The notes under the pieces: model-generated
The model's input: the letters and a program-made list of their open reading frames with translations, nothing else
The model's database searches: none
What the model was told of the DNA's origin: nothing
Source: Collibacillus ludicampi
GTDB taxonomy: Bacteria; Bacillota; Bacilli; Tumebacillales; BOQE01
NCBI RefSeq assembly: GCF_023705585.1
Contig: NZ_BOQE01000001.1
Span: 3,876,710 to 3,940,709 of the forward strand
Length of the DNA stretch: 64,000 nt
Direction: 5' to 3'
Position numbers and translations under genes: made by a program
Shown: positions 1 to 64,000 of the stretch, one piece after another
How the letters are laid out: every line of letters begins with the position of its first letter
Position numbering within the stretch: the stretch's first letter is position 1

Positions 1-727
1 CTTCTCGAATATGATAACCAGAAATGGAAATGGTGTTCCAATGCGGAACATGTTTCGAACAATACGCAAAAATATCGGTAATCAATCGCATGGAAGGCTT
101 CGGCGGGAAAATATAAGTTCCGCGCGCCACATACTCTTTTAAGATGTCATTCTGAATCGTGCCTTTCAAACGTTTGCTTGATACACCTTGCTTCTCGCCA
201 ACGGCGATATACATAGCCAATAGAACGGAAGCTGGCGCATTGATGGTCATCGACGTACTGACTTGATCCAAAGGTATGCCTTTAAACAGGAGCTCCATAT
301 CCTGTAACGAATCGATGGCTACTCCCACTTTCCCTACTTCTCCCTGTGCCATAGGATCATCGGAGTCGTAACCGATCTGTGTGGGTAAATCAAACGCAAC
401 TGACAAACCTGTTTGCCCCTGATCGAGCAAATAACGAAACCGGCCATTCGTTTCCTCCGCAGAACCAAAACCCGCATACTGTCTCATCGTCCAAAAGCGG
501 GAACGGTACATGGTTGGCTGAATGCCTCGCGTATAAGGAAATTCCCCTGGGAACCCTAGTTTTTCCAAGTAATGCTCATCCGTAGATACGCCGTCATGAT
601 GCGTGTATAAACGTTTCACATCGATATCGCTCGAGGTTGTAAAAACTTTTTTTCGTTCGGGAAATTTTGCCGTCGCTTTCTCCGCTTTTTTCTCCCATTC
701 ATCATTTTTTGATAGAAAATTGGACAT
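1..727 (-). CDS. mutA: Methylmalonyl-CoA mutase family, large subunit N-terminal part (cut by window edge)
   Basis: This B12-dependent mutase catalyses a carbon-skeleton rearrangement of an acyl-CoA, classically succinyl-CoA/methylmalonyl-CoA. About 242 N-terminal residues are present. Family blocks seen are [45 protein letters not shown] and SISGYH, whose His corresponds to the catalytic one. The Arg in ARGTYI aligns with the carboxylate-binding Arg of true methylmalonyl-CoA mutases, but GIQ replaces the usual GPY near the substrate tyrosine, as in the stand-alone archaeal/Bacillales form. The ATG at 727 follows an AGGGGG ribosome site. It is the last gene of the bkd-lipA series and has its own likely promoter. 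Another acyl-CoA mutase specificity (isobutyryl, hydroxyisobutyryl) cannot be excluded. Confidence 0.9.
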
Positions 728-765
728 CTTTGTGCCCCCTCTCCCTGAATCTGACTGTCCAAAAA

Positions 766-783
766 TGAATGGTCACTCAGTAT
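766..783. promoter_or_regulatory. Possible FadR/TetR-type operator upstream of the mutase
   Basis: TGAATGGTCACTCAGTAT is an imperfect dyad resembling the TGAATGA-N-TA-N-TCATTCA operator of Bacillus FadR-like TetR repressors of acyl-CoA metabolism. It lies just downstream of the extended -10 element at 790-798 and would block transcription if bound. Several positions deviate, so this is only a candidate. Confidence 0.3.
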
Positions 784-789
784 GTTTCA

Positions 790-798
790 ATTATAGCA
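790..798 (-). promoter_or_regulatory. Extended -10 promoter for the mutase gene
   Basis: On the minus strand the sequence reads TGCTATAAT, a perfect TATAAT with an upstream TGN extension, about 65 bases before the mutase start. No good -35 element is visible, which is normal for extended -10 promoters. It would let the mutase be expressed independently of the bkd operon. Confidence 0.6.
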
Positions 799-850
799 CA
801 AATTCTTTATATTTAAGATATCGCTCAAGTTTAATTACTTATAGATATGA

Positions 851-882
851 CAAGGGGGCTTCATTCGCATGAAGCCCCCTTG
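851..882. terminator. Strong hairpin between lipA and the mutase gene
   Basis: CAAGGGGGCTTCAT pairs perfectly with ATGAAGCCCCCTTG around a four-base TCGC loop (14 bp stem). It lies 46 bases after the lipA stop. No clean T-run follows on either strand, so it may act as a partial terminator or an mRNA 3'-end stabiliser between lipA and the mutase. Confidence 0.6.
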
Positions 883-928
883 AGCGGTTGTCAAAAAATA
901 TACGTACGCTTGTCATTTGACGTTACAA

Positions 929-1837
929 TCAAGCCTGTGTTCCCGCTTTCTCGACTTGTTCATGCGCATGATAAGAAGAACGAACCAACGGCCCGGACTC
1001 GACGTGTTTGAATCCGCGTTTCATTCCTTCTTCTTTCAAAGCTGCAAATTCTTCAGGTGTCCAATATCGGGAGACAGGCAAATGTTTTCTTGTCGGTTGC
1101 AGGTATTGTCCGATCGTCATGATGTCGCAATCAACCGCTCGCAAATCGTCCATCGTTTGCAAAATTTCTTCCCACGTCTCACCTACACCGATCATAATAC
1201 TCGATTTGGTGGGAATGTGAGGTTTCATCTCCTTCGCACGGCGAAGCAACTCAAGTGAGCGGTCATACTTAGCCTTGGAGCGGACTTTATCGGATAGGCG
1301 GCGGACGGTTTCGATGTTATGATTCAGGATATCCGGCTCTGCATCCATGACCACTTGCAAAGCATCCCAGTTGCCCATGAAATCGGGAATCAAGACTTCT
1401 ACCGAACATAATGGTACCCGTTCGCGAATCGCACGGATCGTAGCAGCGAAGATGGAAGCTCCTCCGTCGGCCAAATCATCGCGGGCTACCGATGTGACTA
1501 CTACGTGCCTCAACCCCATGTGTTCCACAGACTCGGCCACACGTCCTGGCTCTTCAAGATCCAATTCGGTCGGCAAACCGGATGTTACTGCACAAAAGCG
1601 ACAAGCTCTCGTACAAATATTTCCAAGAATCATGAAGGTAGCCGTCCGATTGGCCCAACATTCGTAAATATTGGGACAACGCGCTTCTTCGCATACCGTG
1701 TGCAACGTATTGCCACGCATTAATTTTTTCAATTCCCGAAAATTATCTCCGGTATTGAGGTGAATCTTAAGCCACTCAGGCCGTCGACCTGGTCTTGGAT
1801 TCTCATCAGTCGTTGATACCACTTGCAATTCTTCCAA
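929..1837 (-). CDS. lipA: Lipoyl synthase
   Basis: This radical-SAM enzyme inserts two sulfurs into protein-bound octanoyl groups to make lipoyl cofactors. It shows the auxiliary cluster motif [12 protein letters not shown] near residue 50 and the radical-SAM CTRACRFC motif, with the family's usual length near 300 residues (302 here). I chose the TTG at 1837 because GAGGTG sits six bases upstream; a GTG at 1846 lies within that ribosome site. It follows bkdB by 41 bases, so lipoyl supply appears coupled to the E2 subunit that requires it. The position inside a bkd operon is less usual than a lip cluster. Confidence 0.93.
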
Positions 1838-1878
1838 CAGATGCACCTCACAATCTATTAATGGTTCAGATACACGTT

Positions 1879-3252
1879 CTAATAGAGGCGAATGGAATCG
1901 GCGCTCATGTTCTCCAACCGCTTTTTAACCGCGGCGAGGAATTTCCCACATACCAACCCGTCCAACACGCGATGGTCAAGCGATAAGCACATATTCATCA
2001 TGTGTCGGATAGCAATGGAATCATCCGGCATGATGACGGGTTTTTTCACGATCGCTTCCATCGTCAATATCGCGGCCTGCGGAGAATTGATGATCGGTTG
2101 AGAGAGAATTGAACCGAAAGCACCCGTATTATTCACCGTGAACGTTCCGCCTGACATATCGGCGGGTGTCAGTTTACCGGCCCGCGCCCGTGTCGCTAAA
2201 TCATGGATGGCATGTGCGAGTCCCAATACTGATAGACGATCCGCATGGTGAATGACGGGAACAAACAATGCATCGTCACTGGCGACAGCGATTGAAATAT
2301 GGATTTGCTTCTTGAGAATAATCTTATCCTCTGCCCACTCGGAATTCAAGATTGGATATTCTTTTAATGATTCGACGACCGCTTTAATGAAAAGAGGCAA
2401 ATACGTAAGTGAAAATCCTTCTTTCTTCTTGAACTCGTCTTTGACTCGTTCGCGGAATCGAACCATATTTGTGACATCCACTTCCACCATCGTCCATGCA
2501 TGGGGCGCCTGATGTTTGGATTCCAACATACGTTTCGCGATCGTGCGGCGAATCGGTGTGACCGGGATCGCTGTTTCATCTTCTCTTAAAGAACGGCCTG
2601 TTAACGTTTGCGCCAGTTGATTCTGGGGCTGTGCGGAAACTGTTTCCGACGGCTGAACAGTTTCATTGAACGTTATAGGTCCTGTTGCCGGTTTTGTGGG
2701 TGCCGCGACACTGGAAAGGTCTTCTTCTGTCTTGGTCAACTGCACGCGACCTGTTATTTGTCTATTTTCAAGGTAAGCGAGTACATCTTTACGCGTAATC
2801 CGCCCCCCAAGTCCCGTACCCGAAATTTCAGAAGGATCGATTCCATGTTCTTGCAACAAATGCATCACTGCTGGTGAAAAGCGCGGTCGCGCCACATCCA
2901 CGCGTGAAGTTTGTTCCTTCACTCTCGAAAGTCCTTCCGTTGTAACACGCGCTTCTGCCGACTCCCCATTTTCCGCCTGAACTTCTATACTCTCATCCGC
3001 ATGAACAGGCTGTTGACCCGCCTCTTCAATCTGCGCGATTGGAGTACCCACCGCTACAGTCGTTCCCTCTTCGACAAGAATTTTTGTGAGCACGCCTTCA
3101 AAATCTGAAGGTACCTCTGCATTCACTTTGTCGGTGATCACTTCGGCGATCGGCTCATATTTTTGTACAGAATCACCCACTTGTTTTAACCATTTTGCGA
3201 TCGTTCCTTCGGTTACGGATTCCCCTAATTGAGGCATGAGAATCTGGGCCAT
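1879..3252 (-). CDS. bkdB: Branched-chain 2-oxoacid dehydrogenase E2 (dihydrolipoyl acyltransferase)
   Basis: E2 core of the branched-chain 2-oxoacid dehydrogenase complex, transferring acyl groups from lipoyl to CoA. Three regions are visible in 457 residues: an N-terminal lipoyl domain with the modified Lys in [11 protein letters not shown] (about residue 43), a peripheral subunit-binding domain ([14 protein letters not shown] to [10 protein letters not shown]), and a C-terminal acyltransferase domain ending in the catalytic SLDHRVLDG. Long linkers separate them. An AGGAGG site precedes the ATG. It lies directly after the E1 genes, which argues against pyruvate or 2-oxoglutarate specificity. 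Confidence 0.93.
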
Positions 3253-3321
3253 GTAAATTACCTCCTGTACAGCGATTAGAAGAGGTTGTTCAATACGTTC
3301 TCTTTATGATTTGAACACACT

Positions 3322-4305
3322 CTAGAATTCAGCCAGTTTGCGCATAGCATCGGCAATTTTGTTGGGATTTAACATATAAAATTTCTCCAGAGGGGGCATG
3401 TAAGGCATCGCCGGAATCTCTGGACCGCAAAGCCGCGCGATCGGTGCGTCCAATTCAAACAGGGCTTCTTCGGCAATCATGGCAGAAACCTCTGCACCGA
3501 TCCCCCCCACTTTATTGTCCTCGTGAACAATCAAGACTTTTCCCGTTCTGGCTGTACCTTCAAGAATCGCGTCTTTATCCAAAGGCTTGAGTGTGACCAG
3601 GTCAACGATGTGAGCGGAGATTCCTTCTTTCGCTACGATATCGGCCGCTTCCAGGCAGTAATGCACCATGAGACCATAGGTAAATACAGTGATGTCCGTC
3701 CCTTCCCGTTTCACGTTCGCCTTGCCGATCGGTAGCGTATAATCCCCTTCGGGAACATCGCCCTTAATTAAACGATAACAACGTTTATGTTCAAAAAAGA
3801 GAACCGGATCCTCATCGCGAATGGCCGCTTTTAAAAGGCCCTTCACTTCATACGGGGTGGAGGGGGCAACGATCTTCAAGCCTGGGACATGATGAAATAA
3901 CGCCTCCACGCTTTGCGAATGATAAAGCGCACCATGTACGCCTCCACCGTAAGGTGCGCGTATCACTAGCGGACAATCCCAATCATTGTTTGAACGATAA
4001 CGGATTCTTGCCGCTTCGGAAACGATTTGATTAAACGCGGGCATAATGAAATCGGCAAACTGAATTTCGGCCACCGGACGCATCCCCGCCATTGCGGCTC
4101 CGATCGCCACACCGACGATCGCAGATTCGGCAAGAGGTGTATCCATCACTCGATCTTCACCAAATCTTTCGATCAATCCTGCTGTCGCCCGGAAAACGCC
4201 TCCTCGAACGCCCACGTCTTCCCCGAGAACAAAGACGCGAGGATCAGCCTCCATCTCTTCGGCGAGGGCTTCCGTCACTGCTTCGATATAGGACTTGATG
4301 GCCAT
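3322..4305 (-). CDS. bkdAB: Branched-chain 2-oxoacid dehydrogenase E1 beta subunit
   Basis: Beta chain of the thiamine-diphosphate-dependent decarboxylase that acts on 2-oxoisovalerate, 2-oxoisocaproate and 2-oxo-3-methylvalerate. The 327 residues match the family length and include VFVLGEDVGVRGGVFRAT, MDTPLAESAIVG, RAPYGGGVHGALYHSQS and the C-terminal transketolase domain (VFTYGLMVHYCLEAA, EVSAMIAEEA). A GGGGAG ribosome site precedes the ATG. It is separated by 18 bases from bkdAA, indicating cotranscription. Confidence 0.92.
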   Translation of the reverse strand: MAIKSYIEAVTEALAEEMEADPRVFVLGEDVGVRGGVFRATAGLIERFGEDRVMDTPLAESAIVGVAIGAAMAGMRPVAEIQFADFIMPAFNQIVSEAARIRYRSNNDWDCPLVIRAPYGGGVHGALYHSQSVEALFHHVPGLKIVAPSTPYEVKGLLKAAIRDEDPVLFFEHKRCYRLIKGDVPEGDYTLPIGKANVKREGTDITVFTYGLMVHYCLEAADIVAKEGISAHIVDLVTLKPLDKDAILEGTARTGKVLIVHEDNKVGGIGAEVSAMIAEEALFELDAPIARLCGPEIPAMPYMPPLEKFYMLNPNKIADAMRKLAEF

Positions 4306-4323
4306 GCTTTTCTCCCCTTTCCT

Positions 4324-5316
4324 CTATTCCTCTTTGTACACGTGCAGAAGCGCTGTTTCCGGTTCTGCAAAAGGCGCTTTTTCCGCCGCTTCTGTAGCCT
4401 CATTGACTTCTTTCATGATCGCGTCCTGGATTTCACGGTCAAGTTCGTCTGTCAGGATTCCTGTCTCACGCAGATATGCGGAGAAGAGAATGATCGGATC
4501 TCGTTTCTTCGCCGTCTCGACTTCCTCCCGCGAACGATAGCTGCGATCATCATCATCGGAAGAGTGGGGAACTAGGCGATAAGTCTTCGCTTCGATGAGC
4601 GTTGGCCCTTCGCCTGCTCGTGCACGTGCAACCGCTTCTTTAAACACGCGATAGACTTCAAGTACATCATTGCCGTCGACGACCACGCCTGGAAATCCGT
4701 AAGCAATTGCACGGTCAGCCACATTCTCGCAAGCAAGCTGCTTGGCTTCGGGTATCGATATCGCATATTTGTTATTCTCACAATAGAAGATGACAGGAAG
4801 CTTATGAACGCCGGCGAAATTGCAGGCCTCATGAAAATCTCCCTGGTTCGTCGAACCTTCACCGAGGGACGTGAAAGCCACCGACTTTTCTCCGCGAAGC
4901 TTTCCGGCAAGCGCAAACCCTACTGCATGGGGAACCTGGGTCGCCACTGGTGAAGAGCCTGTGACGATATGGAATCTCTTGCCGCCATAGTGTCCGGGCA
5001 TCTGCCGTCCGCCCGAATTGGGATCCCCCGGTTTGGCGAAAGCGGAATACATGATATCAGTAGCCGTTTGTCCGAAGACCAAAACGATACCCAGATCACG
5101 ATAATACGGACACATCCAGTCCAAATTCCTGTCAAATGCGAAAGCCGCTCCCACCTGTGCAGCCTCTTGTCCCTGACACGAAATGACGAACGGAATTTTG
5201 CCCGCGCGGTTCAAGATCCACATCCGTTCATCGAGCCGACGTGCTAGCAGCATATATCTGTACATCTCAAGCACTTGCTCTCGCGTTAACCCCAGTTCTT
5301 CATGCTTATAAGTCAT
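4324..5316 (-). CDS. bkdAA: Branched-chain 2-oxoacid dehydrogenase E1 alpha subunit
   Basis: Alpha chain of the E1 decarboxylase. It carries the ThDP-binding region (LGEGSTNQGDFHEACNFAG, then NNKYAISIP) and the phosphorylation-loop-like YRLVPHSSDDDDRSYRS segment. The start at 5316 (MTYKHEELGL) follows AAAGGAGG at ideal spacing; upstream in-frame codons lack such a site and would run into lpdV. Length is 330 residues. It is 13 bases from lpdV, in the order lpdV-bkdAA-bkdAB-bkdB known from Bacillus subtilis. Confidence 0.93.
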   Translation of the reverse strand: MTYKHEELGLTREQVLEMYRYMLLARRLDERMWILNRAGKIPFVISCQGQEAAQVGAAFAFDRNLDWMCPYYRDLGIVLVFGQTATDIMYSAFAKPGDPNSGGRQMPGHYGGKRFHIVTGSSPVATQVPHAVGFALAGKLRGEKSVAFTSLGEGSTNQGDFHEACNFAGVHKLPVIFYCENNKYAISIPEAKQLACENVADRAIAYGFPGVVVDGNDVLEVYRVFKEAVARARAGEGPTLIEAKTYRLVPHSSDDDDRSYRSREEVETAKKRDPIILFSAYLRETGILTDELDREIQDAIMKEVNEATEAAEKAPFAEPETALLHVYKEE

Positions 5317-5329
5317 TCCACTTCCTCCT

Positions 5330-6754
5330 TTACGCATAATGGATCGCAATCCCATCGACAGCGAGTGCCGCTTCCCCGATCGCTTCCGAAAGTGTCGGAT
5401 GCGGATGAATGGCGATACCGACTTCCCAGGGGGTCGCATCGAGCAATTTTGCAAGACCGGCTTCCGAAATGAGATCCGTCACATGGGATCCGATCATATG
5501 CACTCCGATCAGATCATTCGTTTGCGCATTGGCCACCATTTTGACGAAACCGTCAACTTCCCCGTTGACCAGCGCTTTTCCAATCGCCCGGAAAGGGAAT
5601 TTACCTACTTTAACATCGATTCCTTTTTCCCTTGCCTCTTTTTCCGTCAATCCTACCGAAGCCACTTCAGGCCGTGAATAGGTACATTTCGGAACTTGCG
5701 TGTAATCGAGAGGATGAGGATTTTTTCCCGCGATCGTTTCGACAGCAATGATTCCCTCATGGGAAGCGACATGTGCCAATTGCAAACCTCCGATCACATC
5801 CCCGATCGCAAAAATATTCGCCTCTTTCGTACGGTAATATGGATCCACTTTGATAAACCCGCGCTCCACTTCAACTTCTGTCGCTTCCAATCCGATGTCA
5901 TCTACGATTGCTTCTCGTCCGACCGCCACCAAGATTTTTTCAGCCGCAAGAGCTTCCGTCTGACCATTTCGTTCCACGGAAATCGCCACATGGCCGTCAC
6001 GATGTTCCAATGTTTCCGGCAGCACTTTCGTTCCCGTCATGAGTTTGATCTTGCGTTTTTTGAAATTCCTTTCAAGCTCAGCAGCCACGTCCTCGTCTTC
6101 TAAAGGTAAAATCTGAGGCATATACTCAACGAGCGTTACTTCCGTTCCAAAATCAGCCAACATAGAAGCCCACTCCACACCGATCGCACCTGCGCCGATG
6201 ATGATGACCGACTTCGGAATCTCACTGAGTTCCAGCGCTTCATCTGAAGTGATCACCGCCCGCCCGTCGATGTGTAAACCTGGAAGCGTTTTTGGCCGTG
6301 ATCCTGTCGCGATGATCACATGGCCCGGATTGAGAATTTCCGTTTCCCCGTTCTCTTTTTCCACACGAACGGCCCCTGCGCGAGGCGAAAAGATGGATGG
6401 CCCCATCACCCTTCCTGTACCTTGAATCACATCAACCTTGTTTTGTTTCAGAAGGTGTTGCACGCCTTTATGAAGTTGTCCGACGATTTTTGATTTTCGC
6501 TCCATCACTTTTGAAAAGTCGAGCTTCACATCCGGAGCCATAATACCAAATTCTTCTGACTTTTTCATGGTGTTGTAGAGTTCCGCACTTTTAAGTAACG
6601 CTTTTGAGGGTATGCACCCCCTATGCAAACAGGTTCCGCCCACTTTATCCCTTTCTACCAGCGCGACTTTAAGCCCTAACTGCGCGGCACGGATGGCTGC
6701 TACATAGCCACCCGTGCCTCCGCCGATCACAACGATGTCATACTGTTCCGCCAT
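5330..6754 (-). CDS. lpdV: Dihydrolipoyl dehydrogenase (E3)
   Basis: Flavoprotein that reoxidises dihydrolipoyl groups of E2 with NAD. The 474 residues show the FAD-binding GGGTGGYVAAIRAAQLG at the N-terminus, the redox-active disulfide GGTCLHRGCIPSKAL near residues 40-50, the NAD-binding IIGAGAIGVEWASML, the ANIFAIGDVIGG FAD motif and the C-terminal catalytic HPHPTLSE. Its place inside the bkd operon makes it the E3 dedicated to this complex. Confidence 0.95.
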   Translation of the reverse strand: MAEQYDIVVIGGGTGGYVAAIRAAQLGLKVALVERDKVGGTCLHRGCIPSKALLKSAELYNTMKKSEEFGIMAPDVKLDFSKVMERKSKIVGQLHKGVQHLLKQNKVDVIQGTGRVMGPSIFSPRAGAVRVEKENGETEILNPGHVIIATGSRPKTLPGLHIDGRAVITSDEALELSEIPKSVIIIGAGAIGVEWASMLADFGTEVTLVEYMPQILPLEDEDVAAELERNFKKRKIKLMTGTKVLPETLEHRDGHVAISVERNGQTEALAAEKILVAVGREAIVDDIGLEATEVEVERGFIKVDPYYRTKEANIFAIGDVIGGLQLAHVASHEGIIAVETIAGKNPHPLDYTQVPKCTYSRPEVASVGLTEKEAREKGIDVKVGKFPFRAIGKALVNGEVDGFVKMVANAQTNDLIGVHMIGSHVTDLISEAGLAKLLDATPWEVGIAIHPHPTLSEAIGEAALAVDGIAIHYA

Positions 6755-6785
6755 GTATGAACTCCCCTTTGTGCCGCAGATATGA

Positions 6786-7874
6786 TCACTTCAGAAGATT
6801 CTTTTCCGTGCGAATAAACGAAGAACGAACACGTCTCATTTGTTCAATGCGCTCTTCCGCCATGCGGTCGGCTGCCTTGTATGTCGGAATGCCGTCGCGT
6901 TTAGCGATCTCATATACGTTCAACATGATGTTGTAGATATTTTCCACTTTCTTTTGCGCTCTTTCTGCGTTGTACCCTTCCAGTTCATCGGCGACATTGA
7001 TGACTCCGCCTGCGTTGATCACGTAATCTGGAGCGTAGAGTATCCCTTTCTCATGCAAGATATCCCCATGCCGTTCTTCCTTTAACTGATTGTTGGCCGA
7101 ACCGGCAACGATCTGACATTTTAATTGCGGGATCGTTTCATCATTAATGATCGCTCCCAATGCGCAAGGAGCGAAAATATCACACTCCACGCCGAAAATA
7201 TCGTTCGGAGCGACCGCTTCCGCATGGAATTCCTCAACCACTCGCTTCACGTTTTCGTCATTAATATCGGTCACAATGAGTTTAGCACCTGCATCATGCA
7301 AATGTTTGCAAAGATAGTACCCTACGTTCCCTACCCCTTGAACCGCTACCTTTTTATTTTCGAGCAAATCGGTTCCGAACACTTCCTTCGCGGACGCCTG
7401 GATCCCGCGGAATACGCCCAGTGCTGTCATCGGAGACGGATTGCCGGAAGAACCGTACGTTTGTGATACACCTGTCACATAATTGGTTTCCTGATGGATA
7501 ATGTCCATATCCGTAACAGTTGTACCGACATCTTCCGCAGTGATATACCGTCCGTTGAGACTTTCCACATAGCGGCCTAACGCACGGAACAACGCTTCCG
7601 ACTTGTCGGTGCGCGGATTACCGATGACAACCGTCTTGCCGCCTCCGAGATTCAAACCTGCAGCCGCATTCTTATAAGTCATTCCGCGTGCGAGACGCAG
7701 AGCATCTACAATCGCATCCTCTTCTGAAGCGTATGTCCACATGCGGCAACCGCCAAGTGCAGGTCCGAGCGTGGTATCATGTATGGCTATAATCGCTTTC
7801 AAGCCTGAAGCTTCATCATGGCAAAACACCAATTGTTCATAATCGTATGTTTGCATGTACTCGAAAATTTTCAT
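6786..7874 (-). CDS. bcd: Leucine (branched-chain amino acid) dehydrogenase
   Basis: NAD-dependent oxidative deamination of leucine, valine and isoleucine to 2-oxoacids, feeding the E1-E2-E3 complex encoded just downstream. The 362 residues contain the glycine-rich catalytic segment [14 protein letters not shown], the Rossmann motif [15 protein letters not shown] and the [10 protein letters not shown] block of the Glu/Leu/Phe/Val dehydrogenase family. It is the first gene after the sigma-54 promoter, with a leader of roughly 150 bases. The ptb and buk genes that flank it in B. subtilis are absent here. Confidence 0.93.
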
Positions 7875-8034
7875 GTGTAGAGTCCTCCTTGCAAATCGAT
7901 ACTCTTTTTTGATGACCAGGTACTAGGACTTCCTCTCACCATTTTTCAGCATACCACGTTTTCACTCCAAAAGAAAGCAAAGCCATCCAAGAAGTGTCAA
8001 CGTGATCATGCCTTTCTTTCACGCAGAATATTTA

Positions 8035-8053
8035 TTTGCAAACGGCATGCCAA
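8035..8053 (-). promoter_or_regulatory. Sigma-54 promoter of the bcd-bkd operon
   Basis: The minus strand reads TTGGCATGCCGTTTGCAAA, matching TTGGCACG-N4-TTGCA with a single substitution. GG (8051-8050) and GC (8039-8038) are separated by exactly ten bases. Predicted transcription start is near 8026. The gene next upstream encodes a sigma-54 activator, consistent with BkdR control of bkd genes in B. subtilis. Confidence 0.88.
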
Positions 8054-8115
8054 AAACAGCCGGTTCATCCAACGGGGATTTTTCGACAAATGTAATGTTC
8101 CCCCGTTTTTATATA

Positions 8116-8154
8116 TGCATTTTTTTGCATGGTGCCTGCAGTTTTTTGCAGGCA
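8116..8154. promoter_or_regulatory. Tandem upstream activator palindromes for BkdR
   Basis: Two dyads share the core TGCA-N6-TGCA: 8116-8129 and 8137-8150. The second extends to TGCCTGCA-N6-TGCAGGCA (8133-8154). Their centres are 21 bases apart, two helical turns, and about 96 and 117 bases upstream of the predicted start, the normal place for enhancer sites. Binding by the neighbouring Fis-type regulator is inferred. Confidence 0.65.
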
Positions 8155-8161
8155 AATTCAT

Positions 8162-10246
8162 TCATATATTCTGTATGCCATATTTCTCGAGTTTGTAATA
8201 CAGACTGCGGATCGCGATCCCAAGAATTTTAGCAGCTTCCGTTTTATTCCCTTTCGTACGTTTCAGAACACGTCTGATATGAGCTTGCTCCACTTCCTCG
8301 AGTATTTCCGCTAATGTTCGCGAGCACACATGTTCTTCGTTCGCAATTTGTTCTTTCTGTACACTCGGAGAATCGTCTTCTTTTTTTCTCTCTGGCGGAA
8401 GATCCGGCAAGTGATGAGGTTCGATCACAGTTTCCGTAAACTGCATATTGATGATCGCCCGTCCCAACACATTCTCCAATTCTCGAACATTCCCCGGCCA
8501 ATGATAGGCCATCATGCGTGCGATCGCGCCTTCCGATAGTTTCTCCACATTCCGCCCATATTCTTGGTTAAATTTCTGAATCAGTTTGTGAGCGATCGGC
8601 ACGATATCTTCTTTGCGATAACGCAAAGAAGGGATGATGATCGGCAACACGTTCAGACGATAATAAAGATCTTCACGGAACGTTCCTCGCTGAATCGCCC
8701 TTTCCAGATTGACATTGGTCGCAGCGATGACGCGGACGTTTACGGGAATCGCTTGCGATGATCCCACGCGTACGATTTCCTTTTCTTGCAGGACGCGCAA
8801 GATCTTGGCTTGTGTACTCATCGTAAGTTCACCGATTTCGTCCAGAAAAATCGTTCCGCCAGACGCTTCTTCAAACAATCCTTTCTTTCCGCCGCGTCTC
8901 GCTCCTGTGAAAGCGCCTTCAACATATCCGAACAATTCGCTCTCGAGCAGGGTCTCGGATATTGCGGCACAATTCACGCGGACGAATTGTTTATATTTGC
9001 GCGCTGAAGCGTTGTGAATCGCGTGCGCGAACAACTCTTTTCCCGTTCCCGATTCGCCGCGCAATAGAACAGTGGCCGACGTGTTTGCCGCGATGCGCGC
9101 CTGTTCCAATGCCATCACCATTTCGGCGGATGAGCCAATGATGTCGTCAAACGTGTATTTCGCCTGTAGTGTGCGGATCAATTGCTTTGCCTTATCCAGT
9201 TCATCCGACAGCATCTTGATTTCCGACATATCATGAATGACACCCACGGAGCCTTTTAAAACCCCATCGACGATGATCGGTGCCACATTCACTATGACAT
9301 CTCGCCGTTTGGGGCCCACTTTCATATGAACACCCCTTACAGGCTGCTGGGTTTTCAAGACACGCAGGTGCATGGATTCACCTTCCGCGATATCCACCGT
9401 AGCCGGTTTGCCGATCACATCCTGTTCTTTCAGGCCTGTCAGGCGCGTATAAGCAGGATTGATCAAGATCCCATGCCCTTTTTCATCGACAACGGAAATC
9501 GCGTCATGGGTCGAACTGATGATCGCTTCCAGCATCGAGCGCATCTCTTTTAAATTGGTGACTTCTTCAGCCAGGGCTAGTACTTCCGTTACATCGCGAA
9601 AAACAGCAACCGCCCCGACGATCGTACCGTTTTCATCACGAACGGGAACGCGATTGGTGATGATCCGGTTGTCGTGCAAAACTTGCAATTGATTGATTTC
9701 GGGAACACCCGTTTCCAAAACGATATGCAAGCGGGAATTCGGTATTTTGTCTCTGACTAAATAACCGATGACTTCGTGCGCTTTCAAGCCGGTTAATCGT
9801 TCCGCGGCCGCGTTGAAGAGAGTGATGACTCCGTCCGCATTCACAGCGATCATCGCATCATGCGTAGAGTTTAAAATGACATCCAGCTCTTTGCGCTGCA
9901 AAGATAAACGGTGAATCAACGCCTCTTTTTCATCGATCAACGACATGATTAAGGAAGCTACCGTCCCAGGGATCAAAATCGCACGGGGTGGTTTTTTCTC
10001 TAAGATTTCCTCATACACGTCCATCTTTCCGGTAGCTTCGATAATCATATCCACATCGTTCGTTAAGAAGTCGGTAAAATCCCTTCCTGTCATGATTCCC
10101 ATTTTTCTCGCTAGGCGCAATCCGGGTGCCTCTTCATTCACATCCACGATCGCGATCACTTGTACTTTGGCGAGATTGCGAAAGGCGCGAAGCACGGCAG
10201 AACCGCCTTTGCCTGCACCGACGATCAAGATACGTATCGCTTTCAT
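8162..10246 (-). CDS. bkdR: Sigma-54-dependent activator, BkdR-like, with N-terminal Rossmann-type domain
   Basis: Likely activator of the bcd-bkd operon. The 694 residues show, in order: a Rossmann-like domain starting ILIVGAGKGGSAVL (about 1-110), two PAS domains (about 120-230 and 240-350), an AAA+ domain with Walker A GESGTGKE, the sigma-54-contacting GAFTGA loop and GGTIFLDEIGEL, and a Fis-type helix-turn-helix (GNKTEAAKILGIAIRSLYYKL). The ATG at 10246 has AGGAGA eight bases upstream; further upstream codons lack a site. The Rossmann domain suggests sensing of a nucleotide cofactor or an acyl/oxoacid ligand, which is inference. Confidence 0.88.
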   Translation of the reverse strand: MKAIRILIVGAGKGGSAVLRAFRNLAKVQVIAIVDVNEEAPGLRLARKMGIMTGRDFTDFLTNDVDMIIEATGKMDVYEEILEKKPPRAILIPGTVASLIMSLIDEKEALIHRLSLQRKELDVILNSTHDAMIAVNADGVITLFNAAAERLTGLKAHEVIGYLVRDKIPNSRLHIVLETGVPEINQLQVLHDNRIITNRVPVRDENGTIVGAVAVFRDVTEVLALAEEVTNLKEMRSMLEAIISSTHDAISVVDEKGHGILINPAYTRLTGLKEQDVIGKPATVDIAEGESMHLRVLKTQQPVRGVHMKVGPKRRDVIVNVAPIIVDGVLKGSVGVIHDMSEIKMLSDELDKAKQLIRTLQAKYTFDDIIGSSAEMVMALEQARIAANTSATVLLRGESGTGKELFAHAIHNASARKYKQFVRVNCAAISETLLESELFGYVEGAFTGARRGGKKGLFEEASGGTIFLDEIGELTMSTQAKILRVLQEKEIVRVGSSQAIPVNVRVIAATNVNLERAIQRGTFREDLYYRLNVLPIIIPSLRYRKEDIVPIAHKLIQKFNQEYGRNVEKLSEGAIARMMAYHWPGNVRELENVLGRAIINMQFTETVIEPHHLPDLPPERKKEDDSPSVQKEQIANEEHVCSRTLAEILEEVEQAHIRRVLKRTKGNKTEAAKILGIAIRSLYYKLEKYGIQNI

Positions 10247-10383
10247 CTTCGTAGTCTCCTCGCGTTTTTTCAATTCAAATGGTTCGCTCATGCTTTTGCA
10301 AATCCTTTTTTGAATGATCAGGAATGTGTATGCAACAATCATACGTATCAATAATAACAGCAATTGTAGAAGAAAGGGGGAAA

Positions 10384-10408
10384 CCCCGGTTTCACATGAT
10401 AACCGGGG
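10384..10408 (+). promoter_or_regulatory. Hairpin covering the ribosome site of the DUF2627 gene
   Basis: CCCCGGTT (10384-10391) and AACCGGGG (10401-10408) form a perfect 8 bp stem with a nine-base loop. The 3' arm supplies the G-rich Shine-Dalgarno of the next gene (start 10415), so folding would hide it. Confidence 0.45.
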
Positions 10409-10414
10409 GACTGT

Positions 10415-10714
10415 ATGGCGCGTATCATGTCCTGGAGCATCCTGACCGCGATCTTCCTCATCGCCGGTTACGGTTTGAATCTTCTGCGAGATGCATTGAT
10501 GGATAAATTAAGCGATCCCCAAACGGTCATCTGGTGGCGTGTACTGCTCGGTTTTCTGCTCATGTCTAGCGGAATTTCTTACCTTGGCGGTTTTATCTAT
10601 TATCGTGACAAAAAACGGGGAAATGTCAAAAAACCGGCTTGGGTGTTACGGAAGAATACAGAGATTGATAAAAGGGGATATTTTGATCATTCGGAAGAAA
10701 AAAGAGTGCGATGA
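10415..10714 (+). CDS. DUF2627 (YqzF-like) small membrane protein
   Basis: A 99-residue protein with two predicted membrane segments (about 5-25 and 42-62) separated by the short RDALMDKLSDPQTVIWW loop, followed by a basic tail. It resembles DUF2627, which in B. subtilis lies next to bkdR, and it is divergent from bkdR here too. GGGGGA precedes the ATG, inside a hairpin. The last codons overlap a terminator stem. Function is unknown; conserved linkage hints at a link to branched-chain catabolism. Confidence 0.7.
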   Translation: MARIMSWSILTAIFLIAGYGLNLLRDALMDKLSDPQTVIWWRVLLGFLLMSSGISYLGGFIYYRDKKRGNVKKPAWVLRKNTEIDKRGYFDHSEEKRVR

Positions 10715-10733
10715 CAAAAGAATTCGCACTCTT
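10702..10733. terminator. Bidirectional terminator hairpin
   Basis: AAGAGTGCGA (10702-10711) pairs with TCGCACTCTT (10724-10733). On the minus strand it is followed by TTTTTCTTCC and ends the DUF1450 transcript; the plus-strand DUF2627 gene ends inside the stem. Confidence 0.75.
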
Positions 10734-10740
10734 CCATGGA

Positions 10741-10992
10741 TTACCGCGAGTGGATGATTCCTGGAGTCTTCTGACGGATGAGCGAAAGGATCTTTTCTTT
10801 CAATTCAGATACTGTATCCGCAGTCACCAGCTCGTCGTCCACAAAAGCGTAAGGTTTTTGGCTGCATTCCCCGCAATTGGCCAGACAGCCATAGCGGTTG
10901 ACCCGGACTTGGGGTTCCAACGCCCGCAATTCTTCAAATAGCTCACTTGTAAACGCGTCCACGTTACTTCTGCAGAAATCGATACGTACCAC
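10741..10992 (-). CDS. DUF1450 (YuzB-like) protein
   Basis: An 83-residue protein with the family pattern of an early Cys (DFCRSNVDAF) and the YGCLANCGECSQKPYAFVDDELV core holding three more cysteines, which suggests a thioredoxin-like or metal-binding fold. It uses a GTG start at 10992 behind GAGAGGGA. It lies 17 bases after typA on the same strand and ends at a terminator, so it is probably the last gene of the typA transcript. Biochemical role unknown. Confidence 0.75.
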   Translation of the reverse strand: MVRIDFCRSNVDAFTSELFEELRALEPQVRVNRYGCLANCGECSQKPYAFVDDELVTADTVSELKEKILSLIRQKTPGIIHSR

Positions 10993-11009
10993 GCGATCCC
11001 TCTCCCGAT

Positions 11010-12842
11010 TTATTTATTGCCGTACTGTTTTTGTTTCACATAACGGTCCCGTTCCGACTTTTTCAAGTATTTCTTGCGCAGACGAATCGATAAAGGGGTC
11101 ACTTCGCAATACTCGTCTTCATTCAAATATTCGAGCGCTTGCTCCAACGTTAATATGCGTGCAGCTTTCAAGCGTGTCGTCTCTTCCTTCGTCGCCGAGC
11201 GGATATTCGTGATGTGTTTTTCCTTGCATGGGTTTACAGTCAAATCATGGTCACGCGTATGCTCCCCGACGATCATCCCTTCGTATACTTCCGTACCCGG
11301 AGTGATGAACATCACACCGCGATCTTCTAACGCTTCAATTCCGTACGTCGTGGCAGTGCCTGTTTCGCTTGCGATCAACACGCCTTGATGGCGCCCCTGA
11401 ATGTCCCCTTTGGTCGGACGATAGGAATCAAAACTGTGATTCATGATTCCATATCCGCGCGTCTCTGTCAAAAATTCGGTACGGAATCCGATTAAGCCAC
11501 GTGCCGGAATGAGAAATTCAAGTCTCACATGACCGGATCCCGAATTCACCATATTGATCATGTCTGCTTTCCTCGTCCCCAGGCGTTCCATCACAGGTCC
11601 CATATACTCTTCGGGCACATCCACCACGAGGTGTTCATAAGGCTCCAGCTTCACGCCGTTTTCTTCTTTGATGATCACTTCCGGTTTCGATACTTGCAAT
11701 TCGTAACCTTCACGTCTCATCGTTTCAATCAATATCGCAAGATGTAATTCTCCGCGTCCCGAAACGATAAAAGCGTCGGGCGAATCGGTCTCCTCCACAC
11801 GCAGAGATACATCCGTCTCCAATTCTTTCAGCAGGCGTTCCCGCAGTTTGCGCGAAGTTACGTATTTCCCTTCACGCCCGGCAAAAGGAGAATCATTCAC
11901 CAGGAATGTCATCTGTAAAGTCGGTTCGTCGATATGCAAGAGCGGCAATGCTTGAGGATGTTCGACATCCGCAACCGTCTCTCCTACATTGATTTCCCCC
12001 AGTCCTGCGAGCGCGACGATATCCCCTGCCTCCGCTTGTTCAATTTCCACCCGATTCAAGCCGCGAAATCCGAACAGCTTGCTGATGCGTACCCGTTCGA
12101 TCATGCCGTCTCGTTTGATCACTGCAACCTGTTGTCCCGCTTTGACATGTCCGCGATGGATTCGCCCGATCGCGATACGCCCTATATACTCATTGTAGTC
12201 CAATAAGGTAACCTGATACTGCAAGGGAGCGTCCTTTTCCCCCTGAGGGGCGGGAATATGACTGATGATCGTTTCAAACAAAGGTTTCATGTCGGGGCCT
12301 TGCTGATGCGGATCCGTACTTGACGTTCCCTGAATGGCGGACGTATAGACAACAGGAAACTCAATTTGATCGTCATTCGCTCCCAATTCGATAAATAAAT
12401 CAAGGACTTCATCCACAACTTCTTCCGGCCGCGCGTTAGGGCGGTCAACTTTGTTGACAACAATGATCGGAACCAAGTTTTGTTCCAGTGCTTTACGCAA
12501 GACAAACTTGGTTTGCGGCATAACGCCTTCAAATGCATCCACCACGAGCAACACGCCATCGACCATTTTCATGATGCGTTCCACTTCACCGCCAAAATCG
12601 GCGTGTCCAGGTGTATCGACAATATTGATACGATACCCGCCATACTCAATCGCCGTATTTTTGGCGAGAATCGTGATTCCCCGCTCACGTTCCAAGTCGT
12701 TGCTGTCCATGACCCGTTCTTCCACATGTTCGTTTTCTCGGAAAATCCCCGATTGCACGAGCAGTTGGTCGACCAATGTGGTTTTCCCGTGGTCGACGTG
12801 TGCGATGATCGCGATATTCCGTAGATTTCGTGTATCACTCAT
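11010..12842 (-). CDS. typA: Ribosome-associated GTPase TypA/BipA
   Basis: Translational GTPase of the EF-G/LepA superfamily involved in 50S assembly and stress or cold growth. It has G1 AHVDHGKTTLVDQLL, the RGITILAKN switch region, DTPGHADFGGEVER (G3) and VNKVDRP (G4), followed by beta-barrel and EF-G-like domains and the BipA-specific C-terminus (ARGLIGFRTEFLTETRGYGIMNH is cut short here to the ARGLIGFRTEFLT part as hallmark). Length 610 is typical. AGGAGG precedes the ATG at good spacing. Confidence 0.95.
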   Translation of the reverse strand: MSDTRNLRNIAIIAHVDHGKTTLVDQLLVQSGIFRENEHVEERVMDSNDLERERGITILAKNTAIEYGGYRINIVDTPGHADFGGEVERIMKMVDGVLLVVDAFEGVMPQTKFVLRKALEQNLVPIIVVNKVDRPNARPEEVVDEVLDLFIELGANDDQIEFPVVYTSAIQGTSSTDPHQQGPDMKPLFETIISHIPAPQGEKDAPLQYQVTLLDYNEYIGRIAIGRIHRGHVKAGQQVAVIKRDGMIERVRISKLFGFRGLNRVEIEQAEAGDIVALAGLGEINVGETVADVEHPQALPLLHIDEPTLQMTFLVNDSPFAGREGKYVTSRKLRERLLKELETDVSLRVEETDSPDAFIVSGRGELHLAILIETMRREGYELQVSKPEVIIKEENGVKLEPYEHLVVDVPEEYMGPVMERLGTRKADMINMVNSGSGHVRLEFLIPARGLIGFRTEFLTETRGYGIMNHSFDSYRPTKGDIQGRHQGVLIASETGTATTYGIEALEDRGVMFITPGTEVYEGMIVGEHTRDHDLTVNPCKEKHITNIRSATKEETTRLKAARILTLEQALEYLNEDEYCEVTPLSIRLRKKYLKKSERDRYVKQKQYGNK

Positions 12843-12923
12843 GAGATGTAAGACCTCCTGATTTGCCAGTACGTAACCTTTTAATTATATCATTGATGGA
12901 TAATGGCAGGAAGCTGTAGTAGC

Positions 12924-12948
12924 AAAAAACGGCTCCCTCGGGAAGCCG
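12924..12948 (-). terminator. Intrinsic terminator
   Basis: CGGCTTCCC/GGGAGCCG hairpin (12930-12948 on the minus strand) followed by six T residues. It ends the 118-residue gene just upstream in transcription. Confidence 0.8.
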
Positions 12949-12952
12949 GTTC

Positions 12953-13309
12953 TCATAGCATCTGAATCGTCAGGAAAAATCCTCTGCTCTCAATTTCGAT
13001 CGCTTGCTCAAGGATGTTGACCTCTACGTCGTCTGGGTCGACCGGGATCGCGATTGACTGGCTTTCTTGCATACCGTCGTTTGACGTCATAGAATCGAAA
13101 AGAAACTCTAATGCGATTTCCTCTCCATGTTCACCGATGACCACATCGCACAAATCGTATGTACCCGCAAACTGCGCAAGCACGTATTCTCTTTCATGCG
13201 TTTCTTCCTGTTCAAACATCTCCAAACGCACGAAAAGATCCCGGTCGCGCAGGAGATCATCCAACAATTGCACAAGCTCGTCCAATTGTGTTATCTGTTC
13301 TTGTTCCAT
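12953..13309 (-). CDS. Acidic protein of unknown function (118 residues)
   Basis: I do not recognise this family. The protein is strongly acidic, begins with a leucine-rich helix (QLDELVQLLDDLLRD) and continues with alternating beta-like segments (CDVVIGEHGEEIALEFLFD, DVEVNILEQAIEIE). It has no signal peptide, membrane segment or cysteine cluster. It is monocistronic, with a proper terminator four bases after the stop and a GGAGA-like site before the ATG, which supports it as real. It is probably cytoplasmic. Confidence 0.65.
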   Translation of the reverse strand: MEQEQITQLDELVQLLDDLLRDRDLFVRLEMFEQEETHEREYVLAQFAGTYDLCDVVIGEHGEEIALEFLFDSMTSNDGMQESQSIAIPVDPDDVEVNILEQAIEIESRGFFLTIQML

Positions 13310-13439
13310 CCGAAAAGAATCTCCTTCTGTCTGATTTCATTACTTACTATATCCAGAAAAAAATCAAATGAAAAGGGTACTTCTTGCAGATTTCCTCGAT
13401 CTTTTGTAGACTGATGCAAACAGGAGGGGATATACGAAG

Positions 13440-13625
13440 ATGCTCGCTAAGGAAAAACTCGAACGGATTAACGCATTGGCGCGTAAAGCGAAAACGAGCG
13501 GTTTGACAGAGGCAGAAGCCCGCGAGCAACAAGCTTTACGCCAAGAGTACCTTGAAGTGTTCCGCCGTGAATTCCGCAAACAACTGGAATCCATCCAGTT
13601 TGTTGATGACGTTCCGGTTCAATGA
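13440..13625 (+). CDS. DUF896 (YnzC-like) protein
   Basis: A 61-residue basic helical-hairpin protein matching DUF896: KLERINALARKAKTSGLTEAE followed by EQQALRQEYLEVFRREFRKQLESI. B. subtilis YnzC is the type member and is SOS-linked there by its position beside lexA/yneA; that context is not present here. AGGAGGGG precedes the ATG. It is monocistronic, with a hairpin 20 bases downstream. Confidence 0.85.
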   Translation: MLAKEKLERINALARKAKTSGLTEAEAREQQALRQEYLEVFRREFRKQLESIQFVDDVPVQ

Positions 13626-13644
13626 AAATTCTAAAAATCCGCAG

Positions 13645-13676
13645 GCTGCCGTAGAACGCCCCAGCTTCTCGGCAGC
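13645..13676 (+). terminator. Probable terminator after the DUF896 gene
   Basis: GCTGCCG (13645-13651) pairs with CGGCAGC (13670-13676) over an 18-base loop, followed by TTCTTCCT. The loop is large and the T-run broken, so termination may be weak. Confidence 0.45.
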
Positions 13677-13721
13677 TTCTTCCTAAGCGGCCATTTGCGT
13701 ATTCCTTCGCGCGGATACTAG

Positions 13722-13746
13722 AAAAAAGCCACCCCGTTGGGTGGCT
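13722..13746 (-). terminator. Intrinsic terminator
   Basis: AGCCACCC and GGGTGGCT form a perfect 8 bp stem around a four-base loop, followed on the minus strand by six T residues. It lies 11 bases after a 46-residue ORF and so defines that ORF's transcript end. Confidence 0.85.
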
Positions 13747-13757
13747 TGAAGAAGTTG

Positions 13758-13898
13758 TTACTTTATGTTTCTGGCGATGATTTTTCTTGCGAAATCAATC
13801 ATCCTGCGCCTTCTTCTTATAAAATCGTTGAATGCGAGTACCCCAGCCACCACGTTGAGAATACCGGACGCGATCTTGAAATAACGCCAAAGCGTCAT
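13758..13898 (-). CDS. Small single-pass membrane protein (46 residues)
   Basis: Reading from the ATG at 13898 gives MTLWRYFKIASGILNVVAGV followed by a short hydrophobic stretch and an Arg-rich tail (FIRRRRRMIDFARK). AGGAGG lies seven bases before this ATG; an in-frame ATG at 13904 is too close to the site. One membrane helix (about 6-25) with a positive C-terminal side predicts an N-out or hairpin-free topology. A terminator follows. No family recognised. Confidence 0.6.
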   Translation of the reverse strand: MTLWRYFKIASGILNVVAGVLAFNDFIRRRRRMIDFARKIIARNIK

Positions 13899-13962
13899 GG
13901 CCATGCCTCCTAGGCTACATCCGTTTCTCTCCTAGTGTGACCAGCGAAAACAGAAACATGTG

Positions 13963-15156
13963 TTAGAATGATTCCGTTTCCCGCTGGAACACGACCGTTT
14001 CGGTTTTCTCCACCGCTTCCTTGACAAGGGATTCGATGTCTAGATTCTGCTCCGCCTCAATCGCTTCATCGACACGAGGACGCGTTTTCGGTGACTTCGG
14101 CAGGAATATCGTGCAACAATCTTCATACGGGAGGATCGATGTTTCATATGTCCCTATTTCCTTAGCAATGCGCATGATTTCCGTTTTGTCGAGGGCGACC
14201 AGCGGTCTAAGCACAGGCATCGTGGTGACATGATTGATGGTGTACATACTTTCCAATGTCTGAGAAGCCACTTGTCCCAAACTTTCCCCTGTGACTAATG
14301 CCAACGCCTTTCTCTGATGGGCAATTCGGTCAGCTATACGGAACATGAATCGTCGCATGATCGTTATCGATAGTTCTTCCGGGCAATGTTGCCGAATCGC
14401 TTTTTGAACTTCCGTAAAGTGAACGACGTGCAAACGAACCTTTCCCGCGTACCGTGCCAAGATCTTTGCCAAATCCTCCACCTTTTGTCTCGCCCGCTCG
14501 CTCGTGAAAGGAAAAGAGTGAAAATGGATTGCTTCCAGTTCAGCTCCACGTTTGAGAGCCATCCAACCGGCTACCGGTGAATCGATCCCGCCGGACAATA
14601 GAAGAAGCACCCGACCTGAAGCCCCCACAGGTAATCCTCCCGGACCAGGAATCACTTCTGAGTAAATGTACGCTTCGTTTGCACGTACCTCACACCAAAG
14701 AACCAAGTCCGGCTCGTGCACGTCCACTTTGATGTCTGGAATATGCCGCAGCAAATGTCCTCCTAATGTTCGCGCGATTTCAGGAGAGCTCAAAGGAAAC
14801 TGTTTGTTCGCGCGTCTCGATTCCACCTTAAAAGTAACTGGCTTTCGCGAAGTATGGATCAGTCGCTGCATGATCTCAACTGCAGACTTCTTGATCTCTT
14901 CCAAATCAAGAGGAACTTCCCGGACGGGCGATACGGAAACAATGCCGGGGACAAAGCGCAATCGTTCAATGACTTCTGCGTAGTTATCGCGCTCGCCCAC
15001 TCGTACCCATATTCTGCCATCCGCCCTCATCACCCGAACATCCATACCTTTGAGCATCTGTACAATATTTTCCACGAGCTTTCTCTCGAAATCGGAACGG
15101 TTCTTTCCTTTGATCCCGATTTCCCCAAAACGAACCAAAATAAGACTGTACATCAT
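13963..15156 (-). CDS. thiI: tRNA 4-thiouridine synthase ThiI
   Basis: ATP-dependent sulfurtransferase that makes 4-thiouridine at tRNA position 8 and contributes sulfur to thiazole. Domains over 397 residues: N-terminal ferredoxin-like region, THUMP (about 60-165), then the PP-loop adenylation domain with LLLSGGIDSPVAGW. The C-terminal rhodanese extension of the E. coli protein is lacking, as in other Bacillales. The catalytic Cys is in the SILPYEDCCTIF region. It starts three bases after the desulfurase gene, the usual partner. Confidence 0.95.
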   Translation of the reverse strand: MMYSLILVRFGEIGIKGKNRSDFERKLVENIVQMLKGMDVRVMRADGRIWVRVGERDNYAEVIERLRFVPGIVSVSPVREVPLDLEEIKKSAVEIMQRLIHTSRKPVTFKVESRRANKQFPLSSPEIARTLGGHLLRHIPDIKVDVHEPDLVLWCEVRANEAYIYSEVIPGPGGLPVGASGRVLLLLSGGIDSPVAGWMALKRGAELEAIHFHSFPFTSERARQKVEDLAKILARYAGKVRLHVVHFTEVQKAIRQHCPEELSITIMRRFMFRIADRIAHQRKALALVTGESLGQVASQTLESMYTINHVTTMPVLRPLVALDKTEIMRIAKEIGTYETSILPYEDCCTIFLPKSPKTRPRVDEAIEAEQNLDIESLVKEAVEKTETVVFQRETESF

Positions 15157-15159
15157 CCA

Positions 15160-16320
15160 TTACCTCCGTGATAACACACGTAAATCGTTAACGATTTTTT
15201 TCAGTAATTGCACTGTGGTCTCCACTTCTTCCGGTGTATTTTCTTTTGCGAACGACAAGCGGATCGAACCGATCAGTTCCGGCTCTGACAAGCCCATGGC
15301 TGCCAGGACATGGCTGTATTTATCTTCTTTCGACGTACAAGCCGAACCCGTCGATACATAGATTCCTTCCGTTTCCAAAGCATGTACCAAAACTTCACCG
15401 CGAACACCGGGAAACGAAACATTGACGATATGCGGTGCCGCATGTTCTCCTAATGGCGTATTGATGCGAGCATCCGGAATCTCCCTCCGAATCCCTGCAA
15501 TCAAAGCATCACGCAGTTTACACATGTGTTTCCGCGTTTCTTCAAGGTTTTGGAATGTCATCTGCACAGCTTTTGCGAACCCGGCAATACCCGCAACGTT
15601 CTCCGTCCCGGAACGCACGCCGTGTTCTTGCCCGCCGCCGAAAACGAGCGGTTGCAAGTGAACGCCGGAACGGACATACAAAGCACCGACACCTTTGGGT
15701 CCGTGAATCTTATGAGCGGACATCGTTAACAGATCGATTCTGTTTTCTTTCAACCGAAGCGGAACTTTCCCGTATGCCTGTACAGCGTCGACATGAAAAA
15801 GAACTTTGCGATGACGGGTCAAAATTTCCCCAATTTCGTCAATCGGCTGTATAGCCCCCGTTTCGTTGTTCGTGTACATAATGGAAACCAGAATCGTGTC
15901 ATCCTGCAGTGCATTCGCCAAATCGCTTGGCCGCACTCGCCCTTCTTCATCCACAGGCAGGTATGTCACGCGATAACCTTCTTCTTCCAGATGTGACAAT
16001 ACATCGAGCACCGATTTGTGTTCGATTTGCGAACTGATGATATGTTTTCCTCTCATCCGGTAGGCTTTGGCTATCCCCTGAACGGCCAGATTGTTCGCTT
16101 CGGTGCCGCCTGAAGTAAAAAAGATTTCCTGTTTCTTAACACCTATTGTTTTGGCGATGATCTCTCTCGCCTGTTCAATCTTCCTTTCACTTTCCAGCCC
16201 TTTTCTATGTAATGAAGACGGATTGCCGTATGTATCCGTCAGCGTTTTGCACATCTCCTCAACCACTTCCCTATAAGGTTGGGTCGTGGCACTATTATCC
16301 AGATAGATCTCCGAGGCCAT
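15160..16320 (-). CDS. nifZ: Cysteine desulfurase (NifZ/IscS type) paired with ThiI
   Basis: PLP enzyme that takes sulfur from cysteine and passes it as persulfide to ThiI. The 386 residues contain the NSATT N-terminus, the PLP-lysine motif SAHKIHGPKG and the active-site loop STGSACTSK. The ATG at 16320 follows GAGAGGG. The nifZ-thiI order matches B. subtilis, where this specific desulfurase serves 4-thiouridine synthesis, so I use that name rather than iscS. Confidence 0.9.
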   Translation of the reverse strand: MASEIYLDNSATTQPYREVVEEMCKTLTDTYGNPSSLHRKGLESERKIEQAREIIAKTIGVKKQEIFFTSGGTEANNLAVQGIAKAYRMRGKHIISSQIEHKSVLDVLSHLEEEGYRVTYLPVDEEGRVRPSDLANALQDDTILVSIMYTNNETGAIQPIDEIGEILTRHRKVLFHVDAVQAYGKVPLRLKENRIDLLTMSAHKIHGPKGVGALYVRSGVHLQPLVFGGGQEHGVRSGTENVAGIAGFAKAVQMTFQNLEETRKHMCKLRDALIAGIRREIPDARINTPLGEHAAPHIVNVSFPGVRGEVLVHALETEGIYVSTGSACTSKEDKYSHVLAAMGLSEPELIGSIRLSFAKENTPEEVETTVQLLKKIVNDLRVLSRR

Positions 16321-16414
16321 CTTGTTCACCCTCTCACTTGAAAAATTCGTCCACATAGTATCCCCGTTGTTCGAACCTCATTATAGCTTTCCCTTCTACC
16401 GTCAGCAAGGTGAA

Positions 16415-16441
16415 CAAAAAAAATCCCGCAAACATGCGGGA
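16415..16441 (-). terminator. Intrinsic terminator of gapB
   Basis: TCCCGCA/TGCGGGA 7 bp stem with a four-base loop, followed on the minus strand by a run of eight or nine T residues just after the gapB stop. Confidence 0.88.
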
Positions 16442-16449
16442 GAGGCATA

Positions 16450-17481
16450 TCAGTGCATGAGCACCGGTTCTTTTTGATACATTTTTTGTCCGACCATCCG
16501 GGCAAGGTCAACGACCCGGCAGGAGTATCCCCATTCGTTGTCATACCATGCCAGTACTTTAACTGTGCGTTCACCCACGACCATCGTAGAAAGACCGTCA
16601 ACAATCGAAGAAGCGGAATGGCCGACAAAATCAACAGACACCAGCGGTTCATCCGTAAAGGCGAGAATATCTTTCAATTCACCTTCTGCCGCTTCGCGAA
16701 GCGCCTGGTTCACTTCTTCGGCTGTAATCTCTTTCTCCAGTGTAGCCACCAAGTCAACGATCGATACATTGGTGGTGGGGACACGCAATGCAAGCCCGTT
16801 CAATTTTCCTTTCAATTCGGGGATCACGAGTGCCACCGCTTTGGCCGCACCTGTTGTCGTAGGAATGATCGACGTGGCGCATGCGCGTGCTCGGCGCAAA
16901 TCTTTGTGCGGGTTATCAAGATTCTTTTGATCGTTCGTATATGCGTGAACGGTCGTCATAAGTCCTTGTTGAATACCGAAACGTTTGTGCAGAACTTTTG
17001 CGACCGGCGCCAGACAATTGGTCGTACAGGAAGCGTTGGAAATGATATGATGATTTTCCGGATCATACGCTTCTTCGTTGACCCCCATCACGATCGTAAT
17101 ATCTTCATCTTTCCCCGGTGCCGTGATAATCACCTTCTTGGCACCTTTTTGCAGATGTTTTCCGGCGGTTTCCTTCGAACGAAATTTACCAGTCGCTTCG
17201 ATGACGATATCGATTCCCAAATCTCCCCAAGGAAGATTCAATGGTTCGCGATCGGAAAGGATTTGTATTCTCTTATCATTTACAATCAGTGCATTTTCTT
17301 CTGCTTCGAGTTTGGCATCCAGTCGTCCATGTATCGAATCATATTTCAGTAAATGTGCAAGCGTATGTGCATCAGCCGTACCATTGATCGCAACGATATC
17401 CAAGTCGGGGTCGTTCATCGCTCTACGGAAGACCATTCTGCCGATTCGACCAAAACCATTAATTGCTATCTTGATTGCCAT
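16450..17481 (-). CDS. gapB: Glyceraldehyde-3-phosphate dehydrogenase, gluconeogenic GapB type
   Basis: Phosphorylating GAPDH of 343 residues with the catalytic [13 protein letters not shown] motif and [16 protein letters not shown] coenzyme domain. After the second beta strand it reads [11 protein letters not shown], lacking the Asp of NAD-specific glycolytic GapA (VNDLTD). Together with [38 protein letters not shown] and the [14 protein letters not shown]-terminus this resembles B. subtilis GapB, the NADP-dependent gluconeogenic enzyme. It is not in a glycolytic operon, which agrees. Cofactor use is inferred. Confidence 0.85.
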
Positions 17482-17496
17482 ACTTCAACCCCTCCC

Positions 17497-17517
17497 AACA
17501 TACTTCACAAGTATGTT
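17497..17517. promoter_or_regulatory. 21-base perfect palindrome in front of gapB
   Basis: AACATACTT-CAC-AAGTATGTT is a perfect 9-3-9 dyad directly upstream of the gapB ribosome site. It could be an operator for a gluconeogenic regulator or an RNA stem-loop next to the Shine-Dalgarno. I do not recognise it as a standard CcpN or CggR site. Confidence 0.5.
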
Positions 17518-17660
17518 TTACCACTGTTTGTTTTCACGTATATTTTACATCATTTCACCGATTTATTCTATACTAATTTATGCTCTTTTCGAGAAAAAGT
17601 ATGTCACATTTTCAGGCAATGGTCACTAAATGTGCGCATTCCTTATTGATATTGTGCGAA

Positions 17661-17686
17661 AAAAAAGAGCCACAAATACTGTGGCT
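17661..17686 (-). terminator. Intrinsic terminator
   Basis: AGCCACA/TGTGGCT 7 bp stem with a five-base loop, followed on the minus strand by CTCTTTTTTTTCGC. It begins one base after the stop of the 27-residue ORF. Confidence 0.8.
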
Positions 17687-17687
17687 G

Positions 17688-17771
17688 TTAATGAAAATAT
17701 ATGAACTTCAAACCAAGGGCAAAAAATATCGCTCCGATGACCATCAGCGTAACGGAAAGCCTTTTTAACAT
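17688..17771 (-). CDS. Very small membrane peptide (27 residues)
   Basis: The ORF encodes MLKRLSVTLMVIGAIFFALG plus seven residues, a single hydrophobic helix with two basic residues at its N-terminus. AGGAGG sits six bases before the ATG, and a terminator starts immediately after the stop. It follows the SGNH hydrolase gene by ten bases, with its ribosome site near that gene's end, suggesting coupled translation. No family recognised. Confidence 0.5.
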   Translation of the reverse strand: MLKRLSVTLMVIGAIFFALGLKFIYFH

Positions 17772-17781
17772 GCCATTCCTC

Positions 17782-18552
17782 CTATCTCCGCTTCCCCTTC
17801 TGCGTTCGAGTCAATCGTTTTCTCTTCGCTCTCCCGCCTGACCTGTTCTTGTCCGCGTATGAGGAAACTGCAGGCTTTTCTTTCGTCTTCTTTTTGTACT
17901 CTTTTTTTGTTTCTTTTATTCCTGAAGATTGCAGAGATTTCTCTGTTCCTTCCAAAATTGCTTCCGCTATCAATTGATGGCCTTTATCATTCGGATGAAT
18001 CGGATTAGCCCCCAAGAGGCGCATATCCGACAGGAGTCCTTTTTTATACCCGTCGATTAATGCTGATTGACGACCTTCAAATTTTGGAAACAGGTCAATA
18101 TATAGTGCTTTATAAGAAGCGGCAGTCTGGCGGATCGCATCATTCATCCGCAATACCGCTCGTCTGGCGAAATCGGAGTTCGGCAAAGGATTGTAGAGAC
18201 CGACTAGAATGAGCTTACCGCGGATCAAGGGGGTGATGATCGAACAGATGGAGTGGAGGTTCTTTTCGTACTCCTTGATAATTTTCTGAAGGGCTTTTTC
18301 TCTCGTTTTGACGGTTAGAAAGTAAGGCAGACTCCAAACCAGATCATTCCCGCCAATGAGTATCAATACATCTTCCGCAGCTTTCCACATTCGCTCCGGC
18401 TGCTTCCTCACTTCTTTGAGCAACCGCTTTGAAGTCCATCCGTCTTTCGCAATGACTTTGGCCGGTCCAAGCCTTGCGGTATAGCTAGCGAGCGGATGCG
18501 ATGCCCCTACCCCTACTGAAATCGAGTCCCCAAGAACAACCAAGATCCCCAA
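17782..18552 (-). CDS. SGNH/GDSL-family hydrolase with a basic tail
   Basis: A probable esterase or acyl hydrolase of the SGNH fold. Block I is LVVLGDSISVGVGA (catalytic Ser), block III is LIGGNDL, and block V is NPIHPNDKGH with the Asp/His pair. The last 50 residues are very rich in Lys and Arg (KKEYKKKTKEKP and GGRAKRKRLTRTQKGKRR), unusual for the family and suggesting binding to nucleic acid, anionic polymer or membrane. No signal peptide is visible. The TTG at 18552 is used after GGGGGGAGG. The substrate is unknown. Confidence 0.8.
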   Translation of the reverse strand: MGILVVLGDSISVGVGASHPLASYTARLGPAKVIAKDGWTSKRLLKEVRKQPERMWKAAEDVLILIGGNDLVWSLPYFLTVKTREKALQKIIKEYEKNLHSICSIITPLIRGKLILVGLYNPLPNSDFARRAVLRMNDAIRQTAASYKALYIDLFPKFEGRQSALIDGYKKGLLSDMRLLGANPIHPNDKGHQLIAEAILEGTEKSLQSSGIKETKKEYKKKTKEKPAVSSYADKNRSGGRAKRKRLTRTQKGKRR

Positions 18553-18611
18553 GATCCTCCCCCCTTCATACAGTGCTCTTTTAATGTATGTCGGGCGGGC
18601 ATGGTAAGGCT

Positions 18612-19694
18612 CTACACATTTATTCTTTGTTGCACGAGAACTTGAAACGCGGTTCCCATCACGCCTGGCAGAATCAAATGTTTAATCGCCATATTCCGTT
18701 TCAAAACTTCATCGCGAAAAGGATCATTCCCTTCATTCACGCTCAGTCTCTCAAGGATTCCCGCTTGGATCAAAAATTCGGCCTGGCTGCCGAAAAATGT
18801 GGTCTCTAAACCAATCGATTCCCCGTAATTCATCAGTGCCGTAAAATTCACATCATGTGTAAGATCCGTCTCTCCGGGAGATTCAAAGGGATTCTCAATC
18901 AGCCGGTGTTGACGAAACCCTCTTAACGTACCTTTGATGCGCGACGGGTGGTAGAGCATTTCCGCTGTATAACCGTAATCGATCGTGACAACATGACCAC
19001 ATCTCATCGATTGGCCCACTTCGGCAAGCCACGCAAGTGCATCCAGGTTGATTTCAATCTTTTGTCCGTTGATGAGATGGGGGACATAAGCGGAAATGTA
19101 TTCCTCGATCTCCGGTTTCGAGAGATCTCCTCGTTTTTCGAAGAAACGGTTTCCATCCACATCGACGTATAACTCTTGGAGTCCGTTTTTCGTTTTCTCC
19201 ACGAGATGTACGGGAAATGCATCGATCAACTCATTTGACACAACACAACCGTCAAAAGGAGCGATCTCCGAAGGAGAATGGATCCAACTGACTGGGTAAC
19301 CTTGCAGCTTTTCTTGCTGTATCGAACGAAGTCTTGGGGATCGTTCGATGATACAATAACGAAATACGGTGCGAATTGGTGAATCACAGCGTGCAACTTC
19401 ACTGAGAATTGCATGCGCCATATTTCCGGTACCCGCACCATATTCGACGACTGTATAGACGGAAGGCTTTCCGATCTCCTCCCACTTTTGCAGTAGAAAA
19501 CGGGCGATCGTTTCCCCGAACACCGGATGAACAGAGGGAGACGTATAAAAATCGCCCTGCTTACCGATCTTATGACGCGAACTGTTATAATAACCGTGTA
19601 GCGGGTGATATAAACAATACTCCTGAAAACGATAAAATGTGATCGGTCCTTGCTCTTTGATCTCTTGACTGATGATCTGTTCCAAATCGTTCAT
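18612..19694 (-). CDS. SAM-dependent methyltransferase, MidA/NDUFAF7-like (COG1565)
   Basis: The 360-residue protein matches the COG1565 family: ITFYRFQEYCLYHPLHGYY near the N-terminus, GDFYTSPSVHPVFGE, the SAM-binding VVEYGAGTGNMAHAIL, CVVSNELIDAFPVHLV and VVTIDYGYTAEM. The mitochondrial relative methylates an Arg of a complex I subunit; the bacterial substrate is unknown. GAGGGATG precedes the ATG at 19694. It follows clpP but a terminator intervenes, so expression is either by readthrough or from its own promoter. Confidence 0.8.
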   Translation of the reverse strand: MNDLEQIISQEIKEQGPITFYRFQEYCLYHPLHGYYNSSRHKIGKQGDFYTSPSVHPVFGETIARFLLQKWEEIGKPSVYTVVEYGAGTGNMAHAILSEVARCDSPIRTVFRYCIIERSPRLRSIQQEKLQGYPVSWIHSPSEIAPFDGCVVSNELIDAFPVHLVEKTKNGLQELYVDVDGNRFFEKRGDLSKPEIEEYISAYVPHLINGQKIEINLDALAWLAEVGQSMRCGHVVTIDYGYTAEMLYHPSRIKGTLRGFRQHRLIENPFESPGETDLTHDVNFTALMNYGESIGLETTFFGSQAEFLIQAGILERLSVNEGNDPFRDEVLKRNMAIKHLILPGVMGTAFQVLVQQRINV

Positions 19695-19710
19695 CTTTTC
19701 ATCCCTCAAG

Positions 19711-19738
19711 AAAAAAGCGGCAAGTTCTCCTCGCCGCC
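19711..19738 (-). terminator. Intrinsic terminator of clpP
   Basis: GCGGC/GCCGC stem with an inner extension over the loop, followed on the minus strand by TTTTTTCTTG. It lies between clpP and the methyltransferase gene. Confidence 0.78.
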
Positions 19739-19749
19739 TGTTTCGTTGA

Positions 19750-20337
19750 TTATTTACCGATTTTTTCAATGACCTGGTCGATTAACCCGTATTCTTTCGC
19801 CTCTTCAGCACTCATGAAATAATCACGGTCGGTATCCCGTTCGATTCGCTCGAGCGGTTGTCCGGTCCGTTCCGCGTAGATTCGGTTTAACTTGTCGCGC
19901 ATCTTGATAATCCGTTCCGCATGGATTTTGATATCGGAAGCTTGACCGCGTGTACCGCCAAGCGGCTGGTGAATCATTACTTCAGAGTTAGGCAGCGCAT
20001 AGCGTTTCCCTTTCGCGCCTGCCATCAAGAGAAAAGAGCCCATGGAAGCGGCCAATCCTACACAGATGGTTGAAACGTCGGGCTTGATATACTGCATCGT
20101 ATCATAGATAGCCATTCCTGCCGTAATCGACCCCCCCGGAGAATTGATATACAAGCTGATGTCTTTCTCCGGATCTTCTGCCGCAAGGAACAGCATTTGT
20201 GCAATGATCGAATTTGCTACTGTATCATCTATGGGACTGCCTAAAAAGATAATTCGGTCTTTCAACAGCCGGGAGTAAATATCGTACGATCTTTCTCCAC
20301 GGCTGGTTTGTTCCACCACGATCGGCACTAAATTCAT
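19750..20337 (-). CDS. clpP: ATP-dependent Clp protease proteolytic subunit
   Basis: Serine peptidase that forms the tetradecameric chamber used by ClpX and ClpC. The 195 residues contain the catalytic triad Ser98 (GLAASMGSF), His123 (MIHQPLGG) and Asp172 (TDRDYFMS), plus the [16 protein letters not shown] oxyanion region. Start and length agree with the family. Monocistronic. I looked for CtsR heptad repeats upstream and saw none. Confidence 0.96.
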
Positions 20338-20516
20338 TGATTTTACCTCCCATCTTCAAGGTGATCCCGCGCAACTATATTTTTACACAACAAAATTAGG
20401 ATGTGCAAGTAAAATTCGGTTCATTCAACCTCTTTGCATTTTGATCAAGCTATGGTAGAATCCTATTTCAAAGTAAGATAGGCTGCTCGTATTGAATGTA
20501 TTGGGGGATGATTCAC

Positions 20517-20693
20517 GTGAAAAACTTATTAAAACGTTTGAAAGCATCGACACAGAAGAAAGCCCAAAACTGCCTCGCCTGTGGCAAACCCATACAAGAA
20601 TATAAAGAAGAATTTTATCTCGGAGAAAACTTGCTTGGAGAAAGGGCGTATGTTTGTTCGGAAACATGTTATGAACCATTAAAGCAAAAATAA
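20517..20693 (+). CDS. Small zinc-ribbon-like protein (58 residues)
   Basis: A basic N-terminal helix (KNLLKRLKASTQKKA) is followed by two cysteine pairs, CLACGKPI and VCSETCYE, separated by about 27 residues, which fits a small treble-clef or zinc-ribbon domain. The GTG at 20517 lies eight bases after GGGGGAT; the ATG at 20508 abuts that site. The gene is convergent with a 55-residue ORF, sharing a hairpin at 20693-20718. Function unknown; nucleic-acid or ribosome binding is possible. Confidence 0.65.
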   Translation: MKNLLKRLKASTQKKAQNCLACGKPIQEYKEEFYLGENLLGERAYVCSETCYEPLKQK

Positions 20694-20718
20694 AGTACCA
20701 CCTGCGAGGGTGGTACTT
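20693..20718. terminator. Shared terminator of two convergent small genes
   Basis: AAGTACCACC (20693-20702) pairs with GGTGGTACTT (20709-20718). On the minus strand TTATTTTTG follows; on the plus strand only ATCTG follows, so termination is stronger for the minus-strand gene. Confidence 0.65.
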
Positions 20719-20732
20719 ATCTGACAAAACGG

Positions 20733-20900
20733 TTAATCGGAGCGAAAACGAACCCCGAATTTTCCCCGTCTGGTTCGATACAATTCCACTTCCCGCGGTG
20801 GCCGATTCCCATAAATACGTTTATCCCCTTCTACCCACATGACCGCACAGTATGCCTCAAACTTGCTGTCATAAAGACCAGCCCAATAGACCCAGGACAT
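20733..20900 (-). CDS. Hypothetical small aromatic-rich protein (55 residues)
   Basis: The ORF from the ATG at 20900 starts MSWVYWAGLYDSKFEAYCAV and ends in a basic strand-like tail (ELYRTRRGKFGVRFRSD). GGGGGTGGGCGAG directly precedes the ATG and a hairpin with a T-run follows the stop, so it looks like a real gene. It lies downstream of the isochorismatase-like gene on the same strand. No family recognised. Confidence 0.5.
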   Translation of the reverse strand: MSWVYWAGLYDSKFEAYCAVMWVEGDKRIYGNRPPREVELYRTRRGKFGVRFRSD

Positions 20901-21012
20901 CTCGCCCACCCCCGCAGCCGTTGTTGTTGGTAGTGTTGCCGGAGTGGACGCTCTGCAACCGATACAAAAAAACCCTGTTTTAACCTAAATCGGGAGCGTG
21001 CCCAGTGCCCGT

Positions 21013-21477
21013 TCAAAGCCAAACGCGATCCCCACCAATACTGAGTACATTCTCGTCGCCGAGAATATGGCGCATGATTGTCGTCGCTTCCCATCCGCGC
21101 GTGAAGTAAGAAGCAAGAAGTCGTTCCAAAATCTGTACTTCGTACCCCAAATCCAACAGGTGAAACATAGTCGCCATGATCGTCGCTTCCGCATCCATTC
21201 CCGCCAGATGAACTCGATGAATCTCATGGTTTTCAAGCAATCCGCGCACTTCTTCATTAATCGCCGAATAGGTGGTTTTCTCTATGATTTTCGCATGAGG
21301 ATGTGATAGCATGAGAGTGTTTGTATTTTTATTCTCTTGATGTTTCCAGTGCGTCAAAATGACGAGATCATATGCTTCTGCAAACGTATTTAAGTATTTT
21401 TGACAGAGCGGAACGATATAATCGCTATTGCCCAAAAAATCTTCTTGCACATCGGTGATAATCAATGCTTGTTTCAT
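21013..21477 (-). CDS. Isochorismatase-like cysteine-hydrolase-fold protein lacking the catalytic Cys
   Basis: The fold is shown by ALIITDVQEDFLGN (catalytic Asp), KTTYSAINEEVRGLL (catalytic Lys) and HLAGMDAEATIMATM. Aligned with the canonical G-x-x-T-x-x-C-V-x-x-T block, the nucleophilic Cys position is Thr. The protein may therefore be a non-hydrolytic binder, or use different chemistry. The ATG at 21477 follows GGAAGGGG; the upstream in-frame ATG has no good site. Length 154 is shorter than the typical 180-200. Confidence 0.75.
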   Translation of the reverse strand: MKQALIITDVQEDFLGNSDYIVPLCQKYLNTFAEAYDLVILTHWKHQENKNTNTLMLSHPHAKIIEKTTYSAINEEVRGLLENHEIHRVHLAGMDAEATIMATMFHLLDLGYEVQILERLLASYFTRGWEATTIMRHILGDENVLSIGGDRVWL

Positions 21478-21516
21478 GACCCCTTCCACACTCCTGATCA
21501 AGATTCACGAGGTATA

Positions 21517-21525
21517 TGGTATAAT
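21517..21525 (+). promoter_or_regulatory. Extended -10 promoter of the first DUF3055 gene
   Basis: TGGTATAAT carries a perfect TATAAT (21520-21525) with the TGN extension, 45 bases before the start codon. No convincing -35 is seen. Confidence 0.6.
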
Positions 21526-21569
21526 TAAGTGGAGTGAGACCAATTTAGAACCATTTCGGAGGATGACCC

Positions 21570-21839
21570 ATGGCTCTGCACCAGATACTTTTCGACGAAA
21601 CGGAAGCGACGACCACCCGGTACATCGGCTTCTTTGGGGAAACCACCCGGTTTGACTTAATGATTACAACCACTGAACATTTTTATGGAAAAAAAGTCGT
21701 TACCAATCTGCAAACTGGACGCACCGCCATTTTAAATGAAAAAGACGCCGCCAACGTTCCCTACTTGTTGGAAACGTTCCAGTTACATACGGAAGAGGAA
21801 GCCAATGAATTATCGGAATTCCTTCTCTCGATCCTTTGA
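21570..21839 (+). CDS. DUF3055 protein, copy 1
   Basis: An 89-residue Bacillales protein of unknown function. Family marks are ILFDETEATTTRYIGF, RFDLMITTTEHFYGKKVV, a central NLQTGR and an acidic C-terminal helix. It is paralogous to the protein at 42276-42569 (shared ILFDE-E-TRTRxIGF, RFDxM, EHFxGK-VV). AGGATG-type site precedes the ATG. A 12-base string in its leader is also found upstream of the paralog. Probably cytoplasmic. Confidence 0.78.
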   Translation: MALHQILFDETEATTTRYIGFFGETTRFDLMITTTEHFYGKKVVTNLQTGRTAILNEKDAANVPYLLETFQLHTEEEANELSEFLLSIL

Positions 21840-21876
21840 ACGATTCGCGTGAGGAAACAACCTCTTTAAGAAGGAA

Positions 21877-21906
21877 AGAAGGTATGAATCGAACTTCATA
21901 CCTTCT
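21877..21906. terminator. Hairpin between convergent genes
   Basis: AGAAGGTATGAA and TTCATACCTTCT form a perfect 12 bp stem around a six-base loop. On the minus strand TTCCTTCTT follows. It probably serves both the DUF3055 gene and the 175-residue gene converging on it. Confidence 0.65.
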
Positions 21907-21911
21907 CTCGC

Positions 21912-22439
21912 TTACTCCAGCTCACCTCGGTTGCTGAAACTGAAAAAATCGGCGTACTGATTCATGAATGTTTCAGTTACTTCGCGATGTTCCTCTTCAT
22001 CTTCAACCACTTGAAGCCCATATCCGTTTCCGTCATCAATCACGCGGAAAAAGATCAACTCGGGTGGTTGGTCGCTCTCATTTTTTTCATAATAGACCCC
22101 ATACGGCTGTTCACCGATCACAAAATAGACACCGAGTGCGTATTTCCCTTCACGTTCCCCTTCTTTTACCGTCACGAAGAATATATTTTCGATCACATGC
22201 AAAACCTGTTCAACAAACAAGTCCCCCGGATAATCGAGAACAAGTGTATCTTCCTCTTGTCTCTCGATGCGGTAGATCTCCTTTTTCAAATCTCGATTCC
22301 AGGTGATGAGCAACAAATGAACATCTTCAAAGAAAAACGCGTAATAGTTGGCTTTCGCGAATGTAATTTTCGGCTGCATCAGCGATCTCCCATCCAAAAA
22401 TTTGATGCACGGGCCAAGTCTGCCCGTTCCTTTATCCAT
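21912..22439 (-). CDS. DUF1292-like protein (175 residues)
   Basis: The N-terminal half is a beta-rich region of unknown type (KITFAKANYYAFFFEDVHLLLITW). The C-terminal half resembles DUF1292: PELIFFRVIDDGNGYGLQVV then EDEEEHREVTETFMNQY, comparable with the protein at 24658-24957. AGAGGATG precedes the ATG at 22439. No membrane segment. Function unknown. Confidence 0.6.
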   Translation of the reverse strand: MDKGTGRLGPCIKFLDGRSLMQPKITFAKANYYAFFFEDVHLLLITWNRDLKKEIYRIERQEEDTLVLDYPGDLFVEQVLHVIENIFFVTVKEGEREGKYALGVYFVIGEQPYGVYYEKNESDQPPELIFFRVIDDGNGYGLQVVEDEEEHREVTETFMNQYADFFSFSNRGELE

Positions 22440-22459
22440 GATTCATCCTCTGTTATCGC

Positions 22460-22582
22460 TTAATCGTGATGCCAAGCCTTATATTGTTTTCTCACAGCCG
22501 CTTCCACTTTCTCCCGCGAAAGTGATGCACACATAAACAACAGGAAGAAAAAACCCGCAACAGCAGCCAACATTCCAATCAT
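22460..22582 (-). CDS. Small single-pass membrane protein (40 residues)
   Basis: From the ATG at 22582 the peptide is MIGMLAAVAGFFFLLFMCAS followed by a charged helical tail (SREKVEAAVRKQYKAWHHD). One membrane helix occupies residues 2-18. AAGGGGG lies eight bases before the ATG, so longer upstream extensions are unlikely. A CodY-like box lies just upstream. It precedes the DUF1292-like gene by 20 bases and may be cotranscribed. No family recognised. Confidence 0.55.
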   Translation of the reverse strand: MIGMLAAVAGFFFLLFMCASLSREKVEAAVRKQYKAWHHD

Positions 22583-22602
22583 CAAGAAAGCCCCCTTTCT
22601 AT

Positions 22603-22617
22603 ATTTTTCAGAAAATT
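22603..22617. promoter_or_regulatory. CodY-type box
   Basis: ATTTTTCAGAAAATT matches the CodY consensus AATTTTCWGAAAATT at 14 of 15 positions. It lies about 20 bases before the 40-residue membrane protein gene. Such A/T-rich motifs also occur by chance, so function is unproven. Confidence 0.45.
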
Positions 22618-22726
22618 TTGATTTAATAAATTGTGCCCTCGAATGAAGCTTTTTTATTTGCATCTAGGATAAATTCATGCCAAACATGCGTCAAGTATTC
22701 CCAATTTGTATTGCAAGTCCTTTTCA

Positions 22727-23530
22727 TCATGCAAGATCTTCTATATGGATATGTACTTCAATTTGCGGCAGACCAGATATATTGCGCACTTCCTTCTGAA
22801 TCTGTTTCGCGAGGGAAGTCATCATATCGTATACGCGTTTGTCGTATCGAACAATCAAATGGATCATGACGTGAAGCCCCATTTTCGCGTCTACTTCCGT
22901 AGAAACATGTTTCACTACATAAGGATGAGCCCGTACGATGCGAGCAACGATCGCTTTAAAAACGCGATCGTGAATAAAGATACCTCCCTGCGCAAATCGC
23001 GGATGAACGATTGTCATTTCGAACGGTTTCTGTTTTCGTTTACGGCTTCCCTCTGTCAAAATCGCCCGGACATCCCGAATCCATTTCCCCAATCCGGCTT
23101 CCTCCACCTGGATTCTTGGCAGGGGTATCGCATGATTTCCCGCACTTCTAAACTTACGCGCGATTTCGATATCGTTCTCAGACGCAATGTCCTCGATATA
23201 GATGCGTTCGCTCACGGAAGGCAATGAAAGGGCAGCGGCGATGCGGTCGACCATCTTGTCCGAGATACCGAGTACCAGGATTTTGTCAATGTGATGATTC
23301 TCTATCGCCGCACGTACTTCCTTCGCGTGTTCATCGTTCAAGAAAATCGCCCTTTTTACCGACGCCATCTTTGTAAGCTCGTATTTTCCCGAATATCCCG
23401 CCGCGTATTGGCCGTCAACAATGAATAATCCGTCGTCAATAATCGCTCGGATCCCTCGTTCCCTGGCGATTTGTAATGCATGATGACTTTTTCCCGTACC
23501 GCTTTCCCCGATCAATGCGTATACCTTCAT
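22727..23530 (-). CDS. P-loop NTPase fused to an Asp23/Gls24-like domain
   Basis: Two parts in 267 residues. Residues 1-150 are a P-loop domain: YALIGESGTGKSHHAL (Walker A) and ILVLGISDKMVDRIAAAL further on. Residues 165-267 resemble the Asp23/Gls24 fold: GIFIHDRVFKAIVARIVRAHPYV, then VHVMIHLIVRYDKR and IQKEVRNISGLPQIEVHIHIEDLA. The start overlaps the stop of the preceding Asp23 gene by four bases, so the two proteins are probably made together and interact. Asp23 proteins of other firmicutes line the membrane or act in envelope stress. The NTP-driven role here is unknown. Confidence 0.7.
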   Translation of the reverse strand: MKVYALIGESGTGKSHHALQIARERGIRAIIDDGLFIVDGQYAAGYSGKYELTKMASVKRAIFLNDEHAKEVRAAIENHHIDKILVLGISDKMVDRIAAALSLPSVSERIYIEDIASENDIEIARKFRSAGNHAIPLPRIQVEEAGLGKWIRDVRAILTEGSRKRKQKPFEMTIVHPRFAQGGIFIHDRVFKAIVARIVRAHPYVVKHVSTEVDAKMGLHVMIHLIVRYDKRVYDMMTSLAKQIQKEVRNISGLPQIEVHIHIEDLA

Positions 23531-23832
23531 GATTTCATACCTCCAGTTCCTCGGGAATGATCGATTCCCGCCACGAAAACGTCTATGGAACGAACGTTTA
23601 ATCGTGTAACCTGCTTCATCTCTTCTCCAATTTTTTTACGGATTGTTTTAACGATTTCAGGAATTGATGAACCATAACAGATTGCCACAGACAACTCAAT
23701 TTCTATCTCTTGATTATTCCGCCTGACAGACACCGTTCTCTTAATTTTGGCTTCCTTAATTTCCGTGAAGACACGTTGAATGACGCTTCGGATCGCTTTG
23801 TTCGAGAAAGTGACACACGTTTTCGCATTCAT
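23527..23832 (-). CDS. Asp23/Gls24-family protein
   Basis: A 101-residue stand-alone Asp23/Gls24 (DUF322) domain: VTFSNKAIRSVIQRVFTEI, then IELSVAICYGSSIPEIVKTI and the C-terminal VTRLNVRSIDVFVAGI strand. It is the first gene of a two-gene unit whose second gene carries a P-loop fused to the same kind of domain, with an ATGA overlap. This suggests a hetero-oligomer. Divergent from a small membrane protein gene at 23938. Confidence 0.72.
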   Translation of the reverse strand: MNAKTCVTFSNKAIRSVIQRVFTEIKEAKIKRTVSVRRNNQEIEIELSVAICYGSSIPEIVKTIRKKIGEEMKQVTRLNVRSIDVFVAGIDHSRGTGGMKS

Positions 23833-23937
23833 CTGTGAATCTCCCGTCCCTTATATTTTTTCGAACGAATGGTCGAATCGTATGTTTTACGTTATACTAA
23901 AATTAACTTCCAAAGACCGTTTCAAAGGAGGAAAAGC

Positions 23938-24135
23938 ATGAGACGCGAAACCCGTTATTTCTTTTTTACACTGATCTTTGTTCTTATTATTGCAGGTCTT
24001 GTTTCACAAAACTATACATTTCTAGGTATAACTTTTCTCCTCGGAATTTTGATCGGTGGGATCGTCGATACGTACGATAACCGTCGTGATGAGAAACATA
24101 AACATGTGAACCGGAATTTTAATTACCATCATTAA
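23938..24135 (+). CDS. Small two-helix membrane protein (65 residues)
   Basis: Two hydrophobic segments (FFFTLIFVLIIAGLVS and FLGITFLLGILIGGIV) joined by a short NYTF turn, followed by a charged, His-rich tail (RRDEKHKHVNRNFNYHH). AAAGGAGG precedes the ATG at 23938. A strong terminator follows, so it is monocistronic. It is divergent from the Asp23/P-loop pair. No family recognised. Confidence 0.65.
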   Translation: MRRETRYFFFTLIFVLIIAGLVSQNYTFLGITFLLGILIGGIVDTYDNRRDEKHKHVNRNFNYHH

Positions 24136-24146
24136 GCGCATATGTA

Positions 24147-24182
24147 AGCCCCCGTCTCTTCTATAACGGGGGCTTTGTGTTA
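24147..24182 (+). terminator. Intrinsic terminator
   Basis: AGCCCCCGT and ACGGGGGCT form a 9 bp stem around a ten-base loop, followed by TTGTGTT. It ends the 65-residue membrane protein transcript. Confidence 0.75.
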
Positions 24183-24220
24183 TACTTTCGGTAGAAAGTA
24201 ACAGGAAGGAGAATGTCATC

Positions 24221-24577
24221 GTGTTAGATCGCAATGAAATTTGGGCACAAGCGGCTGAACTCGGTCAATTGATTTCCGAATCTCCAGTCGTTCTCGCATA
24301 TAAGGAAGCGAAAGAGACGATGGAAAGTCATCCGGAGATCAAACATCTTCTTTCCAAATTGCGTGACATGCAGGAGCAATATGAGCGACTCTCCACATAC
24401 AGTACGGGTCCTCATTTGAAATCCCTTGAAGAAAGTATGAAAGAAACGATCGCTAAACTGGATGAATATCCGGAAGTGCAAAATTTCCGCAAGAGAACGC
24501 ATGAAGTGGATCAGCTGCTAAAAGCGGTCACTGATGTACTTTCCACCAGTGTAACTGAACGTGTGAGCCAGGAGTGA
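24221..24577 (+). CDS. YlbF/YmcA-family protein
   Basis: A 118-residue all-helical protein of the YlbF/YmcA (DUF964) family, whose B. subtilis members form the Y-complex that acts with RNase Y in mRNA maturation and affects competence, biofilm and sporulation. Visible signs are LGQLISESPVVLAYKEAKETM and EYPEVQNFRKRTHEVDQLL. The GTG at 24221 follows AAGGAG. Whether it equals YlbF, YmcA or the third paralog YheA cannot be decided by eye. Cytoplasmic. Confidence 0.78.
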   Translation: MLDRNEIWAQAAELGQLISESPVVLAYKEAKETMESHPEIKHLLSKLRDMQEQYERLSTYSTGPHLKSLEESMKETIAKLDEYPEVQNFRKRTHEVDQLLKAVTDVLSTSVTERVSQE

Positions 24578-24588
24578 AGCATTCACAT

Positions 24589-24617
24589 TTGACAGTCTCT
24601 TTTTCCTGTTGTATAAT
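24589..24617 (+). promoter_or_regulatory. Perfect consensus sigma-A promoter
   Basis: TTGACA (24589-24594), a 17-base spacer, and TATAAT (24612-24617). Both hexamers and the spacing are consensus. It drives the DUF1292 gene starting at 24658 and predicts high constitutive expression. Confidence 0.92.
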
Positions 24618-24657
24618 TTAGCACATTGACTTTACTAAGAGATGAGGGTTGCTGGCA

Positions 24658-24957
24658 ATGACAGATCATAATCACATCCATGATGAAAATTGCAATCACG
24701 ACCATGAACACGATGTGGTCATACTTACAGACGATGAGGGAAATGACCATGAGTTTATAATCGTTGAAGTCATGGAAATGGAAGATAAACATTATGCAGT
24801 TCTCGTTCCTCACGATGACGAAGATGGCGAAGGAATTATCATGCGCGTCGAGGAAGACGGGAATGGTGAGGAATATCTTGTTGACATCGAAGACGACGAA
24901 GAATGGCAACGCGTCGTTTCCGCATACGAGAAGTTTCTTGATGAACATAGCGAGTAA
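24658..24957 (+). CDS. DUF1292 (YrzB-like) protein with His-rich N-terminus
   Basis: A very acidic 99-residue protein. The DUF1292 core is VVILTDDEGNDHEFIIVEV, then YAVLVPHDDEDGEGIIMRVEE and DDEEWQRVVSAYEKFLDE. The first 18 residues hold six His and one Cys (DHNHIHDENCNHDHEH), a likely metal-binding tail not general to the family. The ATG at 24658 lies nine bases after GAGGG. It has a perfect promoter and a strong terminator. Function unknown. Confidence 0.8.
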   Translation: MTDHNHIHDENCNHDHEHDVVILTDDEGNDHEFIIVEVMEMEDKHYAVLVPHDDEDGEGIIMRVEEDGNGEEYLVDIEDDEEWQRVVSAYEKFLDEHSE

Positions 24958-24960
24958 TAA

Positions 24961-24991
24961 AAAAACCGAGGCTGAATGCCTCGGTTTTTTT
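24961..24991. terminator. Bidirectional intrinsic terminator
   Basis: AAAAACCGAGGC and GCCTCGGTTTTT form a 12 bp stem with a five-base loop, with T-runs on both strands. It separates the DUF1292 gene from the convergent tRNA cluster. Confidence 0.92.
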
Positions 24992-24993
24992 AT

Positions 24994-25087
24994 TGGCGGA
25001 GTGAGAGGGATTCGAACCCTCGATACGGGTTATCCCCGTATACTCGCTTAGCAGGCGAGCGCCTTCGACCTACTCGGCCATCACTCC
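24994..25087 (-). tRNA. tRNA-Ser(GCU)
   Basis: The 94-base minus-strand sequence starts GGAGTGATGGCCGAGT, has a long variable arm, an anticodon loop CTGCTAA (anticodon GCT), the TTCGAATCC T-loop and an encoded CCA end. It reads AGC/AGU codons. Last of four tandem tRNA genes. Confidence 0.95.
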
Positions 25088-25095
25088 TAAACGAG

Positions 25096-25171
25096 TGGAG
25101 CCACCTGCCGGGCTCGAACCGGCGACCTGCTCATTACGAGTGAGCCGCTCTGCCAACTGAGCTAAGGTGGC
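25096..25171 (-). tRNA. tRNA-Thr(CGU)
   Basis: The 76-base minus-strand cloverleaf starts GCCACCTTAGCTCAGTTGG, has anticodon CGT in loop CTCGTAA, TTCGAGCC T-loop, and ends AGGTGGC-T-CCA with CCA encoded. It reads ACG codons. Confidence 0.95.
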
Positions 25172-25183
25172 AGATGGATAACA

Positions 25184-25276
25184 TGGCGGAGAGAGAGGGA
25201 TTCGAACCCTCGAGGCGCGTTATCCACGCCTACACGATTTCCAATCGTGCTCCTTCGACCACTCGGACATCTCTCC
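25184..25276 (-). tRNA. tRNA-Ser(GGA)
   Basis: The 93-base minus-strand sequence starts GGAGAGATGTCCGAGTGG, has anticodon GGA in loop TTGGAAA, a long variable arm typical of serine tRNAs, and an encoded CCA. It reads UCC/UCU codons. Confidence 0.95.
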
Positions 25277-25281
25277 AAACA

Positions 25282-25356
25282 TGGTGCGCCTACCAGGAAT
25301 CGAACCTGGGCACCCGGTTCCGGAGACCGGCGCTCTATCCTCTGAGCTATAGGCGC
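25282..25356 (-). tRNA. tRNA-Arg(CCG)
   Basis: The 75-base minus-strand cloverleaf starts GCGCCTATAGCTCAGAGG, has anticodon CCG in loop CTCCGGA, and ends TAGGCGC-A-CCA. It reads CGG codons and is the first tRNA of the transcript. Confidence 0.95.
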
Positions 25357-25374
25357 CTGACGAAGACATGTTTT

Positions 25375-25403
25375 AATATAGCATGTTCGTCTGTACCTTT
25401 CAA
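25375..25403 (-). promoter_or_regulatory. Promoter of the tRNA cluster
   Basis: On the minus strand TTGAAA (25403-25398), a 17-base spacer and TATATT (25380-25375) with a TGC extension, ending about 19 bases before the first tRNA. Confidence 0.8.
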
Positions 25404-25478
25404 AGAGGATATGATCCCATTTTAAAACAAAAATCTCGTTCATTTATTTATGTCTAATTCTCGCTTCATCTATCATGC

Positions 25479-25515
25479 AAAAAAAGCCTCTCGTGCAAAA
25501 ATACGCACGGGAGGC
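25479..25515 (-). terminator. Intrinsic terminator of murT-gatD
   Basis: AGCCTCCCGTGC/GCACGAGAGGCT, a 12 bp stem with one G-T pair, followed on the minus strand by TTTTTTTGC. Confidence 0.88.
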
Positions 25516-25525
25516 TATCCTATCA

Positions 25526-26269
25526 TCATACTCGTACCGTTTGGCTGTATTTTTCAATGATCTGCTGATGTGCACGCATTTCCCAAGTATCATCAAGCGG
25601 AATGAGTACCGGATCTTCCGTATGACGATACAGGGCTAAGCGCAGGAGAAAATCTGCAAAATGGGGATTTTTCGATAAGAGCGGGCCGTGCATATACGTA
25701 CCGAAAACCGTCCCTTGTGCCACGCCCTCGAACCGATCTTCTCCGTTATTCCCGAAACCGTTTGTCATCACCGCTAGCGGTTTAACCCCTTCACCCAGGT
25801 ACGTCCTTCCCGAATGATTCTCATAGCCGACGATCGTGTTCCCTGCAAGCCCTTCGATTTGCAAGTTCCCGATCGTATTCCCGACCAATCGCTTCGTTCC
25901 ACCGACCGTAAAGAAGTCGACGAGACCGAGACCTTCGATCCTTTTTCCCCCGATCGTTTCAAAATAGCGTCCTAACAACTGATAGCTGCCACAAATCGTG
26001 AGAATCACCGTTCCCTCGGCGATCGCTTTTTCAAAAGCGGAACGTCTTCTCAATAAATCATCAGCGACTATCGATTGCTCTCTGTCCTCTCCCCCGCCGG
26101 AGAATAGAATATCATATTCGCTTAAGTCGGCCGTATCGCCGATCGAGATCGCTTTGACCTCGACGTCAAATCCCCGCCACTCGGCTCTCCTCTTTAGTAC
26201 GGTTACATTTCCACGATCGCTGTACACCTCAAGCAGATCCGGGTACAGATGCGCGATTTTTAGCTTCAA
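25526..26269 (-). CDS. gatD: Lipid II isoglutaminyl synthase glutaminase subunit GatD
   Basis: Class I glutamine amidotransferase (CobB/CobQ-like) that supplies ammonia to MurT for amidation of D-Glu in lipid II. The nucleophile elbow is ILTICGSYQLLGRYFE and the His is in GTYMHGPLLSKNP; the substrate loop GYENHSGRTYLG is typical. I chose the TTG at 26269, eight bases after AGGGAAGG, giving 247 residues, close to the family's usual length. The start lies inside the 3' end of murT (41-base overlap), implying translational coupling. Confidence 0.9.
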   Translation of the reverse strand: MKLKIAHLYPDLLEVYSDRGNVTVLKRRAEWRGFDVEVKAISIGDTADLSEYDILFSGGGEDREQSIVADDLLRRRSAFEKAIAEGTVILTICGSYQLLGRYFETIGGKRIEGLGLVDFFTVGGTKRLVGNTIGNLQIEGLAGNTIVGYENHSGRTYLGEGVKPLAVMTNGFGNNGEDRFEGVAQGTVFGTYMHGPLLSKNPHFADFLLRLALYRHTEDPVLIPLDDTWEMRAHQQIIEKYSQTVRV

Positions 26270-27626
26270 CTTCAATCCTTCCCTTCGCAAGCAAATGATC
26301 TCTGATCGCATAGAGTGATGTATACGTTGAAAGGATGTATAATAAATGTCCCTCAGGAAGTTCAGCGAGCGCATGATCGACTGTGCGGATATCGCCTTCC
26401 ATCACTTCCGTTATATCACCGAATCCGGCGTATTTTAAACGCACGCCCATATCGAATGCGCGCGTCCCCGTCGCCCAAATCCGTTGCAAACGGCTCATCT
26501 TGCGGAGTTTCTCGATATTCGTGTCCCAAATCCACGATACATCCGTACCGTCAGCATAATGGTCATTCAGAACGACGACGAGGTGAGCGGGACGCGTTTC
26601 CTGTTGGACTACCGACAAAACCTGATTAAAACCGGTTGGATTCTTAACAAGCGTCAACATAACATGTTTCCCTGCAATATTCATTCTCTCCATACGTCCC
26701 AAGCCGGTCGCCATAGACGACATTTCTTCCCGCAGAACCTCTCGCTTCACGCCCATGAGATTCGCTGCCGTAATCGCCGCCAAGGCGTTGTAAACGTTAT
26801 ACAGCGCAGGAGAATTGATGCGGCCAACATCCCCTTTTAATTCAAAGAGAATGCCCTCTTCATGCAGACGCACGCGTTCCGCCGCATAATCCGGATTCGC
26901 ACGCTGAAAACCGCATGTCAAGCATCTATAAAACCCCAATTGCCCATAATGATATTGCGTATAGTGGAGGGGAGAACTGCATGTCCGACAAAACTTTCCG
27001 TCTTTCACCTCGTTATGATCCTCCGCAGAGAAATCACTTGAATTAATTCCGTACCAGATCACACGTTTTCCTTCCGGAGCGATGGAAGAAACGAGAGGGT
27101 CATCCGCGTTCAGGATGAGCATCGTATGATCGGGTGCTTTTTTCAAAGCGTTTCCTACCAATTCTACAACCGTGTCCACTTCCCCATAGCGATCCATTTG
27201 ATCGCGGAAAAAGTTTGTCACGACCACAGCATTCGGATGGAGCGGTTGTATGACTTTTCCGATCGTTGCTTCATCGACTTCCAGCACGACGGCTTGTCCA
27301 TCTGCCGCTTTGCCTTTGTAGCCATCGAGGAATGTTGTTACAATCCCTTGAATCAAATTGGCGCCAAGGCTGTTGGAAATGATCGCACGTCCATCTTTGC
27401 GTAAAAAATGGGTTAACAGGTTACTCGTCGTGGTTTTCCCGTTCGTTCCTGTGATTAAGACGACATTACCGTTCAGTTTGCTGCCAAAATGCGAGAGGAT
27501 ATCCGGACAAATGCGCAGGGCAATCGCTCCCGGCAGTGTCGTTCCCTTCCGTCCAGTCAAACGTAAAATCTGTTTGACAAACTTGGAAACGTTGATGGCC
27601 AGAAAAAAACGTAAACGATTCAACAA
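26229..27626 (-). CDS. murT: Lipid II isoglutaminyl synthase subunit MurT
   Basis: Mur-ligase-like ATPase that activates the D-Glu alpha-carboxylate of lipid II for amidation. It has the P-loop ITGTNGKTTTSNLL, LEVDEATIGKVI and the MurT-specific Cys4 zinc ribbon between CRTCSSPLHY and FYRCLTCGF. Length 465 fits. The start is TTG at 27626 or the adjacent TTG at 27623, after GGAGGGA. It forms an operon with gatD. Confidence 0.92.
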   Translation of the reverse strand: MLNRLRFFLAINVSKFVKQILRLTGRKGTTLPGAIALRICPDILSHFGSKLNGNVVLITGTNGKTTTSNLLTHFLRKDGRAIISNSLGANLIQGIVTTFLDGYKGKAADGQAVVLEVDEATIGKVIQPLHPNAVVVTNFFRDQMDRYGEVDTVVELVGNALKKAPDHTMLILNADDPLVSSIAPEGKRVIWYGINSSDFSAEDHNEVKDGKFCRTCSSPLHYTQYHYGQLGFYRCLTCGFQRANPDYAAERVRLHEEGILFELKGDVGRINSPALYNVYNALAAITAANLMGVKREVLREEMSSMATGLGRMERMNIAGKHVMLTLVKNPTGFNQVLSVVQQETRPAHLVVVLNDHYADGTDVSWIWDTNIEKLRKMSRLQRIWATGTRAFDMGVRLKYAGFGDITEVMEGDIRTVDHALAELPEGHLLYILSTYTSLYAIRDHLLAKGRIEVEAKNRASVPGSA

Positions 27627-27944
27627 TAAGTCCCTCCAGTATTTCAGTTCATAAGCTTTATCATAACGCTTATCTCAAGCGATATCTACCATTACATATA
27701 TCCCTTTCATTTCACCTGAATCTGACTCCAAAATCCCTGCCCGCTACATTATATCGCATCATCAAAAGGATTTCACCGGCCATTCCCACAGTTGAGCTCC
27801 GGATCACCCTTCCTCTTCAGAAAAAACAAGAAAGACGCCAACCGACGGCGCCGTCAATTTTACTCATGAATGTACTCTCTCTTGAATCCATCGTCAATGT
27901 ATCTATTTCCAAAGAACACTGTTAAGGATCATCAATATCAACCG
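27627..27944. other. Intergenic region upstream of murT
   Basis: No gene is supported in these 318 bases. They hold the murT leader, a small dyad CGCTTGAGATAAGCG near 27670, and toward the other gene a possible terminator (27821-27852: GGCGCC/GGCGTC stem, then TTTCTTGTTTTTTC on the minus strand) for the 130-residue membrane protein. No clear sigma-A promoter is visible for murT. Confidence 0.5.
27821..27852 (-). terminator. Probable terminator of the 130-residue membrane protein gene
   Basis: A 6 bp GGCGCC/GGCGTC stem (one G-T pair) with a seven-base loop, then TTTCTTGTTTTTTC on the minus strand, about 95 bases after the stop. Confidence 0.5.
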
Positions 27945-28337
27945 TTATTGTTTTTGGCGAAGCGTTTTTTTGTATTCTCTGAGAGAACCTAGCAATTCGT
28001 GAAAGAATGGCCCTCCAAAGGAAACGAGCACGCCCGTGACAAAATAATCAAACCCGTTGGCGAGCCATGCAGGAAAAGCTGTCCATACCGGCTTCATCTG
28101 TAACATCTGTAAGGGATGGACTTGCCCAAGCCAGGCAAGTACTCCGCCGACCACCCCGGCAACCAGGTGAATATTCACTTGATAGACATCCTTTCTTTTC
28201 TTAAGGGACATCTCATCTTCATTTTCGTTCTCGACAAATTGTAGAAGCTTGAATCGTTTCCGTATCTGCAATGTAATCGTCTGTGTAGAAGCGGATAGTG
28301 CTGTCATTACTCCGAGAAAATGGATCATCTCATCCAT
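27945..28337 (-). CDS. Membrane protein of unknown function (130 residues)
   Basis: Three hydrophobic segments are visible: about residues 3-20 (IHFLGVMTALSASTQTI), 55-75 (HLVAGVVGGVLAWLGQV) and 95-115 (GFDYFVTGVLVSFGGPFF), with a charged cytoplasmic-type stretch between the first two (RKRFKLLQFVENENEDE) and a basic C-terminus. GGGGGATGG precedes the ATG at 28337; the upstream in-frame ATG has no site. No family recognised; the layout recalls small holin-like or envelope proteins but there is no phage context. Confidence 0.6.
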   Translation of the reverse strand: MDEMIHFLGVMTALSASTQTITLQIRKRFKLLQFVENENEDEMSLKKRKDVYQVNIHLVAGVVGGVLAWLGQVHPLQMLQMKPVWTAFPAWLANGFDYFVTGVLVSFGGPFFHELLGSLREYKKTLRQKQ

Positions 28338-28403
28338 GCAGCCATCCCCCTTCGCCTCTCTCATTCCTACTATATCTGGGGGACAAGATTGCTAGAACTA
28401 CAC

Positions 28404-28436
28404 AAAAAAGACCTCCTTGCAAAAAGCAAAGAGGTC
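28404..28436 (-). terminator. Intrinsic terminator of the LCP gene
   Basis: GACCTC/GAGGTC outer stem with an inner TTGC/GCAA pairing, followed on the minus strand by TTTTTTGTG. Confidence 0.8.
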
Positions 28437-28445
28437 GCGATACGA

Positions 28446-29816
28446 TCATTGATTGTGTTGTGTACTGTTTGGCGGTGTACCGTTTGGTATCGCACCGTTT
28501 TGTTGATTTCCTCCATGTGATGTTCCATTCTGATTGGTGCCGTTTTCCGGTGTCTGAGAAGTGTTGTTTTGTGTCCCGCCAGTCGGTTTCGTTCCGTTCG
28601 ACGTCGTGTTTTGCGATGTTCCTTCTTGTGTAGTTACATCATTCGTATTTGTTTGTGGAACAGGGTTTTTCTCAACCTTTCCTCCCGTATTGGATTCGGA
28701 GAGAGTTGAGGAACCACTGTCTACCTTCGACGGGCTCACAGGTTTGGGTTGCGGTGGCGGATCATCTCTCTTCGGTTCCGGTAGGGACTCCGTAGACTGT
28801 TGTGTCTGCTCAAGAGGATACTGATCATCGCCAGGTTTTTCCACGACATCCGTCATTCCAAGTGCATCATGAACGGCTATGCGGCATTTATAGACGTCTG
28901 GAATCAGCACGCTCATCCCGTTCATATTATCGTTGATCACGAATGCATCTGTCGGAGGAATCTGCATCGATTTCATGTCTTTCATATTCACATCGGACAC
29001 CAGTGAGCCCAGCTTGATCATGTCGTCAATTTGCATATTCGTATCGACATATGGACGAATGGTTTCCAGAATCGAAGGCAGTTTGACGAGCGAACCGGGT
29101 GTTTTCAATTTCTCAGCCAAAGCGGTCAAAAACTTTCGCTGTCTTTCTGTACGGGCAAAATCACCGAGCGCGTCATGACGAAAACGCACATACATCAATG
29201 CGTGTTTTCCGTCGAGAACCTGTTCCCCCTTGTGCAGCAAAATATCGTAAACCCCGTCGTCAGGATAGTCCATATCTTTCTCCACATCGATCTTGACACC
29301 GCCTACAGCATCAACCAATTTCTCAAAGCCCTGAAAATCGGTTTTTACATAATAATGTATCGGAATCTGTAAAAAATTCGAAACGGTTTGCATCGCCAAA
29401 TCCGGGCCGCCCAAAGAAAATGCAGCATTGATCTTTTCGAAACCGTAACCGGGGATTTTGTACCACGTATCTCTCATCACAGAAAACATACGAGCCGTTT
29501 TGGTGACCGGATCGATACTTACTACAATCATACTATCCGATCTTGGATGAGGATCGTTGTTACGATTGTCAACCCCCAAAAGGAGGATATTCACTCTGTC
29601 GGTTCCCGTCCAAGTCGGAGCCGCCTGAGCGACAGAACCGTTCTGCGGCGTATGAATTCCTTGTAAAAAACGAAATACAGAAAATCCGTAGTATCCCACA
29701 ATCGAAATCAGAAGAATTCCGATCGTAATCAGTGTCCAAAGAAAGCCTTTCCGTTTATAAAATTTCATCTTGTTTGCAGCTCTTTGCTGCTGAATTCGTT
29801 CCATCCTTGTTTGCAT
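28446..29816 (-). CDS. LytR-CpsA-Psr (LCP) family cell-wall glycopolymer ligase
   Basis: Membrane-anchored phosphotransferase that attaches anionic glycopolymers to peptidoglycan. An N-terminal cytoplasmic segment precedes one membrane helix (LWTLITIGILLISIVGYY), then the LCP domain with VNILLLGVDNRN, RSDSMIVVSIDP, MRDTWYKIPGYGFEKINAAFSLGG and YVRFRHDALGDFARTERQRKFL. The last 120 residues are low-complexity, rich in Asn, Thr, Gln, Gly and Pro, and could span or bind the wall. The ATG at 29816 follows AAAGGATG; the ATG at 29825 is too close to it. Confidence 0.9.
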   Translation of the reverse strand: MQTRMERIQQQRAANKMKFYKRKGFLWTLITIGILLISIVGYYGFSVFRFLQGIHTPQNGSVAQAAPTWTGTDRVNILLLGVDNRNNDPHPRSDSMIVVSIDPVTKTARMFSVMRDTWYKIPGYGFEKINAAFSLGGPDLAMQTVSNFLQIPIHYYVKTDFQGFEKLVDAVGGVKIDVEKDMDYPDDGVYDILLHKGEQVLDGKHALMYVRFRHDALGDFARTERQRKFLTALAEKLKTPGSLVKLPSILETIRPYVDTNMQIDDMIKLGSLVSDVNMKDMKSMQIPPTDAFVINDNMNGMSVLIPDVYKCRIAVHDALGMTDVVEKPGDDQYPLEQTQQSTESLPEPKRDDPPPQPKPVSPSKVDSGSSTLSESNTGGKVEKNPVPQTNTNDVTTQEGTSQNTTSNGTKPTGGTQNNTSQTPENGTNQNGTSHGGNQQNGAIPNGTPPNSTQHNQ

Positions 29817-29858
29817 AGAATCCATCCTTTATTTAGGATCAAAGTCACATTGAATTCT

Positions 29859-29867
29859 ATTATATCA
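29859..29867 (-). promoter_or_regulatory. Extended -10 promoter of the LCP gene
   Basis: The minus strand reads TGATATAAT, a perfect TATAAT with TGN, about 43 bases before the start codon. Confidence 0.6.
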
Positions 29868-29921
29868 TAGAAAAATTAGCAGTTCCTTTACAATTTCGTA
29901 GCAAATCGAGAGTCAAACGAC

Positions 29922-29964
29922 AAAAAAAGACTGCCCTTGTCCACTTATAGGAGGAAAGGGCAGT
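29922..29964 (-). terminator. Intrinsic terminator of trpG-trpE
   Basis: ACTGCCCTT and AAGGGCAGT form a 9 bp stem over a 17-base loop, followed on the minus strand by CTTTTTTTG. Confidence 0.88.
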
Positions 29965-29975
29965 TCACATTCACC

Positions 29976-31436
29976 TCATGCTTCCAGTTGAAAGACAGTC
30001 TGTCGTAATGCACGCAACTTGTGGTTACATTCGTTCCATTCATGTTCCGGAACGGAATCTGCCACGATTCCTGCTCCCGCTTGAAAATAGGAGACACCGT
30101 TTTGATGGATGATCGTCCGGATCACGATTGCCGTATTCATATTGCCCAAAAAATCAAAGCAACCGATGACCCCGCCGTATGGACCTCGATTCACCATTTC
30201 CAGTTCATCGATGATCTCCATAGCCCGTACTTTCGGTGCACCCGAGAGCGTTCCTGCCGGAAACGTGGAGAGGAACACATCGAATTTGGAAATGCCGTTT
30301 TCCACGCGTCCTTGAACAGTTGATACAATATGGTATACATGGGAATATTCTTCAATGACCATGAAATCTTTGACACGAATGCTGGCCGCTTCACACACGC
30401 GTCCGAGATCGTTACGGCATAAATCGACGAGCATCAAATGTTCTGCTCGTTCCTTTTCATCTTGTAACAATGCATCAAGCAAGACGCGATTTTCCTCTGG
30501 AGTCTTCCCCTTCCCTTTCGTAGTGCCCGCGATCGGTCTCATTTCGACAATCCCATTCTCCAAACGGACTTGCAATTCGGGACTCGTGCCAAATATACGA
30601 TAGGAACCGTAATCGGCATAGAACATATATGGGGATGGATTCACTTGTTTCAGACGGTAATACACTTGAAGAGGATCGATATTCCCGATCACGCGATCCC
30701 TCTTCGAGAGGACAACCTGAAAGATATCCCCTTCACGGATATAATCCTTAGCGCGAAGAACCCTGTTGATAAATTCTTCACGTGTCACATCTTCTTCGAC
30801 TATAAGATCCCTCGGGTTAAATCCTGTGAACGAAGGCTCATCATACTCATGGAGAAATGCGGCGATCTCTTCAAGTGAAGGTGTGGAGACCCCCTCAATC
30901 TCGTTAATAATGACGTAAATCATATCTCCTTCAAACTGCAGAACCACTTGGTGAACCTGCAAATGGATATCATCGATGTTTCGATCATCTTGAGTGGTGT
31001 TCGGGATTTTTTCAAAATAACGAATGGCGTCATATGAGAAGAAACCGAGAAAGCCGAACGAATAAGGACGCATCCGTTCAGGTTCGTACAATGAAAAACA
31101 TTCATTGACATGATCAAGGATTGCAGAAACAGGAACACCCGTAATATCGTCGAGTGGAATTTCGTATTGACTTAGAACATCAGAGACATAACGAGTGAGA
31201 AGGGCATGCCCTTCCAAGCGTAGAGCAGACCCTTTAAACCTGCACGACAATACCGGAAAAAGACCGATGATAGAAGTACAATACCGGCTCTTGGGGTCTC
31301 TTACGGAATCGAGCAGAAATACTTGTTCTGCCCCGAATGTTTCAGACATCGATTTAAAAACCTCAAACGCTTCACACACGCGAGGATATGAGTAAACATG
31401 TGAACGGACGCAAAGCCCTTTTGCTTTCGTTTTCAT
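29976..31436 (-). CDS. trpE: Anthranilate synthase component I
   Basis: Converts chorismate and ammonia to anthranilate, the first step of tryptophan synthesis. The N-terminal feedback region has [14 protein letters not shown] (counterpart of the LLES tryptophan site). The catalytic domain has [63 protein letters not shown] and [20 protein letters not shown] rather than PIKGT marks TrpE against PabB. The start overlaps trpG by four bases. No other trp genes are adjacent. The GTTKGKG stretch differs from the usual GTRPRG. Confidence 0.88.
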
Positions 31437-32014
31437 ACTTCCACCGCCTCTTTCAGAGCGAGGAAGTTGCGAATCATCTGCTTGCCGCCTTGGGTCAGTA
31501 TGGATTCGGGATGAAACTGAACGCCAATGATCTCAAACTGACGGTGGCGGATCCCCATGATCTCCCCTTCTGATGTCTCGGCTATGATCTCAAAACAGGG
31601 AGGCAAACTTTCACGCTCGACAATCAGGGAATGGTAACGGGTGGCTGTCAACGGACTTTCGAGACCGGCAAATAACCCTTCCCCTTGATGAAAGACCAAT
31701 GACGTTTTCCCATGCATCATTCTCTCCGCTTTAACCACTTTCCCCCCGAACGCTTGCGCGATCGATTGGTGTCCTAAACACACTCCAAGGATCGGAATGT
31801 AGCCCGCGAAATGTTTGATCGCAGCCAGCGAAATCCCCGCTTCATTCGGCGTGCACGGACCGGGTGATATCAAGAGATGCGACGGCTTGAGGCGTTCCAT
31901 TTCTTCCAGGGTTACCTGATCATTTCGAAAAACGGCGACTTCTTGTTCCGCTTCACGTAAATACTGCACGAGATTGTAAGTAAATGAATCATAATTGTCA
32001 ATCACGACGATCAT
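31433..32014 (-). CDS. trpG: Anthranilate/aminodeoxychorismate synthase glutaminase component
   Basis: Class I glutamine amidotransferase of 193 residues that gives ammonia to TrpE, and in Bacillales often also to PabB. It shows [16 protein letters not shown] at the N-terminus, [11 protein letters not shown], the nucleophile [17 protein letters not shown] and the FHPESILT His-Glu pair. Its ATG directly abuts six GAG repeats that contain the ribosome site, which suggests TRAP-type translational control as for B. subtilis trpG (pabA). Four-base overlap with trpE. Confidence 0.92.
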
Positions 32015-32047
32015 CTCGACTCCACTCTCCTCATCTCATCTCAGCTT
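32015..32047 (-). promoter_or_regulatory. GAG-repeat leader, candidate TRAP-binding site
   Basis: On the minus strand six GAG triplets recur with exact five-base period (complements at 32015, 32020, 32025, 32030, 32035 and 32040), each separated by two bases, with AAG as a seventh at 32045. This is the geometry bound by the tryptophan-activated TRAP 11-mer. The repeats include the Shine-Dalgarno and touch the trpG ATG, so bound TRAP would block initiation. Confidence 0.8.
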
Positions 32048-32129
32048 GACCTTATTGTTGCCAGCGAAAAGAGAAACTCTTTTCACTTATCAAATATTAG
32101 ATTCATCGTATCAGGGTGGTCATAGATTG

Positions 32130-34490
32130 TCAATCTTTCATATGATATTCATTTTCCTGTCGCCAAGATGATTCTCTAAAACATTGAGTACCCTTTCGTG
32201 CATGATAGGCCTCCGCTTTTTCCAAGATTACCGTCGTGTTATATTCCGGCATCCCTGCATCTGGATCGTATATACCTTTTTGAAAGAGGATATTTCCTTC
32301 CGGCCAATACACTTCGAGATTTCCTGATTTTACGTTCGCAAATTTTGCGCGCCCTTGGAAGCATCCAAACTCATTATGAAGGACGATCGCTTCACCTTCA
32401 ATGATATCTAGTGTTTCCGCATCTTGAGGATGGATTAACACATCGAAACGTTCCGCATGGTTAAACGGATCGATTTCACTGTATATCATCGAGTTGAACT
32501 GCTTTCCCCGACGGGTTGTAACATAGAAGTGGCTCTTCGCCTTTCTGAGTTCAGGCAATTCAATGGGGATCAAATGGCCGCGCCCATTTTCTGTCGGGCA
32601 AATCCCACCTTCACAAAGCCATGCCCCTCCCCATTGAAAAACATCGCCTTTCTTTTTCAAATGCTGAATGCCATCGTAATTGGGAGCAGCTTTTGCGATT
32701 TCGTCACGAATTTCTTGTGTGTCATTGAACCAGATCAGATGTTTCTGTTCCGGCTTCACACGAGCAGCCAAATCGATATAGATTTGCCATTCAGGGCGAG
32801 CCTCACCAATTCTGGGACCTTCAATTTCCGGAGAATAGTAGACCATTCTTTCCGTGGAAGTCGATGTAACGCCACCGGGTATCTCGTACCTGGTCATTGC
32901 AGGTAACACGATGACAGCTTCTTTGGCATCGACCAAGGTTGACGTATTCAATATAATATCTTGGTGAACGCGAATATCAATACTCTCCAAACACAATTTT
33001 ATGAAATCAGGATGCGGCATCGTTTCCAGTAAATTACCCCCGGAGGTATAGAAAAGTTTCAACTTTCTTTCGTGTCCTTCGGGGAGAAGTGCATTTTCAA
33101 GAGAGACACCGACGATATCTCCTTGCCACTTTGGCAATGTGAAACCCCATACCCGTTCGATACGTTCGATATCTTTTTCTTTAAAATCACCTCCCGGTAG
33201 ACTGTACGGATCAACGCCCATTTCCCCTGCTCCTTGAACCCCGGAGTGGCCGCGAATCGGCATGAGGCCACAATGCTCACGTCCCAAAAAACCGCGAAGT
33301 AAAGCCAAATTTACCACCTGGGAAACATTATCTGTACCGAAACGATGTTGCGTTAATCCCATCGACCATACAAAGACAGCCGAATTCGCTTTAGCGAGTA
33401 ATTCAGCGAATTCGCACATGCGTTCTCTCGATATCCCCGAGTGCGTCTCCAATGTTTCCCAATCATATTTCATCACATGTGATCTTAATTCTTCTAAACC
33501 GTCTGTGTGTTCTCGCACAAATGAATGATTAATGGCTGAACCGGGTACTTGTTGCTCCATCTCAAACCAGCGTTTCATCACTCCGTTCATGAACGCGATA
33601 TCGCCACCGATATTCACTTGATAGAAATCATCCGCTATCTTGGTTCCGAAAAGGGCGGACTCCGGAATCGAAGGTATCCAATATTTTTCCATAGCAGGTT
33701 CATGATACGGATTAATCACAATAATTTTTGTTCCCTTGCGTTTAGCTGCGTACATGTACTTGGTGGAGACCGGCTGATTATTCGCGGCAACGCTTCCCCA
33801 GAATACGAGCACATCTGTACCGATCCAGTCTTTATAGTTACAACTCGAGGCTCCAATTCCCAGAGAGCGTTTCAACGCTATTTTCGATGAAGAATGACAA
33901 ATCCGTGACGCGTTATCGATATTGTTAGTCCCAAGGAATCGCGCCACTTTTGCTGCCACATAATACGTTTCGTTCGGGATCCCGCGAGAAGTCAAATAAA
34001 AAGCAAGTTGTTTCGGGTCGATGTTCTTGATTTTCTCGGCAATGAAGTCTAACGCTTCATCCCAGGAGATTCGACTGAATGTCCGCTCTCCCCTTCTCCG
34101 TATCAATGGATACGGGATCCTCCCCAATTTCCTGAGAGAAGTACTGTCCATTTGACGCAGATCTTCAATATCTGCATGGATGACTTCCTCTCTCATCGCC
34201 GGCATCGTATTAAGACGTAGCACTTGTAAACGTGTCGTGCAAAGATGAGGACCCGTTAATGTTTGATCATAGAGCCCGGAAACGCCAAGTGCACATCCAT
34301 CGCATACGCCCTGTGTCAAAATGCGAAAAGCGTATGGGAGATTATCGCGATTCTCCCAAATGACCTTCAGCGTATCGCGTACATGATGTGGCTTGACTTT
34401 TCCCAGGCCAAATGGAACAGGGGTGACCCAGAGTGTAGGATCGGGAATTTTCGGAAGCGAAATCGGTCCAGTATGTTTCGTTTTTCCCAT
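32130..34490 (-). CDS. FdhF/YdeP-family molybdopterin oxidoreductase
   Basis: A 786-residue bis-MGD molybdoenzyme of the YdeP-like formate dehydrogenase alpha-related group (TIGR01701 type). VCDGCALGVSGLYD near residues 62-75 is the hallmark. Cys198 in NASRICHSS occupies the position of the Mo-ligating (seleno)cysteine of formate dehydrogenases. The C-terminal molydopterin-dinucleotide domain includes RRGKQFNSMIY. No Fe-S electron-transfer subunit genes flank it. The ATG at 34490 follows AGGAG. It is divergent from fdhD. Substrate unknown; E. coli YdeP is linked to acid resistance. Confidence 0.85.
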   Translation of the reverse strand: MGKTKHTGPISLPKIPDPTLWVTPVPFGLGKVKPHHVRDTLKVIWENRDNLPYAFRILTQGVCDGCALGVSGLYDQTLTGPHLCTTRLQVLRLNTMPAMREEVIHADIEDLRQMDSTSLRKLGRIPYPLIRRRGERTFSRISWDEALDFIAEKIKNIDPKQLAFYLTSRGIPNETYYVAAKVARFLGTNNIDNASRICHSSSKIALKRSLGIGASSCNYKDWIGTDVLVFWGSVAANNQPVSTKYMYAAKRKGTKIIVINPYHEPAMEKYWIPSIPESALFGTKIADDFYQVNIGGDIAFMNGVMKRWFEMEQQVPGSAINHSFVREHTDGLEELRSHVMKYDWETLETHSGISRERMCEFAELLAKANSAVFVWSMGLTQHRFGTDNVSQVVNLALLRGFLGREHCGLMPIRGHSGVQGAGEMGVDPYSLPGGDFKEKDIERIERVWGFTLPKWQGDIVGVSLENALLPEGHERKLKLFYTSGGNLLETMPHPDFIKLCLESIDIRVHQDIILNTSTLVDAKEAVIVLPAMTRYEIPGGVTSTSTERMVYYSPEIEGPRIGEARPEWQIYIDLAARVKPEQKHLIWFNDTQEIRDEIAKAAPNYDGIQHLKKKGDVFQWGGAWLCEGGICPTENGRGHLIPIELPELRKAKSHFYVTTRRGKQFNSMIYSEIDPFNHAERFDVLIHPQDAETLDIIEGEAIVLHNEFGCFQGRAKFANVKSGNLEVYWPEGNILFQKGIYDPDAGMPEYNTTVILEKAEAYHARKGTQCFRESSWRQENEYHMKD

Positions 34491-34658
34491 GTGTACTCCT
34501 CCATTCTCAATATGCAATAAAAAACAATCGGACGAATAAGAACATTCCCTGTTTATATTGGAAGAATCGTTGTATAATTGATACAAAAAATATTCTAAAT
34601 ATTATATATAAATAATAACACAATTCATCTTGTATTTGTTAGTCCGAAAGGTGTTGAA

Positions 34659-35453
34659 TTGGTTATGGAGGTTACTAAAAAGAGGAAAATTTTAATGTAT
34701 CGCGGAGATTCTCCTTGTATTGAAAAAGAAGATGAAATTGCAACCGAGTATCCCCTTACCATCGTCTTAAACGGCGAGGAATTTGCCACATTGGTCTGCA
34801 CACCCACCGACTTAAAGGATCTAGCCGTCGGGTTTCTCGCATCAGAAGGGGTCATTCGGCTACCTGATGAAATCATCTCTGTTTCAATCAATGAGAAACG
34901 TGGATTCGCATATGTGGAAACCATCAATAAACAACCGGTCAGTCTTGAATTCTACGCGAAAAGGTTTATCGGTTCCTGTTGCGGAAAAAGCAGGCAATCG
35001 TTTTATTTTCATAATGATGTAAAGACAGCTAAAACGATTACCACTCGCTCGCAAATCACTGTCGATCAATGTTTTCGCTTGATCGAATTACTGCAACAAC
35101 AGTCTTTCTATTTTCAGACGACAGGTGGCGTACATAATGCAGCCTTATGCAGTCAAGACGATATCATCGTGTCAAGAACAGATATCGGCAGGCATAATAC
35201 GTTAGATAAAATTTACGGATATTGGATGTTTCATCGGATTCCTCTAAAGGATAAAGTGATTGTCTTCAGCGGCCGAATCTCCTCTGAAGTCCTATTAAAG
35301 GTGGCAAAAATCGGAGTCGGAATGATCGTATCAAAATCAGCGCCAACAGATCTTGCGTTAGATATGGCTGATGAATTGGGCATTACGATTGTCGGCTTTG
35401 TACGCGGTGAAAAAATGAACGTCTATACACATCCGGAACGAATGATACGTTAA
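34659..35453 (+). CDS. fdhD: Formate dehydrogenase accessory sulfurtransferase FdhD
   Basis: Transfers sulfur from a cysteine desulfurase to the molybdenum cofactor of formate dehydrogenase-like enzymes. The 264 residues include LPDEIISVSINEKRGF, the cysteine motif IGSCCGKSRQSFYF (the CC version seen in Bacillus), TGGVHNAALC, DIGRHNTLDKIYG and the SGRISSEVLLKVAKIG and VSKSAPTDLALDMA blocks. The TTG at 34659 lies seven bases after AAAGG; the ATG at 34665 is an alternative. Divergent from the molybdoenzyme gene it probably serves. Confidence 0.9.
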   Translation: MVMEVTKKRKILMYRGDSPCIEKEDEIATEYPLTIVLNGEEFATLVCTPTDLKDLAVGFLASEGVIRLPDEIISVSINEKRGFAYVETINKQPVSLEFYAKRFIGSCCGKSRQSFYFHNDVKTAKTITTRSQITVDQCFRLIELLQQQSFYFQTTGGVHNAALCSQDDIIVSRTDIGRHNTLDKIYGYWMFHRIPLKDKVIVFSGRISSEVLLKVAKIGVGMIVSKSAPTDLALDMADELGITIVGFVRGEKMNVYTHPERMIR

Positions 35454-35456
35454 AAT

Positions 35457-35485
35457 AAGCCGGCTTCTTTTATGAAGGCCGGCTT
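35457..35485. terminator. Bidirectional terminator
   Basis: AAGCCGGC and GCCGGCTT form an 8 bp stem between convergent fdhD and scoB. TTATTTT follows on the minus strand. Confidence 0.75.
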
Positions 35486-35528
35486 GTACCTTACGCGATC
35501 AAGATTCCTTTTCTCGTTTCCACAAGGT

Positions 35529-36185
35529 TTATATCTCCATGGTCGTTATCTCATCGGAGATGATCAATTGCGGTTCTGTTACTGCTTGTATGTCTTCAGG
35601 TGTGTACCCCGGGGCGACTTCTACGAGCAACAGCCCGTTTTCTGTTACATCGATGACAGCAAGGTCTGTTATGATGCGATTCACTACGCGTTTTCCTGTC
35701 AAAGGGAGGGAACATTCTTTTAGAATTTTCGGTTGCCCCTGTTTATTCACATGTTCCATTGTGACGATCAGTCGTTTGGCTCCATGGACGAGATCCATCG
35801 CGCCGCCCATCCCCTTGACCATCTTGCCAGGAATCATCCAGTTCGCCAAATCCCCTTTTTCCGAAACTTCCATCGCCCCCAAGATAGCCAGATCGATATG
35901 TCCACCGCGGATCATGGCGAACGATTCCGCGCTGTCGAAATAGGCGGCTCCGGGAATAGCGGTGACTGTTTCTTTGCCTGCATTGATCAAGTCAGGGTCT
36001 TCTTCCCCTTCAATAGGATAGGGACCGATGCCAAGAAGTCCGTTTTCGGAATGAAGGACAACTTGAAGGTCTTTCGGGATATAATTCGCTACCAGTGTCG
36101 GCATCCCGATACCCAAGTTCACATAGAAACCGTCTTGAATTTCTTTCGCTGCACGCTGCACCACTTGTTCACGCGTTAATACCAT
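35529..36185 (-). CDS. scoB: 3-oxoacid CoA-transferase subunit B
   Basis: Small subunit of a class I CoA-transferase (succinyl-CoA:3-oxoacid or acetate/butyrate:acetoacetate type). The catalytic Glu lies in [29 protein letters not shown] and [14 protein letters not shown] are family blocks. 218 residues is typical. It follows scoA by 39 bases. The acyl specificity cannot be read from sequence; acetoacetate activation would fit leucine degradation. Confidence 0.88.
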
Positions 36186-36224
36186 GGGAAACCCTCTCCT
36201 TCCATCATCCGGTATCCTCTCTTC

Positions 36225-36923
36225 TCATGTGCGCGGGCGAACCGTCCGCCTTTCAATCCTCTTCTCCGGTTTCTCATTCAACACGATGCGTTGAACGTAA
36301 ATGCTCGGGGTATGAATTTGATCCGGATCCAATTCACCCACTTCAACAATTTCTTCCACTTCGACGATTGTAATTTTCCCTGCGGCCGCCATGATCGGAT
36401 TGAAATTGCGGGCGGTTTTCCGATACTGCAAATTCCCCATTTTATCTGCCCGCCACGCTTTGATCAAAGCAAAATCAGCCGTAAGTGGATATTCTAGCAA
36501 GTATTCCTTCCCATTGATCACGCGTGTTTCCCGACCTTCAGCGATCGGAGTTCCTACACCTGCAGGTGTATAGAACGCTCCAATACCGGCACCGCCGGCA
36601 CGAATTCTTTCCGCCAACGTTCCTTGCGGATTCAGTTCCACTTGCAGTTCCTCGTTTAAAAACTGTCTTTCAAATTCCTTATTCTCACCGACATAGGATG
36701 AAATCATTTTGCTGATTTGGCGTGTTTGCAAGAGCAATCCCAATCCCCAATCATCAACGCCACAATTGTTGGATATACAAGTGAGCCCTTTGACTCCTTT
36801 ATCACGAAGTGCAAGAATCAAGCTTTCCGGAATTCCCACGAGCCCGAACCCGCCAACCATCAATGTAGCCCCGTCGTGAATATCCGCCACCGCTTCCGCA
36901 GCAGATGGGAACACTTTGTTCAT
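36225..36923 (-). CDS. scoA: 3-oxoacid CoA-transferase subunit A
   Basis: Alpha subunit of the same CoA-transferase, with the oxyanion-loop motif [30 protein letters not shown] and [19 protein letters not shown]. The ATG at 36923 follows GGGAGGG, giving 232 residues; upstream in-frame codons lie in the promoter and operator region. It is the first gene of the scoAB transcript, with a cre-type box upstream. Confidence 0.9.
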
Positions 36924-36945
36924 AGGTTCACCCTCCCATAGTGTA

Positions 36946-36962
36946 ATATGTAGCGAACATAT
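36946..36962. promoter_or_regulatory. Inverted repeat in the scoAB leader
   Basis: ATATGT (36946-36951) and ACATAT (36957-36962) form a small dyad with a five-base spacer, just upstream of the scoA ribosome site. Possible operator; no matching regulator recognised. Confidence 0.3.
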
Positions 36963-36976
36963 ATTAATAGTACCAA

Positions 36977-36991
36977 ATGGAAGCGCATTCA
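36977..36991. promoter_or_regulatory. CcpA cre-type box upstream of scoAB
   Basis: ATGGAAGCGCATTCA matches the cre consensus WTGNAANCGNWNNCW at every defined position. It lies 54-68 bases before the scoA ATG, in the promoter region, consistent with carbon catabolite repression of acid/ketone body use. Confidence 0.65.
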
Positions 36992-37035
36992 TAAAGGTAA
37001 TAGATTTGATTTCAAGCAATTTTTAATAAATTATA

Positions 37036-37076
37036 GCAAAACCCTCCCCATCTTCATAATAGATGGAAAGGGCTTT
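37036..37076 (-). terminator. Intrinsic terminator
   Basis: CCCT..CCATCT pairs with AGATGG..AGGG across an A/T loop, followed on the minus strand by TTTTGC. It ends the 100-residue gene just upstream. Confidence 0.7.
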
Positions 37077-37090
37077 TCATACAAACGTAA

Positions 37091-37393
37091 TCACCAAATA
37101 AATCCTGCTCCGAAACCGAACCCGGGATATAGTCCATAAATACCGCCAAACGGAACAAAAAATCCACCAAAGAATACATGGGCAATCTTATTTTCGGCGT
37201 TATTGGATTTATAGATCCCATGTACATTCTCGGACTTCCGTCCATTTGACTCACTTGCCAGTTGTGTGACATTCGTAAGAACGATTCCGTCCGGCAGTAC
37301 GCGGGAAACAACCCCTCGATGAACACCGTAAACCGAATGACAACGCACCCACTGCCCAAGATACTGATGCGCTATTGTCGGATGAAATCCCAT
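37091..37393 (-). CDS. Small protein with KOW/Sm-like N-terminus and Gly/Phe-rich C-terminus (100 residues)
   Basis: Residues 10-45 (YLGQWVRCHSVYGVHRGVV, then DGIVLTN) look like a small beta-barrel of the type that binds RNA or forms rings. Residues 75-100 are rich in Gly, Phe, Pro and Tyr (FFGGFFVPFGGIYGLYPGFG), as in some spore-coat-associated proteins. AGGGGGATT precedes the ATG and a terminator follows, so it is probably real and monocistronic. I do not recognise the family; a spore coat role is speculative. Confidence 0.6.
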   Translation of the reverse strand: MGFHPTIAHQYLGQWVRCHSVYGVHRGVVSRVLPDGIVLTNVTQLASESNGRKSENVHGIYKSNNAENKIAHVFFGGFFVPFGGIYGLYPGFGFGAGFIW

Positions 37394-37624
37394 AACAATC
37401 CCCCTGTATGCGCTTTTCTACATCTTACGGTCCATGCATTTTTTTCTCTTGTGGAACTGCCATCGTTAGGGAGAAAGGTGCGCATATCCTATAGCAAAAA
37501 ACATACTGCACATTTTAGGCTTATGTCACATAAACTGTCTGAAGCAAAAGACGGTTATTTGCACGAATACCCTTCCCATAGTAAAATAGACAAGAAACTT
37601 TTCTCTTGAAAGCGGGGATTTCAA

Positions 37625-38068
37625 ATGCTTACACCCAGCATGGAGGATTATCTGGAAAAAATCTATGAACTAATGAAAGAAAAGGGATATGCCCGTGTTT
37701 CTGATATAGCCTCCTTGCTGTCTGTGCAACCTTCTTCTGTTACGAAGATGATTCAAAAATTGGATGAAATGAATTATGTCACATATGAAAAATACCGTGG
37801 CATTATCTTGACACCTAACGGCGAGAAAATGGGCAGACTGATGAAACAGCGGCACAAGATGTTGGAGGAATTTCTACGCATGCTGGGCATCTCGGAAGAA
37901 ACGATTCAAAAAGATGTCGAAGGGATTGAACATCACGTATCCCCCAATACGATGAATCGCTTACAAAGCTTGGTATTCTTCTTCGAAGACAATCCGAATT
38001 GTTTGCGTGAGTTTAATGAATTCCGTAAAAAGTTCGAGGAACTGGATAACGAAGGAGATAAAAAGTAG
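37625..38068 (+). CDS. mntR: Manganese-responsive regulator MntR
   Basis: DtxR-family repressor of Mn(II) uptake genes. The N-terminal winged helix reads TPSMEDYLEKIYELMKEKGY then SSVTKMIQKLDEMNYV. Metal ligands known for B. subtilis MntR are present: Asp in SMED, His in KQRHKML, and Glu/Glu/His in EGIEHH. The third SH3-like domain of DtxR is absent, as expected (147 residues). It is near ddl but separated from it by a terminator-like hairpin. Confidence 0.93.
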   Translation: MLTPSMEDYLEKIYELMKEKGYARVSDIASLLSVQPSSVTKMIQKLDEMNYVTYEKYRGIILTPNGEKMGRLMKQRHKMLEEFLRMLGISEETIQKDVEGIEHHVSPNTMNRLQSLVFFFEDNPNCLREFNEFRKKFEELDNEGDKK

Positions 38069-38097
38069 CCTCACCTTTTCCAGGTGGGGTTTTATTT
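38069..38097 (+). terminator. Intrinsic terminator of mntR
   Basis: CCTCACCT pairs with AGGTGGGG (one G-T pair) around a five-base loop, followed by TTTTATTTC, starting right after the mntR stop. Confidence 0.75.
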
Positions 38098-38122
38098 CGA
38101 GCGTACGAGGAGGAATGGGAAC

Positions 38123-39214
38123 ATGTCTCGAAAATTACGCGTTGGCGTCATCTTCGGCGGAAAATCGGGAGAACATGAAGTTTCGATTCTTTCCGCGAAG
38201 TCTGTGATCGAAAACTTGAATCCTCTTCTTTATGAAATTTTGCCCATTGGCATTACGAAAGAAGGCATGTGGCATACAGGTATAGGAGCATATACAGCAC
38301 TAGGGACGGAACCGCCAAAACAACTTCTTCAACAAACGAACCATTCTGGATCGGAAAGTATGATCACATTTGGACCTGCTCCTACACTAACAAGCGCAAC
38401 GGCTGAGGCGATCGATGTCGTCATTCCCGTTCTTCATGGTCCGTATGGGGAAGACGGAACTGTGCAAGGACTGTTTGAACTATTGAATATCCCGTATGTC
38501 GGCGCCGGTGTATTGGCCTCGGCAGTTGGCATGGATAAAGCGATGATGAAAGCCGTCTTCGCTCAGGCAGGCCTTCCGCAATGCAAGTATGTGACATTTT
38601 TACGCAGCCGTTTTGACAAATCTCCTGAGATCCTTTTAGATGAGATCGAAGAAACACTCGGTTATCCTTGCTTTGTCAAACCTGCGAACATGGGTTCTTC
38701 AGTCGGTATCTCGAAAGCGAAAGACAGAACATCCCTGAAGGCTGCCATCCAAAATGCGGCAAAATACGATCGCAAATTGATCGTGGAAGAGGCTGTTGAC
38801 GCCCGTGAAATCGAAGTCGCCGTACTTGGCAACGATGAACCGCGCACATCCGTACCCGGAGAAATCATCTCTTCTTCCGAGTTTTACGATTACAACGCCA
38901 AATATAACGACGGGAAATCCACACTGATGATTCCCGCCGATCTCACGCAAGAGCAGACAGAGACAGTCCGTCATATGGCAAAAATCGCTTTTCAGGCGAT
39001 CGACGGTTCCGGCTTATCCCGTGTGGATTTCTTTCTTGAACGTAAGAGCGGCAAATTTCTAATCAATGAGATCAATACATTCCCAGGGTTTACGATCTAT
39101 TCGATGTATCCGAAACTGTGGGAAGCAACGGGAATCCCTTACGATAAGCTGTTAGATGAACTGATTCGGCTTGCGCTCGAACGTCACCAGGAAAAAAATC
39201 AAATGGGCGAGTGA
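38123..39214 (+). CDS. ddl: D-alanine--D-alanine ligase
   Basis: ATP-grasp enzyme making the D-Ala-D-Ala dipeptide for peptidoglycan. Blocks seen: VIFGGKSGEHEVSILSAKSV, PVLHGPYGEDGTVQGLFEL, GCVKPANMGSSVGISKA-type loop (CFVKPANMGSSVGIS), EVAVLGNDEP and the C-terminal INEINTFPGFTIYSMYPKL metal/ATP site. The Tyr of TIYSMYPKL position predicts D-Ala rather than D-lactate specificity. The ATG at 38123 follows GAGGAGG. 363 residues. Confidence 0.94.
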   Translation: MSRKLRVGVIFGGKSGEHEVSILSAKSVIENLNPLLYEILPIGITKEGMWHTGIGAYTALGTEPPKQLLQQTNHSGSESMITFGPAPTLTSATAEAIDVVIPVLHGPYGEDGTVQGLFELLNIPYVGAGVLASAVGMDKAMMKAVFAQAGLPQCKYVTFLRSRFDKSPEILLDEIEETLGYPCFVKPANMGSSVGISKAKDRTSLKAAIQNAAKYDRKLIVEEAVDAREIEVAVLGNDEPRTSVPGEIISSSEFYDYNAKYNDGKSTLMIPADLTQEQTETVRHMAKIAFQAIDGSGLSRVDFFLERKSGKFLINEINTFPGFTIYSMYPKLWEATGIPYDKLLDELIRLALERHQEKNQMGE

Positions 39215-39226
39215 AATCATACTGAT

Positions 39227-39270
39227 AAAGGAACCCCAGAGGCATACAAGCCTGCTGGGGTTCTTTTTGT
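39227..39270. terminator. Intrinsic terminator between convergent ddl and leuS
   Basis: AAAGGAACCCCAG pairs with CTGGGGTTCTTTTT over a short loop that itself contains AGGC/GCCT. T-run follows on the plus strand and a shorter one on the minus strand. Confidence 0.9.
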
Positions 39271-39303
39271 TCCGACGTGAAATACGTCTTTCTATACACA
39301 ATC

Positions 39304-41766
39304 TTAACTGACCACGAGGTTGACCAATTTATCAGGGACAACGATCCATTTTCTGATCGTTTTTCCTTCCAATTGTTCTTTCACTTTCTCGCGGTTAAGA
39401 ACGAGCTCTTCTAATTCTTCGCGTTTAAGTCCTCTTGGGACGACAACCTTGTCACGCAATTTCCCGTTGATCTGAATTACATACTCGATTTCTTCCTGCA
39501 CCAACGCCGCCGGATCGTACTCAGGCCATTTTTGTTGATGCACGCTCGTTTCATGACCGATCTTATGCCACAATTCTTCGGTGATATGTGGTGCAACGGG
39601 CGCCAACAAAAGGATCACAGTCTCAATCGCATCCAGCTTTGTTCCCACATCCGCATCTTCGGGATAGGAATAGATCGCGTTAACGAGCTCCATGATCGCG
39701 GAAATCGCCGTATTGAACTGATAGCGTGTGCCTATATCCTCCGTTACTTTCTTGATCGTCGCATGTGTCACTTGAAGCAATTTCTTCTCTGCAGGAGAGG
39801 TCGCCGAAGCGGGTTGACGTACGGCGAACATCTCGCGGTGTTGCTCCACCATCCGCCAAACGCGGCCGAGGAAACGATGTGCCCCCTCTACCCCTTGATC
39901 GCTCCAATCGAGATCACGATCGGGCGGCGCGGCAAACAGAATGAATGTTCTGGCTGTATCTGCCCCGTACTTCGCGATTATTTCTTCCGGAGAGACAACG
40001 TTCCCCTTCGATTTCGACATCTTCGCTCCATCTTTGGTGACCATCCCCTGTGTCAAGAGGGATTCGAACGGCTCGTCAAATGAAACCAGACCTGCATCGT
40101 ACAACACTTTTGTGAAGAAGCGCGAATACAAGAGATGCAGGACAGCATGTTCGATACCGCCTATATATTTGTCGACTGGCAACCAGCGGTTCACAGCTTG
40201 AGAATCGAATGGTTTCGTATCATCCTTCGGTGAAATATAGCGTAAATAATACCATGATGAATCGATAAACGTATCCATCGTGTCCGTCTCGCGCGTTGCC
40301 GGTCCCTGGCATGTCGGACAGGTCGTATGCAGGAATTCCTCATTCGTTTTGAGAGGGGACAGATTTCCTGCAGCGAATGAAACCTCTTTCGGCAAAATCA
40401 CCGGAAGCTGTTCTTTGGGTACAGGGACGGTTCCGCAACGGTCGCAATAGATGATCGGGATCGGCGCTCCCCAGTAACGTTGGCGCGAAACTAACCAGTC
40501 GCGAATGCGGAAGGAAACCGCCGCTTTTCCGACACCTCGTTCCTCAAGATGGGCCACGATTTTCGTCAACGCTTCTTGATTCGACAGTCCGTTAAACTTG
40601 TCCGAATGGACGAGAACACCTTCACCTGTGTATGGAGTTTCTAACGGTTTGTTCAATTCCTCACCCTGCGGTTCGATCACCACGCGAATCTCCAAACCGT
40701 ATTTGGAAGCAAAAGAGAAGTCGCGCTCATCGTGAGCGGGAACCCCCATGACTGCCCCCGTACCATAGTCGGGAAGTACATAATTCGCGATCCAAATGGG
40801 CAGTTTTTCCCCCGTTAAAGGATGAATTGCGTAACGTCCGATAAACATGCCCACTTTTTCCGCATCGGCTGCCGTTCGCTCGATATCGGAGGTCTTGCGA
40901 ATCTCTTCCACGAAACGGGTGACTTCTTCCTCTTCCTCCGTTCCCTCTACCAACAGTTTCACCAGTTGATGCTCAGGCGCCAAGACGAGGTATGTAACGC
41001 CATATAACGTATCAGGACGTGTAGTGAAGACCGTGATCGAATCGTCGGATCCTTCGATTGCAAACTGTACTTCGGCACCTTCGGATTTGCCGATCCAGTT
41101 GCGTTGCATCGTAATGACTTTCTCCGGCCAGCCGGTCAACTTGTCGAGATCCTTTAACAAACGATCCGCATAATCGGTAATGCGCAAGAACCATTGTTCT
41201 AAATCACGCTTGACGACTTCTGTGCCGCAACGCCAGCAAGCGCCGTCTTCCACTTGTTCATTGGCAAGAACGGTCTGGCAGTCAGGACACCAATTCACCG
41301 CTCCTCTCTTTCGATAAGCCAATCCTCTTTCATAGAAAAGAAGAAACAGCCATTGCGTCCATTTGTAATAATCGGGCGAACAGGTGGTCACCTCGCGTTC
41401 CCAATCATAGGAGGATCCCAATTCTTTTACTTGTTTGCGCATGAAATCGATATTGTCATACGTCCAAACAGCAGGATGCACTCCATTTTTGATCGCAGCA
41501 TTCTCTGCAGGCATACCGAACGCGTCCCAGCCCATCGGATGCAAAACATTGTAGCCCTGCATCCGCTTGAAGCGAGCGACGACATCCCCTATGGAATAGA
41601 CGCGGACGTGCCCCATGTGCAAACGTCCGGATGGGTATGGGAATTGTTCTAAACAGTAAAAATACGGTTTATCGTCTTCATCCGAAGTTTTAAATGCGCC
41701 TGTTTCTTGCCAGATTTTCTGCCACTTTTTCTCTATATGAGCAGGTGAATATGTATGTTCGTTCAT
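39304..41766 (-). CDS. leuS: Leucyl-tRNA synthetase
   Basis: Class I synthetase of 820 residues. It shows the HIGH motif as [24 protein letters not shown], a zinc-finger-like [21 protein letters not shown] insert, the CP1 editing domain ([38 protein letters not shown]) and the C-terminal [20 protein letters not shown] precedes the ATG. Expression is under a leucine-type T-box in the leader. Confidence 0.96.
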
Positions 41767-41790
41767 TCTAGCCCTCCTTCACGTTCCATT

Positions 41791-42075
41791 AAAATAATAA
41801 AACCTCCCACCCCCAGTAATCAATGACTAGGGACGAGAGGTTAGGATCATCGTAACCTTTCCCGCGGTACCACCCTTTTTAGCACAAGAATTCTTGTGCT
41901 CACTCAAGCATCCAATAACGCGGATGAAACGGTGCCAAGTACTACGGTTCTTCCCAGACACAGCTCCGAGGCGAGTTCACCTTCGTGACATGACCGACTC
42001 GCACCAACCGTCGGCTCTCTTGACATGCACATCAGGCTACTGATCCTCTTCATCACATCATTCGACAAAGATGTC
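41791..42075 (-). promoter_or_regulatory. T-box riboswitch of leuS, CUC specifier
   Basis: On the minus strand the conserved T-box AGGGTGGTACCGCGG lies at 41876-41862. Upstream is a stem I region with GAAGGTGAACTCGCC, in which CTC (41975-41973) is the likely leucine specifier. Downstream, ACCTCTCGTCCCTAGT pairs with ACTGGGGGTGGGAGGT and is followed by TTTTATTATTTT, the intrinsic terminator. Uncharged tRNA-Leu would stabilise the antiterminator. Confidence 0.93.
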
Positions 42076-42192
42076 GTATTCGATTTTTTGTTAGTATACT
42101 CACATTGTTTCCACTTTGTCAATAAACGAAACATCAAATGCAGAATTTTACATGAAGATGCATTTTCATTTTTATAAAAGAACTAAAAATTC

Positions 42193-42204
42193 TGAGACCA
42201 ATTT
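42193..42204 (+). promoter_or_regulatory. 12-base motif shared by both DUF3055 upstream regions
   Basis: TGAGACCAATTT occurs here, upstream of the -35 element, and again at 21535-21546 in the leader of the other DUF3055 gene. It may be a common regulator site or a relic of duplication. Confidence 0.4.
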
Positions 42205-42225
42205 GCAAAAATGGTTGTCTGACTG

Positions 42226-42254
42226 TTGATATTTTTAGTTATAATTCATATAAT
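42226..42254 (+). promoter_or_regulatory. Sigma-A promoter of the second DUF3055 gene
   Basis: TTGATA (42226-42231), a 17-base spacer and TATAAT (42249-42254), ending 21 bases before the start codon. Confidence 0.8.
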
Positions 42255-42275
42255 TGTCTCAAAGGAGGGGATGCC

Positions 42276-42569
42276 ATGGAACACATTTTGTTCGATGAAA
42301 TGGAAACGACCCGTACACGTCACATCGGTTTCATCAGTGGGGGAAAACGTTTTGACTTCATGTTGACTTTTTCTGAACACTTTCTCGGTAAGACCGTTGT
42401 GCTGTGTCTGCAGTCGAAACGGGGAGATCTTCTCGACAGTCACGATGTTCACGATGTCGATCTTCTCTGCCGAAAATTCGCCATGACTCCCGAAGATGCC
42501 TCACACTTATCCAACGCATTGCAAACGATGATCTCCGATGAATTCATTCGCCCACAATATATGGATTGA
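42276..42569 (+). CDS. DUF3055 protein, copy 2
   Basis: A 97-residue paralog of the protein at 21570-21839. Shared blocks are ILFDEMETTRTRHIGF, RFDFMLTFSEHFLGKTVV and a C-terminal helix (DASHLSNALQTMI). It differs by the loss of the NLQTGR loop (here CLQSKRGDL) and by a short IRPQYMD tail. AAAGGAGGGG precedes the ATG. Strong promoter and terminator show an independent unit. Function unknown. Confidence 0.78.
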   Translation: MEHILFDEMETTRTRHIGFISGGKRFDFMLTFSEHFLGKTVVLCLQSKRGDLLDSHDVHDVDLLCRKFAMTPEDASHLSNALQTMISDEFIRPQYMD

Positions 42570-42578
42570 CATACAGAA

Positions 42579-42610
42579 AACGAGAAAGCGATTCCACTTT
42601 CTCGTTTTTC
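42579..42610. terminator. Bidirectional terminator
   Basis: AACGAGAAAG and CTTTCTCGTT form a 10 bp stem with an eight-base loop, followed by TTTCTTTT on the plus strand. Confidence 0.88.
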
Positions 42611-42705
42611 TTTTAATTACGAATATTGACTCTCTCATCAACCGCCCGAGACGTTTTAATAATATGGGAATCGGTGGTATGCGCGCGCATGTGACAGCGG
42701 GATGA

Positions 42706-44010
42706 TCATGAGAATTGACCGACCTTTTGACGTACAGTGAATGTTTTCTCAAGAAGCGCCCAATTCTGCGGAAAGGGACAACCGAGAACCCAATAACTGA
42801 TCCCCCGCACTCCCATTTCTTGAACAAGATGAAATTTCGCCATGACAGAACGCGCATCTTCAAACCAAACCTGACGAAATTCTCCTCGCTCTCCGCGATA
42901 CGTATAGGTAGGGGATGCGGACGCATGATGCCATTGAATCACAGCCCCCTGATGAATCGCCATGTTCACAGCCGCCTTTGGAGCGATTCCTCTGGCACGT
43001 ATGCCGGGAACGAACGGGGTTGACCAATCATACCCGTAGAGCGCCATTCCCATGAAAATCTTGTTGGCGGGAATCAAAGAAATTGCATACTGTAATACCT
43101 TTTTCACAAGATGAAGCGGTGCAATCGGTAAAGGAGGACCTCCTACAGATCCCCAATCATATGTCGTAATCATTACGCTATCAGCGAGCGTACCTAATGT
43201 ATTATAGTCGAAGGCTCCCATCCAACGGCTCTGGAAATCATCATTCATCTTAGGTCCCAGTGTAAGCGACACAGAAATTCCTTTCGGTTTCATGAAAGCG
43301 GCAAGTCCGCGAATGAAATCATTATACAATTCTCGATCTTCCGGATACATATGCTCAAAATCGACATGTACGCCCTGATATCCCTTTCTGCGAATGACGT
43401 GAAAGATGTTTTCATAAAGGGTTTGTTTGATACCCTCTCTATTCATGATCGCACGGGCGAGTTCAGGGTTGAAACGGTTCCCGTCAAAATTGCTGACGGT
43501 CATATGCGGCATCACAGCCTGACGTTTCACTTCAGACAACAAATGTGTATCGGATACATCCACGAGACGGCCGTCCTGAGTAACACGATAACTATATGTG
43601 GACAAATAGGTGATATGCGGAGCGACATCACGAATGACTTCTGCGTCTGCTTGTGTACCTGTTGGTATGATGTACGCGTTCACTTCAATCTCTCGTTTTT
43701 CACGAATCGGAACAGGTAACCAAACCGTTTGTCCTTGTTTGAATCCAGTCCGTTGTATGCTTTCGTTCGATCCTACAATGATTCGCGGTGGAACGCGAAA
43801 TTCCCGTGCAAGAGTATCGATCGTGTCTCCTTCCTGTATGATATAAGGAACGAGAGTGGCCGCTGGTCCGGCCGGAATCAAAAGATGTAAACCAGGCACG
43901 ATTCTGTCGCTTGGGAGTTCATTCAGCTCCCGAATCTTTTCCGGCGTTCCCCCATAATCTTTCGCAATGGAAATAAGGGATTCCCCCGGTTTGACAACAT
44001 GTACAAACAA
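42706..44010 (-). CDS. LysM-GH18 spore-cortex-type hydrolase (SleL/YaaH-like)
   Basis: Probable N-acetylglucosaminidase acting on spore cortex peptidoglycan. Two LysM domains (HVVKPGESLISIAKDYGG and YIIQEGDTIDTLAREF) precede a GH18 domain (about 105-434). The catalytic strand GVHVDFEHMYPEDR keeps the Asp and Glu; SVSLTLGPK and GMALYGYDW are family strands. No signal peptide, as in B. subtilis YaaH, which is deposited on spores. The TTG at 44010 has AGGAGGGGG six bases upstream. 434 residues. Confidence 0.88.
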   Translation of the reverse strand: MFVHVVKPGESLISIAKDYGGTPEKIRELNELPSDRIVPGLHLLIPAGPAATLVPYIIQEGDTIDTLAREFRVPPRIIVGSNESIQRTGFKQGQTVWLPVPIREKREIEVNAYIIPTGTQADAEVIRDVAPHITYLSTYSYRVTQDGRLVDVSDTHLLSEVKRQAVMPHMTVSNFDGNRFNPELARAIMNREGIKQTLYENIFHVIRRKGYQGVHVDFEHMYPEDRELYNDFIRGLAAFMKPKGISVSLTLGPKMNDDFQSRWMGAFDYNTLGTLADSVMITTYDWGSVGGPPLPIAPLHLVKKVLQYAISLIPANKIFMGMALYGYDWSTPFVPGIRARGIAPKAAVNMAIHQGAVIQWHHASASPTYTYRGERGEFRQVWFEDARSVMAKFHLVQEMGVRGISYWVLGCPFPQNWALLEKTFTVRQKVGQFS

Positions 44011-44124
44011 GCATATCCCCCTCCTGAAAAACTGTTCACGGAGCGGGGTGTACCCGCCCTTACAGCGCATTTTCGATTACATATGGATCTACCATAGGCT
44101 ATTCGGGGGCTTTCGTCTATGTGC

Positions 44125-44150
44125 AAAAAAAAAACCACACAGGTGTGTGG
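44125..44150 (-). terminator. Intrinsic terminator of the adenosyltransferase gene
   Basis: CCACAC/GTGTGG stem (44135-44150) with a short loop, followed on the minus strand by ten T residues. Confidence 0.88.
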
Positions 44151-44165
44151 CAGAATATGTTACAC

Positions 44166-44741
44166 TTACTTGAAAACTTCTTCCCCGCCTTTATATTCGG
44201 TATCAGTTACACCTGTACGTACATTGCTCGCGCGAGCCATCGCAAAAAAGAGATCGGAAAGGCGGTTTAAGTAGCGGCGAATCTCCTCATTGATGGGTTC
44301 CATTTCGGCAAGTGTGACCACGCGTCTTTCCGCTCTTCGTGCGACGACTCGGCAGATATGTAAAGCGGCCGACGGCCCGGATCCCCCAGGAAGAATAAAT
44401 CGTTTGATCGGTGGGCATTCGCCATCATACTTATCAATCAACTTTTCAAGCTTTGTCACATGATCGCCATTGATTTTGTACGATAGGTCGTACCCTTCCG
44501 GTGCTTTCACAAGTGCCAGATCAGCGCCGGAATCGAATAACTCGTGTTGAATTTCTGTCAAATCTTGTACCATGTCATGGAACTTTGCTTCTTCCGTTTT
44601 CAGAAGAACGAGCGCCTGTCCGACGAATGCATTCAATTCGTCGACCGTTCCGTAAGCTTCTACACGGACAGAATCTTTCTTGACTCGCCCCCCGATAACA
44701 CCAGTCATTCCTTGATCTCCTGTACGCGTATAGAGTTTCAT
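44166..44741 (-). CDS. pduO: Cob(I)alamin adenosyltransferase, PduO type
   Basis: Makes adenosylcobalamin from cob(I)alamin and ATP. The 191 residues show the ATP-binding N-terminus KLYTRTGDQGMTGVIGG, KDSVRVEAYGTVDELNAFVG, and the RFILPGGSGPSAALHICRVVARRAER helix pair. It would supply cofactor for the mutase at 1-727. The leader of about 290 bases lacks a canonical cobalamin riboswitch but has other folding potential. GGGAGGG precedes the ATG. B. subtilis YvqK is the type member. Confidence 0.9.
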   Translation of the reverse strand: MKLYTRTGDQGMTGVIGGRVKKDSVRVEAYGTVDELNAFVGQALVLLKTEEAKFHDMVQDLTEIQHELFDSGADLALVKAPEGYDLSYKINGDHVTKLEKLIDKYDGECPPIKRFILPGGSGPSAALHICRVVARRAERRVVTLAEMEPINEEIRRYLNRLSDLFFAMARASNVRTGVTDTEYKGGEEVFK

Positions 44742-44789
44742 ATGTGCCCTCCCGTTTTAAATAGAAAAGTCTGCATGAAAAATGGTATG

Positions 44790-44890
44790 GCGGGCGTTTC
44801 CTTTGCACTCGCGCTTGATGGCGATCCCCTCGCTCTAAATATGTCGCGAGATGAACTTCCATCTCGTTTGACGCAAAAGCGTACGCCCGA
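44790..44890 (-). ncRNA. Putative structured leader RNA of the adenosyltransferase gene
   Basis: An outer 7 bp stem (44791-44797 with 44883-44889, CGGGCGT/ACGCCCG) encloses three hairpins: ACGC-TTTT-GCGT (44871-44882), a 7 bp CGAGATG/CATCTCG (44847-44866) and GCGA/TCGC (44821-44833). This multibranch arrangement lies 49 bases before the start codon. It matches no riboswitch I know. It may be a regulatory leader; covariation evidence is lacking. Confidence 0.4.
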
Positions 44891-44944
44891 CCTGAAAACA
44901 GTTTTAGTCTGTCTGGTGTCAAACTGCGGCATGGAGTTATTATG

Positions 44945-44966
44945 AAAAGGCTCCCGAAAAAGCCTT
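44945..44966 (-). terminator. Probable terminator of the yqeM operon
   Basis: AAGGCT/AGCCTT stem with an eight-base loop, followed on the minus strand by TTCAT, 68 bases after the yqeM stop. Short T-run, so moderate confidence. Confidence 0.5.
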
Positions 44967-45034
44967 AAATGGCACCAAACGTAGCGGCATCACGATAACG
45001 ATTGTAAGTAAGTCACGTTGACCAGGCGTATATG

Positions 45035-45787
45035 TCACTTACGTGCAACAAAGAACCAGCGTTCCGATGTGTCTGTAGGCTTTTCAAAGCTGAAATCAGC
45101 AAATACTTCGACCGTTTGAAATCCCGCATCGTACAACCATTCCACAACCCGTTCACACGGGTACGCCCTTTGAAGGTGTTGTTCTTGAAAACGACGATAC
45201 AAACCGTCACCAACTTCGGCAAAGAATGTGATGTCATATTCAACGAGACAACGGGTACCATCAAAAGAGCTTTGCCAAATATAAGCGATTTCCGGCCGCA
45301 CTTCATAAAACACCTGATCACCTAAAAGATGCTCCAATTTGTACGGCGTATGCATGTCAAAAAAGAATAACCCGCCATGATGAAGCTGACGGTATACCGC
45401 ATGGAACGTTTGCTGCACGTGTTCTTCTTCCAATAAATAATTGAGTGTATCACAAAAACTGATCGCCACATCCACGCATGTTGGAAGATGCAATTCACGA
45501 ATATCTTGCTGCAAAAACGTGGGAAAAAGGTGTTTCCCCTCTCTTTTTCCCTCTGCCATGGCAAGCATATCTTCCGATGCGTCAACTGCAAATACGCGAT
45601 ATCCTTGCTCCGCCACTCTGATGCTGATCGTTCCGGTACCACACCCAAGATCGGCAACGATTCGGGGCTTTATTTCGTAACGATCAAGTATTTCCGCAAA
45701 CATCTGTAACCAAAGATCATACGGGGCATCTTGCATTAATAGATCGTAATATTCCGCAAAATCCCCATACACAAGATTCTGACTCAC
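45035..45787 (-). CDS. yqeM: Class I SAM-dependent methyltransferase YqeM
   Basis: A 250-residue methyltransferase with the SAM motif IVADLGCGTGTISIRVAEQG (motif I), VDASEDMLAMA and FCDTLNYLLEEEHV. It lies at the end of the yqeG-to-yqeM order conserved in Bacillales. The GTG at 45787 follows AGGAG at eight bases. The substrate is unknown; linkage to ribosome silencing factor and NadD is conserved. Confidence 0.85.
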   Translation of the reverse strand: MSQNLVYGDFAEYYDLLMQDAPYDLWLQMFAEILDRYEIKPRIVADLGCGTGTISIRVAEQGYRVFAVDASEDMLAMAEGKREGKHLFPTFLQQDIRELHLPTCVDVAISFCDTLNYLLEEEHVQQTFHAVYRQLHHGGLFFFDMHTPYKLEHLLGDQVFYEVRPEIAYIWQSSFDGTRCLVEYDITFFAEVGDGLYRRFQEQHLQRAYPCERVVEWLYDAGFQTVEVFADFSFEKPTDTSERWFFVARK

Positions 45788-45813
45788 AACATATGCTCCT
45801 AACGTGGCGTTTT

Positions 45814-46161
45814 TTAAGAGATACTGAGTTGTGTGGCATCTCCCCACACGCGTTCAAGATTGTAGAACTCGCGTTCCTCTTGGCGGAATACATGCACGAC
45901 CACATCGCCGAAATCCAGCAAGACCCACCGTGCTTCGTCGAAACCTTCCATGCCCTTCATCATCAAGCCGCGTTTCTCCAGTTTCTCGCGTATTTCCTTG
46001 ACGATCGCTTGCACTTGTGTGCTCGAATTCCCGCTGCAGATCACGAAATAATCGGCGATCACAGACAATCCCCGGATATCGAGAATCACGATATCTCTCG
46101 CTTTCTTGTCTGCGGCTGCATTCGCTGCCAATTGCGCCAATTCCACCATCTTGTCACTCAT
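45814..46161 (-). CDS. rsfS: Ribosomal silencing factor RsfS
   Basis: Binds ribosomal protein uL14 on the 50S subunit and blocks 30S joining under nutrient limitation. The 115 residues show VELAQLAANAAADKKARDIVILDIRG, DYFVICSGNSSTQVQAIV, GFDEARWVLLDFGDVVVHVF and the EERFYNLERVWGD-like end (EEREFYNLERVWGDA). AGGAGG precedes the ATG. It lies between yqeK and yqeM, as in B. subtilis (yqeL). Confidence 0.95.
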   Translation of the reverse strand: MSDKMVELAQLAANAAADKKARDIVILDIRGLSVIADYFVICSGNSSTQVQAIVKEIREKLEKRGLMMKGMEGFDEARWVLLDFGDVVVHVFRQEEREFYNLERVWGDATQLSIS

Positions 46162-46212
46162 TTACATGCCTCCTAGGAAAAATTAAGAACTCCATACTAC
46201 TTACTACATATT

Positions 46213-46818
46213 TTATGTAGAAAATGATGAAACGCTCCCGCCTGTCCGAATTTTCTTCGTTTGTACTTGCTCCCAAAGCTCATTTCTCGCGAGAACGGTC
46301 AATGGAAAGATCGGTTGATTGCATTTGATGAGAAATTGAATGGTACCGTCCATCTGCCGAGCTAGCGCTTCTTCCAGATCATGCTCTGCGATTTGACGCA
46401 GCTGTTCAACTCCCGGGTAACTGCGTCCCGGTTCGATCGCATCCGCGAGACACACGATCTTTTCAAGCAATGACATCCCCGGACGGCCAGAAGTATGATA
46501 ACGTACCGCGTTTCTTACGTCTTCATCCTCAATACCAAACCATTCAGGTGCATTTGCTGCCGCGATAGGCCCGTGCAAAAGCTCCTTTACTTCAAAAAAC
46601 GACGGGTCAACTCCGGACTCCTTAGCCGTTTGCGTTAAACGCTCGACCGGCCATTCGCGAGCAAAATCATGAATCCATGCGGCGAGACGCGCCTTTTCCA
46701 CATCGGAACCGAATCGTTTCGCCAGTTCTTCAGCCATCTGCACCACGCCACAAACATGTTGAAAGCGGCGGGGACTCAATTCCTTTTGCACTTTCAAACG
46801 GATGCTGCTTTCATCCAT
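46213..46818 (-). CDS. yqeK: HD-domain phosphohydrolase YqeK
   Basis: The HD domain is seen as HVCGVVQMAEELAKRFG, AAWIHDFAREWP (HD pair) and AIRYHTSGRPGMSLLEKIVCLADAIEP-like blocks. The family hydrolyses diadenosine tetraphosphate symmetrically to ADP. 201 residues. Its start overlaps nadD by eight bases, so they are translationally coupled, in the order nadD-yqeK-rsfS known from Bacillales. Confidence 0.92.
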   Translation of the reverse strand: MDESSIRLKVQKELSPRRFQHVCGVVQMAEELAKRFGSDVEKARLAAWIHDFAREWPVERLTQTAKESGVDPSFFEVKELLHGPIAAANAPEWFGIEDEDVRNAVRYHTSGRPGMSLLEKIVCLADAIEPGRSYPGVEQLRQIAEHDLEEALARQMDGTIQFLIKCNQPIFPLTVLARNELWEQVQTKKIRTGGSVSSFST

Positions 46819-47410
46819 ACAAACGATTCTCCTTTATGTAGCATATCACGCGATCAGGAACCAGATGGGCAACAGACAATCCCTGATCCAAACGTTCGCG
46901 TAGCCACGTTGAAGAAATCTCAAGGCCCGGCATGTCAACGAAATGAATATGTTTCCGCCACGATGCGGGCAACAATCGTAAATATTGTTCAGACATCGCT
47001 TGATTGAAACCCGGCCGTGTCACCGCGATGATGTCGGTCAGTTCGATCACGCGATCCGCTTTCTGCCAATTGGGAAGATCCAGCAACATATCGGCACCCA
47101 TGATGAAGAAAGGATCATGGGAAGGATGCGTGCGGCAATACCAAGATAAAGTATCTACCGTATAAGACGGTTGATTTTGTTTCAGTTCCCAATCGAGCAC
47201 CTCATATTCATCATATCCTTGTATAGCCAATTGTACCATACGGTACCTGTGGATACCCTCCGTAATTCGTTTGTCACGTTTATGCGGAGGAACACCTGCA
47301 GGAATGAAATAGACTTTATCCAGGTTGAGCGCTTCTTTGGCTAACATGGCCACAACGAGATGGCCTGTATGAATCGGGTCAAAGGTTCCGCCGAAAAGTC
47401 CGACTCTCAT
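46811..47410 (-). CDS. nadD: Nicotinate-nucleotide adenylyltransferase
   Basis: Adenylates nicotinate mononucleotide in NAD synthesis. The nucleotidyltransferase motif GGTFDPIHTGHLVVA is at the N-terminus, the ISSTWLRERLDQG signature near the C-terminus, and FIMGADMLLDLPNW in between. The ATG at 47410 lies after GGGGGGAAG; a codon 15 bases upstream overlaps that site. 199 residues. Confidence 0.95.
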   Translation of the reverse strand: MRVGLFGGTFDPIHTGHLVVAMLAKEALNLDKVYFIPAGVPPHKRDKRITEGIHRYRMVQLAIQGYDEYEVLDWELKQNQPSYTVDTLSWYCRTHPSHDPFFIMGADMLLDLPNWQKADRVIELTDIIAVTRPGFNQAMSEQYLRLLPASWRKHIHFVDMPGLEISSTWLRERLDQGLSVAHLVPDRVICYIKENRLYG

Positions 47411-47424
47411 CCGTCTTCCCCCCA

Positions 47425-47718
47425 TCAGCGAGGAAGTTCGATCTGTTTCTTTTCCACAGACTCCCTATAAAGCACGATCGTCTTGCCTATCACTTGCACC
47501 AATTCGGATTCGGTACCTTCCGCAAGTTGATGAGCGACTTCATCTTTATCTTCCTCACAATTATTTAAAACGGCTACTTTAATCAATTCGTGTGCTTCAA
47601 GAGCAAGGGAAACCTGTTCCAGCAAATTTTCCGAAACACCGCCTTTTCCCACTTGCAGAATGGGATCAAGATGATGTGCCAAAGAACGCAAGTAACGCTT
47701 TTGTTTTCCTGTAAGCAT
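47425..47718 (-). CDS. yhbY: YhbY-like CRM-domain RNA-binding protein
   Basis: A 97-residue single CRM-domain protein associated with pre-50S ribosomes. It starts LTGKQKRYLRSLAHHLDPILQVGKGG and contains the ELIKVAVLNNCEEDK and LVQVIGKTIVLYRES blocks with the GxxG-like loop GKGG. It is the equivalent of B. subtilis YqeI, located between aroE and nadD as there. Confidence 0.92.
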   Translation of the reverse strand: MLTGKQKRYLRSLAHHLDPILQVGKGGVSENLLEQVSLALEAHELIKVAVLNNCEEDKDEVAHQLAEGTESELVQVIGKTIVLYRESVEKKQIELPR

Positions 47719-47798
47719 GCGCTTCTCCTTCCTGTAATCTGTTTATTCTTCCGATGACACCCGCATGAACCCGAACCCCGTTTGCCAGTATAGCATTC

Positions 47799-48638
47799 CT
47801 AAAAACAGGATTCCACTGTCTGTCTCATTACATCCACCGGAGCAGGTAAACCGGTCCACAGCGTGAATGCTTCTGCCCCTTGATAAACGAACATCCCGAT
47901 TCCGTTATGTATGATCGCACCTTTTTGTTTGGCTTCTTTCAACAGTCGGGTTTCCCGAGGATTGTAGATCAGATCCGAAACCACCATGCCTTGACGGATA
48001 CCTTTCGTATGAATGGGAACTTGATCCAAATTCGGATACATGCCGAGGGAAGTCGTATTTACCAAGAGATCGATCTCCGGTACCACATCTGGAACTTCAT
48101 CAAGATGAATGGCTCGAACTTCCATTAGGTGTCTCAGATGTTCGGCAATTTTTTTTGCATGTTCCCAAGTCCGATTGGCGATCAGCAACTTTTTCACGGG
48201 TACCAATGCCATTTGCGCGGAAATGGCCCTCGCGGCACCACCTGCCCCCAGAATCAGAACCGTTGTATCTTCCAGCTTAAGCCCCACCTCCTCCCGTAAG
48301 GACCGAAGATAACCGATTCCATCCGTGTTATATCCGGTAAGAACTCCATTCTCATTGACAATTGTATTGACAGCACCGATCAATTTGGCCTCCGGTGAAA
48401 TTCTGTCAAGGAAACGCATGACTTCCACCTTGTGCGGGATCGTCACATTCACACCACGCAAGCCCATCGCACGAATTCCTTGGACAGCGTCAGCCAACCT
48501 CTCCGGAGAAACATCGAACGCCAGATAAGCAAAATCCAACCCCATATGGTGAAAAGCAGCATTGTGCATCTGCGGGGACTTGGAATGTATCACAGGGTGT
48601 CCAAATAAACCGGTTAAACGAGTCGTACTTGTGATCAC
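47799..48638 (-). CDS. aroE: Shikimate dehydrogenase
   Basis: NADPH-dependent reduction of 3-dehydroshikimate in aromatic amino acid synthesis. Motifs: LFGHPVIHSKSPQMHNAAF (substrate binding), NVTIPHKVEVMRF with the catalytic Lys, GYNTDGIGYL, LILGAGGAARAIS and NRTWEHAKKIAE (NADP site). The GTG at 48638 follows AAAGGAAGG; longer versions have no site. 279 residues. First gene after a terminator, so it needs its own promoter or readthrough. Confidence 0.93.
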   Translation of the reverse strand: MITSTTRLTGLFGHPVIHSKSPQMHNAAFHHMGLDFAYLAFDVSPERLADAVQGIRAMGLRGVNVTIPHKVEVMRFLDRISPEAKLIGAVNTIVNENGVLTGYNTDGIGYLRSLREEVGLKLEDTTVLILGAGGAARAISAQMALVPVKKLLIANRTWEHAKKIAEHLRHLMEVRAIHLDEVPDVVPEIDLLVNTTSLGMYPNLDQVPIHTKGIRQGMVVSDLIYNPRETRLLKEAKQKGAIIHNGIGMFVYQGAEAFTLWTGLPAPVDVMRQTVESCF

Positions 48639-48680
48639 GAGATAACGACCTTCCTTTCCTCTTTGCAATAATATACCATA

Positions 48681-48716
48681 GAAAAAAGCTCTCAGGTTAA
48701 CACCCGAGAGCTTTTT
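48681..48716. terminator. Intrinsic terminator inside the yqe cluster
   Basis: GCTCTC pairs with GAGAGC over an inner CAGG..CCC-like loop, with A-run and T-run on either side. It lies between the 74-residue gene and aroE and probably splits the cluster into two transcripts. Confidence 0.82.
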
Positions 48717-48726
48717 CACGAATCAT

Positions 48727-48951
48727 TTATAAGCGGAAATCCATATGTAAGATGATCGCCCGATCCCGAAATTGGAAGCTCAGATCATGCAAATGATACG
48801 ATTCCAAAGACGGATCCGCTTCCCTTGCCAATTCCACTTCTCTGCGCAGCCTGTCCATGAATTCTTCGATACGTAAATTTTGACCGGAAAACGGATTCTC
48901 AATCCTTCTTTCAACCTGACGTTTACGCGCATATTCGGGTATCACATTCAT
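48727..48951 (-). CDS. Hypothetical protein (74 residues)
   Basis: A charged protein with a predicted helix (LRIEEFMDRLRREVELAREA) followed by two strands ending in DRAIILHMDFRL. GGAGGG precedes the ATG. It lies between yqeH and the terminator before aroE, a position not occupied in B. subtilis. No family recognised; no membrane segment or cysteine. Confidence 0.6.
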   Translation of the reverse strand: MNVIPEYARKRQVERRIENPFSGQNLRIEEFMDRLRREVELAREADPSLESYHLHDLSFQFRDRAIILHMDFRL

Positions 48952-49043
48952 GAGATTCCACCCTCCGTTCTATGAGTTTGTGTACTCCAACTTATGCGAA
49001 CGGAAGGTTGGAATATACCACTTTATAAAACACGTTGAAATTG

Positions 49044-50153
49044 TCAGATGATCGCTTTCCGCACGGAAACATGAATTCCTCGGGGCACATGCACGCGTAA
49101 GTCGGCTTCTTCTTTCCCGCGCACAGAGATCCATCCGAGACCAGCGATCACGATATCGACAGCAGGCCCCTTGCGAATCTTGAACTTGTGAGTGACAAGA
49201 TCGCGCAAGGTTGCAGGGTCATCAGGCCCCGGCGGTTTGAGCAGTTCTCCCAGATGTTTCTCATATAAGGCGTCTGCATTTTCAAGTTTCGTGCGATGCA
49301 TCGATAGCTGATTCGCGAAATACCCGACGAATGATTGGGAGCCACCGGCGACAAAATCAAACCGGACGAGTCCGCCCACAAATAACGTCTGTCCGCTGTT
49401 TAACTGATAGATCTTCGGATTGATCACTTTTTCCGGCGTGATCAATTTTAAAGATTCAGGGGACACGAGATCGGTCAGGCGAGATGTAGTCAAAACGCCT
49501 GGAGTATCGACGATGACATGATGAAATTGTGGGATCTTCATCTTAACGGTCGACAATGTGGTGCCAGGGTAGCGGGACGTTGTCAAGCCAACATCCTGCG
49601 ATTCGCCAAACAGGTGTAAGAGTTTGTTTACGAGAGTCGATTTGCCGACATTGGCTGTTCCAACCACATAGATGTCCCTTTCATTTGCATACGATTCGAT
49701 CAGTGTCTTCACTTGTTCGACACCAATCCCCCTGCGCGCGGAAACGAGAATGACTTTGTGCGTTTCCAACCGTTTTTTCTTCACTTCATCCATTAGCCAT
49801 GTTTCTACTTTGGCTAAATTGGTTTGTCGCGGTAATAGATCGATCTTATTGGCCACCAGGACGAGAGGGTTCTCCCCTACAAATCGTTCAAGTCCCTGAA
49901 TCCATGAACCTTCGAAATCGAACAAATCCACCACATTGAGGATCAGTGCTCGCTTTCCGCCAAGTTCCTTGAGAATCCGTTCAAACTCTTCTTTTTGTAT
50001 CGAAACGGGCGAAACTTCATTATAATGACGGATACGAAAACACCGTCGGCACAAAATCTGTTCTCGCTCTTTCGTCGATTGAGGAATATAACCGGGAAGT
50101 GCAGGGTCTACCGTTTGCAAGGGAGCCCCACAGCCCATACAAGTCGTAATCAT
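49044..50153 (-). CDS. yqeH: Ribosome biogenesis GTPase YqeH
   Basis: Circularly permuted GTPase needed for 30S assembly. N-terminal zinc finger CMGCGAPLQTVDP with RRCFRIRHYNEV supplies four cysteines. The permuted GTPase order is seen: NKIDLLP (G4) first, then VVGTANVGKSTLVNKLL (G1) and VDTPGVL (G3). A C-terminal TRAP-like RNA-binding region follows. Its ATG immediately follows the yqeG stop (TGAATG). 369 residues. Confidence 0.94.
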   Translation of the reverse strand: MITTCMGCGAPLQTVDPALPGYIPQSTKEREQILCRRCFRIRHYNEVSPVSIQKEEFERILKELGGKRALILNVVDLFDFEGSWIQGLERFVGENPLVLVANKIDLLPRQTNLAKVETWLMDEVKKKRLETHKVILVSARRGIGVEQVKTLIESYANERDIYVVGTANVGKSTLVNKLLHLFGESQDVGLTTSRYPGTTLSTVKMKIPQFHHVIVDTPGVLTTSRLTDLVSPESLKLITPEKVINPKIYQLNSGQTLFVGGLVRFDFVAGGSQSFVGYFANQLSMHRTKLENADALYEKHLGELLKPPGPDDPATLRDLVTHKFKIRKGPAVDIVIAGLGWISVRGKEEADLRVHVPRGIHVSVRKAII

Positions 50154-50678
50154 TCAGCGTACATCCTCCCACGTAATCAGACCGCGGCGGCGCAACATGT
50201 TCAATACCAATCGTTCGGCCATACGGAGAATTTTTGTTCCGATCCATTCTTTCGTCGCGACGGGGACGACAAGGATCGTGTACATCCCCATACGTTTTCC
50301 GCCTAACACATCGGTAAAAATTTGATCACCGAGGACGACCGTCTCTTCCGGTCGGGTACCGAGGATGGAGAGCGCGCGGATGAAAGGTGCATTGCGCGGT
50401 TTACGCGCGTTGTAAATGGCGGGAATGCCGAGCGGCCGGGCAAAGTCTTCCACGCGGGCCGCCCGATTATTGGACACGATTACCACTCGAATGCCGTATT
50501 TCTCTCTTACCTCTTCCAGCCATTTCGTGACCTTAGGAGTCGCTTGCATAGCATTCCATGCAACGAGCGTGTTGTCAAGATCGGTGATCAGTCCCTTAAT
50601 CCCCGCTTTCTTTAGGGCCGCCAGGTCGATATGATAAATCGATTTGACATACAGATCCGGGACGAACCTTTTTAGCAT
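50154..50678 (-). CDS. yqeG: YqeG-family HAD phosphatase
   Basis: A 174-residue HAD-IIIA phosphatase. LITDLDNTLVAWN is motif I with the nucleophilic Asp, VVIVSNNRA is motif II and VLGDQIFTDVLGGKRMGM is motif III. Conserved upstream of yqeH in Bacillales; substrate unknown, related proteins dephosphorylate phosphatidylglycerophosphate. It starts 28 bases after fabH with no terminator between. Confidence 0.9.
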   Translation of the reverse strand: MLKRFVPDLYVKSIYHIDLAALKKAGIKGLITDLDNTLVAWNAMQATPKVTKWLEEVREKYGIRVVIVSNNRAARVEDFARPLGIPAIYNARKPRNAPFIRALSILGTRPEETVVLGDQIFTDVLGGKRMGMYTILVVPVATKEWIGTKILRMAERLVLNMLRRRGLITWEDVR

Positions 50679-50706
50679 GCCCCCTCACCTCGAACTTTTG
50701 ATCGTA

Positions 50707-51654
50707 TTATTTTCCCCACACGAGCGCCATAGCTGCCCAAGTCATCCCTCCGCCGAAAGCTACAAGAACCACACGGTCTCCGGTTTTCAGTCGTCCTTCA
50801 TCCAACGCTTCCCTCAGCGCGATCGGTATGGTTGCAGAAGAAGTATTCCCGTATTTATGGATATTCACATACACCTGTTCTTCTTTCAAACCGGTACGAC
50901 GTCGAGCTTCCTCTATAATTCGTACGTTCGCCTGATGGGGCACTAACAGATTCACGTCCTGAGATTCCCATCCGGCCTTATTCATCACGCGCTTTGCTGC
51001 TTCTCCCATCGTCCGGGTAGCGAACTTAAACACTTCGCGCCCGTTCATCTCGATGGCAGCCGTATGTTCTCGTTTCAGCAGTTCTGCTCCCGAACCGTCT
51101 GCCCCCAGTTCGAAAGAGAGAATGCCAAACTCTTCGGGTACTCGTTCAATGACTGCTGCGCCCGCACCGTCACCAAAAAGAACGCACGTGTTGCGATCCG
51201 TATAGTCAGTGATGGTTGAAAGGGTTTCCGCACCGATGACTAAGACTTTTTGATAAGCGCCTGTCATAATGAATTGTGCGGCTACACTAACCCCATAAAC
51301 AAAACCGGAACATGTAGCTTCCAGGTCAAAACATGCGGCCTTGCTCGCACCGATCCGTTCTTGCACTAAACAAGCGGTAGGCGGAAATGTCAGATCGGGA
51401 GTTACAGACGCTACTATAATCATATCCAATTGTTCCGCAGCCACACCCGCGTCCAACAACGCACGTTCAGCCGCACGCGTAGCCAAGTCAGATGTGCGCT
51501 CTCCATCGGTGACGATTCTTCTTTCTCGAATCCCCGTCCGTGTCACAATCCATTCGTCGCTGGTATCCACCATCTTTTCCAAGTCGTGGTTCGTTAAACG
51601 TTTCTCCGGCAATGCCACTCCTATCCCTGTAATCCCTGCACGATACAGATTCAC
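50707..51654 (-). CDS. fabH: Beta-ketoacyl-ACP synthase III
   Basis: Condenses acyl-CoA primers with malonyl-ACP to start fatty acid synthesis; in organisms with a bkd complex the primers are branched acyl-CoAs. The triad is Cys115 (EATCSGF), His (VPHQANVRI) and Asn (YGNTSSAT). TDRNTCVLFGDGAGAAV is the family signature. GTG start after AAGGGGG. 315 residues. A FapR-type operator lies upstream. Confidence 0.94.
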   Translation of the reverse strand: MNLYRAGITGIGVALPEKRLTNHDLEKMVDTSDEWIVTRTGIRERRIVTDGERTSDLATRAAERALLDAGVAAEQLDMIIVASVTPDLTFPPTACLVQERIGASKAACFDLEATCSGFVYGVSVAAQFIMTGAYQKVLVIGAETLSTITDYTDRNTCVLFGDGAGAAVIERVPEEFGILSFELGADGSGAELLKREHTAAIEMNGREVFKFATRTMGEAAKRVMNKAGWESQDVNLLVPHQANVRIIEEARRRTGLKEEQVYVNIHKYGNTSSATIPIALREALDEGRLKTGDRVVLVAFGGGMTWAAMALVWGK

Positions 51655-51692
51655 GTTACCTATCCCCCTTGATTCATTCGTTGCTTGATTTC

Positions 51693-51698
51693 AGTATA
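51693..51698 (-). promoter_or_regulatory. -10 element of fabH
   Basis: TATACT on the minus strand, with the FapR-type dyad occupying the -35 region directly upstream. Confidence 0.55.
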
Positions 51699-51705
51699 CT
51701 ACATT

Positions 51706-51722
51706 TTAGTATCAGATACTAA
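51706..51722. promoter_or_regulatory. FapR operator upstream of fabH
   Basis: TTAGTATCAGATACTAA is a 17-base near-perfect dyad matching the FapR operator (TTAGTACC-N-GTACTAA type). It overlaps the -35 region of fabH, so FapR would repress until malonyl-CoA releases it. Confidence 0.85.
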
Positions 51723-51771
51723 TACTTATTAATAAAAAATGTCGCGCTTACATCTGGACTCTACCGTTAAG

Positions 51772-51803
51772 AAAAAGAAAGCCCGATGTGATCACGGGCT
51801 TTC
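51772..51803 (-). terminator. Intrinsic terminator overlapping the DsbA-like gene end
   Basis: GAAAGCCCG and CGGGCTTTC form a 9 bp stem whose loop contains the stop codon of the upstream gene, followed on the minus strand by TTTTTC. Confidence 0.85.
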
Positions 51804-52382
51804 GGTCTCCATTGACAACAAGCTCTTAACATCTTCATAACGAGGCAAGTCTTTAAAATGATGAACCTGTATCGTTCCGCCTTTTCCCTGAAAGGAAGGG
51901 ATCGTCCAGATCTTCTCTTTTGCAACATATTCATATTTCTGTAGAAGTGAACGCTTATATGTGCCCGATTCCTTTTTTTCATGAAAATCCTGCAGGTTCA
52001 GGTTCAAACCTGTCAGAATTTCGTCGATCACTTTGGGATCGGCTAGATCTTTGCCTTCTCCAAAACGTGCACGAAACGCCGCTTCATGATAAGCCCACTG
52101 TTTTTCGGGAGAGAGTTCCGCCACATAAAAGCCCGCTTCATGCGCTAATGTGGTATCTGTTTTTCTCATTGGGCGGTACGGAAGTTCGAGTTCGGCCATC
52201 ATCGTAGCCAAAGCCTCTTTCGCCGTTTCCTTGTAACCTTCGGGTTTGGCGGGAGGATCAGCATCTTCCGGCATGGTCCACGGGATATATTCGATCGTAA
52301 CGCCTTCACTCAAAAATCGTTTAATCATCGGGATTTCACTATAACAAAAAGGACAATTATAGTCATAAATGAATTTGAGCAC
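51792..52382 (-). CDS. DsbA/FrnE-like thioredoxin-fold protein
   Basis: A 196-residue DsbA-family protein with the active-site motif CPFC in YDYNCPFCYSEIP and an inserted helical domain; the cis-Pro loop is WTIPSFQ. There is no signal peptide, so it is cytosolic, like FrnE-type oxidoreductases or 2-hydroxychromene-2-carboxylate isomerase relatives. The GTG at 52382 follows GGAGGTG. Partner proteins unknown. Confidence 0.85.
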   Translation of the reverse strand: MLKFIYDYNCPFCYSEIPMIKRFLSEGVTIEYIPWTMPEDADPPAKPEGYKETAKEALATMMAELELPYRPMRKTDTTLAHEAGFYVAELSPEKQWAYHEAAFRARFGEGKDLADPKVIDEILTGLNLNLQDFHEKKESGTYKRSLLQKYEYVAKEKIWTIPSFQGKGGTIQVHHFKDLPRYEDVKSLLSMETESP

Positions 52383-52468
52383 GATTTCACCTCCAAGAAC
52401 CAGCATAACATTCCAGTCGTAAAAAGGACAACAAGTGAATAATGTAGAATGAAAGAGGGGGCCACATA

Positions 52469-53125
52469 ATGCACGATTTGCTTCAATTGCTTTCCGTTAT
52501 CCTTGTGGATATGATCCTATCCGGAGACAATGCCATCTTGATTGCCATGGCTACCTTCTCATTGCCACCGCATATGAGAAAGAGCGCCATATGGGTCGGT
52601 TTGGGACTGGCCATCATCATTCGAATCAGTTTGACAATCACCACTACATTTCTGTTACGAATTCCTTTTTTGCAAGCGATTGCAGGTTTTATACTATATA
52701 CCTTATCTCTTCGCCTCCTCATGGTTTCGAACGACAACACACAGTATGCAAAGGATCAATCCACATGGTTAGGTGCGGTTTGCACCATCGTATTTGCGGA
52801 TATCACCATGAGTCTTGACAATATATTGGCGGTCGCCGGGGTTTCAGAAGGCCATATGTTTTTTATTATCTTGGGCTTAATGTTCTCCATGCTATTTCTC
52901 GTCATATCGAGCCGCATCATCAGTTACATCATGGATCGTTTTCACAGTATCTTATGGATCGGAGCGGGGATCATAGCTTGGGCGTCTGGGAAAATGATTG
53001 CACATGACAGGGCGTTTCACCAGATCACCCATCCACACTCGATTCTTCTGCCATCTGTTGCCGTCATGATTCTACTTATCATGAACCTCAGAAATAATAG
53101 AAGGCCAATCAAACGGTTCCGTTAG
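52469..53125 (+). CDS. TerC-family integral membrane protein
   Basis: A seven-helix-type protein of 218 residues with the family signature VDMILSGDNAILIAMA and a second acidic motif, FADITMSLDNILAVAGV. Bacillus TerC paralogs export manganese during exoenzyme metalation; metal transport is therefore likely. GAGGGGGCC precedes the ATG. It is convergent with citA, with a long hairpin between them. Confidence 0.88.
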   Translation: MHDLLQLLSVILVDMILSGDNAILIAMATFSLPPHMRKSAIWVGLGLAIIIRISLTITTTFLLRIPFLQAIAGFILYTLSLRLLMVSNDNTQYAKDQSTWLGAVCTIVFADITMSLDNILAVAGVSEGHMFFIILGLMFSMLFLVISSRIISYIMDRFHSILWIGAGIIAWASGKMIAHDRAFHQITHPHSILLPSVAVMILLIMNLRNNRRPIKRFR

Positions 53126-53132
53126 AACTCAA

Positions 53133-53187
53133 GATGAAAAGCAAACTCCCTTGGCGGTGTAAGCAGCAAGGGAGTTTGCTTTTCATC
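53133..53187. terminator. Long perfect hairpin between terC and citA
   Basis: Twenty-one bases (53133-53153) are perfectly complementary to 53167-53187 around a 13-base loop. Either strand can fold it. T residues inside the 3' arm (TTTTC) allow termination in both directions. Confidence 0.75.
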
Positions 53188-53226
53188 CGAAACCTGGGGA
53201 GTATTTTTCTCAGAGTTTGGTCATCA

Positions 53227-54327
53227 TCATTTGGGCATTTGTCCAATATAGAGAGATTCTGGACGAATGATACGATTGTTGGCCGCTTGTTCCAAGATGT
53301 GAGCGCACCATCCGACCGTACGGCTGACTGCAAATGTAGGCGTGAATAACGTATCCGGCAAACCGACCGCCCTCATGACCGCAGCCGCATAAAATTCGAC
53401 GTTTGTATTTAATTTACGGCCCGGCTTATATTCTTCGAGCAGCTTGAGCGCTACCTTTTCCACATGTGTTGCGAGAGCAAACCATGGATCATCCGCGGAC
53501 AATTGGGAGGCAACGACTTGCAACGCTTCCGAACGGGGATCCCTCGTTTTATAGACACGATGGCCGAATCCCATAATGCGCTCGCCGTTTTCTAATGCTT
53601 TGCGCAACCAGGGTTCCGCGTTTTCAGGCGTACCGATCTGCTCCATCATTTCGATGACTCCGGACGGTGCACCGCCATGCAATGGTCCCTTGAGAGCACC
53701 GATCGCTGCCGTGACGGCTGAAATCAAATCGGAACGAGTGGAAGAAACAACGCGTCCGCTAAAAGTTGAAGCGTTCATCCCATGCTCTTGCGTAAGGATG
53801 AGATAAGCGTCCAAAGCACGTACATGTGCCTGGTTAGGTTCCGTACCTTTTAACATATATAAGTAGTTTGCCGTATGATCCAGGTCGGAACGAGGCTCCA
53901 CCGGTTCACGTCCTTCCAGTCGAGCTTGGCGGTAAGCGACAATTGTCGGAACCTTTGCCGTTAAGGAAATGACTTGATCCATGGTTGGCGGCCAATCATG
54001 TCCTGCGTTACCGAGCAAAGATACGCCTGTCCGCAATACGCTCATCATGTCCACATCGGACGGAATCAAGTCGATTGCTGCTTTCACATATGAAGGCAAT
54101 GTCCGATTCGCGACCAGTTGAGACTTTAACCTGTTCAGCTCTTCCCGATCCGGGAGATGACCATACCATAAAAGGTGAGCAACTTCTTCAAATGTTTTCT
54201 CGATGGCCAGGTCTCGTGCCCAGTGATTTCGATAGACGAGAAGACCATTGATACCATCCACTAAACTCAATTCCGTTTCTGCAACAACAATTCCTTCTAA
54301 TCCTATGGAAATCACTTGTTGACTCAT
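53227..54327 (-). CDS. citA: Citrate synthase, CitA-like
   Basis: Condenses acetyl-CoA with oxaloacetate. The 366 residues equal B. subtilis CitA in length. Catalytic blocks: LKGPLHGGAPSGV (His), MGFGHRVYKTRDPR (His) and NTNVEFYAAAVM with the catalytic Asp replaced in the family position by NVEF, VDFY-like. It is divergent from a LysR regulator, the citA-citR arrangement. A methylcitrate synthase role cannot be excluded, considering propionyl-CoA produced by the bkd pathway. Confidence 0.88.
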   Translation of the reverse strand: MSQQVISIGLEGIVVAETELSLVDGINGLLVYRNHWARDLAIEKTFEEVAHLLWYGHLPDREELNRLKSQLVANRTLPSYVKAAIDLIPSDVDMMSVLRTGVSLLGNAGHDWPPTMDQVISLTAKVPTIVAYRQARLEGREPVEPRSDLDHTANYLYMLKGTEPNQAHVRALDAYLILTQEHGMNASTFSGRVVSSTRSDLISAVTAAIGALKGPLHGGAPSGVIEMMEQIGTPENAEPWLRKALENGERIMGFGHRVYKTRDPRSEALQVVASQLSADDPWFALATHVEKVALKLLEEYKPGRKLNTNVEFYAAAVMRAVGLPDTLFTPTFAVSRTVGWCAHILEQAANNRIIRPESLYIGQMPK

Positions 54328-54404
54328 TAAAACTACCCCCTTTTTCTAATTTTCAGTATATCGTAACATTTATTAAAAGGATAATTGAGATTAGTAGAGT
54401 ATTT

Positions 54405-54421
54405 GATTATAAAATATAATC
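54405..54421. promoter_or_regulatory. Palindrome upstream of citR, candidate LysR box
   Basis: GATTATA-AAA-TATAATC is a perfect 7-3-7 dyad 16 bases before the citR start and 78 bases before citA. It contains the T-N11-A pattern of LysR-type sites and is placed for autoregulation. Confidence 0.55.
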
Positions 54422-54437
54422 GATCACGAGGTTGAAT

Positions 54438-55319
54438 ATGGATACGAAACTTTTGCGTACATTTGTCGTCATGGCAAAAGAACTGAATTTTCACCGAACA
54501 GCCGAACGATTGTTTCTGGCACAACCCACTGTCAGCGTCCACATTCGACAACTTGAAGAATACGTAGGTTATCCCCTGTTCGAACGCACAGGACGGAAAG
54601 TTCGCTTAACTGCTGCTGGAGAACGGTTTCTTATTCATGCCAACCGTATCCTGGAAGCGCACGATGATGCTCTTTCTGACATGACGCGTTGGAAAATGGG
54701 GTTTGATGACCGGCTAGATCTGCTGATTTCTCCTCTTTGCGCGGAGATTTTACTCCCGGCTATTTGGAAGCAATTTACTTCGATGTATCCGAATGTAGAA
54801 GTGAGAATTTATACGACATTGTCACAATCCGTCGGCCCTGGAATCGCTGCAGGACGCTCACACCTCGGTATTTCTCTTGTACCTTCCAAACATCCTGAAA
54901 CGGTCACTTGCAAATTATATAATGATCCTGTCGTTTTCATCGCTCCCGGAACGGTGAATCCTGATCGTGCGAATTTCCGTGAACTTCTGTTGGAGCATCC
55001 GTTACTGACAAAAAACCATCCCGATTACTGGGAAGATATCTTGTATCAATTGCATGATCTTCAAATTCCAATCCGTCCTATGACCGTAAGTCAGGTACAC
55101 ATCACACGCAAGCTGATCATAAATGGTCTCGGCGTTTCTTTTTTACCTTTGTCGGCGGTGGAGGAAGAATTGATGAACGGAAAACTGGTCAGGATCGCGA
55201 CGCCGGACCTGCATCTACCGAGAGCAGCCACGTATGTAATTACTCCGAGAAACAAAGAGCTGCCGCGCTCCGCGAAAAATTTCCTCGTCCTGCTTAATGA
55301 GTTGCTGGACCGTCGATGA
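54438..55319 (+). CDS. citR: LysR-family regulator, CitR-like
   Basis: A 293-residue LysR regulator: N-terminal winged helix (LRTFVVMAKELNFHRTAERL, then QPTVSVHIRQLEE) and a type-2 periplasmic-binding-like effector domain. The ATG at 54438 follows GAGGTTG. Position opposite citA matches B. subtilis citR, a repressor of citA. The effector is unknown. Confidence 0.85.
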   Translation: MDTKLLRTFVVMAKELNFHRTAERLFLAQPTVSVHIRQLEEYVGYPLFERTGRKVRLTAAGERFLIHANRILEAHDDALSDMTRWKMGFDDRLDLLISPLCAEILLPAIWKQFTSMYPNVEVRIYTTLSQSVGPGIAAGRSHLGISLVPSKHPETVTCKLYNDPVVFIAPGTVNPDRANFRELLLEHPLLTKNHPDYWEDILYQLHDLQIPIRPMTVSQVHITRKLIINGLGVSFLPLSAVEEELMNGKLVRIATPDLHLPRAATYVITPRNKELPRSAKNFLVLLNELLDRR

Positions 55320-55480
55320 CGGATATTCTCCCAGTCTGCCGCACATAATGAATCTTGTGTTCAACATCATGCGGGATTTTACAATGAAACGGAGGATCGT
55401 TGACAGATGTCCAGAATCGTTCGCTGTGAAGCAATCACTCCGACGCATACGCCTGTACAGGGCAGTCATGAACTTTTCCG
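55320..55480. other. Gap between citR and the epimerase pseudogene
   Basis: No gene or obvious terminator is visible in these 161 bases. The codon-like plus-strand continuation is antisense to the epimerase and unsupported. Confidence 0.4.
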
Positions 55481-56381
55481 TTACGCTCTCTTCGCTAACA
55501 AATCGCGAATCGCTTTTTCCAATGAATCATGTTGAAATGTATAACCCAATGCTCTTAATTTTTCAGGCAAAACTTTTTGCCCTTTTAGAACGATCTCCGA
55601 CATTTCACCCAATAGCAGACGAAGGAGCGATTCAGGAACGGGGAGCCAATGGGGGCGACGCATGGTTTTTGCGATCATTCGGCCAAACTCATCCATCCTT
55701 ACAGGTTGAGGAGCAGTCAGATTCATCGGTCCGTCAATCCTTTCATCCGCTATACACCGTTCCAAGACGCACGCCACATCATCGATATGAATCCAGGAAA
55801 TCCATTGTGTTCCATCCCCAACACGTCCACCCAAGAAAAAGTGATACGGCGCGATCATCCGCGGAAAAGCTCCTCCATCTCTCCCCAGCACAACCCCTAG
55901 TCGTGCTAATACCACACGGGTCACATCACTTGCTCGTTTAGCCGCGTTTTCCCATTCTCTCGTCACCGTTGCCAAGAATCCTTCCCCTGCTTCCGCTTCT
56001 TCCGTATAAGTAGCCGACCGTGAAGATCCGTAATAGCCGATGGCAGATGCATTGACAAAAACACTGGGTTTCATGGGTACCTTTATAATGGCGGAAAATC
56101 GCTTGTGTCAGATCCACCCTTGAATGCAGGATCTTTTTCTTTCGGGCATCGGTCCATCTCCCGGACTGAATCGATTCACCTGCCAGGTTAACTATCGCAT
56201 ATGGGCTGTTTATGTCGGCCAAGATCTGGGCGATCTCTGATGGACGATAGACAAAACAGCGACCGTAATCGACATGCTGATCTTTGCGAGATGCGATCCA
56301 TACGTCGTACCCGGATTCATGCAAATGACGGGATACATGGCTTCCTATAAATCCAGTTCCGCCGAACAAAATCACTTTCAT
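55481..56381 (-). pseudogene. TIGR01777-family NAD-dependent epimerase, broken by a frameshift
   Basis: The N-terminal half (start 56381, MKVILFGGTGFIGSHVSRHL, NLAGESIQSGRW) runs in one frame to about 56075. The rest (FVNASAIGYYGSSRSATYTEE, ISWIHIDDVA, NLTAPQPVRM, DUF1731-like C-terminus) is in another. Joining them gives about 300 residues, the normal length of this SDR/epimerase family (B. subtilis YfhF). The shift lies near TATAAAGGTACCC (about 56075-56090) and needs removal of one base. It may be a real inactivation or a sequencing error. It follows hutI on the same strand. Confidence 0.82.
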
Positions 56382-56458
56382 GTGCGACACCTGCCTTTTA
56401 AATCCTCTTACCTCCAGCCTAACACTCGTTTTACCGAGGAGCAAGCGGCGCCCTCCAT

Positions 56459-57742
56459 TCAGCCAACAAGTTTGCCCTCTGAGACTACGACTTTTCCCTT
56501 CTTAATCACCGTATCGACGTGATTGATGCCAAAGTGATACGGAAGATAAGCTAGATTGGAAGCGTTATAGATGACGAGATCTGCCTGTTTTCCTGTCTCC
56601 AAACTGCCAACAACGTCCCCCCTCCCGATCGCATATGCGGCATTAATCGTCATCGCTGTGATCACTTCTTCCGGCGTCATTCCTAAATTCAAACATCCGA
56701 GAGTCATCACGAACTGTAATGACTCCGTGGGCGAACTCCCTGGATTGTAATCGGTCGATAACGCGACGGGCAAACCCATTTCGATCATCTTGCGGGCGCG
56801 GGCGTGGTTGTTCGCTCGCAAATTGAAAGAAGTTGCGGGAAGACACACGGCGATTACACCTGCACGTTTCATCGCATCCAACCCTTCATCGGTCGCCGCC
56901 AGCAAGTGTTCGGCGGAAATACACCCTAATTCGCCCGCAAGTTGTGCGCCTCCCAATGGCTCAATTTCATCCGCATGAATCTTGATCCCAAACCCCATTT
57001 CTTTGGCCGCCGACAAAATCTTTCTCGCTTCCTGTACCGTAAATTCGCCCTGTTCACAAAACACGTCACAAAACTCGGCGAGACCCTGCCGCTTCACTTC
57101 CGGAAGCATCTCCTCTACGATCAAATCTACGTATTCTGAAGAACGTCCCTTATATTCCGGAGGAACCGCATGAGCTCCCATAAACGTTGACACGATTTCG
57201 ACAGGATGATGTTCATTGAGACGTTTCGCGACACGAAGTTGCTTCAATTCGTTTTCCAGATTCAGTCCGTATCCGCTTTTCGCTTCGACCGTTGTAGCCC
57301 CAAACAACAACATCAGATCAAGGCTTTTCCGTGCTTTTTCATAAAGCTCGTCTTCCGTGGCATTGCGTGTAGCTCGAACCGTACTGAGGATTCCTCCTCC
57401 CATTGCAAGGATTTCGAGATAGGAAACTCCTTTCAATTTCAATTCCAGTTCATGTTCGCGGGAACCGGCATGAACCAGATGGGTATGCGGATCGATGAGA
57501 CCGGGAGTCACAAGTCGCCCTTGTGCGTTCAATTCTTCACGAACTGATAGACCTGAGATTTTTCTGCGTACGTCTTTTTCCTCACCAGCGGCGATTATTC
57601 GTCCATTCGCAATAGCGACAGCACCATTTTCAACCATTGAAATTTCCGACATTTCATGGCCTTTGCGTGGACCTTTTTTCCCCTGCATCGTGACCAGTTG
57701 ACCGATATGATAAACCAGCAAATCAATCTGATTCGCTTGCAT
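56459..57742 (-). CDS. hutI: Imidazolonepropionase
   Basis: Metal-dependent amidohydrolase converting 4-imidazolone-5-propanoate to N-formimidoyl-L-glutamate. Metal and substrate motifs: VTPGLIDPHTHLVHAGSRE, THAVP-type MGAHAVPPEYKGR, IHADEIEPLGGA, SAEHLLA and LSTDYNPGSSPTESL. The ATG at 57742 follows GGGGAGG. 427 residues. Third enzyme gene of the hut cluster. Confidence 0.95.
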   Translation of the reverse strand: MQANQIDLLVYHIGQLVTMQGKKGPRKGHEMSEISMVENGAVAIANGRIIAAGEEKDVRRKISGLSVREELNAQGRLVTPGLIDPHTHLVHAGSREHELELKLKGVSYLEILAMGGGILSTVRATRNATEDELYEKARKSLDLMLLFGATTVEAKSGYGLNLENELKQLRVAKRLNEHHPVEIVSTFMGAHAVPPEYKGRSSEYVDLIVEEMLPEVKRQGLAEFCDVFCEQGEFTVQEARKILSAAKEMGFGIKIHADEIEPLGGAQLAGELGCISAEHLLAATDEGLDAMKRAGVIAVCLPATSFNLRANNHARARKMIEMGLPVALSTDYNPGSSPTESLQFVMTLGCLNLGMTPEEVITAMTINAAYAIGRGDVVGSLETGKQADLVIYNASNLAYLPYHFGINHVDTVIKKGKVVVSEGKLVG

Positions 57743-57819
57743 ATGAACCTCCCCGTAACGTCTGGCGGCCTGACACATCTAAGGCCGCTCAGATGGAATG
57801 AGTTACTATATGGACAGAA

Positions 57820-59484
57820 TTAGATATCGAGCATCGGTACGCGTACACCTTTTTCTTTCGCCGTTTGTATCGCAAGATCATACCCTGCATCCACGTGTCG
57901 AATGACTCCCATACCCGGATCTGTAGTAAGCACGCGGGAAAGACGTTCTTCCGCTTCTTTTGTCCCGTCAGCAACGACTACCATACCGGCATGCAGAGAG
58001 TATCCCATGCCGACACCACCCCCGTGGTGAACTGAAATCCATGTAGCCCCTGCCGCTGTGTTGATGAGAGCATTAAGGATCGCCCAGTCGGCCACCACAT
58101 CGCTTCCATCCTTCATCGCTTCCGTCTCGCGGTTGGGAGATGCCACGGAACCGCAATCCAAATGGTCGCGTCCAATGACGATCGGCGCGGAAATTTCACC
58201 TCTTCGCACAAGCTCATTGATGGCTAAGCCCATTTTCACGCGCTCACCGTACCCAAGCCAGCAAATGCGTGCAGGCAATCCCTGAAACGCAACTTTTTCT
58301 CTCGCCATCGTTATCCAGCGGCGGAGATGTTCATTCTCGGGGAATAGTTCCAAAACCAGTTCATCCGTTCTATAAATATCCTTCGGATCACCAGATAATG
58401 CCGCCCAGCGGAACGGCCCTTTTCCTTCACAGAAGAGGGGGCGAATATAAGCAGGAACAAACCCCGGAAATTTGAAAGCATCTTTCACGCCTTCGTCAAA
58501 AGCGACCTGACGTATATTGTTTCCATAATCGAATACGACCGCACCCATTTTCTGCAGATCCAGCATCGCCTGAACATGAACGGCCATCGAATGTTTGGCC
58601 AAACGCACGTATTCTTGTGGGTTTGATTCACGCAACTTAGCTGCTTCTTCAAGAGAATAGCCCGAGGGAATATAACCGTTCAACGGATCATGTGCTGACG
58701 TTTGATCTGTGACGAAATGGGGAACGACTCCTCGTTTAACAAATTCCGGGTAAATCTCTGCCGCATTGCCGACGAGCCCAATGGAAAGCGGTTTGCCTTG
58801 TTTTTGGGCTTCCCTTGCCAACTGGAGCGCTTCGTCAAGATCATTGACCATCACATCGAGATAACGCGTATCGATGCGTCGTTGAATCCGCTTCGGATCC
58901 ACCTCAACGCAAATGACTACGCCCTCGTTCATCGTCACAGCAAGCGGTTGAGCCCCACCCATTCCGCCAAGCCCCGCCGTCAATGTCAACGTCCCTTTTA
59001 ATGTGCCCCCCGCGTGTTGACGGGCAGCCTCAGCGAACGTCTCATACGTACCTTGCAAAATCCCTTGGGTACCGATGTAAATCCAACTGCCAGCCGTCAT
59101 TTGACCGAACATCATCAAGCCGTTCTTTTCTAATTCACGGAAGGTTTCCCAGTTCGCATATGCGGGTACAATCACGGAGTTAGAGAGTAAGACGCGCGGT
59201 GCAAACGCATGCGTTTTAAAAATTCCGACCGGTTTTCCCGATTGAATCAACAACGTTTCATCCGCTTCCAAATGTGTTAAACATTCGACAATCTTATCAA
59301 AACATTGCCAGTTCCTTGCGGCTTTTCCTATCCCCCCGTAGACCACGAGATCTTCGGGACGTTCCGCTACTTCCGGATCCAGGTTATTCATTAACATGCG
59401 AAGTGCAGCTTCTTGTTGCCATCCTTTTGCTGTCAATTTCGTACCGCGCGGAGCACGGATCGTACGCTTGGCTTGAACGGTCAT
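57820..59484 (-). CDS. hutU: Urocanate hydratase
   Basis: NAD-dependent hydration of urocanate to imidazolonepropionate. 554 residues, with [19 protein letters not shown] near the N-terminus, [17 protein letters not shown], the catalytic-Cys region [15 protein letters not shown] and [23 protein letters not shown] precedes the ATG. It lies between hutG and hutI. Confidence 0.96.
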
Positions 59485-59599
59485 TGTTCTACTCTCCTTT
59501 TGCTGTCTTTATGATGAAGATAAAATTGTGAAACCAGCCGACCGGCCGTATTCAACTTAACCCTGTTGCTTTTTGATTCATTAGCAACATGCATACGGA

Positions 59600-60574
59600 T
59601 TACTGTTTGCCGCGTTTCATAATTCCCGTAAGGAAGGTTAAAATCACATGGAGCCCCATACGGACAGTTGCCTTGCGAGGATCCTGCAAAGGATCGATAC
59701 AGACGATATCGAATCCCTTTACTTTCGGGTGTTGCCCCAATCTGAATACGGCTTCTAACAGTTGCCAGGAAGTCATTCCGGACGGCACCATTGCAGGTAC
59801 GCCAGGAGCGTATGCTTGATCGAGAACATCCATATCGACCGTCACATAGATCGCTTCCGTCCCCTTATCAGCAACTTCCAGCGCCTGATCGATAATCGAA
59901 TGGATCCCCTCCAGCGCCACCTGTCTTGCTGTGAATTGAGTGATTCCCTGGGCGGCTGCATACTCCCGATACGGCTTGGAATTTGCGAAACTGTGAATCC
60001 CGACTTGTGCGATTTGGCACCCTTCCACAGTTCCCGATTCGATCAAGCCGCGGATGGGCGTACCATTCGTCGGCCCTCCGTCTTCCAAATTTCTGACATC
60101 CATATGCGAATCAATTTGTACGATTCCGACTTTTCCACCAAAACGTTTCTTAAACGCTTTTACAGAAGGGCAGGTAATCGAATGATCTCCTCCTACGATC
60201 AACGGAAAAATTTCAGGTAACGTTTGATATAGATGGGTTAATCCCTGTTCGATATTGATGTGACACTTGTACAAATCCGTTACATGCATCTGAATATCTC
60301 CCATATCCCGAGCATGCAACTCTTGCAGATCCACATCATGATCGATGTTATATGTGGTAACCGTTGTGAACAATTCACGCATTGCATTTGGCGTCATGGA
60401 CGCGGCTGACACGCTAATCGATGTTTTCGAAAGGGGGATACCGATAAATCCGATACCAACCGCTTCTTCTCCATCCCACGGAAGCAGCCATTGAGCGACT
60501 TTGGTTTCGAACCGATCACGCCAATTGGAGCGGCGTATGATTTCCGGTGGATTGAGAAACTCGATTTTTTTCAA
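59600..60574 (-). CDS. hutG: Formimidoylglutamase (arginase family)
   Basis: Mn-dependent ureohydrolase-fold enzyme that splits N-formimidoylglutamate into glutamate and formamide. Metal-binding motifs are VGGDHSIT, IDSHMDVR (Ser instead of the usual Ala in DAHxD) and VDMDVLDQAYAPG. The TTG at 60574 is nine bases after AAGGAG. 324 residues. Arginase or agmatinase activity is less likely because of the hut context. Confidence 0.9.
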   Translation of the reverse strand: MKKIEFLNPPEIIRRSNWRDRFETKVAQWLLPWDGEEAVGIGFIGIPLSKTSISVSAASMTPNAMRELFTTVTTYNIDHDVDLQELHARDMGDIQMHVTDLYKCHINIEQGLTHLYQTLPEIFPLIVGGDHSITCPSVKAFKKRFGGKVGIVQIDSHMDVRNLEDGGPTNGTPIRGLIESGTVEGCQIAQVGIHSFANSKPYREYAAAQGITQFTARQVALEGIHSIIDQALEVADKGTEAIYVTVDMDVLDQAYAPGVPAMVPSGMTSWQLLEAVFRLGQHPKVKGFDIVCIDPLQDPRKATVRMGLHVILTFLTGIMKRGKQ

Positions 60575-60637
60575 GTGAAAACACTCCTTCAGGTATGAGA
60601 CTCACTCAAACTCAAAAGTCGATGATTAAACATTCAC

Positions 60638-62008
60638 TTACATTGCTGGCGGATGGTGCCGCATGTTCTCTTCTGAAAGCCTTCTCTTCATCGGATAATA
60701 ATACAGGGCAGCCGGTATGATCATCCCGACAATCCAAGCGATATCCGCACCGTTCAGATATTTTGCGACAGGGCCAACAAATAGCTCTGTATTCATGAAC
60801 GGGAACTGTATGAGAATTCCTAAAATATATGAGCTTATTGCGATCCAGTTCACTCTCCCATATTCTCCGTTCGGATCAAAAATAGCCTGAATGTTGTAAT
60901 CTCCTTTACGCAAGAGATAATAATCCACTAAGTTGATCGCAGTCCAAGGAACCATAAAGTACAAGAGAAGCAGCAGAAACTTCGAGTAATTTTCCAAAAA
61001 GTTCCCCTGACCCCAAATGCCCACGATCGTACCGACCATCGAAACGATCAGGATAAAAATCACGCGTGTTCCCGAAAAGACCTTCCAATTCGCAAACGCA
61101 CTGATCGTTGTTACAACAGACATGAAGCCACCATATAGATTCAAAGTGTTGATGGCAAGAACCCCAAGCACGATCAGAATATATGTCAGGAATGAAACTC
61201 CAGAGCCGGACAAATTCCCGAAATATCCAATCATATTTTCGGATTCCTTGGGTGCAACCAACGCCGCGAGAGAACCGAGGATCATCATCCAACTCGAGCT
61301 GATCACCGAACCGCAATAGGTGTACCAAAACGTCTCTTTTAATGATGTATCAGATGGTAAATAACGGGAGTAATCTGCTACATACGGAGCGTACGCAATC
61401 TGCCAAGTCGCCATTATGGAGAGGACAAGCAGGAATGGCCCCCATGCAAACGCCGGCAGATTGGTATTCGCTTGAATCGGTTGTGATAACAAACGGATGG
61501 ACAAATACAGAAACAAAACGAAAAACAGATAAGACACAACCTTTTCAAATTTGTGAATAAAATCATACCCGTAAATGACGAGCAAAACCGCCAACATGTT
61601 CACGATGATAACGCTTACATTTTGCGGTACGTGAAACGCGGCGGAAAATGCCTGAGCGCCAAGAACCCCGCTCGTTGCGAAAAATCCTACATACATAATG
61701 ACGACCAGAATGAGAGGAAGTACGGCACCGACGACCCCAAACTGGGCCCGGCTTTGGATCATCTGAGGGATGCCGAGCTTAGGCCCTTGGGCGGAATGAT
61801 AAGCCATGAAAATACCCCCGACCGCATTTCCGAGAATGATGGCCACAATCGCAGACCACAGATTGAGTCCGAGAGTAATCGCAAGTGCACCTGTAACGAC
61901 CGTAGTAATCTGAGCGTTCGCAGAGAACCAGATGGCAAACAGATTGCGTGCGCTCCCATGCCTCTCAGATTCCGGTATGTAGTCGATACTACGCCTTTCG
62001 ATCTGCAT
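60638..62008 (-). CDS. NCS1-family permease in the hut cluster
   Basis: A 456-residue transporter of the nucleobase-cation-symport-1 family, about twelve membrane helices. N-terminal RHGSARNLFAIWFSANAQ and the GIPQMIQSRAQFG loop are typical; WQIAYAPYVADYSRYLP lies near helix 6. Family substrates are nucleobases, hydantoins and allantoin. Location directly before hutG suggests transport of histidine, urocanate or a related imidazole, an inference. AAGGAGG precedes the ATG. Confidence 0.88.
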   Translation of the reverse strand: MQIERRSIDYIPESERHGSARNLFAIWFSANAQITTVVTGALAITLGLNLWSAIVAIILGNAVGGIFMAYHSAQGPKLGIPQMIQSRAQFGVVGAVLPLILVVIMYVGFFATSGVLGAQAFSAAFHVPQNVSVIIVNMLAVLLVIYGYDFIHKFEKVVSYLFFVLFLYLSIRLLSQPIQANTNLPAFAWGPFLLVLSIMATWQIAYAPYVADYSRYLPSDTSLKETFWYTYCGSVISSSWMMILGSLAALVAPKESENMIGYFGNLSGSGVSFLTYILIVLGVLAINTLNLYGGFMSVVTTISAFANWKVFSGTRVIFILIVSMVGTIVGIWGQGNFLENYSKFLLLLLYFMVPWTAINLVDYYLLRKGDYNIQAIFDPNGEYGRVNWIAISSYILGILIQFPFMNTELFVGPVAKYLNGADIAWIVGMIIPAALYYYPMKRRLSEENMRHHPPAM

Positions 62009-62125
62009 GTGAATCCCTCCTTAACCTGAGAAAAGAACGGTTATTGATTATTTAAAACATTCCGCCTGCTTATCTTTATCATACGGGGATCCGGTTGTTT
62101 TTTCTTGCGCAGAACTTGCGGAAAA

Positions 62126-63316
62126 CTAGCACAATCTTGCTGAGCGGTAGGCGGTCGGGCTGTAACGCGTATATTTCTTAAACATGCGACTGAAATAGTT
62201 GGCATCTTCAAATCCAACCCGATATGCGACCTGCTGTATAGTTAAATCTGTCGTTTCCAGAAAGTGAATCGCCTTTTCGATTCTTGTCTTATTCAAAAAA
62301 TCCAGGAAACTCATTCCGGTTTCTTTTTTAAACAGGTGGCTAAAATGGTATTTACTCAGACAACAATATTGTGCGATTTCATGTAAAGAAATTCTTTTTT
62401 GATGGTTCTCTTTGATATATCGGATCGCCTGGCGAATCACGGGAGAAACTGCAAACATATGGGTACTCGCCACCTGTTCCGTCAACTGTCTCCCGTATTC
62501 GCATACTTTTTTCACAAAAGTATCGTAACGAACCGTATGATATAAATCTTGGATAAATCGGGCATTCTCAGACAAAATGGTCGCAGCACTGACGCCATAC
62601 TCCAGAACCAGGCGGGACATCATCATTACCAAGTCAATCACTTCCGATTTAAACATATCTACGTTATGTTTATACGCTTGCGCCATTCTTTCCAAGAGAA
62701 TTTTTAAATAAGCGACGGTTCCCTCTTCATCCCCGATACGAACACGGGCCAGTAATTCCGCCTTCTCTTCTTGAGAGAGAGGATCTTTCCAATGATCTCT
62801 TACGTTTTTCTTTTCATACTGGAATATCAATCTGTTTCCCTGAAAAAATCGATCAATCATCGAGTTTTTTGCTTCCGCAAACGAGTAATGAAGCATAAGA
62901 GGATCTTCATAATAGGTTCCAATTCCAATGGATACGGAAATCTGTTTTCGATCGGCTGATTTTTGAATACGTCTAGCCATTTGAAAGATTCGTTCCCTGA
63001 TGTTTTTTCTAAATCTTTCTTCGTTAGGAAGTTCCAATAGGACAGAGAGCACTCCTTCTTCGATCCAGACCCATACGAAGGGGACATGCAAAGCTTCATG
63101 TACCGCATCGACCAAACTTCTACCAATCTCTATTTTCCACGTTAAAGGTTTGCCAAACGCCAATTCTGGATATCTGTCAATCGAGACGAGCATGACAAGC
63201 TGCGGACGTACATCAATCCTATACTTCCGCTGCATATCAGAGAAGGTTCCTTCATGAACGAGTGTTCCGGACAATAACAAATAACAAAAAGCGGCTTGCG
63301 CAGGATCAAGTTTCAC
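62126..63316 (-). CDS. AraC-family regulator of the hut cluster
   Basis: The C-terminal 100 residues form two HTH motifs (ISLHEIAQYCCLSKYHFSHLF and LTIQQVAYRVGFEDANYFSRMF). The N-terminal 280 residues include a degenerate GGDEF-like domain (ISVSIGIGTYYED, LMLHYSFAEAKNS), as found in CdaR/PucR and YesN-type regulators, without the GGDEF motif itself. The GTG at 63316 has GGGGGTG seven bases upstream; the ATG at 63331 has no site. Its place before the permease and hut genes suggests it activates them. Confidence 0.82.
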   Translation of the reverse strand: MKLDPAQAAFCYLLLSGTLVHEGTFSDMQRKYRIDVRPQLVMLVSIDRYPELAFGKPLTWKIEIGRSLVDAVHEALHVPFVWVWIEEGVLSVLLELPNEERFRKNIRERIFQMARRIQKSADRKQISVSIGIGTYYEDPLMLHYSFAEAKNSMIDRFFQGNRLIFQYEKKNVRDHWKDPLSQEEKAELLARVRIGDEEGTVAYLKILLERMAQAYKHNVDMFKSEVIDLVMMMSRLVLEYGVSAATILSENARFIQDLYHTVRYDTFVKKVCEYGRQLTEQVASTHMFAVSPVIRQAIRYIKENHQKRISLHEIAQYCCLSKYHFSHLFKKETGMSFLDFLNKTRIEKAIHFLETTDLTIQQVAYRVGFEDANYFSRMFKKYTRYSPTAYRSARLC

Positions 63317-63428
63317 GATGTACACCCCCATATGTTTGCAAGTGTTTACTTATATGGATCATTCCTTTAATCAACATCGATTCTCTGAAAACAGGTTAAC
63401 AAACAGAAACATAGATACTTACTCGCAC

Positions 63429-63457
63429 TTGTACGTACACATATGAAAACATATAAT
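63429..63457 (+). promoter_or_regulatory. Sigma-A promoter of the YedF-like gene
   Basis: TTGTAC (63429-63434), a 17-base spacer and TATAAT (63452-63457), 48 bases before the start codon. Confidence 0.75.
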
Positions 63458-63504
63458 CGTTCCAGGATGTAGTCATTCATTGCAAAAAGAAGGAGGATTT
63501 TTCC

Positions 63505-63843
63505 GTGAAAAACAAAGTAATCCTGGTCGCTTCCGACAAATTCGGAAAGGGAGATGAAGGCTTAGGGGAAACAGTAATGGAGACTTTTTTCGTGCTTTTG
63601 AAACAGAAGGAAGAAAAACCTGCGGCTATTTTTTGCATGAACCGAGGAGTATTTACATTAACGAACGATTCCCTCGTCGCCCCCCATTTAAAAGAATTGT
63701 CTGATGCAGGGGTTCCTGTTCTCGCTTGCAAAACATGTGTCGATTATTACCAATTGGAAGGTCGGCTTTACACAGGTGAAATTTCCGGAATGAATCACTT
63801 TATCGATTTGGCGAGTAAATATGAAGTTTTCACCATTTCCTGA
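63505..63843 (+). CDS. YedF-like DsrE-family protein
   Basis: A 112-residue DsrE-like protein matching the C-terminal domain of the putative selenium-metabolism protein YedF: VILVASDKFGKGDEGLGE, VMETFFVLLKQKEEKP, IFCMNRGVFTLT and VLACKTCVDYYQLEGRL with a CxxC. The N-terminal TusA-like domain of full-length YedF is missing. The GTG at 63505 follows GGAGGA. Role in sulfur or selenium transfer is likely, but no selD or selenocysteine genes are visible here. Confidence 0.8.
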   Translation: MKNKVILVASDKFGKGDEGLGETVMETFFVLLKQKEEKPAAIFCMNRGVFTLTNDSLVAPHLKELSDAGVPVLACKTCVDYYQLEGRLYTGEISGMNHFIDLASKYEVFTIS

Positions 63844-63891
63844 CCATTAGGTCTTCCCGGTCTCGGAATTTTTTCTCTGATTCAATAAATA

Positions 63892-63922
63892 GAACCGTCA
63901 TCGCTTGCGGCAATGACGGTTC
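63892..63922 (-). terminator. Terminator-like hairpin
   Basis: GAACCGTCAT pairs with ATGACGGTTC (10 bp) over an 11-base loop; TATTTATTG follows on the minus strand. It could end the gene entering from the right edge. Confidence 0.6.
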
Positions 63923-63954
63923 ACCTGAATATTGAAAGATTGCTTGACAGTAGC

Positions 63955-64000
63955 TTAGCCCAAGATTATCATCAGATCTCCCGTTTCTAGACGATCTCCC
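63955..64000 (-). CDS. C-terminal end of a gene running off the right edge
   Basis: The minus strand encodes GDRLETGDLMIILG and a stop at 63955. The short GD-x-x-x-x-GDLMIIL ending looks like the closing beta strands of a barrel domain, such as the MoeA C-terminus, but 14 residues cannot identify it. A hairpin 33 bases downstream supports a gene end. Confidence 0.4.
   Translation of the reverse strand, partial: GDRLETGDLMIILG

Follow-up and report, generated by a model that had tools for sequence, protein, structure and literature searches.

The 64,000-nucleotide stretch of Collibacillus ludicampi DNA analysed here (the window) carries a regulator gene, bkdR, directly upstream of the genes for branched-chain keto acid dehydrogenase, which raises the question of whether the DNA between them is the control region through which this regulator acts and whether relatives share it. 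Our analysis indicates, with a probability of about 0.93 as judged from sequence comparison, that it constitutes the enhancer and promoter through which BkdR and sigma-54 control the dehydrogenase operon. The module is very probably ordinary, well formed and functional, of the BkdR/SigL kind known from Bacillus, and the interesting part is the class-wide site, the candidate specificity switch and the suggested conversion of the regulator that emerged from comparison with relatives.

The control region between bkdR and bcd

8162..10246, minus strand: bkdR, with a predicted ATG at 10246 (ORF finder start 10363); domain search and alignment
8180..8212, minus strand: codons of the predicted BkdR recognition helix, model residues 678–688 including RSLYYK; model
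8151..8164, minus strand: TGAA-N6-TGCC, a possible third dyad another 14 bp upstream that overlaps the bkdR stop codon; weak alone
8137..8150, minus strand: distal dyad of the upstream activating sequence (UAS), TGCAAAAAACTGCA, centre 8143.5, about -116 to -117; sequence and class-wide conservation
8116..8129, minus strand: proximal UAS dyad, TGCAAAAAAATGCA, centre 8122.5, about -95 to -96; sequence and class-wide conservation
8037..8053, minus strand: sigma-54 -24/-12 element of the bcd-bkd operon, TTGGCATGCCGTTTGCA; read from sequence, conserved in orthologous loci
6786..7874, minus strand: bcd, leucine/valine dehydrogenase type, first operon gene; ORF and Pfam
5330..6754, minus strand: dihydrolipoamide dehydrogenase (E3); ORF and Pfam
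4324..5454, minus strand: E1 alpha of branched-chain keto acid dehydrogenase, whose true start probably lies inside the listed ORF; ORF as listed and Pfam
3322..4305, minus strand: E1 beta; ORF and Pfam
1879..3252, minus strand: E2 acyltransferase; ORF and Pfam
929..1846, minus strand: lipoyl synthase, 32 bp after E2; ORF and Pfam

Pfam analysis of the window BkdR showed two PAS domains, a sigma-54 AAA+ domain and a Fis-type HTH, with the GAFTGA loop and Walker motifs intact. Its N-terminus is Rossmann-like, with weak DapB_N and GFO_IDH_MocA matches below curated cut-offs; residues 1–100 (9944–10246) contain GAGxGG, and G9, G11, G14 and D34 were invariant in 19 aligned proteins. This domain could be a sensor of NAD(H) or an acyl-CoA. 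Structure search with BkdR returned only AAA+ regulators among the matches listed and none for the N-terminal domain, and in most Clostridia relatives (best 80 of 152) the match began only near residue 110. At the other end of the operon, lipoyl synthase directly follows E2 on the same strand, which possibly places both in one operon and may bring cofactor synthesis under BkdR control.

The original prediction placed a near-consensus -24/-12 element at 8035–8053, and the minus-strand sequence TGGCATGCCGTTTGCA at 8037–8052 proved to be a perfect element ahead of bcd. Reading from 8053 to 8037, the GG falls at 8051–8050, followed by ten bases and the GC at 8039–8038, positions from which +1 is predicted near 8027. 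The window contains a single mismatch-free copy of the sigma-54 pattern. With up to two mismatches allowed, the number of matches was at chance level (13 versus a mean of 16 by chance), so that it is the exactness of the bcd match that makes it notable. Genome-wide, 21 strict sites were found in comparison to 5 for a reversed-pattern control, and rpoN, on whose presence the prediction depended, was found in one copy (E 1e-65). The genome also holds 29 stretches similar to BkdR (sigma-54-type AAA+ regulators), which together with the 21 strict sites points to a rich sigma-54 network.

Two exact TGCA-N6-TGCA dyads with centres 21 bp apart lie just past the bkdR stop (8162–8164), and direct reading bore out the earlier claims that they stand at about -96 and -117 and that the UAS (8116–8150) adjoins the 3' end of bkdR. 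The window contained six TGCA-N6-TGCA sequences versus 0.98 expected, one of which (7297–7310) is within bcd and was taken as chance. A genome-wide search located the paired form at a single site, and at none in the reversed control. The possible third dyad (8151–8164) fits the A-14-B-20/21-C array of some relatives, its position being judged from the L032 and L042 arrays and the spacing table. A search for a wider BkdR regulon, covering 350 bp upstream of the 20 other strict sigma-54 sites of this genome, found TGCA-N6-TGCA at none and TGAA-N6-TTCA at one.

Calling the module complete was too strong, as two elements of relatives are absent or not evident here. Of the order's ten anchored loci, nine (L032–L040) had tolerant dyads ahead of bkdR, the exception being the window, where none was evident. 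A cre-like box (AAAGCGNTTTCA type) between the UAS and the -24 was counted by regular expression, without a shuffle baseline, in 68 of 138 relatives and is absent from the window; it suggests that roughly half of these relatives place their bkd promoters under CcpA control.

In the model we propose, dimers of BkdR would occupy two dyads of the TGCAANNNNTTGCA type, or perhaps three, which lie just past the bkdR stop and are separated by two turns of the helix. DNA looping would bring BkdR to sigma-54 RNA polymerase at 8037–8053, and the AAA+ ring would remodel this polymerase by means of the GAFTGA loop, with transcription starting near 8027 and running into bcd-lpd-E1a-E1b-E2. The inducer may be valine or isoleucine, a catabolite of either, or NAD(H) acting via the Rossmann-like domain.

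This arrangement resembles bkd of B. subtilis and B. thuringiensis, where the parts of the reports covered here describe an upstream, co-directional regulator, a -12/-24 promoter and dependence on sigma-54 and BkdR (PMC4428206, PMC6461809), the homologous operon of B. thuringiensis being both BkdR- and sigma-54-dependent (PMC4428206). Unlike Bacillus bkd, the window operon begins at bcd and has neither ptb nor buk between bkdR and E2. Debarbouille reportedly located the B. subtilis upstream activating sequences by deletion analysis in 1999. The covered parts of the B. subtilis and B. thuringiensis reports (PMC4428206, PMC6461809) describe no BkdR binding motif, and the literature searched, as far as its texts were covered, yielded no published BkdR site, specificity switch or sigma-54 decoupling; a published motif may nevertheless exist.

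Conservation of the paired dyads

Of the order's 14 genomes, 12 had a BkdR orthologue, as did 219 of 398 sampled Bacilli (E ≤ 1e-120). Loci were taken from 188 of these 219 genomes, hand-picked from listings and not random; duplicates were removed only where 200 bp were identical, so that relatives are not independent. In the first set, 148 of 150 loci were parsed, and taking out two duplicates left 146 distinct ones; L137 was left out. For the named loci the best 80 of 152 were kept and L044–L061 were used, L043 repeating L033 and L062–L122 being more distant.

The original prediction required the dyads to recur in orthologous promoters, and this was the case: 115 of the 146 loci had an exact dyad no more than 150 bp from the bkdR stop, in comparison to 3.45 in dinucleotide shuffles, and 138 of the 146 had a sigma-54 site matching at least 14/17 within 500 bp past bkdR. 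The spacer was sharply N6 in these loci (208 dyads versus 10 at N5 and 11 at N7). Four-half-site arrays, with dyads 19–21 bp apart and at least 14/16 matching, were present in 99 of 175 distinct loci versus 0.4 in shuffles. The final set had an exact dyad in 146 of 203 distinct loci, and at least 7/8 half-site letters in 183 of 194 loci with the nine fused loci left out, the latter a raw count without a shuffle baseline.

Half-site neighbours favoured A (0.77) and T (0.72), giving the conserved core TGCA-A-N4-T-TGCA. In the window, 8133–8154 forms a perfect TGCCTGCA-N6-TGCAGGCA palindrome, and these 16 bp had been put forward as the binding motif. Its outer TGCC/GGCA was present in 2 of the 191 dyads, one of which is that of the window, and the palindrome was rejected as a family motif. 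Among more distant relatives, exact dyads were found in 11 of the 14 loci L048–L061, mostly labelled Clostridia or Bacillota, and were absent in L048, L058 and L060. A BkdR site across Bacilli and part of Clostridia is testable and would make regulons callable from sequence.

The UAS of Clostridiales EBPs are alike in that dyad sites of Fis-type EBPs were defined by comparison and mostly lie upstream of the sigma-54 element, but the motifs differ, being TGT-N10-12-ACA and others; the covered part of that main text mentions neither ptb, buk nor TGCA (Nie 2019, PMC6615313).

Most of L323–L339 (family f20, genus g21) had a variant -24 element of the GGAAAC-N6-TTGC type with GG-N10-GC kept, and rpoN of this genus (one tested) scored lower, which is possibly a divergent sigma-54 promoter consensus.

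Relatives that have lost the sigma-54 contact loop

Of 93 full-length BkdR proteins, 72 had an intact G[AS]F[TS]GA and 70 of these were accompanied by a sigma-54 site, and the two loci without a scored site (L323 and L329) kept GG-N10-GC in a variant element; seven of the 72 were without a tolerant dyad. Where GAFTGA was lost, 20 of 21 loci had no -24/-12 site, and the exception, L271, is a chance match (14/17) within the next coding region, 422 bp away. Tolerant dyads after bkdR were nevertheless kept in 12 of these 21 loci. In the same 21 genomes rpoN gave no match above the cut-off in 12 (one with a weak sub-threshold match) and present in nine (one in two pieces). One genome, G035, argues against a simple rule joining loop, site and rpoN, as its locus (L123) combines dyads and a perfect sigma-54 site with an intact GAFTGA, yet no rpoN match was found; this reflects either a recent loss or an assembly gap (100% complete genome, 90 contigs).

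The tree required a minimum of four loop changes. One is L129, whose conservative GSFTGA was counted as lost in the tree and as intact in the 70/72 comparison, and the remainder are f7, f11 and the single long-branched L265 (f39). These topologies indicate at least two independent GAFTGA losses (f7 and f11), with f39 perhaps a third, and such lineages would offer a natural experiment, at least twice over, on the rewiring of an obligate sigma-54 activator. They resemble TyrR, DhaR and HupR, which have a broken GAFTGA and sigma-70-type control according to the covered part of Francke 2011 (PMC3162934). The likeness concerns relatives only, since the intact GAFTGA of the window BkdR sets it apart from these proteins and excludes it as a TyrR-like sigma-54-independent regulator.

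In nine fused loci (L265, L271–L273, L277, L279, L284, L285 and L287) the bkdR gene was GAFTGA-less and the next gene began shortly past it with no dyad between. All nine had a TTGTCA-N17-TAnnAT promoter-like sequence ahead of bkdR, and dyads of TGCA/TGAA type were found 27 bp before the anchor in 9/9 and again at 58–59 bp in 8/9, this second dyad lying about 10 nt past the -10 hexamer. Dyads placed just past a vegetative-type promoter, the position expected of a repressor, suggest an activator-to-repressor conversion. Across the 79 loci with an anchored bkdR start, 23 had a tolerant dyad within 260 bp upstream, counted without a shuffle baseline.

Nine other loci (L220, L225–L227, L233, L234, L236, L237 and L264) had paired dyads after bkdR without a -24/-12 element. 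In several of these a TCTGNTTTAATTA block, seen by eye before the next gene, is possibly an extended -10.

The recognition helix and alternative readings of the dyads

Recognition helices among the 146 loci were RSLYYK (64), RNLYYK (63), RTLYYK (10) and few others, with RHLYNK in three f2 genomes. TGCA/TGCA dyads were found in 103 of the 127 RSLYYK/RNLYYK loci. Tolerant dyads before the promoter in the RHLYNK trio were TGAA/TTCA in six cases, TGCA/TTCA in one and TGCA/TGCA in none, the helix and site change counting as one evolutionary event in three genomes. L032 and L042 carried the full A-14-B-20-C array with each half-site changed (TGAA-N6-TTCA), and in the readable cases, L032 and L038, the dyads ahead of bkdR were changed too. 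A tree of 93 rows groups the window protein with f2 as its sister (SH-aLRT 98) and leaves TGCA-type relatives outside, so the change looks derived.

The S680H and Y683N changes fall where the predicted recognition helix, 678–688, begins (model; block pLDDT 86–88, pTM 0.42 overall). Alanine scanning of LuxO identified critical residues in the same helix, according to the covered part of that report (PMC11407668), with the residue correspondence to BkdR matched by eye. Y683N alone was rejected as the specificity switch, as sites in the RTLYNK clade remain mostly TGCA-type, though looser (by eye). The pair accompanies the TGCA to TGAA half-site switch and is a two-residue candidate for altering Fis-type HTH specificity.

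On balance, these comparisons lean towards a series of BkdR lineages leaving sigma-54, in which two lineages or more (f7, f11 and perhaps f39) lost GAFTGA and the -24/-12 together while BkdR and TGCA-N6-TGCA were kept, and in which fused loci went from activator to vegetative-promoter repressor, possibly via an autoregulatory site of the sort present in other relatives; separately, S680H/Y683N would have changed with TGCA to TGAA across arrays.

Alternatively, the dyads could be the operator of another, for example global, regulator lying by chance after bkdR. TGCA half-sites are generic, single dyads numbered 60 in this genome (36 in the reversed control), and the cre-like box of relatives indicates that other regulators may act nearby. 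We consider this improbable nonetheless, as the site changes with the BkdR recognition helix at two separate places in the RHLYNK clade, the dyads are retained where BkdR lost its sigma-54 contact loop, and fused operons place them ahead of bkdR instead. Slightly less probable again is a role at the RNA level, in which the inverted repeats would form hairpins that terminate or attenuate bkdR transcription: both dyads do fold, with -17.8 kcal/mol (z -2.7) for the transcribed strand and -20.6 (z -3.5) for the opposite one, but no T-run follows, the sole terminator-like match in 7850–8300 is a 5-bp stem elsewhere, and conservation in relatives is limited to the 4-bp TGCA arms and one flanking A/T, so that this reading was rejected. 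The conserved arms, the sharp N6 and the preferred dyad spacings fit protein dimers better than RNA stems.

Follow-up and report, generated by a model that had tools for sequence, protein, structure and literature searches.

Proteins of the Asp23 family are among the most abundant in some Gram-positive bacteria, and their molecular function is still unclear (PMC6954212, PMC5437119). In Staphylococcus aureus, Asp23 is anchored to the membrane by AmaP; the protein forms filaments in vitro, and rings when AmaP is absent (PMC6954212). YqhY, an Asp23 protein of Bacillus subtilis, restrains acetyl-CoA carboxylase (PMC5437119), so regulatory roles of the Asp23 domain have precedent. The controls of our PF03780 search confirmed that Asp23 domains of the plain kind occur throughout Bacillota, and located them in Thermus, Deinobacterium and Thermotoga as well.

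The locus considered here lies in a 64,000-nucleotide stretch of the Collibacillus ludicampi genome (the window; contig NZ_BOQE01000001.1, positions 3,876,710 to 3,940,709), and all coordinates below count from its first letter. A first-pass annotation, made from the DNA letters and their open reading frames (ORFs), had described a P-loop NTPase fused to an Asp23 domain and encoded with a second Asp23 protein through a four-base overlap. Both ORFs are present, and the unit comprises the following features:

22727..23530, minus strand: NTPase-Asp23 fusion of 267 aa (ORF, PF03780 match, 66-sequence alignment, AlphaFold model)
23527..23832, minus strand: stand-alone Asp23 protein of 101 aa (PF03780, E = 3.3e-13), without a counterpart adjoining other members of the family
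23539..23544, minus strand: GGAGGT, a Shine-Dalgarno-like site of the NTPase gene within the asp23 ORF (sequence reading)
23111..23530, minus strand: P-loop domain, approximately residues 1-140 of the fusion (column identity, AlphaFold, Foldseek)
23486..23509, minus strand: Walker A motif GESGTGKS, residues 8-15 (66-sequence alignment)
23429..23437, minus strand: invariant DDG, residues 32-34, closing strand 2 of the model (alignment, DSSP of the model)
23036..23086, minus strand: low-confidence linker, residues 149-165 (pLDDT below 50)
22733..22963, minus strand: C-terminal Asp23 domain, residues 190-266, AmaP-like in the matched profile region (PF03780, NF033218, CDF fold)

The 101-aa ORF is upstream, and its overlap with the NTPase gene consists of the 4 bp ATGA at 23527-23530. 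GGAGGT is positioned 8 nt ahead of the NTPase ATG, and together the overlap and this internal site give the pair the geometry of translational coupling.

An Asp23-like C-terminal domain had been proposed for the larger protein, and a Pfam profile search bore this out: residues 190-266 matched PF03780 with 33.0 bits (E = 8.8e-8, cut-off 28), and the 101-aa protein matched the same model with 50.4 bits (cut-off 28). When the 66 divergent homologues of the fusion were scanned singly, 53 matched PF03780, and judged on sequence the Asp23 match in the fusion is far beyond chance. The NCBIfam model for AmaP, NF033218, was matched by 45 of the 66 members, all under its cut-off, and the window fusion scored only 17.6 bits (cut-off 55). 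The N-terminal transmembrane anchor of AmaP is absent, the N-terminus of the fusion being a soluble P-loop domain in the model. The Asp23 domain is folded like the C-terminal domain of CDF transporters; comparison with MamB gave Z 11.1 and an rmsd of 1.9 Å over 77 residues at 16% identity. This is a likeness of common fold and not of common function.

Three further Asp23 matches occur in the host genome: a standard Asp23 gene with an AmaP-like gene beside it (C1, 87-88 kb), and another standard copy at 3143 kb that we call YqhY-like by analogy only. A tree built from Asp23 domains had one group each for the fusion domains, Asp23, YqhY-like proteins and AmaP, that of the fusion domains with modest support (73/79). 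The 101-aa protein sat on a long branch; it was placed with the fusion domains at 79/27, and a placement with Asp23 was not rejected (p-AU 0.43). The best match of the small protein outside its own gene was the C-terminal domain of a fusion protein. It may have arisen by duplication of a fusion domain or from a standard Asp23, the tree being compatible with both.

The N-terminal domain is the most conserved part of the fusion. Mean column identity among the 66 sequences was 57% over the N-terminal 146 residues alone, compared with 41% over the whole protein, and 19 of the 20 invariant columns fell within the first 136 residues (G8, S10, G11, G13, K14, S15, D32, D33, G34, G45, K49, A61, L85, S90, M93, L101, R128, H133 and P136, followed by P177). 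The window protein departed from the 90%-conserved columns at three positions only (A48G, A57S and T89I). GESGTGKS agrees with the Walker A pattern GxxxxGK[ST], and the invariance of Walker A, DDG, K49, S90, M93, R128, H133 and P136 indicates that the NTP site is strongly constrained. On this basis the P-loop domain very probably binds a nucleotide. The full-length AlphaFold model, built with the family alignment, had a mean pLDDT of 87.2 and consisted of a confident P-loop domain and a confident Asp23 domain joined by the low-confidence linker; folded alone, the P-loop domain reached a pLDDT of 88.9.

No specific Pfam or NCBIfam model was matched by the N-terminal domain in a scan of the 66 members. 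A Foldseek search with this domain alone returned cytidylate and gluconate kinases as top matches (probability 0.97-1.00, E about 2e-3, TM about 0.4). VIA structural Z scores of 5-7 (maximum 7.0) were scattered over many P-loop kinases, and hhalign aligned it to Escherichia coli GntK with a probability of 94, over 61 columns only, mostly in the P-loop half. The NCBIfam gluconate kinase model TIGR01313 did not match the window protein and matched one of the 66 members only (0.0065), and a search with it across the phylum for gluconate kinases recovered no true members. Two other candidates were set aside. A search by sequence for a solved homologue returned P-loop matches only, the best to an ABC transporter (E = 3.5e-4). 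The GTPase Era, retrieved by Foldseek with the whole model (E = 2e-5), superposed with a TM of about 0.2 and an rmsd above 17 Å; this match is an artefact that arises because the two domains are free to orient. As modelled, the domain is a small kinase-like P-loop domain that is not assignable to one family. Since the folds and profile searches fit no single enzyme family, it could be a metabolite kinase or a protein kinase.

The fusion is not a novelty of the window. In an even sample of the phylum, 167 of 398 genomes (116 of 267 genera) had full-length homologues, as did 63 of 299 genomes (29 of 118 genera) within class Bacilli, the census covering Bacillota genomes. All carriers but one had a single copy. 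Only 9 of 41 near relatives carried the fusion, so the family has been lost or gained repeatedly. A single-sequence pattern scan had yielded one relative only, such patterns missing relatives that are 35-40% identical. The fusion is a member of a common, unnamed and apparently unstudied Bacillota family, and what is new is an unnamed conserved architecture, not a local system. The expectation that the fusion lacks a characterised ortholog held: a literature search of papers readable without subscription found none on an NTPase-Asp23 fusion, and neither Pfam nor NCBIfam includes a model of it. A named record from Monoglobus pectinilyticus bears no label beyond "Asp23/Gls24 family envelope stress response protein"; the family has stayed without a name since automated annotation recognises the Asp23 tail alone. 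A role as a sporulation protein was rejected, since SpoIVA was as common in carriers (140 of 167) as in the genomes overall (336 of 398; hand count). In four genomes of one genus (G008, G055, G094 and G183; genus g20), the ORFs around the fusion measured 489-557 aa, compared with about 280 aa elsewhere; they possibly represent an extended variant or a mere long upstream open frame.

The pairing with a stand-alone Asp23 gene had a different distribution. A profile of the C-terminal domain, run against all ORFs of the sampled loci, detected no second Asp23 gene near other fusions, many of these loci being covered for only about 1.5 kb per side. This search of the DNA around other family members ruled out a conserved Asp23 partner. 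Absence of the gene beside all other sampled members implies that the fusion needs none nearby. So far the pair has been seen in this genome only, in a sample drawn from other genera and families. Three small ORFs flank the unit:

22460..22663, minus strand: 67-aa protein with one predicted hydrophobic segment, a possible third gene, after a 63-bp gap from the NTPase gene
21912..22439, minus strand: 175-aa protein, a possible fourth gene, with a sub-threshold DUF1292 match (20.6 bits, cut-off 24)
23938..24135, plus strand: 65-aa hydrophobic protein, divergent, an anchor candidate (ORF from an internal ATG)

Searches of Pfam and NCBIfam returned no family match for the 67-aa protein and nothing above cut-off for the 65-aa protein. 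The latter had been put forward as the membrane anchor of the pair. Its ORF exists, on the opposite strand, but in a comparison of 39 loci it was not a conserved neighbour; like the 67-aa and 175-aa ORFs downstream, it was a singleton, and nothing therefore ties any of the three to the family. In phyletic terms, the fusion proved to be widespread, whereas among the sampled loci the two-gene unit was seen in this genome only and the 23938 neighbour at this locus only. A promoter scan of 21700-24300 gave fewer sites than shuffled sequences. Farther along, the window contains an ordinary YlbF/YmcA family protein (24221-24577, plus strand; PF06133, 1.2e-19) and four tRNA genes for Ser, Thr, Ser and Arg (24994-25356, minus strand), over which spurious ORFs lie. 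At 25526-27626 (minus strand), a gene for a CobB/CobQ-like glutamine amidotransferase (PF07685) overlaps a gene that we take to be Mur-ligase-like, presumably the GatD/MurT arrangement for lipid II amidation.

Gene neighbourhoods of the fusion in other genomes were compared at 92 loci with 14 kb of context. The commonest neighbour was DnaD (cluster 1, PF07261 and PF21984; 24 of 92 loci), followed by an ATPase of IstB/DnaC type, consistent with the helicase loader DnaI (cluster 2; 21 loci). The dnaD gene was within two genes of the fusion in 20 of the 92 loci, against a chance expectation of about 0.15, although the binomial p-values for this linkage ignore the kinship of the genomes; the loader gene then followed within three genes in 20 loci. 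Two layouts recurred. In seven loci from four families (L056, L078, L079, L169, L174, L181 and L193), the fusion, dnaD and the loader were co-directional in that order, with gaps of -41 to 101 bp, and in several of these the rsmH-ftsL-pbp cluster came next. In eight loci (L064, L145, L153, L158, L163, L166, L167 and L199), dnaD and the loader diverged from a directly adjacent fusion, and more loci had this layout with trkA in between. The fusion and dnaD thus stay close in either orientation, which speaks for a functional link between them. Genes for an aminotransferase, a metallo-hydrolase and Lrp were likewise enriched near the fusion, with metF in part of the same neighbourhood, and retained synteny would thus explain part of the dnaD proximity. 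In some Bacilli, proBA-like genes (named by inspection) were nearby instead. The link was absent from the genome of the window, where dnaD is at 1.52 Mb, a dnaB-like gene at 3.62 Mb and the fusion at 3.90 Mb. As a whole, dnaD proximity hints at a link with replication, and in the relatives the genome context speaks for DnaD/DnaI no less than for the envelope.

The explanation that we consider best, while giving it somewhat less than even weight, is that the fusion is a nucleotide-dependent switch that docks on Asp23-family assemblies. The P-loop domain would bind a nucleotide and be connected through a flexible linker to the AmaP-type Asp23 domain at the C-terminus, which would dock on assemblies of Asp23-family proteins, whether homo- or hetero-oligomeric, at the inner face of the membrane; such docking on oligomers is suggested by the behaviour of Asp23 and AmaP in S. 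aureus. Binding or turnover of the nucleotide would control docking or recruit a second partner, and the adaptor could bring with it a kinase activity or, as the gene context suggests, the DnaD/DnaI machinery. In the window, the Asp23 gene with the four-base overlap would provide the C-terminal domain with a partner of its own, made at a constant ratio. Both the switch and this partner role are our inference. The first-pass annotation had interpreted the pair as an NTP-regulated Asp23 assembly; its observation is confirmed, and its interpretation, a reasonable inference, is partly supported. Against the switch, the N-terminal domain fits no single enzyme family, the conserved neighbours elsewhere are dnaD and a helicase loader, not envelope genes, and fusions in other sampled genomes do without an Asp23 gene beside them.

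In a rather unlikely but possible alternative, the N-terminal domain would be a genuine kinase of small molecules or nucleotides, resembling gluconate, cytidylate or adenylate kinases, with the Asp23 domain serving localisation or dimerisation. The Foldseek and GntK matches speak for such an enzyme, as do a DDG at the place of the GntK acidic motif and the conserved S90, R128 and H133 in later strands and helices, but the Foldseek E-values and VIA scores were modest and spread over many P-loop kinases, the GntK alignment was mostly P-loop, and no conserved metabolic operon surrounds the fusion gene. An HPr kinase-type protein kinase that phosphorylates Asp23-family proteins or another partner is most improbable. 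Hpr_kinase_C was matched with E = 0.036 in the window protein (14 bits, below the cut-off of 33.3) and 0.0076 in one of the 66 members, and the spacing from P-loop to acidic motif resembles that of HprK; against this, the sub-threshold matches span only about 30 P-loop residues, and other P-loop models, ABC and AAA among them, score at least as well.

The neighbourhood data raise a further alternative, which we regard as unlikely: the family would be an accessory of replication initiation, a nucleotide switch acting with DnaD and a DnaI-type loader, whose Asp23 domain would connect the primosome with the membrane or with Asp23 assemblies, chiefly in lineages that have only DnaD. Clostridioides difficile is without DnaB, and DnaD has been proposed to do both jobs there (PMC12548448), a case that fits this proposal together with the frequency, adjacency and double orientation of dnaD beside the fusion. 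Weighing against it, 67 of the 92 loci have no dnaD nearby, the related genomes are not independent, much of the proximity can be explained by retained synteny with the aminotransferase, metallo-hydrolase, Lrp and metF genes, and the genome of the window has both dnaD and a dnaB-like gene, each far from the fusion. A combined version, in which a nucleotide-switched protein links the DnaD-DnaI primosome to a membrane Asp23 layer and couples replication initiation to envelope state, the Asp23 partner having been added in this lineage, seems very unlikely. As for the partner gene itself, it is decidedly unlikely to be a chance or decaying neighbour without functional connection to the fusion: the restriction of the pair to one genome and the long branch and equivocal position of the 101-aa protein would agree with this, but the ORF is intact, its PF03780 match is well above cut-off, and the four-base overlap is accompanied by a Shine-Dalgarno site for the downstream gene.

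Whichever activity the P-loop domain has, a widespread and highly conserved protein of nucleotide-binding type with an Asp23 domain offers an enzymatic handle on the Asp23 family, and its recurrence near dnaD and the helicase loader provides a concrete, testable guess on function.

Among known systems, AmaP shares with the fusion a C-terminal Asp23-type domain, matched over the same partial profile region, and a gene beside an Asp23 gene, but it has N-terminal membrane helices and no P-loop, whereas the fusion has a P-loop. The Asp23/Gls24 family (Asp23, YloU and YqhY) is represented by the Asp23 domain in both window proteins; its known members are small and stand-alone, however, and the fusion domains stand apart from the Asp23, YqhY and AmaP clades, with modest support. 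The C-terminal domains of the CDF proteins MamB, MamM and YiiP have the fold of the fusion's Asp23 domain, but sequence identity is 8-16% and the fusion is without a transporter domain. Small P-loop kinases for gluconate, cytidylate and adenylate share the P-loop and the overall alpha/beta layout; the scores are weak, and the fusion differs in having an Asp23 tail and no confidently modelled lid domain. The motifs DDG...AGxSAK and GTSxxM are special to the fusion family when it is compared with these kinases.
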